This document shows positions 1 through 64,000 of a stretch of 64,000 bases of DNA, one piece after another (position 1 is the first letter of the stretch; every line of letters begins with the position of its first letter). Position numbers and translations under genes: made by a program. Where the stretch lies: assembly GCA_030922375.1 (NCBI GenBank), contig JAVEPB010000057.1, positions 1 to 64,000 of the forward strand. The letters run 5' to 3'. Below the pieces are notes generated by a model. That model did not search any database. It worked only from the letters and a program-made list of their open reading frames with translations, and had not been told where the DNA came from. Origin of the DNA: a bacterium. Its GTDB lineage: Bacteria; UBA8248.

Positions 1-140
1 AGGCCACATAGTTCATTAGGATATCGTCCGCCGGCACCTGAGACGAAAGAACCATGGCCTCCGGGCTTCGCTCCGCTTCGCCCTGCGGCCATGGTTCCAG
101 AACTCTAAGAGAAGGTGGTATCACTAACGGGGGCAGGTCA
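1..140. mobile_element. Possible end of an insertion sequence (remnant or edge), with hairpin and terminal motif GGGGGCAGGTCA
   Basis: 11-nt perfect inverted repeat GAACCATGGCC (49-59) / GGCCATGGTTC (87-97), followed by GGGGGCAGGTCA (129-140; reverse complement TGACCTGCCCCC), which resembles IS3-family termini. No transposase visible inside the window here. Confidence 0.3.
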
Positions 141-406
141 GCAATGAAACGGAACTAAAAAGTAGTAGACCCGGATTTCCCATAGGGGGCCATAATTTTC
201 ATGTCATTTACTCCAGCTACGGTTTATAATTCAACTGGTTAATCTTTACTTTCGCCCGCTGGCAGAGGGCACCCGGTGGGTGAAGCCGCAAAAAGACATC
301 TCTAGCTCGATTTCGGCCGACGCTGGAAATTTTTAGTATATTAACTTCATATCGTCTCTCTTTAGTCGGGGACACATTTGAACCTTCATTTGGGGAAAAC
401 CACGTC

Positions 407-1375
407 ATGCACCTAGCCACTAGAGTTCTTGCCCTTTTCCTTCTCGCTTCCTTTCTCCTTGTTCTCCAGTCCTGTAAGGAACCGAGTAATCTGAAAGAGG
501 CGACGTGGTTCAAGGAACAAGCGATTCACTTACAGCAGTCTAGCCGCTTAAAGGAAGCCGAGCCCATCTTTAAACGCTCCCTCGCAATACTGGAAAAAGT
601 CCTCGGGCCCGAGCATTCTGATGTAGCCGAAACCCTCAACCATCTGGCAATGCTCTACCGGTCCCTAGGCCGCTACAAGGAAGCCGAGCAACTATTGCGG
701 CGATCTCTTGCCATTCGGGAGAAAACCTTCGGACCCGGGCATTCCGATGTGGCCGAGAGCCTCAACAATCTAGCGATACTCTACCGGGCCCAGGGCCGCG
801 ATGAGAAAGCCGAACCGCTATTCAATCGTGCGCTGGCCATCGCCAGGAAAAAATTAGGGCCCGGTCGTCCCGGCGAGGTCACCAACCTCAACCACATGGC
901 CGAACTCTACCGTTCCCATGGCCGCTACAAGGAAGCCGAGCAACTCTTCAATCGTGCACTGGCCATCGCCGAGAAAAAATTAGGGCCCATGCATACCGAT
1001 GTGGCCGGCAGCCTCAAAACACTGGGCGATCTCTACCGTACCCAGGGCCGATACAAAGACGCCGAGCCGCTCTATAAACGTGCGCTGGCCATCTTCGAGA
1101 AAAAATTAGGGCCCGTTCATATTAAAGTGGCCAAGAGCCACAGCAAGCTGGCCGAACTCTACCAAGCCCAGGGCCGCGACAATAAAGCCGAGCCACTTTA
1201 CAAACTCGCGTTGGCTTTCTTCGAGAAAAAATTAGGACTAAGACACCCGCTCACCAAGAGGACCCTGAGGAATATGGCCAGACTCTACAATAGGATGGGC
1301 AAGAAAAAGAAGGGGGCGGCGGTGTATTTTAAGCTTGCCAACGAGATCAGGAAAAAGTTGGCCGTGGGGAAATAG
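407..1375 (+). CDS. Lipoprotein with kinesin-light-chain-type TPR repeats
   Basis: Signal peptide with lipobox-like LQSC; repeated 42-aa units such as GPEHSDVAETLNHLAMLYRSLGRYKEAEQLLRRSLAIREK. Confidence 0.85.
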   Translation: MHLATRVLALFLLASFLLVLQSCKEPSNLKEATWFKEQAIHLQQSSRLKEAEPIFKRSLAILEKVLGPEHSDVAETLNHLAMLYRSLGRYKEAEQLLRRSLAIREKTFGPGHSDVAESLNNLAILYRAQGRDEKAEPLFNRALAIARKKLGPGRPGEVTNLNHMAELYRSHGRYKEAEQLFNRALAIAEKKLGPMHTDVAGSLKTLGDLYRTQGRYKDAEPLYKRALAIFEKKLGPVHIKVAKSHSKLAELYQAQGRDNKAEPLYKLALAFFEKKLGLRHPLTKRTLRNMARLYNRMGKKKKGAAVYFKLANEIRKKLAVGK

Positions 1376-1652
1376 GAAAATGAGGGGACATCTCATCCGG
1401 GCTGCGTCTGACTCAAACTAGAAATTTGAAATGTGAAATTCGGGTTTCATTTACCATTCGTGAAATTCAAAGAGTCAATCCCATCCTTAGTTAGAGCATC
1501 CAAATATTTTCGGAAAAATAATAGGGGTTTTGAAAAAAATATTGTAGGGGGATCAAAATATTATAAAAGTAACGCTGACGCGAAAAATTGGGCCGCCAGA
1601 AATAAACAAAGACTCCCTTCGAGCTTTGGAGGAAGGTCCATCAGGAAAGAAC

Positions 1653-2864
1653 TCATTTGGGCCTATACCCGATAAAATAATTCATCCCAAGGCCAGCCGT
1701 TCCCCGAAAGAGCAATCGGGTATTTGCAACATGGTGGCATAGCTTATCCAAGTCGCCCGACTTCGATATATTTATCGTATCCTTGACTTCCTGAAGGAAT
1801 TCCTTCAGCTTATTGGTTAGATTCAATAGCGGATTAATTTTACGCACCACCTCTTCGTAGTTGTCGATAAGTCTTCCGAATTCCTCGTGATTAAACTTTG
1901 TTTCCTTGGAGAAGTCGTTCATGTAGGAAACGATCATGTCCATCTTATTGTGAAACATTCGTAGAGAATTAAGCGATTCAGGGATTTCCTCGCGATCATC
2001 CGCGCCGTGTACCAACCATGCCGCCTCGGAGAGGGCGCCGGCCTCGGGAAAATCCAAAAGATTGAGGGTTGAGCGGTGGTGAGAATCTCCCAGGATAGGA
2101 GGCATTATCGGCGGCCATGACGAATAAAATTCAAGCCCTGCCTCCCGGAACAATTCCAGGACCTCCGGAACCGAAATATTGTCATGCTTGGGATTTACAA
2201 AATTGTCAAATATGATCGCTCTCCGCGTCCGATCGCCATATTTTTCGGCCCTGTCTAAATGTTCGGTAAACAGCTTCTCCGCAACCTCGATAATCTCATC
2301 ATCGCTATCAGCGAAGCAATAAATCAGCATCCGTTTAAGCATCCGCTGAAAAGCCCCCGTGCTGTTCCCGATGCCCAGGACGGCATACCCACCCGGTTTC
2401 AGGAACGATACGAGAAGTCGAAATGCGTATTCCTTGTCAGCAGTGTGATGAATCACCCCATTTGAAAGTACGATGTCGAAGGTTCTCTCACTTTTGAAAT
2501 CGAACAATGAGCTTTCTATAAATTGATGACCTTCCGTATTAGGGGCAAATTTATCAAATATCGCGCGTGTCTCCTCGATCGCGAAATCGTTCATATCGAG
2601 GAGGGTGCAGCGCGCTCCCCAGAGGGCGTAATAGACCGATTTCTCGCCGGTTCCCGAGCCGAACTCCAGCAGGTCGCTTCCGGCGAACATCTTTGGCGGG
2701 AAATTCAATAGATGCCGGAATAGGCGCTCACGTCTCTCCTCCCACTCCAAAAGGTGTTCTTCAGATCTGTCGATGAAGTACTGGGAAGGGTTTTCTTTTT
2801 TATAGGTCTCTAAAACCTTGGCCTCTACGGAGTTTATCTCCGTACGGTTATTGCTTGAATTCAC
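1653..2864 (-). CDS. Class I SAM-dependent methyltransferase
   Basis: LLEFGSGTGEKSVYYALWGARCTLLDM motif I and VLSNGVIHHTADKEYAFRLL. Confidence 0.85.
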   Translation of the reverse strand: MNSSNNRTEINSVEAKVLETYKKENPSQYFIDRSEEHLLEWEERRERLFRHLLNFPPKMFAGSDLLEFGSGTGEKSVYYALWGARCTLLDMNDFAIEETRAIFDKFAPNTEGHQFIESSLFDFKSERTFDIVLSNGVIHHTADKEYAFRLLVSFLKPGGYAVLGIGNSTGAFQRMLKRMLIYCFADSDDEIIEVAEKLFTEHLDRAEKYGDRTRRAIIFDNFVNPKHDNISVPEVLELFREAGLEFYSSWPPIMPPILGDSHHRSTLNLLDFPEAGALSEAAWLVHGADDREEIPESLNSLRMFHNKMDMIVSYMNDFSKETKFNHEEFGRLIDNYEEVVRKINPLLNLTNKLKEFLQEVKDTINISKSGDLDKLCHHVANTRLLFRGTAGLGMNYFIGYRPK

Positions 2865-3108
2865 AATACATTCCCCTTATCACATCCAATAATTTCCATT
2901 TGTTCTTTTGAACTATTATCCTTTGAGCGTGCTTATTATAGTCCAATACAGGTGTTCAAAGCCAAGCAACGATTCCAAACGCTCATTTTGGGTCGGCCTT
3001 CACGGAGCCTCCGTGGGTAGGGGCCTAAAGGCGATATCGCTTCAAATCATTCCATGCCTCACCGGATTTGTCCAAAAACGGCTCATGCCGAAAGGAGCGC
3101 ACCCCTTT

Positions 3109-4068
3109 TTATTTCGACGGCCCGGGATCACGTGTCTTTCCCGATGGACCGAACAGGGAAACCTTTCCCCGGCCGGAATCATCGACGCCGAGTTCGACAA
3201 GGCGCCTTCCGCCGCCGTCCAGGGTCGCGATCTCGCCCTTTCCGCCCAGATTCCCGAGTATAGAAATCGCTCTTTTTTCACTGGAATTGTGCACAAAAAT
3301 TCTGCCCTGTCCTTCGTTTGAGGTGCCTATCTCGACCAGTCCTTTCCCTTTTGGACTACTGGCGGTAATTTCGCCGTAACCGCTTAAATTCACGCTCAGA
3401 GAAGCCGCCTCATTATTATAGTAATTATAAATGGAGACCTTCCCCTGGCCATTGTTGGCGGTGTGCAAAAAGACCGATTTTCTCCCGTTCGAGTTATGAG
3501 TGGTAACTCCGCCGCTGTCGTCCGATCGAATCGTCAGGGAGACCGCTCTGTTCCCATTTTGGTTATATGTATTTATCACTCCCCCGCCTTTTATGGTGGA
3601 GCCCACTCCGATCATCACCTTTCCCTTGGAATTATAGGTGATGAAGCTGCCATGGCCGCCCGGCGCGGTGCCCAGTTGGACCACCCTCTTTCCCTTGGCG
3701 TTGTAAGCGGAATATACGCCTTCGCCATTATTGGACGAGCCCAGCTTGACCACTTTTTTGCCACCCGAATTGAACGTGGTTATTACACCGGCGCCTTTCG
3801 AGGTGACGCCCAGGGTGGTCGTTTTTCTCCCGGTTCTGCCATAGGTGGCGATTCTCCCTTGCCCCTGGGCGGCTCCCATCCTCGCAAGAATCCGGCCATT
3901 TTCGCCGATAACCAGCAATTCCTTTGCTTGTAACCGATCATATACCCGGGCCGGGAGGAGCTGAAATATAACGAACACCAAAACGGCCCATATCCCGACT
4001 CCGGCGAATCCCGTCTTGAGGTGCCGGTTTGCGCGCTCCAGACGCGACAGCCTTTCCTCGATATCCAT
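3109..4068 (-). CDS. Membrane-anchored protein with short beta-type repeats (unknown function)
   Basis: N-terminal coiled segment plus one TM (VGIWAVLVFVIFQLL), then about nine ~25-aa repeats of the form GxGxxxTYNxxGKxxxxLG. Confidence 0.75.
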   Translation of the reverse strand: MDIEERLSRLERANRHLKTGFAGVGIWAVLVFVIFQLLPARVYDRLQAKELLVIGENGRILARMGAAQGQGRIATYGRTGRKTTTLGVTSKGAGVITTFNSGGKKVVKLGSSNNGEGVYSAYNAKGKRVVQLGTAPGGHGSFITYNSKGKVMIGVGSTIKGGGVINTYNQNGNRAVSLTIRSDDSGGVTTHNSNGRKSVFLHTANNGQGKVSIYNYYNNEAASLSVNLSGYGEITASSPKGKGLVEIGTSNEGQGRIFVHNSSEKRAISILGNLGGKGEIATLDGGGRRLVELGVDDSGRGKVSLFGPSGKTRDPGPSK

Positions 4069-4156
4069 GGTTTACTCCTGTCTCTTTGAACCGATGGCGA
4101 TGAAAAAAATCCCCAGATCATTTCAAGCCGGACGGCCGAAGGCCGCGCCCCGGCGC

Positions 4157-5254
4157 TCAGACCGTCCTGCCCCTTCCCTCGACGGGAAGCTCGTCCACCA
4201 CTTCGCCGTTTTCTGTCATGTACAGCTTATCGTGAAGATTCACGGAGGAGCAGACATGATTGGGGATAATCTCGATTTTCTCCCCGATTTTCGGAAGAGG
4301 CCCCTCGCCCTGTGGAACTAGGACACCGTGTTCCTCGCTCATCCGGTCCAGCCGAAGATGCGGATGGCCGACCACCACTCCGAAGCCGGGCGGAGTGAAC
4401 TGGCTTGCGATCCGATCGCTGCTCAATGATTTCACGCCTGCGTCAACGACAAGGCGATCACGGTGGCGAGATACCACCGTCGCCAAGATTGTATAGGCGC
4501 AGTCCTCGTAGCCGGCGGCTCCCATCGACACCATGCTCACGTCGTAGAAAACAAAAGTGCCCGGGCGAAGCTCCGTAACGCCCGGCGCTCCGCCGAAGCG
4601 GGCAAGAGGGGTGCTCCCGACGGTGACCTCCTCGACCTCGAATCCGCTTTCCCTGAGGAGGCGAGCCGATTCGAGACAGGCGCCGCTCTCCTGGCGGGCC
4701 ATATCGGGAAGATCGTCCAGGCTTTTCACGCCTCGGTCCATCCCCCCGTGGGTGAGGACTCCGGCGAATCGGATTCCGGGCATATCGGCGATGCGGCGAA
4801 CAAGGTCGACCACCTCTTCTCCCGGGGGGAGCCCCATCCGCCTCAAGCCCGAATCGACCTCCACGAGCAGGCGAACGCTCTGGCCCCTCGCACTCGCCGC
4901 GGCCGAGAGGCCCTCGGCCACCTCGAAGGAATCCGTCGTGCAGGCCATCCGGACTCGCTCGTTCAAATTGAGATACCGCCTGAGCTTTTCCTCCCCGACC
5001 ACGGGATAGGCGAGCAATATGTCGTCAATGCCCCCGGCGGCCATGACCTCGGCCTCGCCGAGTTTAGCCGCGGTAACCCCCCCGGCGCCGAGTTCGATGG
5101 CGCGCCTGGCGATTGCCGGCGATTTATGCGTCTTGATATGAGGACGCAGCCGTACCCCCGCCTTCCGCGCCACACCGGCCATACGCCGGATATTTTCTTC
5201 CATTCGGCCTCGATCCACCAAAGGGGCCGGGGTTTCAACCTCCCATTTGTTCAT
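4157..5254 (-). CDS. Alanine-racemase-fold PLP enzyme, D-threonine aldolase / D-serine deaminase family
   Basis: N-terminal RLRPHIKTHKSPAIARRAIELGAGGVTAAKLGEAEVM; C-terminal PNHVCSSVNLHDK metal-site-like motif. Confidence 0.85.
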   Translation of the reverse strand: MNKWEVETPAPLVDRGRMEENIRRMAGVARKAGVRLRPHIKTHKSPAIARRAIELGAGGVTAAKLGEAEVMAAGGIDDILLAYPVVGEEKLRRYLNLNERVRMACTTDSFEVAEGLSAAASARGQSVRLLVEVDSGLRRMGLPPGEEVVDLVRRIADMPGIRFAGVLTHGGMDRGVKSLDDLPDMARQESGACLESARLLRESGFEVEEVTVGSTPLARFGGAPGVTELRPGTFVFYDVSMVSMGAAGYEDCAYTILATVVSRHRDRLVVDAGVKSLSSDRIASQFTPPGFGVVVGHPHLRLDRMSEEHGVLVPQGEGPLPKIGEKIEIIPNHVCSSVNLHDKLYMTENGEVVDELPVEGRGRTV

Positions 5255-5518
5255 GAACCATCCTCATCGACAGTTGGAGAAACAGATTAACACCCGGAGA
5301 GTTGGGAATTTACAACGAAGAAAAAAAATCGAATTTGCCGAACCGCAAGGACTACTCAGCCGCCGAATGCTTCATTCGGGCGAAACGGCCTGGCAAAGGG
5401 GACTTGCTTTTTGGCCCACAAGTCCCCGGACACCTCGGAAACTTTCGCGACTTTCCAATAGGCCGGATTATGGTAATTGCCGAATTATCGTCATTAAAAA
5501 AACCCCTACCCTTCTGCC

Positions 5519-7444
5519 CTATTTCGGAATATGAACGGATTTAAGTTCGGTGAACTTCGACTTGCTCCCCGCCTTCGCCGCGCACACCAGTGAAAATCCC
5601 CGAATTTTTTCAAATTCCTCCGGTTCGAATACCAGATAGCTTCCGGAGTCTTTGGCCACTTTCCCGCCGATGGCGATAATTTTTCCCCCGGGCAAAGAAT
5701 CCAGGGCCCCGGCCTCGGACTGTTTAGTCATCCTGAAAATCGACATCCCCTTTCTAAAATCGTCAACCGATACGTTGACGCCCGCCGCCTGCCCCTCCTC
5801 TTTCGAAAGGGATACATAGGACCCCGGGAATGCGTTCACAAAATACGGCGATGTCCCCTCCGGGCAGGAAATTTCACCGTCGGGATGCTCGTAGCTGAAA
5901 ATATTTTTTGTCAGCAGTGGACCAACGACGCAAAAAACGGCTAAACCCCATCCAAACCACCGCAAAAAGGCACCATTTCCTGCCGGGAGATGACTCTGGA
6001 CTTCTCCACGATTTACGATGCCACCGAGAGGAACGGCGGGAACCACCGCGAGCAGCGGAATCGTCACCGCGTAAATCCGCATATCGTCGGCATCCCAGGG
6101 AGGGATGAAGGGAACCGATACGATAATCCCCAGACCAACCCAGATGATCATCGAGCAATACGGATCTTTTCGCCTGAAAATGCACCATAGCGCACCGAGC
6201 ACGAATAAAATATTGACGAGCAGATAATATATTTTTTGAAAAGCGAGATTCACAACGCCATACGGCCACCGCGAAAACAATTTCCAAATCCCCGCGTAGC
6301 CCACCTTCTCAAACTCGTTCCTGATCCGGATCTGTTCGGGATAAAAAGGAATCACATAGGAGAAAAACCGGCTCCGCACCCAGGCACGAACCGAGCCCTT
6401 TACCAATTTCGCCGGGTCGGATTTTATCGACTCCACGGCGAGGCGGTAAACCTCCCAGTTCCGGTCGATAGTGTTCAGCTTTAAAATTTCGGGATGATCC
6501 CTATAGACTTTTGCCCAATTCCCGTCGTTCAACGTTCCGTAGAGCGTATAGGAATAATTCGAGAACGCAGGCTCCGATTTGGGCACAAGTGTTTTGACGA
6601 GCAGGAAATTACACGCGAACCCGATAACCACCGCCGCGACTCCCGCCGAGAGCGCTTTGAAGCGGGTCAGGGACGGCATTGTGCCGAAACGATACATCCC
6701 CCACATCACCAGCGCCGGCAATACGAAAAAAGCGCCCGCGCGCGCATTCAGCGCGAGAGTGAGGAAAAAAAGACCGGAGAGAAATACCGGCAATCGATTT
6801 TCGCGGACGGAATTCCAAATTATCGCAAAACCGACGGCTCCCATAGGGAATCCCAGGTTCTCCGTCAGGGTCGAGCCGGCAAAGCGCCTGTAGAACTGGA
6901 ATAACAGGATAAACACGAGCATGCCGGCAAGCCATCCATGGCTGCGGCGCACTTCGCGGGCCGCGAAAAAACAGGCCACCGCACTGACGAAAACCATGAC
7001 ACCGAGCGAAACCTGAAGATTCCCGGAAGCCAACCCTAAAATCGTAGCCAAATAACCCGGAAACAGGGGTCTGCCGTTGGTTGATCCAAACCGCTCCCCG
7101 TGAATCAACTGGACCGCCGACTGGAAGTATTGGTTCGCATCGCCGAACGGCAACAGCCCTCCAATATTATTCAGTTCGCTCACTCCGCCCCGCAAAAAGC
7201 CCGATAGAATGACGGCGAAGACGGATAAACTGAGGCCGATAATCACGATCTCCGGCGCACGGCCGGGCGACTTCCGCGAAAAATAAAAAGCCACAAAAGA
7301 GAGAGCAAATACCGGCAAAAATTGATACCGGACGCCCAGCCCAAAATCCCCGGGGAGATTCAGCATCAAGATTGCCGGAAACAGCAAAAACGCCGCCAGG
7401 ACTCCGAGGGCAAATCCTCCGTGGCTCTCGAATATTTCTTTCAT
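5519..7444 (-). CDS. Polytopic membrane protein, GT39/ArnT-like glycosyltransferase
   Basis: Multiple hydrophobic TM segments, luminal GDANQYFQSAVQLIHGERFGSTNGRPLFPGYLA region typical of GT-C enzymes. Confidence 0.6.
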   Translation of the reverse strand: MKEIFESHGGFALGVLAAFLLFPAILMLNLPGDFGLGVRYQFLPVFALSFVAFYFSRKSPGRAPEIVIIGLSLSVFAVILSGFLRGGVSELNNIGGLLPFGDANQYFQSAVQLIHGERFGSTNGRPLFPGYLATILGLASGNLQVSLGVMVFVSAVACFFAAREVRRSHGWLAGMLVFILLFQFYRRFAGSTLTENLGFPMGAVGFAIIWNSVRENRLPVFLSGLFFLTLALNARAGAFFVLPALVMWGMYRFGTMPSLTRFKALSAGVAAVVIGFACNFLLVKTLVPKSEPAFSNYSYTLYGTLNDGNWAKVYRDHPEILKLNTIDRNWEVYRLAVESIKSDPAKLVKGSVRAWVRSRFFSYVIPFYPEQIRIRNEFEKVGYAGIWKLFSRWPYGVVNLAFQKIYYLLVNILFVLGALWCIFRRKDPYCSMIIWVGLGIIVSVPFIPPWDADDMRIYAVTIPLLAVVPAVPLGGIVNRGEVQSHLPAGNGAFLRWFGWGLAVFCVVGPLLTKNIFSYEHPDGEISCPEGTSPYFVNAFPGSYVSLSKEEGQAAGVNVSVDDFRKGMSIFRMTKQSEAGALDSLPGGKIIAIGGKVAKDSGSYLVFEPEEFEKIRGFSLVCAAKAGSKSKFTELKSVHIPK

Positions 7445-7528
7445 ATCCTTTTCACTCTCCGGCTCCAGTGGTAAAAAGGGAGATACGATTATTATAAAAA
7501 CATTTCAATTTGTTATAACTGACAATAT

Positions 7529-9139
7529 TTATCCTTCCCGTATATTAGTAGATGCCTCCATACCTTCTCTCAAATTTTTTCGCCATTTTTTTCGCATAAC
7601 AAATCTATCAGCAAACCACCTCATAAACCGAGTTTCCTCAACACCTGTCGTGAAATATGTCACAAAACTTCTCAACACGCGCCAGGGGCGCAAACAAAAT
7701 GAAATAATATAGAAATTAGAAAACATCCAGACCATCCACCAGTACAGGGATCGATCACTAACAGCATCGCAATAAGAAGTTGACTTGTCGGTGTAAAAAT
7801 CAAGCGGTGACAGGAAGTAGTGATCGTCGAGTGTAATTTTTCTTTTTTTCAGAAGGGTCTGAAAATGAACTGAACCTGGGTAAGGGACAAATTTACTGAT
7901 TGTAATATCATGAATGCCAACTACGGCCAGCTTTCGAACCAACCGAATCGTTTCTTTCAGGCTATTTGGGGTATCTTCAGGAAACCCGATGACGATATAA
8001 CAGGCAAGGGTCATCTGCTTTTTTAAACAGAATCGAATAGCATCAAACATTTTGCCAATATCTATTTGTTTTTTTATCAATGCCCGGACTTCTTCCGACC
8101 CGCTTTCAGGAGCAAAAGCGAAATTTCGCAGCCCCGATTCATACAGAAGATCTCCCACCTCTTCATCAAACCCTTCAGAACGTGTCCCCGACGGGAGCTG
8201 ATAAACAATATCTAGATTGCGTTGAATTAACTCTCTGGCAAAAGATTTAACAGTTTTTTTGTTGATGACAAACGTGAGATCCATAAAGGTAAAACCTTTC
8301 AAATCATATTTTTTTCGGAAATATTCCATCTCATCAACCAACTTGGACGGTTCCCTATGAATCCATCTCGTTGTCCACATATTCGGTGAACTGCAGAAAG
8401 TACACTTGTAGGGGCAACCACGCGTTCCTAGGATCGGAATGGCACGACCGAGATGAATTCCCGTCACTTGTCGGGCGCTGACATATTTTTCGATGGGGAA
8501 CGATTCCCAATCAGGCCACGGAAAGTCATCGATATTCCGTGTCCTGGGGGAGAGTTCGTAGTTGCGGTATTCGTCTCCTACCAGACAAGCGATGCCAGAA
8601 ATGTTATCGAAGATATTAACGCTTTTGGGCTCATCGACCATCTGCAATAAACCGTTTTCTTTTTTCCTGCTATTTCGATTTCGATATGCCTCTATCACCT
8701 TTAAAAAGGTCTCTTCTCCTTCCCCCAGGACACAAACATCTATCGGGCTGGATTTGAGCACCAGTTCAGGAAGAGCGGTGGCGTGTTCACCACCCAACAC
8801 AATTAAAGAATCAGAGAATCTGGAACGAATCGCTTTAGCCAACTCCCTGATGATTGGCCAGTAGTTGCTAAATAGACACGTAATTCCAATAATATCACTT
8901 TCTCGGGGAATCCTGTCCACAATTTCGTCAATGGCTAAACCCTGAAGATATATATCGGGACGCATTTCAAATGGTGTGATTTTCTCCAGCGCCTCTCCAC
9001 AACCGTCAATTACGGAATATTCAAGATCATGTTCTTTAAGAGTGGCTGCAATATAAGCAAGACCAATTGGAGGGGATGGAGTTTGAATCTGGATCCCCTT
9101 CATCACCTTCATTCCAGGATGATTAATGAGTGTAATCAA
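7529..9139 (-). CDS. B12-binding-domain radical SAM protein
   Basis: N-terminal cobalamin-binding-like domain (PPIGLAYIAATLKEH...VLGGEHATALPE) and CxxxCxxC in GTRGCPYKCTFCSSP. Confidence 0.9.
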   Translation of the reverse strand: MITLINHPGMKVMKGIQIQTPSPPIGLAYIAATLKEHDLEYSVIDGCGEALEKITPFEMRPDIYLQGLAIDEIVDRIPRESDIIGITCLFSNYWPIIRELAKAIRSRFSDSLIVLGGEHATALPELVLKSSPIDVCVLGEGEETFLKVIEAYRNRNSRKKENGLLQMVDEPKSVNIFDNISGIACLVGDEYRNYELSPRTRNIDDFPWPDWESFPIEKYVSARQVTGIHLGRAIPILGTRGCPYKCTFCSSPNMWTTRWIHREPSKLVDEMEYFRKKYDLKGFTFMDLTFVINKKTVKSFARELIQRNLDIVYQLPSGTRSEGFDEEVGDLLYESGLRNFAFAPESGSEEVRALIKKQIDIGKMFDAIRFCLKKQMTLACYIVIGFPEDTPNSLKETIRLVRKLAVVGIHDITISKFVPYPGSVHFQTLLKKRKITLDDHYFLSPLDFYTDKSTSYCDAVSDRSLYWWMVWMFSNFYIISFCLRPWRVLRSFVTYFTTGVEETRFMRWFADRFVMRKKWRKNLREGMEASTNIREG

Positions 9140-9600
9140 TTGAGTCCTCGCGCATCAAATATTTTTACCACGAATTTAACCGCTACAAAGTGTCCGACAA
9201 AGCCATAAGGCGGAACAATCGTTAAGAATAAATTTTAGACCTTCAATTCATCTGATGAAAGATCAATTTCATATCCTTGACTCGAATTAATCCTAGTTAC
9301 GAAAGATGATACTTGTCAAATATAAATACCCTGAAATTATTCAGCGACCCTCTCTGTTTAGCAATTTCCGACCTTAGTAACCTTTTGGACGGCGCTTCCC
9401 GTCGAGAACTCCATAAAATCTGCAAGAAATGTGATATTTTCAAAAATCCCTTCTGATTCGCTACAATCCGGATAAATTTGTTGAAGTTAATTTTGCTCTA
9501 AATATTTTCACGTAAATATTCGGGTATTCTCCACCTCGAAATAACGCGATGGAATATTACGGAAATTCACAACCGGTGGATGGGGGGTGGACAGACAAAC

Positions 9601-10107
9601 TCATTTCTTCTTGTGCTTCTTCAGCCATTCTTTTGTGTATCTTTGCGCTCTTTTAATAATTTTTCCGGCCATAAGCTTTCTAACGAAATCCCTACTTCGA
9701 ATGGCCGATGTTTTTCCGTGTATCACCGCGAGATCAAACCACATATGCGCAAACATATGATCTAGAGGAACACCACGGCCAACCATATACATTTTCCCCA
9801 GATCATTCTGCGCTTCCGGGTTTCCATGCTCCGCGGCTTTTCGGATCCACATCGCTGCTTCCGCGAAATCCTGAGGAACGCCCTCTCCCTTAAAATACAT
9901 CTTGCCCAGCATGTACTGCGCCTCTACGTTTTCCCCCTGCCCCGCAAGCGGCTCCCACTCTTTCAGCGCCGTTTCATAGTCTTTTTTTTCGTATGCCTCC
10001 ATTCCCTCATCGTACCCACCCCACGCACTCAGGAACGGACCAATCGCGGCCACGATAGAAATCCCAATGACAAAACATATCTTTCGGAACCGGGGAAGGT
10101 TCACCAT
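9601..10107 (-). CDS. Sel1-repeat protein
   Basis: AQYMLGKMYFKGEGVPQDFAEAAMWIRKAAEHGNPEAQNDLGKMYMVGRGVPLD repeats; signal peptide. Confidence 0.85.
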   Translation of the reverse strand: MVNLPRFRKICFVIGISIVAAIGPFLSAWGGYDEGMEAYEKKDYETALKEWEPLAGQGENVEAQYMLGKMYFKGEGVPQDFAEAAMWIRKAAEHGNPEAQNDLGKMYMVGRGVPLDHMFAHMWFDLAVIHGKTSAIRSRDFVRKLMAGKIIKRAQRYTKEWLKKHKKK

Positions 10108-10475
10108 GGAATTACCCTTTAACCGGAATTTTCAGAGACCTGCCTGCACATCAATAATTTACCAATAAAACAATTCGATTGAAATGCGAAAAATCCATGG
10201 GACGACTCCTGAAATTCACCCCTGCTTGGAGGATAACCGGAGCGATTCCCCTGCGTTCCACTATTATTCTCACTTGCCTAATCACCGGCCGGGGAAAAAC
10301 CTCAGGGCACAAAAGAGGGGGGCTTCGTTCATATCTCTAATCATTATACTTCATACAAATATCTAATCCGCTTCGGTATTTCCGGCAACACTTACGGGGC
10401 GGGCAGCCAACCACGTTTTCTCCCAGATATACGGTTAAAGACTTAAAATATACATCAAAGGGATGATCGCATACG

Positions 10476-10769
10476 ACGAGAAAAGATTTATTTAGGGTCT
10501 GGGAGAGGGGCGTCTCGCTGGACCTCTCCCGGCCTGGAAAGCCTACGGACAATGCGATAATCGAATTGTTTCATGGAGGACTTCGAGGCGAATGCCTGAG
10601 CGTGAACTGGTTCTTGGCATTGAAGGATGCCCGGGCCAAAATCAAAATATGGAAGAAAGACTACAACAAATTCAAACCACACTCGTCGCTGGGAAACAAA
10701 ACGCCCAGCGAATTTGCCCGAACAGGCCTGGCTCGCCAGGACTGTTCGAATTCCGAGATGCTCACCTAA
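10476..10769 (+). pseudogene. IS3-family transposase ORFB, C-terminal remnant
   Basis: Frame reads ...RVWERGVSLDLSRPGKPTDNAIIELFHGGLRGECLSVNWFLALKDARAKIKIWKKDYNKFKPHSSLGNKTPSEFA; only the end of the rve/DDE domain is present. Confidence 0.85.
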
Positions 10770-10985
10770 TGCCAGGAACAGTTTTTAGAGAACCCTCAAA
10801 CGCTTTTACTTCCACTCCAATCAACTTTTCAAATTACTGGGCTAGGCTCCCCCGAGAGCCAACAACTCTGCCTCACCCGGCATTTGAGTATCCAAAATCA
10901 CTCATATTTCCTGTACTGGCAGGTGGGGTAGATTCAACCAACTCAACCTTGGGTGAATGGATAAAAAACGAAGTATCGCATGAAC

Positions 10986-11897
10986 TCACGGCAACAGCCG
11001 CCTTTTCAAGGCCGGGAAGTTCGTGAAATCGCCCCTCCCGGGGGGCGCGGACCCACGGGCATCATTAGCACATCGAAATCCCCGGACGAGGTTTCCCTCT
11101 CCAGGATTGATCCCCATCCGTTCGGCCGCCCGGAAGTACCTCGTCCTGGCGTCGTACCAGGAGCCTCCCCGAAGAACACGCCGTTTACCCGAATTTGGCC
11201 CCTTGGGATTACTTTTAGGGGCATTCCGGTAATAGTCTTTCTTGTACCAATCCTGCACCCACTCCCATACATTGCCCGCCATGTCCATCGCTCCGTAGGG
11301 ACTTTTGTGGGTGCTATAGCTCCGATCCACGGGGTGGACCTGATTGCCGCTGTTCCTGCTCCAAATAAGCTTTGAGCCGACCCATGAATTGCCCCAGGCG
11401 TATTTAAGGCCATCAGTTCCCCGGGCGGTTTTTTCCCACTCAGCCTCGGTGGGGAGGCGCTTGCCTGCCCAGCGACAGTAGGCTGCCGCGTCATTCCAGC
11501 TGATCTGGACAACTGGATGCTTCATCCGGTTGCGGTAGCTGCTTCCAGGGCCGGTTGGCGATTTCCAGCTTGAACCTCTTTTTACTATCCACATTTCACT
11601 GGAAAAGACCGACCCACCGCCGCTTTTTTCGGCGTCTGTTACATAGCCGCTGGATTCTACAAAGCGGGCGAACTTCTCATTTGTGACCGGATATTTATCG
11701 ATGTAAAACTCCTCCAGATAGACCCGCCGGCGGGGCTTTTCATCCTCACGCCCATTTTTGCTTCCCATGATGAACTCACCAGCGGAAACATGCACCATCG
11801 GTGCGCCATCGCTTCCGGCGATGGGGTCCGCCGCGGTGGAGGCGGGGCAGGCCCCGAGGATGAGCGCCAGGGGGAGGATAAGAATCCATAATCGCAT
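10986..11897 (-). CDS. SUMF1/formylglycine-generating-enzyme-domain lipoprotein
   Basis: ILGAC lipobox; MVHVSAGEFIMGS...VYLEEFYIDKYPVTNEKFARF...RLPTEAEWEKTARG...RVLRGGSW...RGFRCA. Confidence 0.9.
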   Translation of the reverse strand: MRLWILILPLALILGACPASTAADPIAGSDGAPMVHVSAGEFIMGSKNGREDEKPRRRVYLEEFYIDKYPVTNEKFARFVESSGYVTDAEKSGGGSVFSSEMWIVKRGSSWKSPTGPGSSYRNRMKHPVVQISWNDAAAYCRWAGKRLPTEAEWEKTARGTDGLKYAWGNSWVGSKLIWSRNSGNQVHPVDRSYSTHKSPYGAMDMAGNVWEWVQDWYKKDYYRNAPKSNPKGPNSGKRRVLRGGSWYDARTRYFRAAERMGINPGEGNLVRGFRCANDARGSAPPGRGDFTNFPALKRRLLP

Positions 11898-12533
11898 CGG
11901 AACGCCTCGAATCGTCAGGTTTATTAATGTTCACCGGAATGATGCGGCAGCGCCCTCACCATTTAGCTTATCAAAATCCGGCTTTTTTATCCTTCATAGG
12001 CGGCGTTTCTCGCCGCGAAGTCCCTAACCGGAAAAAGTCTTCATTCCTTTCGGAACGGCCCTTTCATCCAAAATCACGGTGCACGAGCGGTTCTCTCTCT
12101 TAAGGCCGGTATGGTTCACCCCAGAGGGCGGCGACTGGTCCTGTTCCAACGCAGGGCGTTCTTCCCCTCCCCGATCCAACTCTCCACATCTCCCCGGAGC
12201 GCTCGTGGATGTTAAAAATGAAAAAGGCGGCGTTGCCGCGAAAGCAAACAGGAGATGAAAACAGTTTGTCCCGAAATGGCCGCCATCGGTAACTTTCTTC
12301 TGGCTGTCGTTTGCCGGGTCCCCGATGGAATGGTTCGGCCAAAAGTAAGGCGAAGGGCGTCTTTTTGGCTGCCACGACACCCGCAAATCTGATGTCCTCT
12401 CGCTTATGAAATTTCGACCAATTATATCATATAGTTACGAAGAACCAGGCCTCTTTATGTTTTGTTCCGCAGCCTTATTCGGGTATAAAATGCGTCTTCC
12501 GATTCTTTTCCCGGAAAAGGAATTTTCCCGAAT

Positions 12534-13766
12534 ATGGAATCTTCGTTAATCGGCCAAAATTGGGGAAAGTACTTGGATTCCCCATGGGTTATTTTTGTCG
12601 CGGCCTTTCTTCTTCGGGCGCTCTATTTGTTTTGGCGCGGGCCCGAAAATTTCCAGGCTTCCGATACATCCAGCTACGAAGGCCTGAGCCTGAGTCTTCT
12701 CGCCGGCGAGGGATACGGTCTGGGCAACCCTTCGGCGCTCCGCCCCCCCGGCTACCCGCTTTTCCTCACGGCCACCTACTGGATATTCGGACTCAAGAAT
12801 CATCTCGCCGTCCAATTTTTCCATATCCTGATGGGCGCCGGAATCCCATTGCTCATGCGGGAAATCGGCCGGGAGATCAAGGACGAACCGACAGGAACCA
12901 TCGCCGCCTGGATCGGTGTTTTCCAAATAAACCTGATATTCTGGACCGGGTATATTTTGACGGAGGGGCTGTTCATCCCTTTCCTGGTTCTTACATTTTA
13001 TCTGGTGGTTCGCCTTCTAAAGCGGGACACGCCCCGGAACCTCGTTTTCGCGGGCCTGGCGATGGGAGCGCTCCTCCTGATACGCCCGTCGGCGGTGCCA
13101 TTCGTCGCCCTGGTTTTTCCCTGGTATGCATGGGTCAGACGGCGCCAGAAACAGAAAGTATTCTCCCCCCTTTGCGTCCTCATTTTTTCCGCCACGCTGG
13201 TGATGCTGCCCTGGGTGGCGAGAAACTATTCCGTATTCGACCGCTTCATACCCCTCACCACGGGAGGCCCGAGGGTCCTCCACTGGGGAATCCAGTGGAA
13301 TTCCGTGGACCGCGACAGGAATGCGGTTGGCCTCACCGACAAAAAGCACAGGACCGAACTTGAGAAAAGAGACGAATATATGCGCATATTCACCGCTTAC
13401 ATCAAAGAAAACCCGGGCCGGTACTTGAAACTCATGGTTCAGAAGGCCGCCGTTTTCTGGTCTCTTTATTTTCCCCAGTGGTCGGCCCGGCATAAAACCG
13501 TCAAAGGGGTATTCTTCGTAGTTATCTTCGGCTTATCTCTTCTCGGGCTCTTGTCATCGCGCTTGGATCGGGAATATGCCGCAATCTTTTGGATATATCT
13601 CCTGAGCACAACACTTCTCATCATGGTTACGGTCGTTGACTACGACAATCGGTTTCGCGTTCCCGTTGAGGCGATTTTGAGCGTAACCGCTGCGCTGGGC
13701 TTCTTCAGGGCAAGGGAGATTTGGGTGGGGCGCCGGAGGCAAAATCCGGCGGAAAAAAACGCCTGA
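12534..13766 (+). CDS. Polytopic glycosyltransferase, GT39/ArnT-like
   Basis: ASDTSSYEGLSLSLLAGEGYGLGNPSALRPPGYPLFLTATYWIFG motif and multiple TM segments. Confidence 0.75.
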   Translation: MESSLIGQNWGKYLDSPWVIFVAAFLLRALYLFWRGPENFQASDTSSYEGLSLSLLAGEGYGLGNPSALRPPGYPLFLTATYWIFGLKNHLAVQFFHILMGAGIPLLMREIGREIKDEPTGTIAAWIGVFQINLIFWTGYILTEGLFIPFLVLTFYLVVRLLKRDTPRNLVFAGLAMGALLLIRPSAVPFVALVFPWYAWVRRRQKQKVFSPLCVLIFSATLVMLPWVARNYSVFDRFIPLTTGGPRVLHWGIQWNSVDRDRNAVGLTDKKHRTELEKRDEYMRIFTAYIKENPGRYLKLMVQKAAVFWSLYFPQWSARHKTVKGVFFVVIFGLSLLGLLSSRLDREYAAIFWIYLLSTTLLIMVTVVDYDNRFRVPVEAILSVTAALGFFRAREIWVGRRRQNPAEKNA

Positions 13767-13775
13767 GCAGGCTCT

Positions 13776-13806
13776 AAACGCCTTTTCGGCCAGCCGATCG
13801 GCGTTT
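13776..13806. terminator. Possible bidirectional terminator between convergent genes
   Basis: AAACGCC (13776-13782) / GGCGTTT (13800-13806) stem with nested CGGC-CA-GCCG stem, lying between convergent stop codons. Confidence 0.4.
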
Positions 13807-13813
13807 CAATCCG

Positions 13814-14545
13814 TTAAATTTTTTCCAACACCACAAGCGTTCGAAAAGAAATCATCCTGGCAAAGGGGCGCAGGGATTTTTCGATCAACCTCATCAGCGG
13901 CAAACACCCTTGGGGGATCAGCCCCGGAAATCCGTAACCGCCGCTGAGGGGATAGAGAATAAAGCTGAACAATTCCTTTCGGGAAATCTCAAGGCCGGGC
14001 CATCTTTTCTTGAATCGATCGGCCCGGCGCCAAAAGGTCAAGGTCGGGAGCGCTCCGTTTCCATCGAATGGAAGGGATCGGTCCGATGGCTCCGCCGGCG
14101 CGAACGGATCGGCTTTCATATTCACCGCCTCTTCGTGGATAAAGTTGTATACCAGGTAGGAAAGGAGGGAAACATACGGCTCCACCATGATGACCCGCCC
14201 GCCCGGAGAAAGCACCCGCTCGGCCTCATCCAGAAAGTTTCCGGGGTTTTCGATATGGTGAAAAACATCGAGCATGACGAGATTTCCGACGGAATTGTCC
14301 TTGAGCGGGATTCGCGCCGCATCCATCACAAGATCAATCCACGGCACCGAGACGATATCGGTGGTGATCACCCCCTTTTGAAATTCGGCGAACCGGCTCG
14401 GACCGCTACCGATTTCGACCGTCAAACCCGGCCCAAGCCGAGAGGCGATCATCTCGAACCATTCGCCGTACAATTCCCGAAGAAGCGGTTTGGACTCCCA
14501 CACCTCCCGGTGCCTTGCAAGCCGTTCATCAGCGGGTGTGGGCAC
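13814..14545 (-). CDS. Class I SAM-dependent methyltransferase
   Basis: LTVEIGSGPSRFAEFQKGVITTDIV...LVMLDVFHHIENPGNFLDEAERVLSPGGRVIMVEP. Confidence 0.85.
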   Translation of the reverse strand: MPTPADERLARHREVWESKPLLRELYGEWFEMIASRLGPGLTVEIGSGPSRFAEFQKGVITTDIVSVPWIDLVMDAARIPLKDNSVGNLVMLDVFHHIENPGNFLDEAERVLSPGGRVIMVEPYVSLLSYLVYNFIHEEAVNMKADPFAPAEPSDRSLPFDGNGALPTLTFWRRADRFKKRWPGLEISRKELFSFILYPLSGGYGFPGLIPQGCLPLMRLIEKSLRPFARMISFRTLVVLEKI

Positions 14546-14714
14546 GATTTCTCCCTATGCTCCTGAACTCCGATCCCAGGAATGCCTCTTCCGTTTCGGG
14601 AGTAATTAGGATGATCATTTCCGCGGGTGTTTCGCCACAAAATATCGGCGGGGATGTCAGGAATTCCGAATTGACCGCGCGAGCGCGGAGCGCCGGCCCA
14701 GCGAGCGCCGTCTT

Positions 14715-16169
14715 TTAAATGAATTTGAGTTTTCGCGCTGCCACCCAGCACATCCGCAGCAGCAGCCAGCCGTGTTGAAAACGGCTGATTTTGGTCGTTC
14801 CGTAGGTGCGCGCGTAGTAACGAACGGGCACCTGGACGATTTTCAAATTCATGCGAACCGCCCCGAAAATCAGATCGAAATCGCCGAAAGGATCGAAATC
14901 GCCGAAATATTTTCGTTCGGCGGCGAGGGTATTGTAGGTTTCCCTGAGGATGACCTTGGTGCCGCAAAGCGTATCTCGGAAAGGTTGCCCCAGCAGCCAG
15001 GTGAACAAGAGGCTAAATGCCTTGTTCCCTAGAATATTGAGGGTACGCATCGCCTGGTCCTCGAGGGGATAAACCAGGCGGGAACCGTTGGCGAATTCTC
15101 CCTTTCCCTCCGCCAGGACCCGATAGAACTTGGTCAAGTCCTCCGGGGCCACGGATAAATCGCTGTCCAGTATCATGAGGATATCACCCGTAGAGGCGGC
15201 GAATCCTTTTCGGACTGCGTCTCCTTTTCCCACTCCCGCGCCCTGATGAATCAAAAGCATTTCCATATCTTCCCGGCCCTGGGCGATGACGGACTCAATC
15301 GCCTCAACCGTGCCATCCGTCGAATTTCCATCGACAAACACAAGCTCTGCGCGGGGGCCCAGTTTCGGAATGCGACCCACCAGCTCCTGGATATTATCCC
15401 GCTCGTTTCGGGTCGGAATCATAATCGAGCACGAATATTCCTTCGCCTCGCCGGGCTGAGGGCCTTGGCGAACCACGAGGACATGAACAAGGGAAAGTCG
15501 ATGAATTAACGGCCAAGGCGACAGAACCCGGTTAAAAAACCAGGAGACCCCTGGGATATGAATGGGAACCAGAAGTTTATTGGCCCGCCGTACCACCTCC
15601 AAGTCGGCCAGAAACAACATGTTTTCCTGATCGGATGGAGCCAGCCAATTCTGCTCGCCCATGGGCTGTTTGAAACCGAACTTCTCCGCCAACTTGACGA
15701 TGGGCTCCCACAGGAAATTGTAAGAGGTGATGATGACCCGGGTTTCGGAGTGCATCACCCCCCGAAGCTGTTCAAACGCTTTCTGAACATCATCGAGCAA
15801 TCCGATGACATCTGAAATAATGATGTAGTCAAAAGGGCCCTCGAGCGGAAGATGTTCCGCGTAGCCTGCCACGAACCGGAGACCAGGGTATTTGCGGGAT
15901 GCCATTTTGACCGCTTCGGGACTGATATCCACACCAACGCCAAATGAAGGCTCCACCGCCGCCAACAGATCTCCCTCAGCGCAACCGATTTCCAGAACCC
16001 GCCGGCCGGCGGGAATAAGCTGGCGGCAGTAATTCTCCATTGCGGCGTGATAGGAAGCGCCAGACGATTTCCATTTTCCCCGCTCGGCTGCCTGTTTGTC
16101 GAAAAATTTTCGGCGCGCGGAAAGCCTGGAAAATATGTCGAATTTCTTTGGAGCAGTTGAAGCGGCCAT
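14715..16169 (-). CDS. Bifunctional SAM methyltransferase - GT2 glycosyltransferase fusion
   Basis: N-terminal RVLEIGCAEGDLLAAVEPSFGVGVDIS; C-terminal SIMIPTRNERDNIQELV...VFVDGNSTDGT...ILDSDLSVAPED. Confidence 0.85.
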   Translation of the reverse strand: MAASTAPKKFDIFSRLSARRKFFDKQAAERGKWKSSGASYHAAMENYCRQLIPAGRRVLEIGCAEGDLLAAVEPSFGVGVDISPEAVKMASRKYPGLRFVAGYAEHLPLEGPFDYIIISDVIGLLDDVQKAFEQLRGVMHSETRVIITSYNFLWEPIVKLAEKFGFKQPMGEQNWLAPSDQENMLFLADLEVVRRANKLLVPIHIPGVSWFFNRVLSPWPLIHRLSLVHVLVVRQGPQPGEAKEYSCSIMIPTRNERDNIQELVGRIPKLGPRAELVFVDGNSTDGTVEAIESVIAQGREDMEMLLIHQGAGVGKGDAVRKGFAASTGDILMILDSDLSVAPEDLTKFYRVLAEGKGEFANGSRLVYPLEDQAMRTLNILGNKAFSLLFTWLLGQPFRDTLCGTKVILRETYNTLAAERKYFGDFDPFGDFDLIFGAVRMNLKIVQVPVRYYARTYGTTKISRFQHGWLLLRMCWVAARKLKFI

Positions 16170-17110
16170 TATCCCTGTCTGTGGTTTCTAAACCATTCGA
16201 TTGTGTTTTTCAGGCCATGCTCGAAGCTCGTTTGTGCCTGAAACCCGAATTTCGCGGCGCGATCAACACTGACGGATCGCCGCGGCTGTCCGTCGGGCAT
16301 GGAATCGTCCCACCGAATTTTTCCCTCAAATCCGGTTAACCGGGCAATCAGGCCGGCGAGATCTTTGATCGATATTTCCGTTCCCGATCCCAGATTCACC
16401 GGCTGGGGCTCGTTATAGTGCTCCGCACCGAGAAGAATGCCTTCGACGCAATCATCTACGTAAAGAAACTCCCGGGTGGGACTTCCTGTTCCCCAAAGAA
16501 CAATCTCCTCTTTTTTCCCTTCCATCGCCTCGAAACACTTCAAAATCATTGCGGGAATCACGTGGCTTGATTTGGGGTCGAAATTATCTCTGGGCCCATA
16601 GAGATTCGTGGGAACCAGGGATATGGAATTAAAACCATACTGACGGGCATAACAGTCCGATTGCACAATCAACATTTTCTTTGCCAGCCCGTATGGGGCA
16701 TTGGTCTCTTCGGGATACCCGTTCCAGATATCCTCCTCGCGAAACGGTATGGGACAAATTTTGGGATAAGAGCAAACCGTCCCTACAATGATCATTTTCT
16801 CCACACCTTTTCGGTACGCCAAATCAAGAAGCTGAACACCCATCATCAGGTTATCGTAGAAAAAGGACGCCGGGTTCTCGCGATTCGCCCCGATTCCACC
16901 CACCACAGCGGCCAAATGTAAAATGATGTTCGGCCGCGCCTCGTCAATCAGGCGGTCTATGTCCTGGGTCTTTCGAAGGTCGTACTCCTGGCTCCTCGGG
17001 ACAAAGAGATTTTCCGGATTGTAGGTTTTGAGACGTTCGACAAGATGACTTCCCAAAAATCCGCTTCCCCCCGTTACCACAACACGGCGGCCGGCCCAAA
17101 ATTCGCTCAT
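16169..17110 (-). CDS. fcl: GDP-L-fucose synthase / NAD-dependent epimerase
   Basis: [64 protein letters not shown] typical of Fcl/WcaG. Confidence 0.85.
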
Positions 17111-17344
17111 ATATTATATGTTCCTGTTCAAGAAAGAAGACCGATTCATTCGATCCCTTCGGGAAATATCACTTACCGTGCTTTTGGCGACCAGAATTAT
17201 GCATTGTTCATCCGGCCATTTCAAATGATCGGCCCCGTTCTGTCGGGCCATCCGAGAGTATTTATAAAAGAACCCACCAAATCGGAGTTTGGGGAAATTC
17301 CGAGGTGATAACTGGGAAAATCGCCCTTTTTGGGATACCTCCCG

Positions 17345-18496
17345 TCACTTGCCGCATTTCCCTTTGCCGAGCCATCCGAGTTTCCTTAATTTGGAATCCA
17401 GCGCCTCTGCAACGAGGCGATGGCCCGCCTCGTCCCAATGGGAATCGTTCTTCCAGCGGCCCTTTCGCCCGGAGCGGAGAAACTCCCTCCGGAATTTTTT
17501 CTTAACCGAAACGCATTCAATCGAATGCTTTTGGCACAAGTTTCCAATTTTCTCTCCCGTCGGATCGCGGTAGAAGCTCGCTTTCGGATCGTCGAAATTA
17601 ATCGTATTCGAGTCCTGAATCGCCTTGAGAAATTTCGCCCCATCCTTCTCCACGGCACGCTTCCACCTCAGCAAAATTCTTTCATGGAGGTTCCAAGCGA
17701 TGGGGCCTGGAATTTGATCCAGATATGCCTGCCGTCCTCCCTCAGCAAGCCGGGCCGCCTTGACTACCCTGGGACGATTACCAATGATCCTATCCCGCCT
17801 CAACAAATAAGGAACCGTCCTGATCGCATGATAAATATCGAACCTCCTCACAATATCGAGGATGAATATTTTCCACTTCGGATGTTCGCTTTGCCGCGAA
17901 GGAACGAACACCAACTTATCTTTACCTTCCATCATGAACCTTGGCTTGAGGGATTTTTTTAAATTTTCGTTTAAGTCATTGTAAACCATTACATAGACGA
18001 CAATGTCCGGCCTGAATTTCCTCGCAAACTTCTCGTAAAGAATCAAATGTTGAGCGGTCCCCATGCCGGACATCCCCATTGGAATTACCTCCCAGTCCAT
18101 ACAATCCGGCCTTTCTCTGTTGATTAATTTCTCCAACCCAAACGACATCAAGTCGTCCAGGTTTTTTATCTGGGGCGCCTCCACAAACGAATCACCGATA
18201 ATTAATATTCGTTTACTTTTTTTTTGCAGCGTTCGATTTTGATCGTGATATCCAAAATTATTGGCAACGAACCGTACATCGTAGTTATTCAGACGAACAA
18301 AACGATTAATGCCCCCAGGATAAAATCTTGTTCTTTCCGGCGTGAATTGATATTGAAACGAATGAATTGACATGAATTCGGATATAAAAAATTCAACGAT
18401 TCCAAAAGTCAGCAAACAGGCGCCAAGAGCAAGAAGTATTTTCGAGCGATATTTTCGTATCACGACACGAACACTCCCCCAAAAACCGAATATCAT
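17345..18496 (-). CDS. Membrane-anchored SGNH/GDSL-hydrolase-like protein
   Basis: N-terminal TM; RILIIGDSFVEAPQIKNLDDLM block I; C-terminal NDSHWDEAGHRLVAEAL block V (D..H). Confidence 0.75.
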   Translation of the reverse strand: MIFGFWGSVRVVIRKYRSKILLALGACLLTFGIVEFFISEFMSIHSFQYQFTPERTRFYPGGINRFVRLNNYDVRFVANNFGYHDQNRTLQKKSKRILIIGDSFVEAPQIKNLDDLMSFGLEKLINRERPDCMDWEVIPMGMSGMGTAQHLILYEKFARKFRPDIVVYVMVYNDLNENLKKSLKPRFMMEGKDKLVFVPSRQSEHPKWKIFILDIVRRFDIYHAIRTVPYLLRRDRIIGNRPRVVKAARLAEGGRQAYLDQIPGPIAWNLHERILLRWKRAVEKDGAKFLKAIQDSNTINFDDPKASFYRDPTGEKIGNLCQKHSIECVSVKKKFRREFLRSGRKGRWKNDSHWDEAGHRLVAEALDSKLRKLGWLGKGKCGK

Positions 18497-18553
18497 GCCT
18501 CTGATAATAAATGATTCTGGACCGGTCCAATGCTGCCGGATATTATTCTGCGA

Positions 18554-21500
18554 CTAGGTTGTTTGGATATTCATTTCATCCACCAATGAATTTCCATTCC
18601 CGTCATTTCTTACTGCAATCAGACTAATCAACCCATAAACCCAAAAAAAAGCGGAAAACACGCTGTATGAAAATACATTTTCGAATAAAGCATGAACACT
18701 GAATCCAACCAGACCGATAAATGTCCAATAGGATATTGGATCCCCCCGCTTTGCTTCTTGCCATAAATAGAACAGCAAAAGGAAATGGAGCAAAAGGAAC
18801 GCCACTAACCCCACGGCTCCCCCCTCCACCAGGACTCTCAAGTATTCATTATGAGCCGGCACCGATTTAACATCTCTTCGAAAAGGGGGAATGGGGCCGG
18901 AAAAAGTTCGTTCAATCCGGGCCACTTCATCTTCGAATGTGCCAATACCCGAACCCCAAATCGGGTTTTCATACCAGGACCTCAATCCCAGGTTCAATGC
19001 GTATTTTCGTGGAACAATCGACCCGTCCGTAATTTGGATTTTTTCAAATCGCCGAGGACTTACAATTGAACCCCATACGATTAATCCGGAAATAGCAAGA
19101 ACACCCACGATTAGGGCTTTTTTCTTCTTTTCGTTTATTATGATCGAAACACCCAAAAGAAATGCCGTTAATATTCCGATGATCGCTCCCATCGATCCGA
19201 TCCAGAGAAGACAGAACCAGGCGATCGCCCCTCCCACGTAATACGCGTATCGGCTTTTCCCTCTCAACGAAGCGCCGATACCCATCATCATGCTTCCCAC
19301 CAAAATGCAGTAGGCGGCAAAATAATTCGGTTGCGCCAGTGTGGAAGCCATGTATTCAGGCGTTTTTTGCTCAATGCCGAATCGAATCAACATGGGGACA
19401 TTGATATCCGTAAATACGGCAAATCCCCTCTGGACAACCCAAAGGCCGATAACCGTTGCGCCGGCAATAGCCATAATCGTCACCAGCTCCCGGGTTGATT
19501 CTTTATTTCTAAATAATTCGTCAACCGCAATAAATAAAAGGAAGGGAATGATAACTTCTGCAATTGCCCAAATGCTTCCGATGGATGCGTTCCCGAAAAC
19601 AACTGAGATGAGTGAAACGGCCAGAAAGGCAATCCATGCCGAAAGCAGAGGGGGCTTAATCGATCGCCCTCTTTCCCTGCTCAGGATCCAAATCAGGAGC
19701 ATAGCGGCCATTGTAAGTTTGGCTACAGAAATGGAACGGCCCCCGCTTACAGCCATTTCGACGGTCAAAAGCGGTAAAATTCCCATTCCAAGAGAAAATC
19801 CGGCCGAAGGATTAACCAATCCGATGATCAAACATACAAACGGAGGCAATAACAACGCGGTCAAAATCAATTCATACTGAAGCGTCATTATAACGAAGAA
19901 CTGTATTCCCAAAAAAGCATACAGAATTCCCAACAGGTAATTTTGCTGGGTGATCTTAGCGACAAGCGCATCGACCCAATGCCCGCGTTCGTACTCCGCA
20001 ACTCCCGCCAGGTCATCAATATATAGAAGCGGCCAAAACGACCTGAAAGACAGATAATGGGCCGTTTTTTGATATCCCCACCCCGGCAGACTCTTGGTTA
20101 AATAAATTGCTCCCGGAATCAACAACCCCCAGCCGAATTGCATTCTATGCCGGTACCCTGTGCCCACGTTTCCTTCGATAAGGCTATATACGGCAACCGA
20201 AAAAACCATATATAAAAGCATAAACCGCACCTGGCTCGGATTGGAGCGCAGCAACAGCGGAACCGATATCAATCCGAAAATCAGGAATCCGTATAAAAAC
20301 ATATTCTCGGCCACTGTGACTTTTAGGAATAATGACCTTGACTGCCAGGGAAACGGAGAAAGCAAAAACGATAATATTCGAAGGGGATATCTGAGCAAAA
20401 ATTCCCTCATGTTTTTATCGGACACGATGGAAAATTCGAGGATCGTACCCCGCTCTCCCCCGTCATCGAATCTATATCCGGTCAAAACGCCGTCCCTCAC
20501 TTCCGCGCCGAATATTTTTTGCTCCTTGGCAGGTGCTCCGGAATCCTTTCCCTTGGCGACGGGACGTGGACCAGACCTGGGTCCCATGACCCCGGGTGCA
20601 GTTTCCCCGATCCCAGGCGCGCCTTCTCTGACCTTGGGCGCGCCTTCTCTGACCTTGGGCGGCACGGCATATTTTTTGCTCTTCGATTGGGCAATTATTT
20701 TAACTTCTCTGGACACGGGGACAAGATTGGCGAACGATACGCGCAAGGCGTTGAATTGGGCATACCCGGTGTCGCTGTATTGTCGCACCAGATCCAGGCC
20801 GTTTAAACTATGGCAATCCACGACGAGAAACGCCGTAAACGCGAGAGCGCCAAGCCCGCGAATGCAATACCGGGAAGACGCCGGTTTTTGGAGGTCCCAT
20901 CCGAAAGTGGCCAGAGGAGCAACAATTAACGCCATTAACACGATGATCATTTGGTGGGGCCTGAAAAAACACAATAAAATCGTGAAAAGCGCCACGCCGG
21001 CCGCCAACGACAATGAACCCGGCTCCCCTTTTTCAAGGCGAACCATCCACAATAGGATTGTCGAAAGGATAAGAAAGATTATCGGATCGCGTAATGGTTG
21101 ACTGGTTACAAATACCACGGATGGGAGGATCGCCCAGACGCCGCTAACGAGAGCGGCCGCCCTATCTCCGCCCACCAGTTCCGTAACTTTGTAAATGTTC
21201 CGGACGGTCAGTACGCCGGTCAGAACGCCGAGAACGCCCAGCAACAAAGGCACATACCCAAAAACGACGAATATTCTGGAAATCATCCAGACGAAATTCC
21301 AAACCGACTCCGAAGGCTCCTCAATCTCAAACCCGCGAGAGAGCCGCCAGGCCTTGTATTCGTAGCTCATACTGTCCATTTGATATTTTTCCGGGACCAG
21401 TTCCGTTAAACTCAGTACGAGTGCGGAGGCTACTCTCAAGAGGAATGCGACGATGAGAATTCCGTAAAATATTTTTTTGGAGGAAGAAATATTGTTACTG

Positions 21501-21568
21501 AATTGGAAGCCCAGATAGCCCAAAACCGAGGCGATAAGCAAAACCGTCCACATAACATCAACAATCAC
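18554..21568 (-). CDS. Large polytopic fusion: GT39-like N-terminal half + O-antigen ligase/polymerase (Wzy_C) C-terminal half
   Basis: 1004 aa; C-terminal NYFAAYCILVGSMMMG...ENPIWGSGIGTFEDEVARIERT...VPAHNEYLRVLVEGGAVGLVAFLLL typical of O-antigen ligases; Gly/Pro-rich repeat segment between halves. Confidence 0.8.
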   Translation of the reverse strand: MIVDVMWTVLLIASVLGYLGFQFSNNISSSKKIFYGILIVAFLLRVASALVLSLTELVPEKYQMDSMSYEYKAWRLSRGFEIEEPSESVWNFVWMISRIFVVFGYVPLLLGVLGVLTGVLTVRNIYKVTELVGGDRAAALVSGVWAILPSVVFVTSQPLRDPIIFLILSTILLWMVRLEKGEPGSLSLAAGVALFTILLCFFRPHQMIIVLMALIVAPLATFGWDLQKPASSRYCIRGLGALAFTAFLVVDCHSLNGLDLVRQYSDTGYAQFNALRVSFANLVPVSREVKIIAQSKSKKYAVPPKVREGAPKVREGAPGIGETAPGVMGPRSGPRPVAKGKDSGAPAKEQKIFGAEVRDGVLTGYRFDDGGERGTILEFSIVSDKNMREFLLRYPLRILSFLLSPFPWQSRSLFLKVTVAENMFLYGFLIFGLISVPLLLRSNPSQVRFMLLYMVFSVAVYSLIEGNVGTGYRHRMQFGWGLLIPGAIYLTKSLPGWGYQKTAHYLSFRSFWPLLYIDDLAGVAEYERGHWVDALVAKITQQNYLLGILYAFLGIQFFVIMTLQYELILTALLLPPFVCLIIGLVNPSAGFSLGMGILPLLTVEMAVSGGRSISVAKLTMAAMLLIWILSRERGRSIKPPLLSAWIAFLAVSLISVVFGNASIGSIWAIAEVIIPFLLFIAVDELFRNKESTRELVTIMAIAGATVIGLWVVQRGFAVFTDINVPMLIRFGIEQKTPEYMASTLAQPNYFAAYCILVGSMMMGIGASLRGKSRYAYYVGGAIAWFCLLWIGSMGAIIGILTAFLLGVSIIINEKKKKALIVGVLAISGLIVWGSIVSPRRFEKIQITDGSIVPRKYALNLGLRSWYENPIWGSGIGTFEDEVARIERTFSGPIPPFRRDVKSVPAHNEYLRVLVEGGAVGLVAFLLLHFLLLFYLWQEAKRGDPISYWTFIGLVGFSVHALFENVFSYSVFSAFFWVYGLISLIAVRNDGNGNSLVDEMNIQTT
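20616..20657. repeat. Perfect 21-bp tandem duplication GGCGCGCCTTCTCTGACCTTG x2, in frame
   Basis: Copies at 20616-20636 and 20637-20657; encode (KVREGAP)x2 on the minus strand. Confidence 0.95.
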
Positions 21569-21575
21569 TTAAAAC

Positions 21576-21681
21576 GACCTCTCGGAATAAACCTAGCGGC
21601 TGAAATTGCACGGGGCATACAGGAAAGAAATTCACCTGGCCCTTTTTTGAATCGAAATTTGTTTCGGAGATTTCTAACCGG
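21576..21681. repeat. Intergenic diverged repeat, copy A
   Basis: Aligns by eye with 22821-22926 along ~106 nt (shared CTGAAATT, ACAGG, GAGAAATTCA/AAGAAATTCA, TTCGG.GATTT.TAACCGG). Confidence 0.7.
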
Positions 21682-21802
21682 AAATTCCGGATTTCAAGAT
21701 TAATATGAAACACACCTCTTCCGCTCACTTGCTAGATCGGGGCTGTCCTATAAATTTCGCTCGCCCGTATTGCTGGTTTCGCTCCGAATTCATAACTAAA
21801 CA

Positions 21803-22753
21803 TTAAGAAGTCCGCCGATAAATAGAGATTAACATTACGCCCATACAAACCAAAATAAACCCGGGGAGCAGAATCAGCGTGATGGGACGGAGAATGCGCT
21901 CCTGTCTTCCCAACCGGGGAGTCTGATTATCAGCAAAGTGCACAAATTGAAGTTTCTTTCCGAAAAAAGGAATGCCATATTCTTTAAAGTCAGTTCTGTT
22001 AACAACCGAAATATTAGCAAATCTCTCTAAAATGACACCAAAGTTATTAGGCTGGGTGGTGGATCCGTTGCGAACCATTTTGAGTTTGCCCCTTTTTCTG
22101 GGATCCCGGTATGATAAATGGCCTTCTAAAGCTGAGACGGGCTTTCCGTCAAGGTAATACAACGCATTTAGCAGAACATCCACCGCAATCCACTTCCCCA
22201 ATTCATCGACCCAAACCTCCGAAATGTAGTGGCCTTGCCAATCCTTGGACTGAAGATGAACGACTCGCGCGGGGATACCGACACTCAATGCCGATCCCAC
22301 AAAAAAAGTGACAAAGGCGTCGCAAATGCCGCCCCCGCGTTCTTGCTTGCGGAGAGAAATGGTCTTTTCGTAGTCGAACATCCCGTATCCGCTCAAGTAG
22401 GATTCGTAGCGAAATTGATCACGCACCCACTGGCGCAACCGAACAACTTCCTCTACTTGCACAAACTTCCCGGGATTAAGTTTTTCAGGAACAATTTTCC
22501 TGTAGTTCCGGAGGGAGGGATAATTTTCCTTTACCAAATAATGTAAAATTCCCCCAGGAGACCGAAACCACCCGTCGGGGCTTTGGCGTGGATTCCAGTA
22601 CAGGTCTTCCCGGCGCTCGGTATTCACCACATCGATGCGGCTATAAGGGAGATATTTCAAGTACCAAAGACCGCCGGCCTCAATTGACACAAGAACCGAA
22701 AGAAAAATCAACCACTTTCGACTTTTCCTAAACAAATACATGCATTTTCTCAA
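21803..22753 (-). CDS. Transglutaminase-like cysteine protease-fold protein, membrane anchored
   Basis: GGGICDAFVTFFVGSALSVGIPARVVHLQSKDWQGHYISEVWVDELGKWIAVDV (Cys-His-Asp pattern); TM segments at both ends. Confidence 0.85.
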   Translation of the reverse strand: MRKCMYLFRKSRKWLIFLSVLVSIEAGGLWYLKYLPYSRIDVVNTERREDLYWNPRQSPDGWFRSPGGILHYLVKENYPSLRNYRKIVPEKLNPGKFVQVEEVVRLRQWVRDQFRYESYLSGYGMFDYEKTISLRKQERGGGICDAFVTFFVGSALSVGIPARVVHLQSKDWQGHYISEVWVDELGKWIAVDVLLNALYYLDGKPVSALEGHLSYRDPRKRGKLKMVRNGSTTQPNNFGVILERFANISVVNRTDFKEYGIPFFGKKLQFVHFADNQTPRLGRQERILRPITLILLPGFILVCMGVMLISIYRRTS

Positions 22754-22820
22754 TCATTAACTACACAAGAAAGAACAACTTTAATTTTGAAAGATGTGGT
22801 AGCACTCTCACATAAAATGC

Positions 22821-22926
22821 CACCTCTTAGAAAAAAACCTCGCGACTGAAATTATATCGAGCAGACAGGTGAGAAATTCAAGCTGTCCTTTTCAAACCGA
22901 TATTTGATTCGGGGATTTTTAACCGG
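22821..22926. repeat. Intergenic diverged repeat, copy B
   Basis: See copy A 21576-21681. Confidence 0.7.
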
Positions 22927-22951
22927 GGCCTCCGTATCAGCAGTTTTCCAT

Positions 22952-24079
22952 TCACCCTTCGGCATAAATTCGCTCATATTCGGTGACCACGGCGGGAAGA
23001 TTAAACAAATCGCCGACACGCCGGCGCGCCGCCTCCCCTAATTTTCTCCGGCCTTCCGCTCCCATCACGACAAATTCCCCCATGGCCTCTGCAAGGGCTG
23101 CCGGGTCACCCGGACTCATGATTCGCCCGGTTTCTCCGACGATATGTTTTGAATCGCCGACATCCGTCGCCACACATGGCACCCCGCAGGCCATCCCTTC
23201 CCCGATGACATTTGAAAATCCCTCTCCAAACACCGAGGGGAGACAAAGGAAATCGAAACCCGGCATGAGCGCCGGGATGTCCCCCCGCTCCCCGAGCAGG
23301 TGGAACCGCCCTTCCAGGCTTAGGTGCTCTATATTCCTTCTCAACTCGGCGTTCTCCAGCGTCACCCCTTTACCGGCGAGTACGAAGTGGACCTCCGGAT
23401 ATTTTTTGCCGACAAGACCTGCGGATTGGAGAAATCCGGCATGACCCTTCATCGGATCATACCGCGCAATCATTCCGGCTAAGACCGAATCTGGAGGCAC
23501 CCCCAATTCACCGCACAGCTTCGATTTCGCTCCCTCGTCCGGCCGAAATTCCTCTAAATCGAATCCATTGAATATCACCCGCCAACTTTTCGGAGAGTAT
23601 CCGCGGAGGATATGCTGCTCCCGCCCGGCCTCGGAATTGACGATCACCATTTCGGGGAGCGAAGAGAGGCGGGCCAAAATCGGCACAAGCCATGAAGATA
23701 AGCGCGAATAATGGGTCATTTCCATATCCGAGCATCGGACGTTCCAAAATATCCGCCGGACGCCGGCGAGCTTGCCCGCTATCAAGCCGAACAGATCCGC
23801 ATGATAGAGCCAGGTTTGCAGAACATCGGGCTTTTCTTTCTTTAGTATCCGGACAAAGCGAATGAGCGAGCGAAGCGAGGGGCGGCCCCGCTTCATCCCG
23901 AGCGTGAAAAGGGGAATCCCCGCCTCCTTGATGCACTTCCCCAGGGAATCCTCACCCGTCATGGAAACGACCGAATGCGATACCTTCCTCCGGTCAGAGG
24001 CGGAAACCAGCTTCACCAACATCCACTCGGCGCCTCCGGTTTCAAGTTCGGTAATAACGTGGAAAACTTTTTTCATCAA
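22952..24079 (-). CDS. Glycosyltransferase family 4
   Basis: HVITELETGGAEWMLVKLV...VFGEGFSNVIGEGMACGVPCVATDVGDSKHIVGETG. Confidence 0.92.
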   Translation of the reverse strand: MMKKVFHVITELETGGAEWMLVKLVSASDRRKVSHSVVSMTGEDSLGKCIKEAGIPLFTLGMKRGRPSLRSLIRFVRILKKEKPDVLQTWLYHADLFGLIAGKLAGVRRIFWNVRCSDMEMTHYSRLSSWLVPILARLSSLPEMVIVNSEAGREQHILRGYSPKSWRVIFNGFDLEEFRPDEGAKSKLCGELGVPPDSVLAGMIARYDPMKGHAGFLQSAGLVGKKYPEVHFVLAGKGVTLENAELRRNIEHLSLEGRFHLLGERGDIPALMPGFDFLCLPSVFGEGFSNVIGEGMACGVPCVATDVGDSKHIVGETGRIMSPGDPAALAEAMGEFVVMGAEGRRKLGEAARRRVGDLFNLPAVVTEYERIYAEG

Positions 24080-25197
24080 AGAGCGCTCAGTGCGCGATGC
24101 GTAGTCTCTATCAGGCGGTGGCGGCTGAATCGGCCGACAATTCTCTCCCGCACTTTCGTGGACAATTCCTGACCATTTTTTTCAATCGCGCCTATCAAGG
24201 TGCAAAGACCCTCTGCCAGGGCCTCGGAGTCTCCCGGCGGAACCACAACGCCTGTATCGCCTACAATGCGGGCGGAATCCCCCACATCCGTCACCACGCA
24301 CGGAACCCCGCAGGCCATCGCCTCGGCTACCGCATTCGAAAACCCCTCCCCAAATACGGACGCCGAGCACGCCACATCGAAGGCGTTATATACATCGTTC
24401 ATATCGTTTCGGGAGCCGCTCCAGACGACGCGATCATTCAGGCCCAGTTCACACGAGAGTTTAACGAGAGATTCCCGGAATACGCCTGACCCCTCTCCCA
24501 CACATACAAAAACCAGATCACTTTTCTTTTGTGCCGCCTGGGCCGCCGCGCGAAGAAAAGTCTCATGCCCCTTCATCGGGTCCAGCCTTCCCACGAGCCC
24601 AACCAACCGTGCCCCGGGGTCCAATCCCCAGGCCGCTCTCGCGGCGCTCCCTCCGGCCCGATCGGGCTGAAATCGCTCCGTGTCGATGCCGTTTGGAATA
24701 AACGTAATTTTCTCTTTTGAGAATCCACCCGTTTCAAGGCAGACGCGTCCCGCCTCGGAATTAACAATGATCGCGTCGGCCCTTCCGCTCATCAAAGACT
24801 CAAGCCGGTAGCTCAGGCGGGAGAGCCAGTCGTAATGAGACAATTCCATATTCGAGGCGCGAATCCCCCAAACAATCCTGGTGGATGGAATGAAGAATTT
24901 GATAAGACCCGTCAATATATTGGGGACGGTCAGATAGCTATGGAGGATTTGCGGATTCTCTCGGCGCACGAACCCGATCAACCGCCACAGAAAACCGATT
25001 ACATCCCATCGGCCTTTTTTCTCGAGATTGAAAACAGGTACATCCGCCGCCCGAAGCTCCTCCTCGAGTTCGTTTCCGGGATAAAACACCGCAACGACGA
25101 CCGAGACACCGCCGTCTTTCAATCCCTTCGCCAACTCGACAACCTGACGCTCGGCACCTCCATAGGAAAGCTGCTGCACCAGAAAAACAATCTTCAT
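24076..25197 (-). CDS. Glycosyltransferase family 4 (start placed at internal Met, MKIVFLVQQLSYGGAERQ)
   Basis: LVQQLSYGGAERQVVELAKGL...VFGEGFSNAVAEAMACGVPCVVTDVGDSARIVGDTG; ORF is open to 25383 but domain begins at 25197. Confidence 0.92.
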   Translation of the reverse strand: MKIVFLVQQLSYGGAERQVVELAKGLKDGGVSVVVAVFYPGNELEEELRAADVPVFNLEKKGRWDVIGFLWRLIGFVRRENPQILHSYLTVPNILTGLIKFFIPSTRIVWGIRASNMELSHYDWLSRLSYRLESLMSGRADAIIVNSEAGRVCLETGGFSKEKITFIPNGIDTERFQPDRAGGSAARAAWGLDPGARLVGLVGRLDPMKGHETFLRAAAQAAQKKSDLVFVCVGEGSGVFRESLVKLSCELGLNDRVVWSGSRNDMNDVYNAFDVACSASVFGEGFSNAVAEAMACGVPCVVTDVGDSARIVGDTGVVVPPGDSEALAEGLCTLIGAIEKNGQELSTKVRERIVGRFSRHRLIETTHRALSAL

Positions 25198-25258
25198 CGC
25201 ACCGAAACCGTTATGCGGCCCACTGGCTCCGCCGGACGGCTTTTTGGTCAAATTTTCT

Positions 25259-27229
25259 TCAGGCCGCAACCGGTGTCCTCGCCTCCCGCCACGCCTGAAA
25301 CATGAGAACGCACCATAGTTGATGATGCCAATTGCGCCTGCCGGAAAGATGCTCCGCCCATTTTGTCCGGACCTCTTCGACACCGAAAAAACCTTCCCGG
25401 CTCAACCGGTCTTGGGCTAAAAGGCTCTCGGCCCAATCCCGCAGATCGCCGCGGAGCCAGCTATCGATCGGCACCCCGAATCCCATTTTCGGACGTTCGA
25501 TCAGTTCCCGAGGCACATGCCGGTATAAAACCTCGCGCAGTATCCATTTGCTGCCGCCCTTTCGAATTTTCATTTTCGCAGGCAGTCGAGCGGCGAATTC
25601 AAATACCCTGTGGTCCAGCAGGGGAATTCGAGACTCCAGGCTCACCCTCATACTCGCCCGATCTACTTTCACGAGGATATCGTCGGGCAAATAAACCAGC
25701 GCATCGAGCAGCATCATCCGGAGCCTGAAATCGCCATCCCCGGGCCAGAGGACGGAATTGCTCAATATCGTCTCCGGCTCCTCTCCCCCTAGGACCACCG
25801 CCCCGGGCGATTTCCAGTGCGACACCAGCCGCAGGTACATCTCCTCACGCCCCGAGGCCGATAGGATTCCGGCTATCTTGTGAACCTTGTCCCCCACCTG
25901 TTGATACCGCATTCGGCTCGGCAAAATCGGGGCAAGGGCGGAGGCCACCCTATCCCAAGCCTGGACCGAAAGACCCGTCATCGCCGCGGTTCCGGCGCTC
26001 CGCAACGGCCTCGCGACCCGGTTAAGAATGCGGCCGAAAAAATCTCCCCAAAGGTAGCGGTTATAGCCACCGAAAAGTTCGTCGCCGCCGTCGCCCGACA
26101 AACTTACGGTTACATCTTCCCGGGCCAAGCGGGCGATAAGAAACGTCGGAATCTGGGAAGAGTCCGCAAATGGCTCATCGTAAATATGCGGGAGGTCCGG
26201 AACGACATCCAGGGCATCCTGCTCGGTGACGTAAAGCTCGGTGTGATCGGTGCCCAAATGCGCGGCCACGGCTTTCGCGCTCTCGGCCTCGTTAAATCGA
26301 TCTTCGTTAAATCCGATCGAAAAAGTCTTCACCGGACGCGGCCGGATGCTTTGCATCAGGGCGACCACTGCGGAGGAATCCACCCCACCGGACAAAAAAG
26401 CGCCCACCGGGACATCCGAGACCAGACACTTCTCGACGGCATCCAGAAGCAATCGCTCCAGCTCGTCCACGGCTTCGGCTTCGGAACCGGAAAACAAATC
26501 CTGGCCCCCGGCTCGAAACGCATCGGCGGCCGACCAGTAAGGTGTTGGCTCCGGCAATTCGAACGGACCCCGCCGGGCGCAGGAAATACTCAAATACGTA
26601 GCCGGAGGAAGCTTGGATACGCCCTCGTAAATCGTATGAGGGGCCGGGATAAAACCATGGCGCATCAACAAGGTCAGCCCGGCGCGGGAGATTTCCGCGC
26701 GGAAGGCGGGATGCGCCTCGACCGCTTTTAACTCGGAAGCGAAAAAAAGAACTCCGCCCGCCCATCCGAAATAGAGCGGCTTTTGGCCCAGGCGATCCCT
26801 GGCCAGCGAGAGCGTTCGCTCTTCCCTATCCCAGAGGGCCAGGGCAAACATACCGTTCGAGCGCTCGAGAGTCCGCTCGAGCCCCCAATGCGCGATTCCG
26901 GCCAGAAAGACCTCCGTATCGGAACTCCCCCGGAAGCGGACGCCGGTCTCTTTTCGAAGCTCATCCGCCAGATCACGATAGTTATAAATTTCGCCGTTAT
27001 ACGCGATGACGTAGCGGCCACAGCTTGAAACCATCGGCTGGTGACCCTCGGCACTCAAATCGATGACCGAGAGTCTCCGGTGGCCGAGGGCTATCCCGGC
27101 TTCCGCATCGGTCCACTCCCCCTCATCGTCCGGACCCCGGTGGCGAAGGGTGTTTGCCGAGCGGTGAACAACCTGGGCAATATTCTCCATGGAGCCGGAG
27201 GAGTCGTAAAAACCGATAAAACCGCACAT
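25259..27229 (-). CDS. asnB: Asparagine synthase (glutamine-hydrolysing) family
   Basis: [12 protein letters not shown]...[33 protein letters not shown]. Confidence 0.9.
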
Positions 27230-27323
27230 TTTCAGGCACCTAAATTAAATGAAATAACTCGGATTCAACTACAAGGGCTGGCGCTCGCCGATTCGCCGCT
27301 TGGAAGCACAAAAGTCATGGCCG

Positions 27324-28202
27324 CTACCCGGACACCGGCCCCGCGATGAGGGCTGTCTTGAGGAACAATTCTTCCGCCGTGTACCGCTCCGTCCAATAAG
27401 GAATGGGCGTCTCATCGTAAAACTCCGGGAACGGACAATACGGAACCAACACCGCCTCGAACCCGGCCTCCTTGAAGATGCGTAAAACGTCTTTCCCGCG
27501 CGCGAGATTGACCAGGCGGCCATGTTTGGCAATGCGCTCTTCCGGCGTGACCGTATAAAGCCCCTTAAACGGACTTTTTGTCCCCTGATGATTGCCAAAA
27601 TCAACGAGATGAAGAAAACGCCCACCCGGCGCCGTCAGCTCATGCAGGCGGATAACCGTTTCTTCGAGCGGAAAAACGTGTTCAAAACACGAGTTGGACA
27701 AAGCCAGATCAAATTTCCTCTCCAGATTACTATCGAGCAACACCTCGCGAACGATGACCACTCTCTCGTCCATACGTGAAAGAAATTCCTCAAACGTCAT
27801 TCGCTGACCATACAGCGCGGTCAAATCCTTGTAGACGTTCAAAAGATATGCATCCTTGTAGGCGGGCGTCTCCAGGATTTCAGGGTTGAAATAAGGGTCG
27901 ACGCAAAAATATTCCTCACACCCCAGGAACACGCCCATTGACGCCCATCCGAGGACGGGACCGGAGCCCATCTCGATAACCCGCTTTCCCTCGAACCTGA
28001 TCGGCTCCCACGGACAATTCGCGGAAAGAATGGCCTCGTAGCGGCTCAAAAAATCATAGTGCCGCTGAGTACGCATATGCTTATGTGAGCTGAGAATATC
28101 CTCCACCTCCGGGATATCGGTTTGCCTCAAGCCGAGCTTGGCCTGAACTTTTCTTCCCCAATCCTTCGGAGGAACTTCCAAAAGCCTTTTCATCAATCTC
28201 AT
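27324..28202 (-). CDS. SAM methyltransferase-like protein
   Basis: KRVIEMGSGPVLGWASMGVFLGCEEYFCVDPYF...LALSNSCFEHVFPLEETVIRLHELTAPGGRFLHLVDF; start at 28202 gives ATGA overlap with upstream GT4. Confidence 0.7.
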   Translation of the reverse strand: MRLMKRLLEVPPKDWGRKVQAKLGLRQTDIPEVEDILSSHKHMRTQRHYDFLSRYEAILSANCPWEPIRFEGKRVIEMGSGPVLGWASMGVFLGCEEYFCVDPYFNPEILETPAYKDAYLLNVYKDLTALYGQRMTFEEFLSRMDERVVIVREVLLDSNLERKFDLALSNSCFEHVFPLEETVIRLHELTAPGGRFLHLVDFGNHQGTKSPFKGLYTVTPEERIAKHGRLVNLARGKDVLRIFKEAGFEAVLVPYCPFPEFYDETPIPYWTERYTAEELFLKTALIAGPVSG

Positions 28203-29317
28203 GAAACGCCGCCCTCCGGAGTTGGACCTTTTTGAAACTTCTCGCCAAAAAGGGTGCGCTCCCATTCAGCGAATGCATTCAAATCGCGGAAACGGGAAAT
28301 GCTGTCCCGGCCCGCCGCTCCGAGGCGAGCTCGGAAATCCTCCGCCTCAATCAACCGGGCCAGAGCGGAGGCCAGAGAATCTACATCCCCCGCTCGCACC
28401 ACCAGGCCGCTTTTACAGTCTTCAACCAAATCGATCGAACCCGGGCAGGCATCGCTGACGATAACCGGCAGGCCGCAAGCCATGGCTTCCTGCAAGGCAT
28501 TGGATGACCCCTCGTAGCGCGAGGGAAGCGCGAAGATGCCCGCACTCAAGTAATAATGATAAGGATCCCCGGTCTGGCCCGGCAGCCGGACACGCCCGGC
28601 GAGCCCAAGCTCGGCCGTCTGTCGCTCCAAATCCTCCCTGAGATCGCCTTCTCCGATAATGACCAACGACCAGCAGGGAAATTTGGGAGAAATCCGGGCA
28701 AACGCCGAAATCAGTACGTCATGGGCCTTTTGCGGATGAAGCCTGCCGACCGCGAGCACGACAGGCCCGGGCGTAGGCTCCCGGCCGGGAGGCTCGGGCG
28801 GCGGATTGGGCAGCAATACCAGCTTCTCCGGTGGAACATAAGACCTCATGGCCTCGATAGCGGCCCCGGAGTTCGCCGTAACGACATCCGCAAAACGGTA
28901 TAGCGCCCGGCGAAGGGCGTCCCAGACCCGACCGAAGGACTGGCGGGCGGGATCGTTTCTCTCCGAAATCACCACCCTGGCGCCCAGGAATTTGGCGGCG
29001 AGAATCACAACGATATTGATGGGCGCTCCGAATCCGACCACAACCCGCGGGCATTCTTCCCGAAGAATTTTCCTCAAGGCCATAACGCGGCGAAGATTGG
29101 CGATCAATCCGGCTACAAGATTTTTCGATACGTCTATTCCGCCGGCGACCCGCCTTTTGACCTTCGAGTTCAAGGTAAAAAAGTCTGTCTCCGCACCGGC
29201 CAGAGTAACCACCGCAACCCCGCGGCCATCCCGGGCCCACCGGTCGGCAAGCGCCGTCGCAACGCGCTGAGCGCCGCCGCCGCCCAGCCCTTCGATGACT
29301 ATGACAATCTCCGGCAC
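28199..29317 (-). CDS. Glycosyltransferase family 4
   Basis: VIEGLGGGGAQRVATALADRW...ALPSRYEGSSNALQEAMACGLPVIVSDACPGSIDLV. Confidence 0.92.
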   Translation of the reverse strand: MPEIVIVIEGLGGGGAQRVATALADRWARDGRGVAVVTLAGAETDFFTLNSKVKRRVAGGIDVSKNLVAGLIANLRRVMALRKILREECPRVVVGFGAPINIVVILAAKFLGARVVISERNDPARQSFGRVWDALRRALYRFADVVTANSGAAIEAMRSYVPPEKLVLLPNPPPEPPGREPTPGPVVLAVGRLHPQKAHDVLISAFARISPKFPCWSLVIIGEGDLREDLERQTAELGLAGRVRLPGQTGDPYHYYLSAGIFALPSRYEGSSNALQEAMACGLPVIVSDACPGSIDLVEDCKSGLVVRAGDVDSLASALARLIEAEDFRARLGAAGRDSISRFRDLNAFAEWERTLFGEKFQKGPTPEGGVS

Positions 29318-29429
29318 GCGCGAAGGGATTTCCTATACAGAAGAATGACCGATATGCATCCTGAAAAAAATCTACGCGACTCAAAACACCGGCGAATATT
29401 TTTTAGGCGCCGAGGCAATTCGAAACAGG

Positions 29430-29993
29430 CTATTCAATGAGAGAAAGACCCTCGCCTCCCTCCTGATAGCGCTCGCCGGTGCGCGGGCAGACCAGATCGG
29501 AGCCAAGCCGATCTCCGCTCCGGCTGACCCAACCAATTCGCCGGGCGGGAATCCCCACCACCAGGCCATAGTCAGGAACATCCTCGGTCACCACCGAACC
29601 GGCTCCGATCATGGCGTAGCAGCCAATCAAATTTCCGCACACCACCGTCGCGTTGGCTCCGATGGTCGCTCCGCGCCCGACCCTCGTCGGGAGAAATTCA
29701 TCTTTCCGCTCAACAAAAGCGCGAGGGGTCAGTACGTTCGTAAACACACAGGAAGGCCCGCAAAAAACTTCCTCCTCCAGAGTCACTCCTTTATAAAGAG
29801 AAACATTGTTCTGGATCTTACATCCATCCCCGACACTCACGTCCGGGCCGGCCATGACGTTCTGTCCGAGCACACAACGGGCACCGATGCGCGTTCCCCG
29901 GATCAGGTGGCAAAAATGCCAGATTTTCGACCCATCCCCAATCTCGACACCCTCGTCCACCACTGCGGTGGGGTGGATAAACGGCTCGCTCAT
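29430..29993 (-). CDS. wbpD: Left-handed beta-helix N-acetyltransferase (WbpD/WlbB-like)
   Basis: IHPTAVVDEGVEIGDGSKIWHFCHLIRGTRIGARCVLGQNVMAGPDVSVGDGCKIQNNVSLYKGVTLEEEVFCGPSCVFTNVLTPRA. Confidence 0.88.
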   Translation of the reverse strand: MSEPFIHPTAVVDEGVEIGDGSKIWHFCHLIRGTRIGARCVLGQNVMAGPDVSVGDGCKIQNNVSLYKGVTLEEEVFCGPSCVFTNVLTPRAFVERKDEFLPTRVGRGATIGANATVVCGNLIGCYAMIGAGSVVTEDVPDYGLVVGIPARRIGWVSRSGDRLGSDLVCPRTGERYQEGGEGLSLIE

Positions 29994-31012
29994 ACCCGCT
30001 GGTCCCCCACCTTCTCGGTCGCGCCGCTAACCTGCTCGGGCACGCCGCTTGTCAGCGACCGCTGGCAGGCATCAAGGACGGTCAGGACTCGCAGTCCTTC
30101 CGCTGCATCCGAAAGAGGGCGTTTCCCCTCCGCGATGCAATCGAGGAAGTGCTCGCACTCGATAGCGAGGGGCTCTTTCGGATCGTAGGGAATGGGCTCG
30201 CCAACCGCCTTGGACACGGCGGGCAGATTGCCATCCCACCCGACTGCATGGCGGTAGAGGGTCAGCTTCTCCGGCCCCTCCTGAACATCGTCGAACACCG
30301 CCATCCCTTCGCTTCCGACGATGACCAGCTTGTGGTCCTTGAACGGATGAAGCCAGGAAACAAAAATATGCGCTTGCAGGCCGTCGTCGAAATTCAGATA
30401 GGCCAACGTTGTGTCGGCGACCGTGGGCGAAAGATAGGTCCCGCCACAGGTCATGACCGAATGGGGCATTTTCCCCGTAAGATTTAAAATCATGGAAAGG
30501 TCGTGCGGGGCAAAGGACCAGAGCGCGTTTTCCTCGCGCCTGATTTTTCCCAGGCTTAAACGATTCGAGTAAATGTAGCGGAGCGTTCCCAGCCGCCCGG
30601 ATTCAAGTGCCCCCTTTAACGCCCTGAAGGCCGGATGATAGAGAAGCAAATGCCCGACCATCAGGGTAAGCCCCAGTTTTTCGGCGAGGGCGCCCAGCGA
30701 TCGGGCCTCGCCCGGATCGAGGCAAAGCGGCTTTTCGACAAATACATTCATTCCGGCTTCTAGGGCCCGCCTGACAAGTCCACCGTGAGTCGCCGAAGGA
30801 GTCGCGATGACCACTCCGTCGAAACCAGGGTCCTCGAAGAACGCCTCGGGGTCCGTATAGGGCTTCGCACCGGGATATTTCCCCTCCAAACCGTCGATTA
30901 CCGAATCATCGCTATCGCAAAACGCAGCGAGAGAATTAAGCGCGTGAAAATTTCTCAAGTGATTTCGGCCCCAGTACCCAGAACCGATGACACCCACGCT
31001 AATGCCGCTCAT
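29990..31012 (-). CDS. Gfo/Idh/MocA oxidoreductase (WbpB/WlbA-like)
   Basis: VGVIGSGYWGRNHLRNFHAL...VVIATPSATHGGLVRRALEAGMNVFVEKPLCLD. Confidence 0.9.
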   Translation of the reverse strand: MSGISVGVIGSGYWGRNHLRNFHALNSLAAFCDSDDSVIDGLEGKYPGAKPYTDPEAFFEDPGFDGVVIATPSATHGGLVRRALEAGMNVFVEKPLCLDPGEARSLGALAEKLGLTLMVGHLLLYHPAFRALKGALESGRLGTLRYIYSNRLSLGKIRREENALWSFAPHDLSMILNLTGKMPHSVMTCGGTYLSPTVADTTLAYLNFDDGLQAHIFVSWLHPFKDHKLVIVGSEGMAVFDDVQEGPEKLTLYRHAVGWDGNLPAVSKAVGEPIPYDPKEPLAIECEHFLDCIAEGKRPLSDAAEGLRVLTVLDACQRSLTSGVPEQVSGATEKVGDQRV

Positions 31013-32334
31013 CTATGCTCCCCCTGCCCGTCCGGGAGAAGAGGGGCTTCCCTCCGCGCAATCAGGGAAAGCAGCTCGATCTCCCGGTCGATCCGTTCCG
31101 GCCATCCGGCCAAAAGGTTTTTCGAAATGCGGAGGGCATTGCGTGCATACGAGTCCCTTTTGTCCGGGTGGTCGCACAGATCGGCCAAGGCCCCGGCTAT
31201 GGATTCCGCCGGATTTTCGTGGGACACCCTGAGGGCCGCATCCGCCGGAATCAATCGATCTGTATCGATATCGATTTCCGGGCCGGTTCGCGATTCGGGA
31301 ACCACGATGCAACAACCATAAGCCATCGCCTCCAGGTTGGCGTTACTCAAGTTTCCCATTCTGTTGAGCGACACGTATATATCGGCCCGCGTAAACGCAC
31401 CAGCAACTTGCGAATGCGGCAGGCGATCGATAAACGTGAACATTTCCCCGGCGCCGGTGGATTCGATCTTTTCGAGCAATTCCTTTTCCCGGCTTCCGTA
31501 TCCCACCACAAGTACATGTAACCGGTCCCGGTGAGTGTCCCAAAGACGTAGCGCCGCGTCGATGAAAATATCGCAGTCCTTGATGGGCTCCAGGCGGCCG
31601 AGAAAAAGCACAATCGACTTGTCCCGCGGCAGCGAATCAAGGCGGGGGTCCATTTGAGAAGGCCGCCCTGAAATTTCAACGCCGTTAAAAAGTTGGAGGC
31701 GGGGAACCGACGGAAGAAGAATTTTTTTCATCCACTCCTCCCCGCCGCTTCCGTCCAGGGTGCACACCACCAGGGCGAACGGCGAGCGGTAGGCCCACCG
31801 GACAAGCCACTCGAACGGGCGGCGGCCCGCAATAAATTCGTGCATGTTCGGTGTGACGCCCATGATTCGCAATACGACGGGAACCCTGAGAAACCGCGCC
31901 ATGACACCGGCGATAATCACGTTGGCCCGATCAAAGTAGGCCAAATCAGGTCTGAAGCGGATCCGCTCCCGCACAATGCGAATCAGCTGACGAAGCTCGC
32001 ACAAGTATCCGCGAAAGCGGCCCGTCCATTTCGGGAAATAGCTCTCTCCCGCGAGAATCCAAACCGAGGTCCGGAGCCCTTCCACGCCGACTTCCCTGTC
32101 CAATCTCTCCTTCCACCCCGAAGCGTCCTCGGGCCCGGCCTTTCTGCTCGTTAAAATGAACCGGACCTCATCCGGCCCGCGGTCGAGCCTTTCCATCATC
32201 TTGTATATGGCCGGCGCCCCCTGCGGCCTCCACCGGGCCTCTAGCATGCTACTCTCCAGCCCGCTCAACAGTCTGCAAACATAGAGAATTTTCACAATAT
32301 GCTGCTCACATTCGGCAGTTCCGGCCAGCGCCAA
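31009..32334 (-). CDS. Glycosyltransferase family 4
   Basis: SIVLFLGRLEPIKDCDIFIDAALRL...LSNANLEAMAYGCCIVVPESRTGPEID; likely true start GTG at 32295 (VKILYVCRLL). Confidence 0.85.
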   Translation of the reverse strand: MALAGTAECEQHIVKILYVCRLLSGLESSMLEARWRPQGAPAIYKMMERLDRGPDEVRFILTSRKAGPEDASGWKERLDREVGVEGLRTSVWILAGESYFPKWTGRFRGYLCELRQLIRIVRERIRFRPDLAYFDRANVIIAGVMARFLRVPVVLRIMGVTPNMHEFIAGRRPFEWLVRWAYRSPFALVVCTLDGSGGEEWMKKILLPSVPRLQLFNGVEISGRPSQMDPRLDSLPRDKSIVLFLGRLEPIKDCDIFIDAALRLWDTHRDRLHVLVVGYGSREKELLEKIESTGAGEMFTFIDRLPHSQVAGAFTRADIYVSLNRMGNLSNANLEAMAYGCCIVVPESRTGPEIDIDTDRLIPADAALRVSHENPAESIAGALADLCDHPDKRDSYARNALRISKNLLAGWPERIDREIELLSLIARREAPLLPDGQGEHR

Positions 32335-32338
32335 TTAA

Positions 32339-33988
32339 TCACAGGGGAAACTTCATGACGCCCCGCTCATCCAGCCATAAGGCAGCATAGAGTGCGTTCG
32401 GATTGCGCATGTCGCGGGCGTGCTTTAAAAACTTCCCGAAACCCGCCGGAGCGTAGTGATTGCCGATCCGCCCGAAATAATGGCCGTAGCAAATCAAGGC
32501 ATCCCGGCGCCTGGCGCCCATCACCGCCTTCCCAAACCAGGAAAGCGGGAGGATGAAGCAGATTGCCGGCCAGTTCCAGCCCCATATTTTCGGATGAAAA
32601 TCGGCGAACAGCCCCTTGAAATTCCAGCGATCGAGCAGGCGGCGGTAGAGGGCCCGCTGATACTTCCATTCCGTGGGGACATTCTCGAAGAACGACATCA
32701 AATCGAAATCCCACAATGGAAGGTGCCAGTCGTGGCCCAAAAAATCATAGACCCGCTGGCCGTGCACCACGAATTTCGACTGGCGCTCGTGATGTTCCCA
32801 CATCTCGTAAAGAGCGGTGGCCTGATCGCGCTCGAGCTTCGTTTCCTTTTCATCCTCCATGCCGGCGACCTCACGAATCCGCACTTCCACGCGGGCAAGA
32901 TTTTCCCGGGTCATGAACGAACGCCACAACGAATAGTGTTTTTCGGTGACGGCGGAAATGACATCCTTGATACTCGGTTCGCTAATCATCAGGGAGGCAG
33001 GAATATGAGCGCCGGTGATAAAATCCCCACTCTGCCCGTTTACGAGCATCGTATTTTCCGGAAGGCGGCCCTGCTCTCGAAGGGTAAGCAAAGGATGAAG
33101 ATCCTGCATATTCGGGATGCTGCACAATCCGTCCCCGAAAACGGAATACTCCCGGCGCACCTCGGTTTCGTAAAAACGCCGGGTGGCGGCGTGCGTGGTG
33201 GGCACGAATTCCCACGGCACACCCAAAGTTTCAGCAACGAATTTTGCCGCGCGGGCCTCTGAGTTTCCCGGCGGACCGTATGAAAATGATCTGAGATTAT
33301 CGTAGCCGAGTTCCACCAACTTGGTGAGTATTAACCTGGAGTCAAGGCCGCCGCTCAACGGCACCAGGACGGGGCCGCCGTCCGCGTGGTCAACGATTCG
33401 CTGCATGATCCGGTTGAGCACCGCCTCCAGTTCGTCCGTCAGTTGATCGACATTGAATTCCGCAACGGGTTTCGATTCATATTTGTAGTACCAGTTCCGG
33501 GTCAGCGTCTTCTCGCATTTATTCCAGAAAAACAACTCCCCCGCCTGCAACTGATTCAAGCCTTCATAGAGCGTATAGGGACCGGTGACGAAACCGGCCA
33601 TGATGCCTTCGAGCACCGAGGTTTCGTCCACGGCATCAAGGCCCAACGCCTTTCGAACCTCATGCGCCGAATTTCCGGCAACAAACCCATTTTCACCGGC
33701 GGCGTAGAAAAGGGGAATCGTCCGGCACGCGTCAACAACTCCTAAAACGAAATTATAGGACTCGAAGATAGCGGCAAAATGCCCGATGCGCCCTCTCGCC
33801 GCGGCTCCCGCCGCCTCCGCATTGGCATCTTTTCCTTCGTTCAGCACATCCGCAATTTCGATGACAGGGGCTTCATCCCCAAAAAAATGAATGCACAAAT
33901 CCCCGCGCCGCATGGACCGCCAGCGGTAGGCGGGGTCGAGAATCAGGTTGTGGTTTTTTTCTTCATTCACGGCGAGAAACGATTTCAC
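32339..33988 (-). CDS. Asparagine-synthase-related protein without canonical N-terminal Cys2
   Basis: VLVPLSGGLDSRLILTKLVELGYDNLRSFSYG PP-loop; N-terminus MKSFLAVNEEK lacks MCG. Confidence 0.8.
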   Translation of the reverse strand: MKSFLAVNEEKNHNLILDPAYRWRSMRRGDLCIHFFGDEAPVIEIADVLNEGKDANAEAAGAAARGRIGHFAAIFESYNFVLGVVDACRTIPLFYAAGENGFVAGNSAHEVRKALGLDAVDETSVLEGIMAGFVTGPYTLYEGLNQLQAGELFFWNKCEKTLTRNWYYKYESKPVAEFNVDQLTDELEAVLNRIMQRIVDHADGGPVLVPLSGGLDSRLILTKLVELGYDNLRSFSYGPPGNSEARAAKFVAETLGVPWEFVPTTHAATRRFYETEVRREYSVFGDGLCSIPNMQDLHPLLTLREQGRLPENTMLVNGQSGDFITGAHIPASLMISEPSIKDVISAVTEKHYSLWRSFMTRENLARVEVRIREVAGMEDEKETKLERDQATALYEMWEHHERQSKFVVHGQRVYDFLGHDWHLPLWDFDLMSFFENVPTEWKYQRALYRRLLDRWNFKGLFADFHPKIWGWNWPAICFILPLSWFGKAVMGARRRDALICYGHYFGRIGNHYAPAGFGKFLKHARDMRNPNALYAALWLDERGVMKFPL

Positions 33989-34143
33989 CCGATCAAAAAA
34001 AAGACATTTCCAGTCAAAGAGCGGACAACGCCACAGGAGATATTTCCGGATGCACGATATTCAGCGATTACTCCGAACAGAAAAACAGGAATGTCTGTTT
34101 TCGGCCCGAAAGATAGGCCGGAAATCCTCTCAAGTATGATGAA

Positions 34144-35088
34144 TCAGCCTGCCACCCTGCTCGGCAAGCCTTCGAGAGACATTCCGTATTCCTTGATTTT
34201 CTTCTTGATATTTTCCATCTCGGCCTCATTCACCTCCCGGTAATAGGCCGACATGTGCCTTTCGCAAATTCCTCTCAACGAGAGAATAAACTTCTCCTCG
34301 GCTCCCTTGAGGAAATTATCTTTTCCCGCCCCTTTCATCGTCGCGTCGAGAAAGTTGCTGAAACGCCGTTGAGCGGCGAGCGCCTCTTCGTGCTTTTCCT
34401 CTTTGAATAGACGGTAAATCTCGAGCATAGGCTCGGGGAGAGCACTTCCGATGCTGCTCGTATGGGCCATACTACCCATTCGAAGACATGCGTAAAATTG
34501 TGTCACCACGGCGGTGGTCACCTGAAAATCATCGTCCCCCGCCGCCAAAACCTTCATATTGTGCGTCGCGTTGCTTGAACTGAATTTAATGCCGCAGATG
34601 TTGGGGTAGCCCTTCAGAGCGAGGACGTCATCGGGCGCTATCGGGCGGCACCAGTTCGCGCTCGTATACATCCAAACCGGCTTGGGCGCGTTGTCCGCCA
34701 CATGCCTGTAATGCCACTGCAGAAGGTCTACGCTATAAACCGGATGATACGGCATCACATGATAGGCATCGAACTCGAGATCTTCGGTGTCACGCATGAA
34801 ACTCAAGGTGTCTTCGAGCGCGAAAAATCCCGCGCCGAGGGCGATGGGAATCCGCCCTCCGTTGGTGGCCGTTACGCGGCGGGCCACCTGAAGGCGTTTT
34901 TTGTAGGTCAGGTTCATGTCCTCGCTGCCGGTTCCGAGCACCCACAACCCTCCGACGCCCTTTCCGACCAGGAATTCGACCAGCCTTTCGATACCTTCCT
35001 CGTCAATGTCTCCGTTTTCGCGCATCGGTGTAACCAGAACCGGAATCACCCCTTTGAGTTTTCTTGTTTTGGCCATTTCGCTCTCCAA
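34144..35088 (-). CDS. Dihydrodipicolinate synthase / N-acetylneuraminate lyase family aldolase
   Basis: KLKGVIPVLVTPMRENGDIDEEGIERLVEFLVGKGVGGLWVLGTGSE; PVWMYTSAN; ICGIKFSSSN Schiff-base Lys region. Confidence 0.88.
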   Translation of the reverse strand: MESEMAKTRKLKGVIPVLVTPMRENGDIDEEGIERLVEFLVGKGVGGLWVLGTGSEDMNLTYKKRLQVARRVTATNGGRIPIALGAGFFALEDTLSFMRDTEDLEFDAYHVMPYHPVYSVDLLQWHYRHVADNAPKPVWMYTSANWCRPIAPDDVLALKGYPNICGIKFSSSNATHNMKVLAAGDDDFQVTTAVVTQFYACLRMGSMAHTSSIGSALPEPMLEIYRLFKEEKHEEALAAQRRFSNFLDATMKGAGKDNFLKGAEEKFILSLRGICERHMSAYYREVNEAEMENIKKKIKEYGMSLEGLPSRVAG

Positions 35089-35092
35089 TAAT

Positions 35093-35800
35093 TTACAGTC
35101 TTCCCAAGTGCTTCATAAAAGCTTCCACCACCAGGACATCCGACACTGTATCGATGTCGGCCGAGTGGTACTCATCCATAATCAGAGGGACCTGCCGGTC
35201 CGAAACGAATTTTTTTTCCCGCAAAAAATAATCTCTTTTAATCGCGTAAATAGAAGTATTATATATGTAAAAGGCTTCCCGGCTATCTCCCTCGGACTCG
35301 TCGCGGTAGGGCTCGAGCACATTATCCCTTAAACGCTTCAAAACCGGATCCCGTTTTTTAAAAGGCCCTTTCACGCTGGCCAATGCCGGCAAATCCGACT
35401 CCCACAGCAGTTTCACGGCCTGATCAATATGCTCCCCCGACCGGATGGGCACGGTGGGCTGGAGAAGGACCACGATATCGTAGCGCTCCCCCGTTTTTTC
35501 CTCCATAAAAAAAAGCGCATGCTCAATGGTTTCATTGTTTCGCACGTTATCCCCCGAAAGGTGAGGCGGCCGCTTGAACGGTGTCGGGGCGCCGAAATCT
35601 TGTGCGACCTTGAGAATTTCATCGTCCTCGGTGGTGACGAGGAAATCGGTCAGATTTTTTGCCTCTAGCGCCGCCTCGATGGTGTGGGCGATCAGGGGCT
35701 TTCCTCCCACGGGGAGTATATTTTTCCGGGGAAGCCTCTTCGACCCACCCCGGGCGGGAATGACCCCCAGAGAACGCGGCCCCCGCCCCTTGTCCGGCAT
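35093..35800 (-). CDS. Acylneuraminate (CMP-nonulosonate) cytidylyltransferase
   Basis: LGVIPARGGSKRLPRKNILPVGGKPLIAHTIEAAL; VVLLQPTVPIRSGEHIDQAV. Confidence 0.9.
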   Translation of the reverse strand: MPDKGRGPRSLGVIPARGGSKRLPRKNILPVGGKPLIAHTIEAALEAKNLTDFLVTTEDDEILKVAQDFGAPTPFKRPPHLSGDNVRNNETIEHALFFMEEKTGERYDIVVLLQPTVPIRSGEHIDQAVKLLWESDLPALASVKGPFKKRDPVLKRLRDNVLEPYRDESEGDSREAFYIYNTSIYAIKRDYFLREKKFVSDRQVPLIMDEYHSADIDTVSDVLVVEAFMKHLGRL

Positions 35801-35802
35801 GA

Positions 35803-37338
35803 CTACCCTTTCACATTAACTGATGATTCAGAATGAATGTTGGCGAATGAACCCCCGGACACCAATGTTTCTATGATTTGAAGGCTTTCCTCGAAATGAT
35901 CTTCATCTTCCGGCGAGGTGGTCTCCCGCTCCGCATCCAGAAACCAACCGATTCGCCTGTCGTATTCCTCGGGGTCAATTTCGTGTGGAGCACTCAAAAG
36001 ACGGAGGATTTCGGTATTAAGCTCCTCCGGAGCACGGACACAAGCCATCAGACCGGGAGGATCGTAGAACGTTTGAGCCAATGTAATGACAGGGCGCCCA
36101 AAAACCACGCCCTCCCATCCTGTCGATCCGTTGTCGGTAACAATCAGATTCGCATTCCGGATGTACTTGAACTGCAGATCAAAAGGATGGATTAATTCGA
36201 CGCCGGGATATCCGAGAAGCGTTTTGTAGTATGCCGTCGGACGGCGCCCCAGATTAAATCGATGCTCGCGCACCAGCAATTTGATCCCATGCGGGAGGGT
36301 TTTGCTCAGGTAAGCGATCAATTCCTTCTGGTTGTGGCAATGCGGGGCCTGAAAGTTGACGGCCAACTCGGGTTCCTTGTGCAAGGGACAATAGATGTAT
36401 TTAAAGGCAGTCAGTTGTTCGGGCTCATATTTTCGAAACATTCGCTCCTGCCGAAACGTCAGATACCTCTCCCGGTAAAACCCCATAACTCTCGGGAGCA
36501 CTTCTTTCGGCGGAACCCCTTTTTTTCGCTTTCGAACAAAGTAGTCGAGGCGCCTTAGCGCCAAGAGAACGAAATTCCACTGGACCGCGGCCCACTTGGC
36601 TTGGCTCGCTTTTCGCCAGTTCTCGGCGATGTAGTGAACCGTCTTAGGCTCTTCTCGAAAACGGTCAATATACTCACGGCTGGTTTGACTCACAGGCGCC
36701 CGAGACTCCGCTTTCTCGGCGTACCGATCGCGAGTCCGCGTGTTAAACATCGCGCGATCCATGGTCCAGTAAATACGCCGGGAGTGCACCTTCGATAGGC
36801 GGTTCGCCACAAGCGGTATTCCTTTTCGTTCGGCCACAAGCGAAAAAACGAAATGGAGCGGCATCGCGGTCGCGCCCGAAAGGATGAGGTCGGGCCCAAA
36901 CCGTTTGAGGGCGTCATCGGCAAACCAAAACATCCGCTCTAGCGCTTTCGCCGGAAATTCATTGTTCTTTTTAGCGAATTTGGCGAGTTTGTTTGGCGGC
37001 CAATGGTAAAACTCTTCGCTGTATCCCCGCCCGATGTCCCGCTCCCCGGCGAGCAAAACGCGGCCAGAGGAAATACCGGTTAACCGTTCACATTCCCCGA
37101 TAAGATTGGAGATTCGCTCCCGTTCCCCGAATTCGGACTCCCACCCTTCTCTGCGGGCGAAATCCGGCGACCGGAAATAACTCTCGTCGGAATCGACGAT
37201 GCCGTCATAATCCCTGCGCGAGTCCACGGGTGCAACGACGCCAATGTCCCAATCGGCGGCAGCCTTAAATTGCCGCAGCAAATTCAGAAAATAGGTTCGC
37301 CGAAGATTGTGCGGAAGAAACAAAACGCGTTTCGCCAC
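35803..37338 (-). CDS. Capsular/surface polysaccharide biosynthesis protein (putative glycosyltransferase, GT-B-like C-terminus)
   Basis: GIKLLVREHRFNLGRRPTAYYKTLLGYPGVELIHPFDLQFKYIRNANLIVTDNGSTGWEGVVFGRPVITLA. Confidence 0.6.
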   Translation of the reverse strand: MAKRVLFLPHNLRRTYFLNLLRQFKAAADWDIGVVAPVDSRRDYDGIVDSDESYFRSPDFARREGWESEFGERERISNLIGECERLTGISSGRVLLAGERDIGRGYSEEFYHWPPNKLAKFAKKNNEFPAKALERMFWFADDALKRFGPDLILSGATAMPLHFVFSLVAERKGIPLVANRLSKVHSRRIYWTMDRAMFNTRTRDRYAEKAESRAPVSQTSREYIDRFREEPKTVHYIAENWRKASQAKWAAVQWNFVLLALRRLDYFVRKRKKGVPPKEVLPRVMGFYRERYLTFRQERMFRKYEPEQLTAFKYIYCPLHKEPELAVNFQAPHCHNQKELIAYLSKTLPHGIKLLVREHRFNLGRRPTAYYKTLLGYPGVELIHPFDLQFKYIRNANLIVTDNGSTGWEGVVFGRPVITLAQTFYDPPGLMACVRAPEELNTEILRLLSAPHEIDPEEYDRRIGWFLDAERETTSPEDEDHFEESLQIIETLVSGGSFANIHSESSVNVKG

Positions 37339-39294
37339 TTATCCGGTAACCTCTTGGTTGGGGATCTCGCCAAATCCTTGCCCGAGAGTTTGAGCGATTC
37401 TCGACGCAAGACTCTCGGAATCAAGGCCATGATAACGAAGCACCTCCTCGTTCGTGCCGCATGCCGGAATTTCATCGAGCCCAAAGCGGGTGACCCTGAC
37501 TCCCCCGGACAATCCCAGCCCGGCGATAGCGGCGGCCAGCATCTCGCCTTGACCGCCCGCCGTGTAGTGATTGTCCACGGTGAACACTGACCGGCACTCT
37601 CCGAGGACGGCCCGAAGCCAATCGTCATCCACGCAGTTCAGCCAGGGCAGGTTGACCACCTTGAGGGCCACCCCGCGCCCTTCGCGGAGAGACTCCGCCG
37701 CCTTGTAGGCCTCGGCCAGCATCACCGGGCCGTAGGAGAAGAGAACAGCATCCGCCCCCTCTATCAGGGTCACTCCCCTCCCCTCCTCGAGGCGGTAATC
37801 CGCCGGAAGATCGAACGGAATCGCGCAGGGTATGGAAACCAGGCGTAAGTAAATGCTGGAAGACGCCTCTTCGGTGGCATAGTCAACCGCCATCCCCACT
37901 TCTCTCTCGCAGCAAGGCTCGAGCAGGGTCAGGTCCGGAACGGCAGCAAGCGCCGAGATGTCCCGTACGGACTGATGGGAATGCCCCGGGCCTCCCGGCA
38001 CCAGGCCGACCAGCGAGCCCACATAGATAATTTTCGTCTTCTCGGTAGCGTTATTGTAAATCTGCTCGTTGGCCCGGGGGGTCAAAAAACAGGCGAACGA
38101 ATGCACCACGGGCAGGAGACCCTTCAGCGCCATGCCTCCCGCCTGAGAAACCATGTCCTGCTCGGCGATTCCGCACTCGAAAAAACGGTCCGGAAACGAA
38201 TCGCGAAACGAGATCAGCCCGCAATCGAGTATCAGGTCCGCATCGAGCGCCACGAGACTGTTATTTTGCCTTCCTGCCTCGACAAGGGCCTTTTCGTACG
38301 CACCAACAAGCCTCTGCGCGTCCTCGGCAGGCGGGGTGCGCCTTGGCCGCGCTACCGGCTCCACCACCAGCGGCCCCGCATCCACCCCGGACAGGAGTTG
38401 ATTCGCCCGCTCGATCAACTCTTCGGCGGCCCTGGCATAAGTCTCCTCGTCGGGAGCGCCGCTGTGAAAACGGTAAAACTCCTCGTCCGTCTTCATAGAC
38501 GTGGATTCCATGGATGAAACGCCACGGCCCTTGATGGTATCGGCGATGATAATGGCAGGTTTTTTGGACGCCTTGGCCCCGGCGAGTTTTTCGGAGAGGG
38601 CGCCGAGATCGTGTCCGTCGCAGCGATCGACATGCCAACCGAAGCTTGCGAACTTCGAATCAAGATCCCCCAAGTCGCTTACGTTTTTCACCCAGGTGTC
38701 GGACTGGATCTTGTTGTGGTCGACGATGACCGTGATTTCCGCGAGGCCGCGATTGGCCGCCGACCCGAGCGACTCCCAAAGCTGCCCCTCCTGCAATTCC
38801 CCGTCCCCCGTCATGACATAGAGCCGGCAGTTTCGGCCCAGCATCCGGTTCGCCAGGGCCATCCCCTTCGCCTTCGATATTCCCATGCCGAGCGACCCCG
38901 TATTGGTCTCGATCAAAGGCGTGGAAACGTCGGGGTGCCCCGGGAGGCCGTTCAGACGGCGCAACTCGTGCAGCTTTTCAAAGGGCAACAGGCCCAACCC
39001 GATCATGACGGAATACAGGGCTGGCGCGTCGTGTCCCTTTGAGGAGAAAAAAACGTCCCCGGCGCCATCCTCATCCGGCGGATGGGTATTCAACTCGTTC
39101 AGATAGAGCCACGAAACGATATCCATGGACGAGAAGCTCGTCCCGATATGTCCGGAACCGGCGAAGGCAATCATGTAAAGGGTGTTGATGCGGCAAAGGG
39201 CCGCGAAGACCTCCGTTTTCGGCACGGGAGGACAATCGAGAGTCAGCAATCTGGTGAATTCGCTGCGGGGAACAAAATGCAATTCATCCATCAT
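37339..39294 (-). CDS. Full-length transketolase-like ThDP enzyme
   Basis: MTGDGELQEGQLWESLGSAANRGLAEITVIVDHNKIQSD ThDP motif; C-terminal pyrimidine-binding domain FFECGIAEQDMVSQAGGMALKG. Confidence 0.9.
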   Translation of the reverse strand: MMDELHFVPRSEFTRLLTLDCPPVPKTEVFAALCRINTLYMIAFAGSGHIGTSFSSMDIVSWLYLNELNTHPPDEDGAGDVFFSSKGHDAPALYSVMIGLGLLPFEKLHELRRLNGLPGHPDVSTPLIETNTGSLGMGISKAKGMALANRMLGRNCRLYVMTGDGELQEGQLWESLGSAANRGLAEITVIVDHNKIQSDTWVKNVSDLGDLDSKFASFGWHVDRCDGHDLGALSEKLAGAKASKKPAIIIADTIKGRGVSSMESTSMKTDEEFYRFHSGAPDEETYARAAEELIERANQLLSGVDAGPLVVEPVARPRRTPPAEDAQRLVGAYEKALVEAGRQNNSLVALDADLILDCGLISFRDSFPDRFFECGIAEQDMVSQAGGMALKGLLPVVHSFACFLTPRANEQIYNNATEKTKIIYVGSLVGLVPGGPGHSHQSVRDISALAAVPDLTLLEPCCEREVGMAVDYATEEASSSIYLRLVSIPCAIPFDLPADYRLEEGRGVTLIEGADAVLFSYGPVMLAEAYKAAESLREGRGVALKVVNLPWLNCVDDDWLRAVLGECRSVFTVDNHYTAGGQGEMLAAAIAGLGLSGGVRVTRFGLDEIPACGTNEEVLRYHGLDSESLASRIAQTLGQGFGEIPNQEVTG

Positions 39295-39344
39295 ATTTAC
39301 TTTCTTCTTTCAAGCCCAAATAAAGTAGCGTGAATGAAATGAAA

Positions 39345-40172
39345 CTACGCCCTCTCAAAAAGCAGATCGCCGACGCCGCTCGTCTGCTCTCCCCCTTCCA
39401 CACAAACGAATCCCGCTTGCGTCACCCGCTTTTTCACTTCTTCCCGGGTATTATCCCGCACCTCGACAAGAAAAGATTTCAGCCTGCCGTCGGCGAGGGT
39501 CCGCTCCGCCCCTTTTAAAATCAGACATTCATTTCCGTCAACATCGATCTTGAGCCGGTTGGGAAATTCCGGACGGAAAACATCGATAAATTCGTCGATG
39601 GAATAACCGAGGACCGTTTGGCGGAATTTATTCCGCGAGGCGTGCGGCTTGATGTCCACCTCTTCGGTCTGCTCGGCGCCGAAGGTGTGTTGAGCGCTGC
39701 CAATCTCCGTGCGCGACATATTCAGCTCGCTCAGTTCGGTTTTTTCATGCAGGGCGAGATTCAGGCTCGAGGCCCTGTCCTCCATTTCGTTAATTTCGAT
39801 ATTCTTCACCAAAACGAAGTAATTGACCGCGGCCGGCTCGAAGGCGAATACGCGCAACCCCCGTCCCGCGGCATAGAGGGTATAAACCCCGATATTGGCT
39901 CCGATATCCCAGAAAACGTCTCCCTCCGGAAATCCGTCTATCCATTCCATTACGTTTGGGCCTTTTATGTCGCTACGCTTGAAAGGCCATGTGGCTGGAC
40001 AATAAAACCTGATGTCCCCGTGTTTCGTTTGGGTGGTGATAACAGGGTCAAGGGATTCGATCAGGTATGAAAGCATGCGAAATCCGGCCCGGTATCCGAG
40101 AAAATTAGTGCTCATCATAATCAAGGAGCGAAAAATTTTGGCGAAAATCACGGCGAATTCAGGCCGTTTCAT
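39345..40172 (-). CDS. FkbM-family methyltransferase
   Basis: DVFWDIGANIGVYTLYAAGRGLRVFAFEPAAVNYFVLVKNIEIN. Confidence 0.88.
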   Translation of the reverse strand: MKRPEFAVIFAKIFRSLIMMSTNFLGYRAGFRMLSYLIESLDPVITTQTKHGDIRFYCPATWPFKRSDIKGPNVMEWIDGFPEGDVFWDIGANIGVYTLYAAGRGLRVFAFEPAAVNYFVLVKNIEINEMEDRASSLNLALHEKTELSELNMSRTEIGSAQHTFGAEQTEEVDIKPHASRNKFRQTVLGYSIDEFIDVFRPEFPNRLKIDVDGNECLILKGAERTLADGRLKSFLVEVRDNTREEVKKRVTQAGFVCVEGGEQTSGVGDLLFERA

Positions 40173-40314
40173 GAGGCTCTCCAGATTAAAAGGTCGAATC
40201 GGAAATGCCGCCGGCGTTATCGATTAAAAGGAACGAAGACCTCTGTTGGCCCTTGTTGGCCGGGCAAAAAAGGCACTCGGGCGGTTACGGTTCTTTCCCG
40301 ACGATCTTTGAGCT

Positions 40315-41787
40315 TTAAATATTTCCCGGGTCAACAGTGAAGGAAATGGTTTTTGTTTCCGAGTAAACGTCAAGCGCCTCGACGCCCGGCTCACGGGAGC
40401 CGTTGCCCGAAACGCCAAAACCCCCGAAAGGATAGTGGGGCTCGCTGCCGTATGTGCCGGCGTTGACGTTCACGGCCCCGGCCCGGACATGGCGGGTGAA
40501 TTGCACAGCGCGGTCCACGTTTTTCGTGTGGATAGCCGCCGTCAGGCCGTAATCGTTGTCATTAACCGCGTCCACCGCCTCCGCGAAATCCTTGACCCGG
40601 TATAGCACCGCAATAGGTCCGAACAATTCCCGATTACCGAGTTCATCGTCCTGCGCCACGTTTTCAAGAACGGTGGGGGCGATGTAAAACCCCGAGGAAT
40701 GCGCCGAATCGTCAATGCGGCTGCCCCCGGCCGCCACGCGGGCCCCTCTCCCCTCCGCCGACTCGATGGCCTCGAGCATGGCGCTGAGCTGACGCTCATT
40801 AATGACCGGTCCAAAGTCATCGCCGTCTGAGGGGCCCACCTTTAATTCCCCGGTTCGCTCAACGAGCAGATCTCGGAATTTTTCATACACCGAATCGAAA
40901 ACAATAATGCGGCTTGAGGCGGCGCATCGCTGTCCGGCATTCGAAAAAGAAGAAAGAATCGTCCATCTCACGGCGTTTTCCAAATCGGCGTCATCGCAGA
41001 CAACAAGGGGATTTTTTCCTCCCAGTTCCAGGGATACCTTGGCCAAACGCTTGCCCGCGGCGACCGCGACCAGCCGGCCCACCCGGGTTGACCCGGTAAA
41101 ACTGACGACGCCGACATCTTCGTGTTCAACGAGGGGCGCCCCTGCCTCCTCTCCGTAGCCATGAACCACATTAAGGACACCCGGAGGCAAACCGACCTCG
41201 TGAGCAATCAGCGCAAAAATCCATGCCGTGGCGGGGGTGTCCTCCGCTGACTTGAGGACCACGCCATTTCCACATACAAGCGCCGGAAAAACTTTCCAGG
41301 CCACATTCGCAATCGGGGTGTTCGCGGCGATGATCAACCCGGCCACGCCCACGGGGCACCGGACCGTCATGGCGTACTTGTGGGGCGTGCCGCTCGTCAG
41401 GGTGCGTCCGTACATGCGCATTCCCTCTCCGGCGAAAAACTCGGCCAGCTGGATAGCCCCGCCCGTCTCGCCGAGGGCCTCCCCGGGAGATTTTCCGGTC
41501 TCCTCCGCCACCACATCGGCGATTTCCTTTTGCCGCCTGCGCATCGTTATCGCCACATCGAGAAGAATGCGGCCCCGCTCCACAGGCGAGCACGCGGCCC
41601 AGGCGGGCTGACTCCGTTTCGCCGCCGCGACCGCTTCGCGGACGTCTCCCACTCCCGACTGAGCACTCATGCACATCCGCGCACCGGTGGCCGGATTCAG
41701 TTTTTCAAACACCTTGCCGTCCGCTGCTGAAAGCTGCTTGCCGCCGATCCAGTTCGGGATTTCCCGAGGCAATTGCTCGACTACCAT
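40315..41787 (-). CDS. Aldehyde dehydrogenase family protein
   Basis: VSLELGGKNPLVVCDDADLENAV; SNAGQRCAASSRIIV catalytic Cys motif; VSFTGSTRVG. Confidence 0.93.
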   Translation of the reverse strand: MVVEQLPREIPNWIGGKQLSAADGKVFEKLNPATGARMCMSAQSGVGDVREAVAAAKRSQPAWAACSPVERGRILLDVAITMRRRQKEIADVVAEETGKSPGEALGETGGAIQLAEFFAGEGMRMYGRTLTSGTPHKYAMTVRCPVGVAGLIIAANTPIANVAWKVFPALVCGNGVVLKSAEDTPATAWIFALIAHEVGLPPGVLNVVHGYGEEAGAPLVEHEDVGVVSFTGSTRVGRLVAVAAGKRLAKVSLELGGKNPLVVCDDADLENAVRWTILSSFSNAGQRCAASSRIIVFDSVYEKFRDLLVERTGELKVGPSDGDDFGPVINERQLSAMLEAIESAEGRGARVAAGGSRIDDSAHSSGFYIAPTVLENVAQDDELGNRELFGPIAVLYRVKDFAEAVDAVNDNDYGLTAAIHTKNVDRAVQFTRHVRAGAVNVNAGTYGSEPHYPFGGFGVSGNGSREPGVEALDVYSETKTISFTVDPGNI

Positions 41788-41797
41788 TTCCGGAATC

Positions 41798-42616
41798 TCA
41801 CCATGCTGTCCACCCGCCGTCGATGACCAGATTGGAACCCGTCATGTAAGAAGAGGCGCCCGAAAGAAGGAACACAATCGCGCCCTCGTAGTCCTCCGGC
41901 CGCGCCATCCGGCCGAGAGGAACCCGGCCGGTGTAGTTTTTCAGGAAAATCTCGTCCTGATCGTTGAACACGCCACCGAAGGTGACCGTGTTTACCCGCA
42001 CCCCTCTCCCACCCCAGTAGGTCGCCAGGTAGCGCGTCAGGTTGAACAGCGCCGATTTAGAAGCCGAGTAGGCGACCGGCTTAAAAAAATTATCGCCGGA
42101 CTCTCTCCGGTAGGCATACAAGCCCTGATCCGGAGAAACCAGGCCGTAAATCGAGGACACATTGACTATGGAGCCCCGGCCCGCCTCGGCCATGCGCCCG
42201 CCGATCACCTGGCAGGCCTGGAAGACGCCCTTCACGTTCACGGACATCACCTTGTCCCAGGAGGCCTCCGGATACGTCTCGAATGGGCCGTTCTCCTCAA
42301 TCGGGGCATCAGGAGGAGAGTCCAGCGCCGCGTTGTTAATGAGACCGTCCGGAGTGTCCCACTCCCCCTCAACGCACCCAAGCGCAGCCTCGAGGCTTCC
42401 GCGATCGGTCACGTCCGCTTCGAGTACAATCAGGCGCCCACCCTCCCGCGCCGAATGCAAGTCGGGCGGAAGCCGGGTCTCCTCAACGCCAACGTCGAAG
42501 ATGGCCACCCGCGCTCCGCGGGTCATGAGAGTCTGCGTATACCGCCGTCCGAGCTGACCCAGGCCGCCCGTGATGACTATAACCGAATCGTCAATGCTGA
42601 ATAAATCTTCGTTCAC
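41798..42616 (-). CDS. Short-chain dehydrogenase/reductase
   Basis: VIVITGGLGQLGRRYTQTLMTRG; INNAALDS; SIVNVSSIYG; YSASKSALFNLTRYLA. Confidence 0.93.
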   Translation of the reverse strand: MNEDLFSIDDSVIVITGGLGQLGRRYTQTLMTRGARVAIFDVGVEETRLPPDLHSAREGGRLIVLEADVTDRGSLEAALGCVEGEWDTPDGLINNAALDSPPDAPIEENGPFETYPEASWDKVMSVNVKGVFQACQVIGGRMAEAGRGSIVNVSSIYGLVSPDQGLYAYRRESGDNFFKPVAYSASKSALFNLTRYLATYWGGRGVRVNTVTFGGVFNDQDEIFLKNYTGRVPLGRMARPEDYEGAIVFLLSGASSYMTGSNLVIDGGWTAW

Positions 42617-42654
42617 AAAAGTTCTCTATCCGGCGGCATTAAAAATAAGGAATG

Positions 42655-43194
42655 TCAATCAGCGCGAGAGCCGAGGACCTGTTCGAAAATATCGCATACC
42701 TCGCGAACGGCTCCGTAACCACCCGGCGCTAGGGTCCGGTATGCCGCAACGGAAGCGACATCGGGGTGCGCATCCTGCACAACGATGGGCAGATGAACTT
42801 TTTCCAGACAGGTCAGATCGTTCACGTCATTTCCAACGAACGCGGCCTGATCGAATGTCAATTTTCGTTCCCCGAGAATTCTTTCCAGGGCCGAGGGTTT
42901 GTCCTCGCACCCCTGAACGCACAGCACACCCAGTTTCTTGGCGCGGGCGCTCACCACCGGATTCACCTCGGTCGATATGATGACCGCCCCCACCCCAAAA
43001 CGCGCCAGCTTCGCCAGGCCGATTCCGTCCGCCCGGCTACACCGGACCGCCTCGCGGCCATCCTCGAAGACATAGACCGAGTTGTCCGTGAAAACGCCAT
43101 CGAAGTCGAATCCGACAAGGCGTACCCGGCATACCCTTTCGGCCACTTCGAGGCTTAGGGATATTCCTCCTGTCATGGCTTCACCGCGGCTCAT
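42655..43194 (-). CDS. KdsC-like HAD phosphatase (3-deoxy-ulosonate-phosphate phosphatase family)
   Basis: RLVGFDFDGVFTDNSVYVFEDGREAVRCSRADGIGLAKL; AFVGNDVNDLTCLE. Confidence 0.88.
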   Translation of the reverse strand: MSRGEAMTGGISLSLEVAERVCRVRLVGFDFDGVFTDNSVYVFEDGREAVRCSRADGIGLAKLARFGVGAVIISTEVNPVVSARAKKLGVLCVQGCEDKPSALERILGERKLTFDQAAFVGNDVNDLTCLEKVHLPIVVQDAHPDVASVAAYRTLAPGGYGAVREVCDIFEQVLGSRAD

Positions 43195-44246
43195 GCTTCC
43201 CGAACATCTTCAAACATGATGTTTTCGTCTTCATCGATCGGGCGAACGATCTCCTTGCCGATCAGATTTTCCAATTCGTAGGGAGGAAGCCCGTCCCCGG
43301 GGGATTTCAGGCATACGTCGCCTTCCTGAAGCACATGGCCGCCGGGCAGACTCCGGGACGCCACCAATTTTTTACTCATCTTATAAAGGGGGCTTTCCTC
43401 GCTTTCATATTTTCGCTTTAGGCCGTCGCCCAGCGCCACCCTGGCCCGCTTGATATCCCTGACCACCCGCCTCATTCCGTTGCCTTCCATTGAAAAGGCG
43501 TGATCGGAGCCTTTCAAGGAACGATTGAGGGTGAAATGTTTTTCAATCACCCGCGCTCCGATCACATAAGCGACCAAAGCCATTGCGATTCCGTTGTCGT
43601 GAGAAGAAAGTCCAATAACATTATCCGGAAACCGCTCGCGGTAGGTTTCGATTACCCTTAAATTCAATTCCTCGAACTCCGCCGGATAACCCGCCGTGCA
43701 CTGCATCAGGCACAAGTTCGGATTGATCGGCATCACCGTTTCATACGCCCTGACGACATCCTCCATGCTGCCCCCGCCCGTACTGACGAACATGGGCTTT
43801 TGAAATTGAGCGACGTACTTGAGGAGGGGCGTGTTTTTCAAGTCGCCCGAAGCGATCTTATACGCCGGCGCGTTCAGATCCTCCAGGAAATCGGCACTCA
43901 CAAAATCGAACGCCGTGGAAAAAAAAGTGACGCCCAATTCGCCGCAATAGCGGAAAAGCTCCTCGTACTCTTCCCGTCCGAACTCAAGCGCCTCGCGGTG
44001 TGTTCCGTAGGTGCCGCCGTAGCTGTTGCGATTATCATACGAGCTGGCGAACATCTCTTTCGTGAACAGGGTCGGGTTATCTCTCTTTTGAAGTTTTACC
44101 GCGTTAACGCCGCACTCTTTTGCACTGTGAAATAATTGTTTCGCTTTATCGAGATCTCCCTGATGGTTGTGTCCGATCTCGGCGATTATGTAACAATCGC
44201 TTTCATCGTTGATTGTAAAACCATCGACAATGAGTTCTCTTGCCAT
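43191..44246 (-). CDS. neuB: NeuB-family nonulosonate (sialic acid-type) synthase
   Basis: YIIAEIGHNHQGDLDKAKQLFHSAKECGVNAVKLQKRDN; YKIASGDL; GLSSHDNG; VIEKHFTLNRSLKGSDHAFSM; SAF domain at C-terminus. Confidence 0.92.
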   Translation of the reverse strand: MARELIVDGFTINDESDCYIIAEIGHNHQGDLDKAKQLFHSAKECGVNAVKLQKRDNPTLFTKEMFASSYDNRNSYGGTYGTHREALEFGREEYEELFRYCGELGVTFFSTAFDFVSADFLEDLNAPAYKIASGDLKNTPLLKYVAQFQKPMFVSTGGGSMEDVVRAYETVMPINPNLCLMQCTAGYPAEFEELNLRVIETYRERFPDNVIGLSSHDNGIAMALVAYVIGARVIEKHFTLNRSLKGSDHAFSMEGNGMRRVVRDIKRARVALGDGLKRKYESEESPLYKMSKKLVASRSLPGGHVLQEGDVCLKSPGDGLPPYELENLIGKEIVRPIDEDENIMFEDVREA

Positions 44247-44369
44247 TGAGAAAATCCTCTTCCTTTACCGTCAGAATTTATGGATGCGCCCTTCATTTTG
44301 AAGACAGGAAATGACCGGACAATTCAAAACCTGCATTACAATCAAGTGCAAAAACTGAAAAGATGAGCG

Positions 44370-45146
44370 TCACCTTTTCTCGTACCTGCAAATTAGAATT
44401 GAAGAATATTTTCTCGCAACGCCTTTCATGAGATTCGACGGAAACCGCTCCGATATAAAAGGATTTAGACGGACGAACCTATCGAGTATATGAGGGATTA
44501 AAAGAAGATTCACAAATCTTGCCTCCGTAATCTCCAAGCCGTAGCCATTGCCCAACGATGCCATCTGAGATTCTGTGTATCTTTTATGTTTTATTCTTTC
44601 ATCTTTGACATACCCCTCAGCTTTCTTTGGTTTTTTCGAAGGAATCAAGGATTTCTTCAGCCGCCGCACGGGGGCCATGAAATCGATAAATCTTTGCTCC
44701 CTCTCTCGTGCGATGTTATCTCCATTAGGGACGGCAATAATAGCCGTACCTCCCTTTTTCGTAATCCGGCTGATTTCGGTAAAATGGGCTTCGGGCTCGT
44801 CGTAGTATTCAAGAACACCTATTGATAAAACCAGGTCCGCGAAATTGTCTGAAAGGCCCGATTTATCGCCGTCACCCACGGAAAACTCGTAATCAGGATA
44901 TAATTTTCGGCATTCGACAACCATTTTTTCCGATATATCGATTCCGTGATAATTGGACTCGGCGGGATTAAAAAGAGGTGCATAGTCTCCGGTACCGCAC
45001 CCCACGTCCACAACGACGCCGAATCGGTGGTCTTGGACCATCGCCCGAACCACGTCTCGCCGCGAACGGAAAGAATACTGTTCCAACCGATCATGCCACT
45101 TCGCAGCATACTGATCGAAATGATTGGCAACTACGTCCTTACTCAT
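44370..45146 (-). CDS. Class I SAM-dependent methyltransferase
   Basis: VVVDVGCGTGDYAPLFNPAESNYHGIDISEKMV...LVLSIGVLEYYDEPEAHFTEISRITKKGGTAIIAVPN. Confidence 0.88.
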   Translation of the reverse strand: MSKDVVANHFDQYAAKWHDRLEQYSFRSRRDVVRAMVQDHRFGVVVDVGCGTGDYAPLFNPAESNYHGIDISEKMVVECRKLYPDYEFSVGDGDKSGLSDNFADLVLSIGVLEYYDEPEAHFTEISRITKKGGTAIIAVPNGDNIAREREQRFIDFMAPVRRLKKSLIPSKKPKKAEGYVKDERIKHKRYTESQMASLGNGYGLEITEARFVNLLLIPHILDRFVRLNPFISERFPSNLMKGVARKYSSILICRYEKR

Positions 45147-45235
45147 CGCTACCAGACCTCACAGAATTCAGTGAAAATTGTTATTATGAAAATCTTCACT
45201 ATCGGGGAAACCATCAAGACAAGGAACAACAGGAT

Positions 45236-46102
45236 TCAGGAATTTACATAAGAGTGAAAATAGTAATTTTCCTCGGCGCTTCTATCAAAATAAATGCCGG
45301 CAAGTTCGATGTAGTCCGCAATCGGCAGCACAAAAAAGGCCTCGACATATCGGGCCCCTTTGGGCCGGTTCAAAAATCGGCTATTGAACGCATTTTGCCC
45401 CAGGGAGAAATGGGCCCAGTCGCGGGATTCCATCTGCGACTCAAACAAACGTAGCGCCTGGGCTTTTTCCTCTTTTTCATCGGTAATATCTACAATTACG
45501 TTAGGCGGCAGTACCGTGTAAACTTGATATCCCCAAACTTCGATAGACAAATTTATTTTTCCGGCGCGGAAAGATTCAAGCAGCACATGGTTAACGCGCC
45601 GGTGATCGTCATGGTCGTCAAGAAAAAAGGGAAGAAAAATCGTTTCCGGCCGGAATTCCTTGATGCAGTCCGCCAGCACCGAAGCGGCGGACCCGAGGGG
45701 AATGTTTCTCAACGGAAATTCCAGAAATTCGGTTCCGTATCCAATCCTCTCGGCGACCCGGAGAGCCTCCTTAGCAGCAGGAGACGAACTCTCACCGGCA
45801 ACATAAACCGTCTTTATTTCCGCGCCATTTTGAATCGCTTTTATCAGGGTTCCCCCCGGCCCTAATATTTCATCGTCGGTATGAGGAGAAATCACAAAAA
45901 TGCGTTTCCCTTTGGGGGAATCCAATACTTGTGGTGTCAGGTTTCGCGTAAATCTCATTGTTCCCATCACATCCGCGCAAGCTTGCAGGTCTCCCAAGGA
46001 CACCCAATCCTTAATAAAAAACCTGTACGCTTTCCGATCAAGAAGATATTGCTTGATCCGATCCTTAAACGCGGAGAAACCAGCCATTACCATCTTCCAC
46101 AA
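45236..46102 (-). CDS. PIG-L family deacetylase
   Basis: IFVISPHTDDEILGPGGTLIKAIQNGAEIKTVYVAG; FLPFFLDDHDDHRRVNHVL. Confidence 0.9.
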   Translation of the reverse strand: MWKMVMAGFSAFKDRIKQYLLDRKAYRFFIKDWVSLGDLQACADVMGTMRFTRNLTPQVLDSPKGKRIFVISPHTDDEILGPGGTLIKAIQNGAEIKTVYVAGESSSPAAKEALRVAERIGYGTEFLEFPLRNIPLGSAASVLADCIKEFRPETIFLPFFLDDHDDHRRVNHVLLESFRAGKINLSIEVWGYQVYTVLPPNVIVDITDEKEEKAQALRLFESQMESRDWAHFSLGQNAFNSRFLNRPKGARYVEAFFVLPIADYIELAGIYFDRSAEENYYFHSYVNS

Positions 46103-46126
46103 AACATATCGAAATCGGCCTTCTGC

Positions 46127-47851
46127 TTATCGAATGGTGTGTTTAATGCATTCCACCACCGTTCCATCTTCAACCCGGTAGACGATATCAGCGACTTCCA
46201 TGAGTGCGGGTTGGTGAGATATAGCAAAGATAGTCACACTCCCGGACAGTTTGCGCAATGTTTCGCAAATTTCCGCTTCCGTAGATGGATCCAGAGCGGT
46301 TGTCGGCTCATCCAGAATCAACAATTCAGGCTCGCGTATGAGGGCGCGTGCAATGGCAATTCGTTGCCGCTGTCCACCCGACAATTTACCTCCGCGTTCA
46401 CCGGCGGGTGTGTAGAGACCCTCGGGCATAGCCGCGATAAAGTTCCAAGCCCCGGCGGCTCTGAGGGCGGACTCCGCATCCGATGCCTTAAAACCGGGCT
46501 GATTCAACGTCACATTCGCCAGTATGGTGTCGTGAAACAGGATGGTTTCCTGGGGAACATATCCGATTTTCCCGCGCCACGCGTGAAAATCCACATCGGC
46601 CAGCGGAACATCGTCCATCCATACTTCGCCGGAATTCGGGCGGATCAATCCGACGATCAAATCGACGATGGTCGTCTTTCCCGCCCCCGAGGGCCCCACC
46701 ACCGCCGTGAATTTTCCTTTTGGAATGGTCAAATCTATCCCGCCGAGAACCGCATTCTCGCCGTAACGGAAGAACACGTCTTTCAAGGTGATGGAAGACT
46801 GAAGAGCCGGGGGCTTTGTCCCCGTGAAATTCTCCCGCTCCGCTGCCGCCCGATCAATTGCGTCTTTAAGCGAAAGAAACGTCGCTTCGCTTCGGACCAA
46901 ATTTTGGTAGAAATTTTGAAAAGCGGCGATCCGAGTCACCGACCGCTGAAACAGAATCGCCATAAAAATAAATTTTGAAAATGGAAAATTAAAATTATTG
47001 ACGGCGATGAATATGCCGATTGACAGGAAAATCGCCAGCAAAGGCTCCGGCGCGGATATCGACGCCGCCTTGGCGACTACTTCGCGGCTTTGGGCCGATC
47101 GAATTTCCTTAGCTTCTTGTTCGATAAAAGGCCCGAGACTGTCTTCCCTTCCCATCGCCTTGAGCACCTTAAAAGAAATGATGCCGTCGGTTAGTCGCGA
47201 TACGAGAGACTTGAGCGCACTTGTTTGAATATGGCTCATTCGTCTCATCAGCCTGATAAAATACGAGAGAAAAGCAAACATTACGACACCGAAAATCAAG
47301 GCGCCAAGAGTAACGAACCAAGACACCCACAGGGCAATGACTGCATAGACCGTTGCCTGGACCGCCTCGGCGAACATTCTACACATCGCAGTGTAGGTAG
47401 CCGACGCTTTGAGGGCCTCGCTGCTCATGGAATTGGCAAGACTGCCGGTGGATTGGCTTGTAAAATAACTCCACCGCGCTTCCATCAGGGACTTAATCAG
47501 CGAAATGCGCATGTCAGCCGCGAACCCGGCCGCCGCATGGCCGACATGCCGCATGGCGAACAAAGTCAATCCGTTTTTGAGGACAATTCCCCCGACAAAG
47601 AGGGACAAAAGAATATCCAGCCGAACCGGCAAACCGAATATACTAAGAGCGCTGGTGACCATAGCCGATATCCCGGAAGTGTCATTCATTCCCTCGCCAG
47701 AGGAGATATTGAGCACAGGCAATATGGTCATGATCCCGAAACCCTCGGCCACTCCGGCAAGCAGGAGCAATCCAAGCGCCACGGCCGTGCGCCAAGGATA
47801 GGCGGTCACGAGGTAAAGGATTATTTTAACGGTGCTTGAAGGAAGCATCAA
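46127..47851 (-). CDS. ABC transporter, fused permease/ATPase (MsbA-type exporter)
   Basis: Walker A VGPSGAGKTTIVDLIVGL; signature LSGGQRQRIAIARAL; Walker B ELLILDEPTTALD; N-terminal TM domain. Confidence 0.93.
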   Translation of the reverse strand: MMLPSSTVKIILYLVTAYPWRTAVALGLLLLAGVAEGFGIMTILPVLNISSGEGMNDTSGISAMVTSALSIFGLPVRLDILLSLFVGGIVLKNGLTLFAMRHVGHAAAGFAADMRISLIKSLMEARWSYFTSQSTGSLANSMSSEALKASATYTAMCRMFAEAVQATVYAVIALWVSWFVTLGALIFGVVMFAFLSYFIRLMRRMSHIQTSALKSLVSRLTDGIISFKVLKAMGREDSLGPFIEQEAKEIRSAQSREVVAKAASISAPEPLLAIFLSIGIFIAVNNFNFPFSKFIFMAILFQRSVTRIAAFQNFYQNLVRSEATFLSLKDAIDRAAAERENFTGTKPPALQSSITLKDVFFRYGENAVLGGIDLTIPKGKFTAVVGPSGAGKTTIVDLIVGLIRPNSGEVWMDDVPLADVDFHAWRGKIGYVPQETILFHDTILANVTLNQPGFKASDAESALRAAGAWNFIAAMPEGLYTPAGERGGKLSGGQRQRIAIARALIREPELLILDEPTTALDPSTEAEICETLRKLSGSVTIFAISHQPALMEVADIVYRVEDGTVVECIKHTIR

Positions 47852-47944
47852 AAATCACTTTTCGTTTTTCGGAGCGGGCGTTTTGCGATTTTCATGCGGC
47901 CGCCCGGCCGGGCCGTCCCAATTCTGACGAATTCATGACACACA

Positions 47945-49273
47945 TTACGGGCCGGTCCATTCCATGAGCCCCCTCAAATCCTCGCCGGGGGAGGAGTTCT
48001 CTTTGCCCAAACCTCCAGAACGCTCTTTCAACCCAGTCACGATGGCGCCCCGGGCAGACTCATTTCGAATCAGGTTCAGCATCACCAGGTCATCCATTGT
48101 CCTCATCTCTCCGTTTCCGTACCGAACCAGACGACCCGATTCTTTCACCAGATTTTTCAGGTGCCACAAAATCCTTCGAGACAGCTTTTCATTTACCGGA
48201 CAAAAAAAGGCCGCCGAAAAATAGGGTTCGTATTTTTTCTTTATCAGTTCGACAGCCAATTCATTCCAATACCGGCGAAACAGTAAATCGTCCGAAACAA
48301 CTTCTGAGCACCGCGATAAATACTTCCGCCATCCCGCCGCAAGGGCGGATTCCCTTTTCATGAAATCCACACTTCCATTCATCCGCTCGATCGGCAGTAT
48401 GCATATCCCATCAACTTCGTTGTTCACGAATTCCACCTCGAGGGTGATTCCCCAATCGGTTTTGGGATATTTCCTGCCTTCCCCATAATCGAGGAAAAAA
48501 TTCCCGAGACTGTAAAAAATGTAGCCGCCCTCATACTTCTCCCATCCCTGAGGAACATGGGGGTGGTGTCCCACGACAATATCCGCTCCATGGTTCACGA
48601 TATTCCGCAATTGAATTTTTCGACTCGCCGGGGGCAGTGGAACTCTTTCGATTCCTCCATGCGCCAGGACAATCAATACATCCACTTCTTTTTTAGTATT
48701 GACAACAGCAGATTCCGCCAAGGGATCGGACACCCATGCCGTGCCGGGGTTGTCAGCGTCCGCAACGCCAAATTCCATCTCACACAACGACAAGACACCT
48801 ACCCTGATATTTTGAATGTCAAAAAATACAGGTTTCAACGCTTCTCGAATATTATCGCCGAATCCACAAGTCTTCATTCCCAGCTGTCGACAATAATCCT
48901 GAGTGGCCACCGCACTGTCATACCCATTGTCCATAAAATGGTTGTTCGCCAATCCAACCGCCGAGAAACCCGCCTCCTTCATTACCGACAAAGCCCTCTC
49001 ATCGGTCCCCAAGGAAGGCCCTACTTTTCTTATCCCTTTACTGTCCAACTTTAACGGCGCTTCGAGGTTGACGATTGCTAAATCGCCTTTATTTATTCTA
49101 TCCGCCAATCCTCCGGACAGGATTCCCTGGGATTTCCCGCTCCCTTCCAGGGCATTTCCCCCGGAAGAGGGCCCATAATCACCGGCCGCGAACAGTTTCC
49201 ACCTTGGCTCCGCCCCCGCACCCGCGGAACCGGGTTTGACTACGAACCCTTCGTCATAATCCGACGGTGCCAT
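47945..49273 (-). CDS. CapA family protein (metallophosphatase fold)
   Basis: GDLAIVNLEAPL; FSAVGLANNHFMDNG; VDVLIVLAHGGIE; ADIVVGHHPHVPQGWEKYEGGYIFYSLGNFFLD. Confidence 0.9.
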   Translation of the reverse strand: MAPSDYDEGFVVKPGSAGAGAEPRWKLFAAGDYGPSSGGNALEGSGKSQGILSGGLADRINKGDLAIVNLEAPLKLDSKGIRKVGPSLGTDERALSVMKEAGFSAVGLANNHFMDNGYDSAVATQDYCRQLGMKTCGFGDNIREALKPVFFDIQNIRVGVLSLCEMEFGVADADNPGTAWVSDPLAESAVVNTKKEVDVLIVLAHGGIERVPLPPASRKIQLRNIVNHGADIVVGHHPHVPQGWEKYEGGYIFYSLGNFFLDYGEGRKYPKTDWGITLEVEFVNNEVDGICILPIERMNGSVDFMKRESALAAGWRKYLSRCSEVVSDDLLFRRYWNELAVELIKKKYEPYFSAAFFCPVNEKLSRRILWHLKNLVKESGRLVRYGNGEMRTMDDLVMLNLIRNESARGAIVTGLKERSGGLGKENSSPGEDLRGLMEWTGP

Positions 49274-51080
49274 TGGGAAGACCTCTCAGCCATGTCTCTA
49301 CATTGATTAACCGGAACAAGGTCTTCCATCCCTTTTTCCGCCCCGCTCTAAAATCATCGACCAATTTTTTAATCCGATCTGAATCCCCGAACGCTTCCAA
49401 GCGACTACCAGGAGAAGTCAGATCGTCAAGATAGCGGCCGAGGAGCTTGGGATTTGACAACCACTCATCGTAGGGAAGCAAAAATCCATTCTTCCGGCGG
49501 TATAGCAGATCGTTCGGTAAATATTTTTCGGCTATTTTTTTTAATATCGGCTTCGGCGTTTTCCCGCCGACGAGAACATTTCTCGGGATTTTGTTCATCA
49601 CACAGGCAAGAGGATAATGGGTGAAAGGTACCCGGGTTTCGACGGAAGCCGCCATCGCCATTTTATCCTGACGCACGAGAAGCGATTCCAGGTAGGCCGA
49701 TTGATCGACCGCGTAAACACGGTCTTGAAAATTATTAAACCGCCCGCTTACCTCTTCTCTAAAACCCGGATTAAGAATCAACCCGGGAAATAACAATTTC
49801 ATATCCGCGATTAATTCGGACGATGAGGAAAACGCCGCCGCCCTAATTCCCGCATAGTAGCGAATTCCGGAAAAAGGCCAAAAATTCGGCCAAAGATCTT
49901 GGGGCAACATGCGGCCGATACGCTCTTTCGCTTTGACGCCCTTCAAAATAATATGACGCTGGTAGCCCCCAAAAAATTCATCGGCCCCTTCCCCGGTCAA
50001 AACCACCTTCGTCACTTTTCGAATCTCATCGCAAAGCAGCATAAGCATAACACATCCACCGTGCGGAACCGGGCCCTCCATATGGAAACACGCCCGCGGC
50101 AATGCGTCGGCGAATGATTCGCCATCGAGGGCAATTTCATGGTGGTCCATTCCGTACCGCCCTACCACCTTTTCCCGGTATACCCCTTCGTCGTAAACCG
50201 AACCGCCCAGGTCAACGCCGAATGTCGTTACATGACCGCCCGTTTCCACCGAAGTCATGGCGGCAACGAGACTCGAATCCACACCGCCGGAGAGTTGGAC
50301 CGCATACCCAACGTCGCTTTGGAGATGAGTCCGAACGGAGGATGAAACGGCATCGATCGATCTTTCGCGGGCATCGCCCTCGGACAAGCTCTCGTCGTAC
50401 TGAAGCGTATCGAGAGGGTCGCAAAACCGCCGCTCGCCGCAGGAACCGGATTTCAGATCAATGGAAAGTATTGTGCCGCCCGGTACTCGTTCTATGCCTT
50501 TCAAGTTACTCAACCGCCCTGCGGCCCAGGCAAAACAGAGCAATTCCGCCAAGGCAACCGGATCCGGGCGGGCCTCGTGAAGACGGGTCAGCGGCCGCAT
50601 TTCGCTCGCCACCGCCACCAGGCTCCCCTTGTGCAGCAAGTATAAAGGCTTGATACCGAACGGGTCGCGGGCGACAACCGCCCGGTTTTTCAAACGATCA
50701 ACAATAGCAAACGCGTACATGCCCTCGAGTTTATCCACCACCTCCTCGCCCCACGCCATGAACCCCTGGAGCAAAACTTCCGTATCGCCGGTGGTCTTGA
50801 ACCGAACGCCCCTTCCTATTAACTCTTCGCGAAGATCGAGGTAATTGTAGATTTCGCCGTTATAAGCGAGCGTGTAACGGCCTGTCGGATCGCTCATTGG
50901 CTGGTCTGCGCCAGCTCGAGGATCCATTATCGCCAGGCGGCGAACAATCAAGACAAATCCGGACTCGTCCACCACGTCGCCCGAGTCCGGCCCCCGATGA
51001 AATAAATCCGAATTTATTTCATCAAGCAATTTTGGATCAAATTTACAACCCGGTTGAAATAGCGCAGCAAATCCACACAT
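49254..51080 (-). CDS. asnB: Asparagine synthase (glutamine-hydrolysing) family
   Basis: MCGFAALFQPGCKFD...[31 protein letters not shown]. Confidence 0.9.
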   Translation of the reverse strand: MCGFAALFQPGCKFDPKLLDEINSDLFHRGPDSGDVVDESGFVLIVRRLAIMDPRAGADQPMSDPTGRYTLAYNGEIYNYLDLREELIGRGVRFKTTGDTEVLLQGFMAWGEEVVDKLEGMYAFAIVDRLKNRAVVARDPFGIKPLYLLHKGSLVAVASEMRPLTRLHEARPDPVALAELLCFAWAAGRLSNLKGIERVPGGTILSIDLKSGSCGERRFCDPLDTLQYDESLSEGDARERSIDAVSSSVRTHLQSDVGYAVQLSGGVDSSLVAAMTSVETGGHVTTFGVDLGGSVYDEGVYREKVVGRYGMDHHEIALDGESFADALPRACFHMEGPVPHGGCVMLMLLCDEIRKVTKVVLTGEGADEFFGGYQRHIILKGVKAKERIGRMLPQDLWPNFWPFSGIRYYAGIRAAAFSSSSELIADMKLLFPGLILNPGFREEVSGRFNNFQDRVYAVDQSAYLESLLVRQDKMAMAASVETRVPFTHYPLACVMNKIPRNVLVGGKTPKPILKKIAEKYLPNDLLYRRKNGFLLPYDEWLSNPKLLGRYLDDLTSPGSRLEAFGDSDRIKKLVDDFRAGRKKGWKTLFRLINVETWLRGLPNGTVGL

Positions 51081-51193
51081 GAGAGGCCCTTCGAAACAAC
51101 CGGCTCAACGTAACGCTATTTTTAATTATTAGAAGAGACACACACCGGAAAAAGGAAAAAGAGAATAACACCCACCGCTGCATCTTAATGCTG

Positions 51194-52849
51194 TCAGTTG
51201 GAATTCAGGGACACTCCAACGTACTCATCCGTAAAAGTCGAGTCGTGGGTCAAATCAAAAGCCTCGCCAATCGCTTTTCGAAGCTCCTCCCAGTCCACAT
51301 GCGCACGGTTGTCTTCCGAAAACCATCCTTTAATCATGCGGCTCCTTCGCTCGATCATTTCCCTCGCGATCGGATCGAATTCTCCCAGCTCAAAATCAAT
51401 ATATACAATCGGCATTTTACTAATCATGGCTCCGCCCAGTGTGGTGGACGTATGGCAATCGAAAACGAGAACATCGGCGGAATACAAAACCTGCTCGAAT
51501 AGCTCCAGATTCGGCGGGACATCCAGCGATTTCTCAAAAGCCGGGCTCAGGCGGCGAATGCTGTCGGGATGCGGCTTGTGCATGACGCCGTATCCGTTTT
51601 GGAGAAGCCATCCAAAAAGCCGCGCCTGCCAGTCCACCGCCACCACGTCGGGCATGAGAAGGCCCCCGTAGCGGGCGTGCTCACCGGGATAATACGTTCC
51701 CACGTACATGACCTGCAATTTTTCCTTGGCGGATTTTTTTTTCGCGTTTCCGGCAAGAGCATATTTTTTTTGAAGCGACGAAAAGTCGAATCTTCTCGCG
51801 GAAGGAGGCAGAGGGACTATTTCCGGAGGCTGCGGCTGGATCAGCAGATCCGGGCGGAGAAATTTTTTCAGGCCCGCGGCCTGACGCGGAGTCGACGTAA
51901 CAAATCTGTCGCAGTTTTCGTACTCCGTCAAGATTTTGTCAAATTCCTTCATATGACCATCGCCCATGGCGTGATCGTGCCCCGTAACGTGCCCGCCGAG
52001 TTCCCGGACTGCACGGCGAAGAAGGCGAGCCCAAAGGAATCCGCCCGTTCCGGTCCAGAGCCGCCGGGGAATGCTGCCGGGCGCCTCAAGAAGACCGCGC
52101 AAACGCATATGGGCCAGAGAGATCGAATCCCTGACCATATCATGCAAATATTTGGCAATAAAATCAGGGAGGTTCAAATCCTCGGCCCGAAAACTCTCTT
52201 CGACCACCTCCACCGCCTCACCGGCCAAAACGGAGGCGGCCCTTTCCACCGAGGGCGGCGTTGAACCGTTTTTTTCGAGCCCGCCAAACCAAAGGTTCAT
52301 CCTGCGAAAGGTGACCGTCTCGGCAATAGCCTGCGCATGCGCTTCGGCCATGGGCTGAACGTTTGTCGAAATAATTTCTTTTTGGAAACTGGGTCCAATG
52401 AGCCTCCGGCGAACGATCCCATTGGAGACGATAAGATCCCGCACAAATCGCGCTGGGGCGCGCAATGTGCTGAGCGGTGGAGGCCCTTTGCGCAGCCATG
52501 CCGGAATATCAATCTTCGGAATATCGGGAGAGCGGTTTTTCACAAACGATGCAACAACGAAACTGTAATCGGAAGGGTTAATTTTCAAACCGCCGCTTTT
52601 CGCCCTGCTGACCAGCAAATAATTGTTGAAGGCTGTGATGGATTCCAACAGAAAATAATGAAGAATGACGGAAAAAGCCCCGGCCACTTCGACATTTTTC
52701 GAAACCGCCCGCCTCCCGACCTGTACGAGGCCCGCCGCCGCCACGTCTCGCATTGAAAAGTGCTCTTTTATTTCCACGGGCCAGCAAAAATTCTTGACGC
52801 CGGTCCCGTCAAGTTCTATCCGGCTCATATCGAGCTCAATCACATTCAT
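51194..52849 (-). CDS. Surface carbohydrate biosynthesis protein, putative glycosyltransferase (LIC12162-type)
   Basis: C-terminal MYVGTYYPGEHARYGGLLMPDVVAVDW...HKPHPDSIRRLSPAF...ADVLVFDCHTSTTLGGAMISKMPIVYIDF. Confidence 0.55.
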   Translation of the reverse strand: MNVIELDMSRIELDGTGVKNFCWPVEIKEHFSMRDVAAAGLVQVGRRAVSKNVEVAGAFSVILHYFLLESITAFNNYLLVSRAKSGGLKINPSDYSFVVASFVKNRSPDIPKIDIPAWLRKGPPPLSTLRAPARFVRDLIVSNGIVRRRLIGPSFQKEIISTNVQPMAEAHAQAIAETVTFRRMNLWFGGLEKNGSTPPSVERAASVLAGEAVEVVEESFRAEDLNLPDFIAKYLHDMVRDSISLAHMRLRGLLEAPGSIPRRLWTGTGGFLWARLLRRAVRELGGHVTGHDHAMGDGHMKEFDKILTEYENCDRFVTSTPRQAAGLKKFLRPDLLIQPQPPEIVPLPPSARRFDFSSLQKKYALAGNAKKKSAKEKLQVMYVGTYYPGEHARYGGLLMPDVVAVDWQARLFGWLLQNGYGVMHKPHPDSIRRLSPAFEKSLDVPPNLELFEQVLYSADVLVFDCHTSTTLGGAMISKMPIVYIDFELGEFDPIAREMIERRSRMIKGWFSEDNRAHVDWEELRKAIGEAFDLTHDSTFTDEYVGVSLNSN

Positions 52850-52950
52850 TGCTCTTACCCCTACCCTCGAGGAAAGTAGTAATATTTAGTGAGTCAAATA
52901 CTGACTTTCACGTGAAAATATTTTTTCCAATTGATTTTCAGTCTGAATTA

Positions 52951-54003
52951 TTATGTCTTCGGGATACCCACCTGAATAACATCCCGGTCGTCTTCCCGAA
53001 GGGCGCCCCAATCGCCGAGCTCGGGGCGAAGCGGAGCAGCCAGATCGTTTGCCCCGTGAATGCAATTTTGACAAAGCGTACCAACCAGATCGCCAGACAG
53101 ATGGCGGCGGCGAAACGAGCGAAAATGCTCCCCAGCCCAAGCCTCTTTAAGGGAAACTTCATTGAGATCCACCATAGCCAACTTGTTCTGATAGTCGTTG
53201 CAACACCCCCTGAGATATCCCTCCCGGGTGATGTTGATCTGATTGAAAGGAATATGGCAGGTGTCGGGAATGGTGGGAGAAATCGGCAAATTGAGCATTT
53301 GGCCGGCTTGGTTGGCGGCCGGGATATAAAAGATTTCGTCAACCAGATGCGTAACAGCTTTTTGGAGCGCCGGCAGGGAGGCGGCGTTCTCCGGGACCTC
53401 GACAAACGACACCGACAACCTGATCTCCTGTGGGCAGGATTTCCGGTACTCACTGACGAACGCTAAATTCTTGAGGGCTTTTTCGAAATGATCCCGGCCA
53501 TGGATTTTCTTGTAGGTTTCCCGATCCCCTCCGTTGATCGAGAATTTAATCGAATGAATTCCCGAATCCATAATGCCCTTGAACCTATTTTCGTCCCCCA
53601 GCGAACCGTTGGTCGAAAAATATATGTAACTGAAACCCAGGTCCCGGCACGTGGCGATGTGATCCTCCAGCTGCTTGCAGGCCAAGGGCTCGCTTCCTCC
53701 GTGCAACCCCACCTCGCGCACCCCGAGTTCATACGCCTGCGCAGCGATATCCTTGAACAATTCCGGGTCAATGACCTGGCTCGGCCGGGTCATCAATGGA
53801 TAGGCGCAAAAAGCGCATTTGTGATTGCAAATATTCGCTACTTCAACAAGCATGGTATTCGGAACCGGAGGAGCTTCGCTTAATACGGCATTTTCAATAG
53901 ATTCCGCATATCGATCCCAAAGCCGGCTGCTTTCCTCGACTTTTTGTCTCTCTTCAATAAGCTTGGGAAGTGCCAGGCGCTTGGGTTTTCCGGAATCGTT
54001 CAT
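52951..54003 (-). CDS. Radical SAM/SPASM-domain protein
   Basis: VEVANICNHKCAFCAYPLM (CxxxCxxC); GLHGGSEPL; C-terminal Cys-rich CHIPFNQINITREGYLRGCCNDY...CQNCIHG. Confidence 0.92.
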   Translation of the reverse strand: MNDSGKPKRLALPKLIEERQKVEESSRLWDRYAESIENAVLSEAPPVPNTMLVEVANICNHKCAFCAYPLMTRPSQVIDPELFKDIAAQAYELGVREVGLHGGSEPLACKQLEDHIATCRDLGFSYIYFSTNGSLGDENRFKGIMDSGIHSIKFSINGGDRETYKKIHGRDHFEKALKNLAFVSEYRKSCPQEIRLSVSFVEVPENAASLPALQKAVTHLVDEIFYIPAANQAGQMLNLPISPTIPDTCHIPFNQINITREGYLRGCCNDYQNKLAMVDLNEVSLKEAWAGEHFRSFRRRHLSGDLVGTLCQNCIHGANDLAAPLRPELGDWGALREDDRDVIQVGIPKT

Positions 54004-54071
54004 CCATATCTCCTTTCGGATCCAACCGGTCCGAATAGCGATCAGTTTAGATGTTCATTTCTAAAAATACT
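53900..54071. repeat. Direct repeat copy 1 (5' end and leader of intact radical SAM gene)
   Basis: Aligns with 55234-55404; 44-nt exact match 53993-54036 = 55327-55370 (GAATCGTTCATCCATATCTCCTTTCGGATCCAACCGGTCCGAAT). Confidence 0.95.
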
Positions 54072-54144
54072 TGTTTCACGATAGATGCTCAATACACGAT
54101 TGTAAACAGCGGCACTAAGGGCAATTATAAATATTTTAGGTACT

Positions 54145-55080
54145 TCATATTTTCTCACCGATGAACTCAAGGTTACCACTGCCGTATAAAATTTTACTAA
54201 TCGGATTCTCCACATGATAATGAAGAGGAGCAAAATATTTTCTGATGTTTTTCCTTTTTACGTAACGGTGCAACCTACGCGTATTGTTAAATTCATGCTT
54301 TCCATACAGACCGATTACATATTTTTCATCAATAGCCAGACGAACTGGTGCCTGGATTCCATTTTGAACGAATACACAGAAATCAAGATCAAATAGGTCT
54401 TTTACGAAAGAAAGGTCAATTTCTTCTCCTGTGAATTTCTTGGCCTCTTGAGTCATAAAAATGGCAACTTTTTCAAAATTATCCGGGTCAATATTATCGA
54501 TTAACTTCTTAAAATCCTCATTATTTCGATAATACATCCTTAATGCAGGAAAGATCGCTTCCTCAAATAACCCACCTACCAGACCAAAAACAGTATAGAG
54601 ATAGCCACCTACCTTCGTAACGCGAGCAAGTTCCGAAAAAGCAATATTCACCTCATCAATGTCATTTGGGTGGAGCATCACGCCGTGACAAGAAACGAAA
54701 TCAAAATAATTGTCTTCAAATGGGAGATCGAGAACACTACCAGTGGAAAATTTAACATCTTTTAGTGGTATGTCGAAATTTTCTAGGCTTTCTTGAGCCA
54801 CTTGAATAAAATCGGTGCCGATATCAACTCCGTGGAGTTTTCTCGCCCCGAAACGCCAGAGAGGTATTAACAACTTCGCTGTATCACCACAACCTGCATC
54901 CAGAACCCGTTTCCCCTTGAAGTAATCTGCACCGAGTCCAAAATAGTCCAGTGTAAACATATTAATGAATCTTTCCATTGCAACACGATCTTGAATGATT
55001 CTCTGATGCTGTTTGTGAAAAATCTCACGCGTTTCTTTAGAGTAATCAACCATGGTTTCTCCCATAATAAAATAGAACAT
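54145..55080 (-). CDS. Class I SAM-dependent methyltransferase
   Basis: KRVLDAGCGDTAKLLIPLWRFGARKLHGVDIGTDFIQVA...FDFVSCHGVMLHPNDIDEVNIAFSELARVTKVGGYLY. Confidence 0.88.
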   Translation of the reverse strand: MFYFIMGETMVDYSKETREIFHKQHQRIIQDRVAMERFINMFTLDYFGLGADYFKGKRVLDAGCGDTAKLLIPLWRFGARKLHGVDIGTDFIQVAQESLENFDIPLKDVKFSTGSVLDLPFEDNYFDFVSCHGVMLHPNDIDEVNIAFSELARVTKVGGYLYTVFGLVGGLFEEAIFPALRMYYRNNEDFKKLIDNIDPDNFEKVAIFMTQEAKKFTGEEIDLSFVKDLFDLDFCVFVQNGIQAPVRLAIDEKYVIGLYGKHEFNNTRRLHRYVKRKNIRKYFAPLHYHVENPISKILYGSGNLEFIGEKI

Positions 55081-55199
55081 TAAACCGGCTTTCCCCAGAT
55101 GGCCTCTTGGATAACGAAAATCTATAAAATCACTCTCATGAAGAACTCAAAAATCGCCCCTCTGCCAATCATACGCCCCACCAATGACCGTGAGACCCG

Positions 55200-55337
55200 T
55201 CAGGGAGCGCATTTTGAGGCCCAGGCAATTCTAGACTCCGCATATCGATCCCAAAGCTGGCCGCTTTCTTCGACTTTTTGTCTCTCTTCCAGCAGCTTGT
55301 TAAGCTTCAAGCGCTCGGCATTACGAGAATCGTTCAT
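55200..55337 (-). pseudogene. Truncated radical SAM 5' fragment (45 codons then stop)
   Basis: Reads MNDSRNAERLKLNKLLEERQKVEESGQLWDRYAESRIAWASKCAP*, matching the N-terminus MNDSGKPKRLALPKLIEERQKVEESSRLWDRYAES of the gene at 52951-54003. Confidence 0.9.
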
Positions 55338-55404
55338 CCATATCTCCTTTCGGATCCAACCGGTCCGAATTATAATCAGTTTAGGTGTTCATTTAAAAAA
55401 TACT
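55234..55404. repeat. Direct repeat copy 2
   Basis: See copy 1 at 53900-54071. Confidence 0.95.
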
Positions 55405-55469
55405 CGTTGAGCAATGTATCAAAAGAACGGCGCCAACTATTAGCAATCGAACCCGCCAGAGGGATTCAA

Positions 55470-56555
55470 TCAAATTTTCTTCTCTCCGGATTCTGTGCCG
55501 GAGGACGATATGTCCTCCCATCGCAATGCCGTCCCCCGTTTCATATTATTCAGTGCGTGCAGCCCGAGAACATTTGGAAGTTCCTTGGGTGGAAGTCCGT
55601 TTCCCGGACGAATCGACCGGATATTTTTCGCCGTCAACTCCTCGCCAGACGAAATATCCTCGACCACATAAATGGATCTCCTGAATATCTGATTCTGATC
55701 CTCGCTCGGTTTAATGTCGTAATTCACGCGCCCCAACGACTCCCATGCCTGGGCGCATCCATCGCAAAGCTTTTTCAGCTCCCCGGGCTCCAAAGAAAAA
55801 GCCGCGTCCGGGCCACCGTCCGACCTCTTAATGGTGAGATGTTTTTCAATTAAACACGCGCCCAATGCCACTCCAGCCACCGGCACGGCGGGGCCCAAGG
55901 TGTGGTCCGATAGCCCGGCGATTACGCCAAACTTTTCGGCGAGATCGGGGATTGTGCGCAGGTTGCTGTCCTCCACCATCGTCGGATATCCGCTGACACA
56001 ATGCAGTAGCACCAAACCACCGCATCCGTTATTTCTCGCGGTTTCCGTGGCCTCGCGAATTTCATCGAAGGTGGCCATCCCGGTGGAAATGATCATCGGC
56101 TTTCCTGTCGATGCGACCTTGGCGATCAGAGGAAGATCAATCACCTCGAATGAAGCAATTTTATACACGGGCGAATCCAGGTCTTCGAGAAAATCAACCG
56201 CCGTGCCGTCAAACGGCGTGCTAAAAACCGCAAGGCCCAGCTCTCTTCCCTTCCCGAAAAGAGCTTCGTGCCACTCCCACGGTGTGTGCGCCCATTCGTA
56301 AAGGTCGTAGAGTTTGTTCCCGTCCCAGAGCCCGCCTTCGATGAGAAATTCCGGGCCGTCATGATCAATGGTTATCGTATCGGCCGTATAAGTTTGAATC
56401 TTGACCGCATGTGCGCCGGATTTCTTCGCCGCCTCCATAATCTGAAACGCACGGTTGATATCTCCGTTATGATTTCCCGACAACTCGGCCACGATATAAG
56501 GCGGGTGCGCCGGGCCTACGAGGTGTCCGTTAATTTTGATTTCTTTCACTTTCAT
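55470..56555 (-). CDS. pseI: Pseudaminic acid synthase-like NeuB family protein
   Basis: YIVAELSGNHNGDINRAFQIMEAAKKSGAHAVKIQTYTADTITID; YKIASFEVIDLPLI; GLSDHTLG; LIEKHLTIKRSDGGPDAAFSLEP. Confidence 0.92.
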   Translation of the reverse strand: MKVKEIKINGHLVGPAHPPYIVAELSGNHNGDINRAFQIMEAAKKSGAHAVKIQTYTADTITIDHDGPEFLIEGGLWDGNKLYDLYEWAHTPWEWHEALFGKGRELGLAVFSTPFDGTAVDFLEDLDSPVYKIASFEVIDLPLIAKVASTGKPMIISTGMATFDEIREATETARNNGCGGLVLLHCVSGYPTMVEDSNLRTIPDLAEKFGVIAGLSDHTLGPAVPVAGVALGACLIEKHLTIKRSDGGPDAAFSLEPGELKKLCDGCAQAWESLGRVNYDIKPSEDQNQIFRRSIYVVEDISSGEELTAKNIRSIRPGNGLPPKELPNVLGLHALNNMKRGTALRWEDISSSGTESGEKKI

Positions 56556-56598
56556 CGTGCCACCAGAGATTACCCGAGCCCTTTCGCCGGCTTCCCCA

Positions 56599-57675
56599 TC
56601 ACCCCGCGACTAGACTCTTGGGCCGGGTTAGTTTGTCGATCTCCCGGACCGTCCGCTCCACCCCCCGGCCGTCGCAGGCGGCCGAAGCGGCGCCGCCGAT
56701 TTCCAGACGGCGCGCGGAATCTTCGGCCAGAAGCGCGATAGCGCCCGCGATATCTTCCTCGGAAACCTCATGAGTCCATCCGAGGACTATCGCCAAGCCG
56801 CTCTCTTTTACAAATTGCCCTTGAAGACGCTGGCTCTCGGCCCGGATAATCACAATCGACGGGAGCCCGAGGCAACACCGCTCCCAGGTGGAAACCCCGG
56901 CCGCGCCCACCGAAAGATCCGCCGAGGCCATAAGCCCGGCCATATTGCTCACATCGGTAAGAACCCTCACTCGTTGGGGCATCTCCTCGGCGATTTTATT
57001 GACCTTCTCCAGGTTCGGGGATTGAGAGCCCATTACCACATCCACGGCGGCGTCCGCTCCCGACCGGGCCACTCCCCGAAGGGCCAGGCTATTGACGTCC
57101 TCCGGGTCGGTCGCGCCGAGACTGATCAGAATTCGCCGGACGGCGCCGGCCTTCATGCGGCGGGACAGCGCTTCTTCCCGGGCCGCCGGAAACTGCTCCC
57201 GAAGCAGAGCGTAATCAGGCCCCAGAAGCATCCGGCATTCCCGATTGACGCCCGGAGCGTAGTCCTCCCGGCCCCTCCCCAAAGTCTGATCCAAAAGGAA
57301 ATCGCAGTCATGAGGCCGGTTGGCCAGATCGTCGATGACAAGAATCCCATCCGCCCAGGAGCGGCATGCGCCTTCAAATTTTTCATCACGCCCGTAATGG
57401 TCAACGATGAGAAAGACGTATCCATCGCCCCATTTCGAAGCGATATCAGCCGGTTCATCCCCGGCGGGGCCGCTCAATATTTGAATGGCATGGCCCGAGT
57501 CATTTAGCGCGGGTACGGTGTCCGGGGTTTTTCCCGTTACCGCGAATACGCATTTCCACCCTTCTTTCGAAAGGCCGTCCGCGAGAGACAGGCAACGAAT
57601 CAGATGTCCTCCGCCGATCTCCGGAGAGGCCTCGGTGCGAAATACCGCGGTCCGCTTCACGGCGGGATTACTCAT
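56599..57675 (-). CDS. pseG: PseG-like UDP-sugar hydrolase (UDP-2,4-diacetamido-2,4,6-trideoxy-altropyranose hydrolase)
   Basis: FRTEASPEIGGGHLIRCLSLADGLSKEGWKCVFAV; GADAAVDVVMGSQSPN; SVGAAGVSTWERCCLGLPSIVI. Confidence 0.9.
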   Translation of the reverse strand: MSNPAVKRTAVFRTEASPEIGGGHLIRCLSLADGLSKEGWKCVFAVTGKTPDTVPALNDSGHAIQILSGPAGDEPADIASKWGDGYVFLIVDHYGRDEKFEGACRSWADGILVIDDLANRPHDCDFLLDQTLGRGREDYAPGVNRECRMLLGPDYALLREQFPAAREEALSRRMKAGAVRRILISLGATDPEDVNSLALRGVARSGADAAVDVVMGSQSPNLEKVNKIAEEMPQRVRVLTDVSNMAGLMASADLSVGAAGVSTWERCCLGLPSIVIIRAESQRLQGQFVKESGLAIVLGWTHEVSEEDIAGAIALLAEDSARRLEIGGAASAACDGRGVERTVREIDKLTRPKSLVAG

Positions 57676-58391
57676 GGTCGCCGGGAACCTCGGGAAAGCC
57701 TCTCCGGGGAAATAGTCATTTCGGCGAACTGAAGATCTTCTTCGCTATCAATGTCAACCGAACGCTCAATCGGCATTTCATACCCAAAAAGCGGTTCACC
57801 AAAATACGTTTTTTCTCTTTGAAAAGCCTCGACATCGAGAATCTGAATCGCGCCGTTCGGCCGATACGCAGGGGGAAGTTCCTGCGATTTCATTCCGGTA
57901 TAGTCGGGAAAATAATGCGTCAATTTATCGTTTTCACCCAGTCCCATCGCCGCGAAAGGGGTATGGCCGAACCGGGAAACGCTCATCAAAAATGACCAAT
58001 GATTCTCACGGAAACTGGCGTACGCCACCCGAATATCATCGGCATTCCGGAACGGGCATGTCGGCATCAAAATAATCATGGAGTCGAACTGATCGCCGGA
58101 TCGCTCCAACTCATCCAGGGCATGGAGCGCGACTTCGACCACACCGGCCGGATCCCGCGCCAGCTCCTCTGGCCGTATGAACGGAACTTCGACTCCAAGG
58201 TCACATGCGATATCGGCCACTTCCCGGTCCTCGGTGGAAACAATCAGCCGATCAATCACACCGCTTTCGCGGGCCGCCTCCACCGTCCAGGCAATCAGTG
58301 GACGCCCCCCAAGGGGGAGGATGTTTTTGCGCGGGAGACGGGTTGAGCCGCCCTTGGCGGGAATCAGCCCCAATACACGGTCCTGAGTCAT
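57672..58391 (-). CDS. pseF: CMP-nonulosonate cytidylyltransferase (PseF/NeuA family)
   Basis: LGLIPAKGGSTRLPRKNILPLGGRPLIAWTVEAARESG; IILMPTCPFRNADDIRVAY. Confidence 0.88.
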   Translation of the reverse strand: MTQDRVLGLIPAKGGSTRLPRKNILPLGGRPLIAWTVEAARESGVIDRLIVSTEDREVADIACDLGVEVPFIRPEELARDPAGVVEVALHALDELERSGDQFDSMIILMPTCPFRNADDIRVAYASFRENHWSFLMSVSRFGHTPFAAMGLGENDKLTHYFPDYTGMKSQELPPAYRPNGAIQILDVEAFQREKTYFGEPLFGYEMPIERSVDIDSEEDLQFAEMTISPERLSRGSRRP

Positions 58392-58406
58392 CGGCTCGAA
58401 CGGCCT

Positions 58407-59030
58407 CTACCGTTTCGCAAAAAGCCACCAGTTGCTGTCATCGCTTGAGTCCAATGGTTGCCACAAGAAGCCGTAATCAAGGACGCGCAAGCCGGGATGC
58501 CGCTCAATATAGAAACGGCCAAAGTCCCTCTTGAACAAGTACCCCTCCATGTCCCGATATTTCACTTCTTCGGGTTCATGAGAAAAATACTCGATGCAGA
58601 CGATGTAATGCCGCGCCACCCGAAAAATTTCATCGACCATCCCGCCGAGGTCATCCGGCGCGACATGAATCAAAACCCCCGACGTAAAAACGAGGTCGAT
58701 TTCCTCGTCATCATAGGGAAGGCTGAATCCGTCGCCCTCCTTGATCGCAACATCCTTAAGCTCGGGATTATCCCGGACGGCCTGGCATGCAGCCGGATTC
58801 GGCTCCACGGCATGAAGATCATCCGTAAAATGCCGCAACGCGACAAGATTCCGGCCGATATTGCAGCCAACCTCCAAAATGCTTTTTGGCTTCGGAGTGA
58901 CGGCATGCCCAAGAATTTTCCCCCAGTCCCGGATCAGGCGCTGACTATCTTCATCCGTAATCCTGTTGTTGTTCCGCTTGGAATATTCACTGCCAAATTC
59001 GGAACGCCAAAGATCCAGTTGTTTCGTCAC
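58407..59030 (-). CDS. Methyltransferase resembling pseudaminic-acid-biosynthesis-associated methylases
   Basis: QLDLWRSEFGSEYSKRN; KSILEVGCNIGRNLVALRHFTDDLHAVEPN; VFTSGVLIHVAPDDL. Confidence 0.85.
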   Translation of the reverse strand: MTKQLDLWRSEFGSEYSKRNNNRITDEDSQRLIRDWGKILGHAVTPKPKSILEVGCNIGRNLVALRHFTDDLHAVEPNPAACQAVRDNPELKDVAIKEGDGFSLPYDDEEIDLVFTSGVLIHVAPDDLGGMVDEIFRVARHYIVCIEYFSHEPEEVKYRDMEGYLFKRDFGRFYIERHPGLRVLDYGFLWQPLDSSDDSNWWLFAKR

Positions 59031-59096
59031 CGGTCATTTCCTCTTCTAGAAGATATTCGACATCAGGCCGGAGGACTTTCGGCTTTCTCCGCCGGC

Positions 59097-60389
59097 TCAA
59101 AGAATCTGGAATTTTTTCGGAAATTCGTCCAGCCTTGGATCGCCGAGTTTTTCCGGGGGAGACGCCTCGTTGTAATAAAGATTTTTGTTGTGCGGCGCGA
59201 AAGTTCTGTCCTCTGACTGAGCAACGCGCGCCGCCTCCTCCGAATCTCCGATCTCATGCCGGGTAATACTATCTTTTGGCTCCCAGGAACCATCGTTTAA
59301 TTTTTCCCACACCAATGAGTCCCTCATCGGCTCCACAAGCTTATAAAAATCCTCGGTCTTCATGCCCATGAAATCGCAGTACATGGCCAATGTCGAAGGT
59401 TCGGTTGCATCGTATTGTCTTACCATCTCGATGCCTTCCTCCCGCGTCATTCGCCCGTGACGAATTTCGATGCTCGCATCATCCGTAGCCCGCCCGTAAC
59501 CGAATTTTAAATATTTCAAATAATCGTGAACATCGTTCGCATGGTCATCAATTTTCGCATATATGTTAAACGTGCGATCCCGCCTGTATGTAATGGGGGC
59601 GAAATCCCACTTCTCCATCATCGTTTCACCCTGATACTTGGCGTCCCATACGACAAAATTGCTTAGATAGATGCCGCGAACTTCCGTTTCCGCAATTTCA
59701 TCGTCGGAGGGATAGACATACGGGGCGATGTCTTTTTCCGTGATACCTCCCTTTCCCACCAGGTCATGAGGTTCCAATCCACGCATGTCGTGTTCCTTGC
59801 GTGTCCATTTCGTGAACTCAACGAAATCCTCCAGCGTCACCAAGCCGGTGAGTTCGGCGAACCCATGCTCTCCCCATACGATGAGAGGAATGTTGTAATG
59901 AACCGCCACCTGAAAAGGGAAAGTTCGAATGCCGGCATGATAATGCCAGGTCAGGTCTCCCACCGTTTCGAGCATGTACCTCGATATCCGCCTGACCGAA
60001 TCCACGCCCGCCGTATATCGAACCAGGTCAAAACCGGACTTCGACACAAGATTTTCAAGATTTCTAACCCCGGAGGGGGCATTGAAAGCATGATTGAACT
60101 TCACCAGAAGGGGATTCATTCCGTATTTTTCTTTCAGGAGCCATACCTGATAGTGGGAATCTTTCCCGCCGCTGACAGGGACAATGCAATCGTGCGAATT
60201 TCCCCGCTCACGGGCCATTTTCTTGGCTTCGTCGAGAATCTGACCGAGCATTTCCTCCCGCTCATTCCAGCTAATCTCAAGCTCCCCGCGGCTCTCGTGG
60301 TACCGGCATCCGCTGCAAACGCCTTCGTCATCCATAATGATGGTTGGTTTGGCATTCGCCGGGTACATGCATCTAGCGCAATATTCCAA
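59097..60389 (-). CDS. N-acetyl sugar amidotransferase (PseA/WbpG-like)
   Basis: MEYCARCMYPANAKPTIIMDDEGVCSGCRYHE; PP-loop CIVPVSGGKDSHYQVWLLKEKYGMNPLLVKF. Confidence 0.93.
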   Translation of the reverse strand: MEYCARCMYPANAKPTIIMDDEGVCSGCRYHESRGELEISWNEREEMLGQILDEAKKMARERGNSHDCIVPVSGGKDSHYQVWLLKEKYGMNPLLVKFNHAFNAPSGVRNLENLVSKSGFDLVRYTAGVDSVRRISRYMLETVGDLTWHYHAGIRTFPFQVAVHYNIPLIVWGEHGFAELTGLVTLEDFVEFTKWTRKEHDMRGLEPHDLVGKGGITEKDIAPYVYPSDDEIAETEVRGIYLSNFVVWDAKYQGETMMEKWDFAPITYRRDRTFNIYAKIDDHANDVHDYLKYLKFGYGRATDDASIEIRHGRMTREEGIEMVRQYDATEPSTLAMYCDFMGMKTEDFYKLVEPMRDSLVWEKLNDGSWEPKDSITRHEIGDSEEAARVAQSEDRTFAPHNKNLYYNEASPPEKLGDPRLDEFPKKFQIL

Positions 60390-60437
60390 GTTGTTTCCCC
60401 AGTTATGGTTAAAAAAAGTTAAATGAAGGGAGAGATA

Positions 60438-61214
60438 CTAAGCTCCATGCCGGCCTTCCTTGCGAACCGGGATACCGGCATTCGCAAGAAAAGATTTCGC
60501 TTTTTTCGTACTCTGCTCCGTGTAATGGAAAATGTTGGCAGCGGCGGCGGCCTCCGCGCCCACGCCGATTCCTTCGGCCAGATGGTCCCATTTGAATACG
60601 CCGCCAAAAGCGATCACGGGCAGATCTACCGCCCCGCATATTTCGGTCAATGTTTTCAGGTCATATCCTTTGCGGGCGCCGTCGTGATCGATTGAGTTGA
60701 AAAAAATTTCCCCCGCCCCAAGATCGCGCGACTTATGCGCCCACATGACAGGGTCCGAGTTGGTCATTTTCCGGCCGCGATCAACCGCGACCCTGACAGT
60801 CCCTTCTTCGTCCCGCTTCACATCGATTGAGGCCACAATACACTGGCGGCCGTAACGTTTCGAAAGAGTCCGGACCAGGTCCGGATTATCCGCCACGGCC
60901 GTATTGAGAACCAATTTATCCGCCCCGCTTCGCAATAAACGCTTGGCATAGTCCTCGTCACCGATCCAGCCACCCGCTGTCAAGGGGACAAAACATTGCC
61001 TGGAGACGTTGGAAACCACCTCGGCGAATTGTTCGCGCGAACTTTCCTCGCGCGTTACATTCAGGATGACGATTTCGTCAATGGCCCATTTATTGAACGC
61101 TTCAATCGCGTGAACAGCGTCGTAGTGAATGACATTCGTATGCTTGAATCGAATGCTTTGGACCACCTGGCCTTGCCGAAGGATTAATACGGCGATGAGA
61201 CGTTTCTTTAACAC
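60438..61214 (-). CDS. hisF: HisF-like cyclase subunit dedicated to sugar amidation
   Basis: LKKRLIAVLILRQGQVVQSIRFKHTNVIHYDAVHAIEAFNKWAIDEIVILNVTR; VPLTAGGWIGDEDYAKRLLRSGADKLVLNT. Confidence 0.92.
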   Translation of the reverse strand: MLKKRLIAVLILRQGQVVQSIRFKHTNVIHYDAVHAIEAFNKWAIDEIVILNVTREESSREQFAEVVSNVSRQCFVPLTAGGWIGDEDYAKRLLRSGADKLVLNTAVADNPDLVRTLSKRYGRQCIVASIDVKRDEEGTVRVAVDRGRKMTNSDPVMWAHKSRDLGAGEIFFNSIDHDGARKGYDLKTLTEICGAVDLPVIAFGGVFKWDHLAEGIGVGAEAAAAANIFHYTEQSTKKAKSFLANAGIPVRKEGRHGA

Positions 61215-61248
61215 AGGAAATACCTTGCACCGAGAAATTCAAAAATTA

Positions 61249-61866
61249 TTATAGGGAGATAAAATTCCGAAGAAGCTGCAATCCCACTCCCTGACTTTTT
61301 TCGGGATGAAATTGCATACCTAAGACATTACCGCTAGCCGCGATGGAAACGAAAGGAACACCGTAATTCGAAGTCGCCAATACATTGGATTCATCCTCGC
61401 ACTGCACATTGTACGAATGGACAAAATAAACGTCGCTTCCAGTTTCGATATCCGAAAATACCGCGTGGTCGCGACTAAATTCGATGGCATTCCAACCCAT
61501 GTGGGGCACTTTCAATCCGGCCTCTTGGGGAAATGAGACGACATGCGCATTCAAATAACCGAGGCCTTCATGGAAACCATCTTCTTCCGAGTCCAGGCAT
61601 ATGAGTTGCATTCCGAGGCAAACGCCAAGTAATTGATTCCCCCGGGAGACATGTGCGTTTAGAGACTCCGTCATTCCGCTCTCGTTCAGGTTTTCCATCG
61701 CCTCCTGAAAAGCGCCCACTCCGGGAAGGATTGCTTTTTCAAAGGGACCCAAATCCTCCGGTTTACCGATCAGCTCCCCCTCCGCGCCCACCTCATCGAG
61801 GGCGTTCAGCACCGACCTGATATTGCCCATTCCGTAATCAATTACCGCGACAGACGAACTAGTCAT
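61249..61866 (-). CDS. hisH: HisH-like glutamine amidotransferase subunit
   Basis: VAVIDYGMGNIRSVLNALDEVG; GVCLGMQLI; GMQFHPEKSQ. Confidence 0.94.
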   Translation of the reverse strand: MTSSSVAVIDYGMGNIRSVLNALDEVGAEGELIGKPEDLGPFEKAILPGVGAFQEAMENLNESGMTESLNAHVSRGNQLLGVCLGMQLICLDSEEDGFHEGLGYLNAHVVSFPQEAGLKVPHMGWNAIEFSRDHAVFSDIETGSDVYFVHSYNVQCEDESNVLATSNYGVPFVSIAASGNVLGMQFHPEKSQGVGLQLLRNFISL

Positions 61867-61881
61867 GGCAACTCTCTATTA

Positions 61882-62946
61882 TTACAGATCGATATCCGTC
61901 CATTCGATCCGGGCGCCTTTGGACTTCGCCGTCTTGAGCGTCTTTCCGACAAGCGCATCCACCTCCGAGGGAGGAATCCCGTCGCCGGGGCGTCTGTAGT
62001 CGAAATCGGACTCGGCCAACACCCTCCCCGCCTCCATATCTTCCATAGCGTGCACGCTCCGCCTGATAATCTGCCGTTTTTCTTTTTCAGCCGGATGCAA
62101 AATCCTGCGCGGCGACCCGAGCGCCTGCTCCAAGTCCCGAATGACTTGCACAAACTGCTTCGTGTCAGATGGCTCCAGCGACATGATGTGTTCGATGCTC
62201 CGCGTCGTCCTGTCCAGCGATATGGTTTTTTCCACCAGGTTCGCTCCGATTACCACAGCCGCCACATCCATGTCCCAACCCGGTGAGTGATCCGAAAATC
62301 CAATCGGAAACGCGAACATTTGCCTGAGCGACTTGATTATTCTCAGATTGATGCTATCGAGGCGTGCGGGATATCCGGAGGGACAATGATGAATAATGAC
62401 GTTTTCGTTTCCTTCTTCCCGGATAATATCGATAGCCGCCTCAATCTCTCCGATCGTGGCGTTCCCCGTATCGAACTGCAAACATAAATTCGAGCGGGCC
62501 GCTTTCCGGAGCAGCGGAACATGATTCACGTCCGCCGACGCGATTTTGATTGAATGGCACCCCAATTCGACCAGCATATCGATTTCCTCGGGAAAACAGA
62601 TCGTGGCGAAAAACGCGAGCCCGAGAGAATCGCTGTATTGTTTCAGCTCTTTCCATTCCCCCGTATTCAGCACACGGCGGCAGAGGATATCGTAGAGAGG
62701 CTCAGTAACGGTTTCGGTCGCTCCGCTTTCGCGGTCGATTAACACGTCATAACTAAAGGGAACCGATCTGTCGGCGACAAGGCGATCCGGATCGATAACT
62801 TGAAACTTTACGGCATCCGCACCGGATTCGGCAGCGCAGGCCACCAGCTTTTTCGCCGATTCCAGTCCGTCGTGCGTTGGTCCCGCTTCAAAGGTTATAA
62901 AACAAGGATGGCCATCTCCCACCGAACGGTCCCCAAATTTTACCAT
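61882..62946 (-). CDS. Third, divergent NeuB-family synthase
   Basis: FITFEAGPTHDGLESAKKLVACAAESGADAVKFQVID; SIKIASADVNHVPLL; GFSDHSPG; LVEKTISLDRTTRSIEHIMSLEP; C-terminal SAF domain. Confidence 0.88.
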   Translation of the reverse strand: MVKFGDRSVGDGHPCFITFEAGPTHDGLESAKKLVACAAESGADAVKFQVIDPDRLVADRSVPFSYDVLIDRESGATETVTEPLYDILCRRVLNTGEWKELKQYSDSLGLAFFATICFPEEIDMLVELGCHSIKIASADVNHVPLLRKAARSNLCLQFDTGNATIGEIEAAIDIIREEGNENVIIHHCPSGYPARLDSINLRIIKSLRQMFAFPIGFSDHSPGWDMDVAAVVIGANLVEKTISLDRTTRSIEHIMSLEPSDTKQFVQVIRDLEQALGSPRRILHPAEKEKRQIIRRSVHAMEDMEAGRVLAESDFDYRRPGDGIPPSEVDALVGKTLKTAKSKGARIEWTDIDL

Positions 62947-64000
62947 CGTTCTTTTTCCTTCTCTGACAGAAGTTCTTGTTGCTCCATGGACGAGGAGGAA
63001 GTTTCCACCCCTTCCACCAAATAATTTCCCAACGCCATATATGGCAACTTGCTATCCTGAAATGCGCGAACCGCATCGCTCGCGGTACAAACAATCGGTT
63101 CCTCATGCATATTGAAACTCGTATTAATTATATTAGACAGTCCCGTAAGCTCATGGTACGCACTAAGGATCTTGTGGAATTCGGGGTAGCGTTCACGCGA
63201 AACTATCTGTGGACGCGCCGTTCCATCGACATGCACGGCGGCCGGCGCCTCTTTGAGCATTCGCTCGGTGCAATCAAAAGTAATCGTCATATAGTTCGCG
63301 GCATTCCGGCTTTTTTCAATATCCTCGAAATAAAGGTGAGCGTGCTCCGCCAGGGTCGCTGGCGCGAAAGGCATGAATTCAGAGCGCTGGAGCTGTTTGT
63401 TGAGCCAATCGTTAACGGTCTTATCGCCGGCGTGGAAAAGGATGCTCCGATTGCCCAAGGCCCGCGGGCCATACTCCATCGGTCCGGAGCACCGGGCCAC
63501 CACGTTCCCCTCGGCAAGAAGTTCGGCAATGCGGACTTCAATTTCGGGACACCTGCTAAAGCGCAAACCGCTTCGCGAAAGAGCCGGATCGATTTCAGAA
63601 TCATATGGAGCATGCCCCAACAGAACACCGTTGATGGCCGCCGGACTTCCGCTATTCATCCCGGAATTCGCCAACCATGCCGCTCCCGCCGACAAGCCGC
63701 CGTCGCCCATGTTTGGAAATACGAAAACTTCGCTCACCGACGGGACCTCACGAATTCGTTGATTCAGCTTCACGTTCGCGAAGACGCCTCCCGCCAAGGC
63801 CAACCGAAATTTCCCGCGCCCCAACCCTGATACAAGTTCACAAACAACTTCCTCCAAAGCCCTTTGGGTGGAAGCCGAAATATCTTCCCTCGGGAAATCA
63901 GCGACGAATTCCTTTAAATGCTGATTTTCGAAGCGCGGCGCGTAAATACCATTTTCCATTCGGCCGATGAAACTTTGCTTTTGAGGATCGTAATCAATCA
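62940..64000 (-). CDS. Carbamoyltransferase (NodU family), partial; truncated at window edge
   Basis: LALAGGVFANVKLNQRI; VARCSGPMEYGPRALGNRSILFHAGDKTVNDWLNKQLQRSEFMPFAP; frame stays open upstream of 63959 to the window end (..IDYDPQKQSFIGRMENG..). Confidence 0.92.
   Translation of the reverse strand, partial: IDYDPQKQSFIGRMENGIYAPRFENQHLKEFVADFPREDISASTQRALEEVVCELVSGLGRGKFRLALAGGVFANVKLNQRIREVPSVSEVFVFPNMGDGGLSAGAAWLANSGMNSGSPAAINGVLLGHAPYDSEIDPALSRSGLRFSRCPEIEVRIAELLAEGNVVARCSGPMEYGPRALGNRSILFHAGDKTVNDWLNKQLQRSEFMPFAPATLAEHAHLYFEDIEKSRNAANYMTITFDCTERMLKEAPAAVHVDGTARPQIVSRERYPEFHKILSAYHELTGLSNIINTSFNMHEEPIVCTASDAVRAFQDSKLPYMALGNYLVEGVETSSSSMEQQELLSEKEKERW

Follow-up and report, generated by a model that had tools for sequence, protein, structure and literature searches.

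A truncated radical SAM gene copy beside a methyltransferase gene of foreign composition: a probable gene-gain scar in a pseudaminic-acid locus

Downstream of pseI in a mosaic pseudaminic-acid/surface-glycan locus, a methyltransferase gene of foreign base composition stands between two diverged copies of the leader and first codons of a radical SAM gene, only one of which continues into an intact gene. We interpret this arrangement as probably the scar of a gene gain. The feature, which was found in a window of 64,000 nucleotides (the whole stretch of DNA that was analysed), is real, was correctly described in an earlier sequence-only reading and is of an ordinary kind. Here, we describe the two copies, the gene that they enclose and the explanations that compete for their origin.

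The locus and the two repeat copies

All genes involved are encoded on the minus strand, and the order in the direction of transcription is pseI, the distal repeat copy, the methyltransferase gene, the proximal repeat copy and the intact radical SAM gene. The upstream neighbour pseI (55470-56555, minus strand) encodes a pseudaminic acid synthase (NCBIfam TIGR03586 PseI, 502 bits, above the cut-off), and the cluster neighbours include, besides PseI, PseG, a PseF-like protein, a Pse methylase and WbuX. The intact gene (52951-54003, minus strand) encodes a radical SAM/SPASM protein of 350 amino acids (Pfam PF04055, E = 6.8e-19; PF13186, E = 2.4e-9), and the solved structures closest to it include BtrN. 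A literature search found no paper connecting pseudaminic acid with radical SAM genes. The locus contains three genes for NeuB-family, sialic-acid-type synthases (43191-44246, 55470-56555 and 61882-62946), of which the middle one clearly encodes PseI, while each of the outer two shares only 33% identity with it. Judged from their sequences, this set suggests the synthesis of more than a single nonulosonic acid.

The proximal repeat copy (53898-54075, minus strand, 178 bp) comprises the leader of the intact radical SAM gene together with its first 36 codons; the distal copy (55232-55408, minus strand, 177 bp) comprises the same parts of a truncated one. They are 85% identical, align with a single 1-nt indel and have exact blocks of 44, 20 and 21 nt in common. 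The direct repeats are thus present where the sequence-only reading had seen them and slightly longer than it had proposed; leader and gene start were recognized rightly, while the shared coding part amounts to 36 codons instead of about 34. The 44-nt exact core (53993-54036 in the proximal and 55327-55370 in the distal copy, both minus strand) contains both the ribosome-binding site and the start codon, and the homology begins at the gene leader and stops abruptly at codon 36. The distal copy had been called a remnant that stops after 45 codons, with which the translation of its open reading frame (55200-55337, minus strand) agrees: it reads MNDSRNAERLKLNKLLEERQKVEESGQLWDRYAES followed by 10 unrelated residues and a stop.

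Searched against its own genome, the repeat matches itself (E = 2e-98) and the distal copy (E = 8e-51), which is far above chance, and as the third-best match has only E = 0.2, there are two copies genome-wide. The repeat DNA was not found in the other 17 genomes of the phylum (18 in the search set, including the window's own), 32 nt of the exact core had no match in viral contigs, and a search for terminal inverted repeats gave no inverted match of at least 9 nt between the two ends. Elsewhere in the window, tandem 126-nt repeats (479-1234) lie within a tetratricopeptide-repeat gene (407-1375), and a 110-nt direct repeat with 73% identity (23127-23236 and 24251-24360) occurs between two adjacent glycosyltransferase genes, which are most likely paralogues.

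The enclosed methyltransferase gene and its relatives

The gene between the copies (54145-55053, minus strand) encodes a class I SAM-dependent methyltransferase of 302 amino acids (Pfam PF08241, E = 8.6e-17). Its likely start reads MVDYSKE with a Shine-Dalgarno-like GGGAGA just upstream, in a reading frame that is open to 55080. Judging by an end-to-end alignment at 33-35% identity with homologues from phosphonate clusters on rhizobial plasmids, the gene is intact. A spacer with a GC content of 0.497 (55081-55231) separates its reading frame from the remnant and is unique, as an own-genome search revealed no second copy.

The methyltransferase gene had been described as clearly more AT-rich than its neighbours, and the measured values confirm this: the GC content of 54072-55233 is 0.395 and that of the reading frame about 0.38, against 0.525 for the radical SAM gene, 0.535 for pseI and 0.528 for the window. 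At third codon positions (GC3) it has 0.35, the lowest value among the 25 genes measured, compared with 0.607 in the radical SAM gene and 0.613 in pseI; these two and nearby cluster genes span about 0.54-0.67. The gene is also the stretch of about 936 bp with the lowest GC content within the window, but regions at about 7.4-9.1 kb and at 17.8-18.2 kb come close to it (GC about 0.39-0.42), so that AT-richness alone is not unique to the methyltransferase gene and the locus as a whole is mosaic. On the basis of its foreign composition the gene looks to have been gained from outside. No second copy exists in its own genome, no orthologue was found in the other 17 genomes of the phylum, and the phage records searched gave no relative.

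In the rhizobial clusters (Mesorhizobium NZ_AP023255.1 and Sinorhizobium fredii NZ_CP023072.1) the homologous gene directly precedes an asparagine-synthase gene, which is a further likeness to the gene in the window. Unlike in the window, it is accompanied by genes for PEP mutase, an aminotransferase and a CDP-alcohol phosphatidyltransferase, and none of the window proteins scanned has a PEP mutase domain. The phosphonate-cluster setting of these closest plasmid relatives, before an asparagine synthase, is a possible hint to the class of substrate.

Relatives of the radical SAM gene are distant. The other 17 genomes of the phylum have no orthologue, only radical SAM proteins with 26-27% identity, and a search of 386 genomes, GTDB contigs, plasmids and IMG/VR likewise gave only relatives of about 20-40% identity, with a few short stretches reaching up to 54%; in those of them that were inspected, the N-terminus shows no clear match to the repeat. 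In a congener (G002), pseI is 64% identical and is directly followed by genes for a Pse methylase and a glycosyltransferase and by asnB, whereas the stretch from pseI to asnB in the window contains the remnant, the methyltransferase gene, the radical SAM gene and a gene for a 551-aa protein. This difference in gene order marks the stretch as a variable slot. The pseI neighbourhood of the congener is altogether unlike that of the window, and no allele in the phylum shows the state before insertion. A separate contig of the window's genome (C105, 4.9 kb) is over its whole length 99.7% identical to part of a contig (C77) of this congener, which belongs to another species of the genus; either the two genomes share mobile DNA here, or one of them has been affected by cross-binning.

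Divergence of the copies and competing explanations

The 36 shared codons differ at 21 nucleotides and in 10 amino acids and are free of indels and stops. The Nei-Gojobori method gives dN 0.17 and dS 0.48 over these codons (dN/dS about 0.36). When 21 changes are placed at random, a mean of 14.3 amino-acid changes is expected, 10 or fewer arise with P = 0.015, and a stop arises in 60% of the trials. Part of the divergence therefore probably predates the truncation, as far as a small sample of 36 codons with a weak dN/dS signal can tell, and the pattern suggests a time before the truncation in which both copies were functional and acquired at least some of their differences, whether in separate genomes or as a pair of intact genes. 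Divergence that is partly of the coding type speaks against a recent duplication and against a maintained recombination site. An unchanged run of 44 nt has a probability of about 0.007 if the differences are uniformly distributed, and would fit either conversion or a constraint on the translation start. Within the distal leader lies a promoter-like element, TTTAAA-17-TATAAT (55369-55397, minus strand), with 10 of 12 consensus matches; in the proximal copy, the -10 position is occupied by CGCTAT. Since about five such sites are expected by chance in the region scanned, the candidate element may at most be taken as a tentative sign that the distal leader drives transcription of the methyltransferase and radical SAM genes.

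Of the other ways in which two such copies could come about, a local partial duplication deserves the most attention, though we consider it rather unlikely. A resident radical SAM gene would have had its leader and start copied within the genome, or the methyltransferase gene would have been inserted with such a duplication, after which the upstream piece drifted neutrally. The same orientation of the copies, their distance of 1.3 kb and the single intact gene fit this course, and partial gene duplications do occur in Salmonella O-antigen clusters (PMC3715488). However, neutral drift accords poorly with 36 codons that have acquired neither stop nor frameshift and with fewer amino-acid changes than random mutation predicts, and a divergence of 15% needs an old event, yet the GC content of the methyltransferase gene is still foreign. 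That the repeat is a conserved regulatory leader serving several genes is very improbable. Although its exact core spans the ribosome-binding site and start, is longer than uniform differences would leave and has a small hairpin just upstream, the leader RNA fold is unremarkable (z = -1.2) and the homology extends 36 codons into the gene; the occurrence of only two copies in the genome and none elsewhere in the phylum largely refutes this explanation and excludes the repeat's presence at many loci, which the sequence-only reading had raised as an objection to itself. There is also little to recommend an assembly artefact in which two strain variants were joined in a draft, metagenome-type bin. 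The draft genome has 272 contigs and an estimated contamination of 7.5%, and strain mixtures can be mis-joined at repeats, but within a single 76.7-kb contig the copies differ from each other both in their flanks and in their own sequence, and a wrong join at the 44-nt core would exchange the flanks and not make a second diverged copy.

A further alternative, also suggested by the sequence-only reading, is a reversible phase-variable module. In Salmonella Typhimurium DT8/DT30, wzy is reversibly excised between identical repeats of 113 bp (attL/attR), and excised strains as well as a circular form have been seen (PMC12074656). As there, a single surface-glycan gene lies between direct repeats of about 100-180 bp, and deletion would leave one repeat: with 1334 bp excised, a radical SAM reading frame of 350 codons would persist and start 132 nt after the pseI stop, so that the computed product agrees with the proposed restoration of one intact radical SAM gene after pseI. 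The 44-bp core also exceeds the minimal identity quoted for the RecBC pathway (23-27 bp; 44-90 bp for RecF), but efficiency drops as identity falls (PMC12074656), and with 15% divergence and a longest identity of 44 bp a frequent switch is unlikely. Unlike the wzy repeats, those described here are only 85% identical, lie across a gene start, with the reading frame broken in one copy, and have no known excised form. The own genome holds neither an excised nor a second copy, and the window proteins scanned include no recombinase, transposase or integrase domain, which together with the missing terminal inverted repeats also leaves the region without the marks of a transposon- or integron-type cassette. 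With no second allele and divergence at least partly of the coding type, the proposed phase variation is not supported, and we regard re-insertion and excision of the methyltransferase gene in the manner of wzy as highly unlikely. The same low standing is given to a slow version, in which homologous recombination between the leaders would add or remove the glycan methyltransferase without ever costing the locus its one functional radical SAM gene, and the operon would be driven by the distal promoter whenever it contains the cassette. Population data in which both states appear would make the locus a glycan-modification switch; nothing here points there.

A probable gene gain that left a stump

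A gene-gain scar accounts for the boundaries of the repeat, which coincide with a gene start, for its occurrence in two copies only and for the foreign composition of the enclosed gene. A truncated copy of 45 codons stands beside its intact homologue in a glycan cluster, and the gene inserted between them has a GC3 of 0.35 compared with about 0.6; the gene gain proposed from the sequence has in this respect held up. The geometry would fit an ancestor in which pseI was directly followed by a radical SAM gene. Foreign or allelic DNA may then have brought in the methyltransferase gene, probably along with a leader and a radical SAM gene of its own, and have been joined by recombination inside codon 36 of the resident gene. 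The outcome would be a stump of 36 codons, a short junk joint, the methyltransferase gene and one intact radical SAM gene. As no donor or pre-insertion allele was found, we infer this order of events, and the radical SAM gene is native-like in composition and thus gives no independent sign of having arrived with the methyltransferase gene. The two leaders would accordingly be homologous because both head radical SAM genes, and not as recombinase sites; the remnant would be the stump left by a radical SAM gene that was either older or allelic, and today a dead reading frame whose leader may still supply a promoter for the genes downstream. Deletion of the methyltransferase gene by RecA-type recombination is geometrically possible and should be rare.

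Comparable scars are documented in Salmonella O-antigen loci, where gene remnants and partial gene duplications occur (wzy remnants in groups B1/D1, a duplicated part of wzy in D3; PMC3715488) and where a broken sugar-locus gene likewise lies beside functional genes after gain or replacement. The remnant described here differs in that it derives from a radical SAM gene and lies in a locus for pseudaminic acid, that no IS or H-repeat remnant is seen beside it and that sister alleles from which the steps could be reconstructed are lacking. Read as the scar of a gene gain, the region would illustrate, on a small and legible scale, how a modifying enzyme enters a surface-sugar locus while the stump of the displaced gene stays behind.
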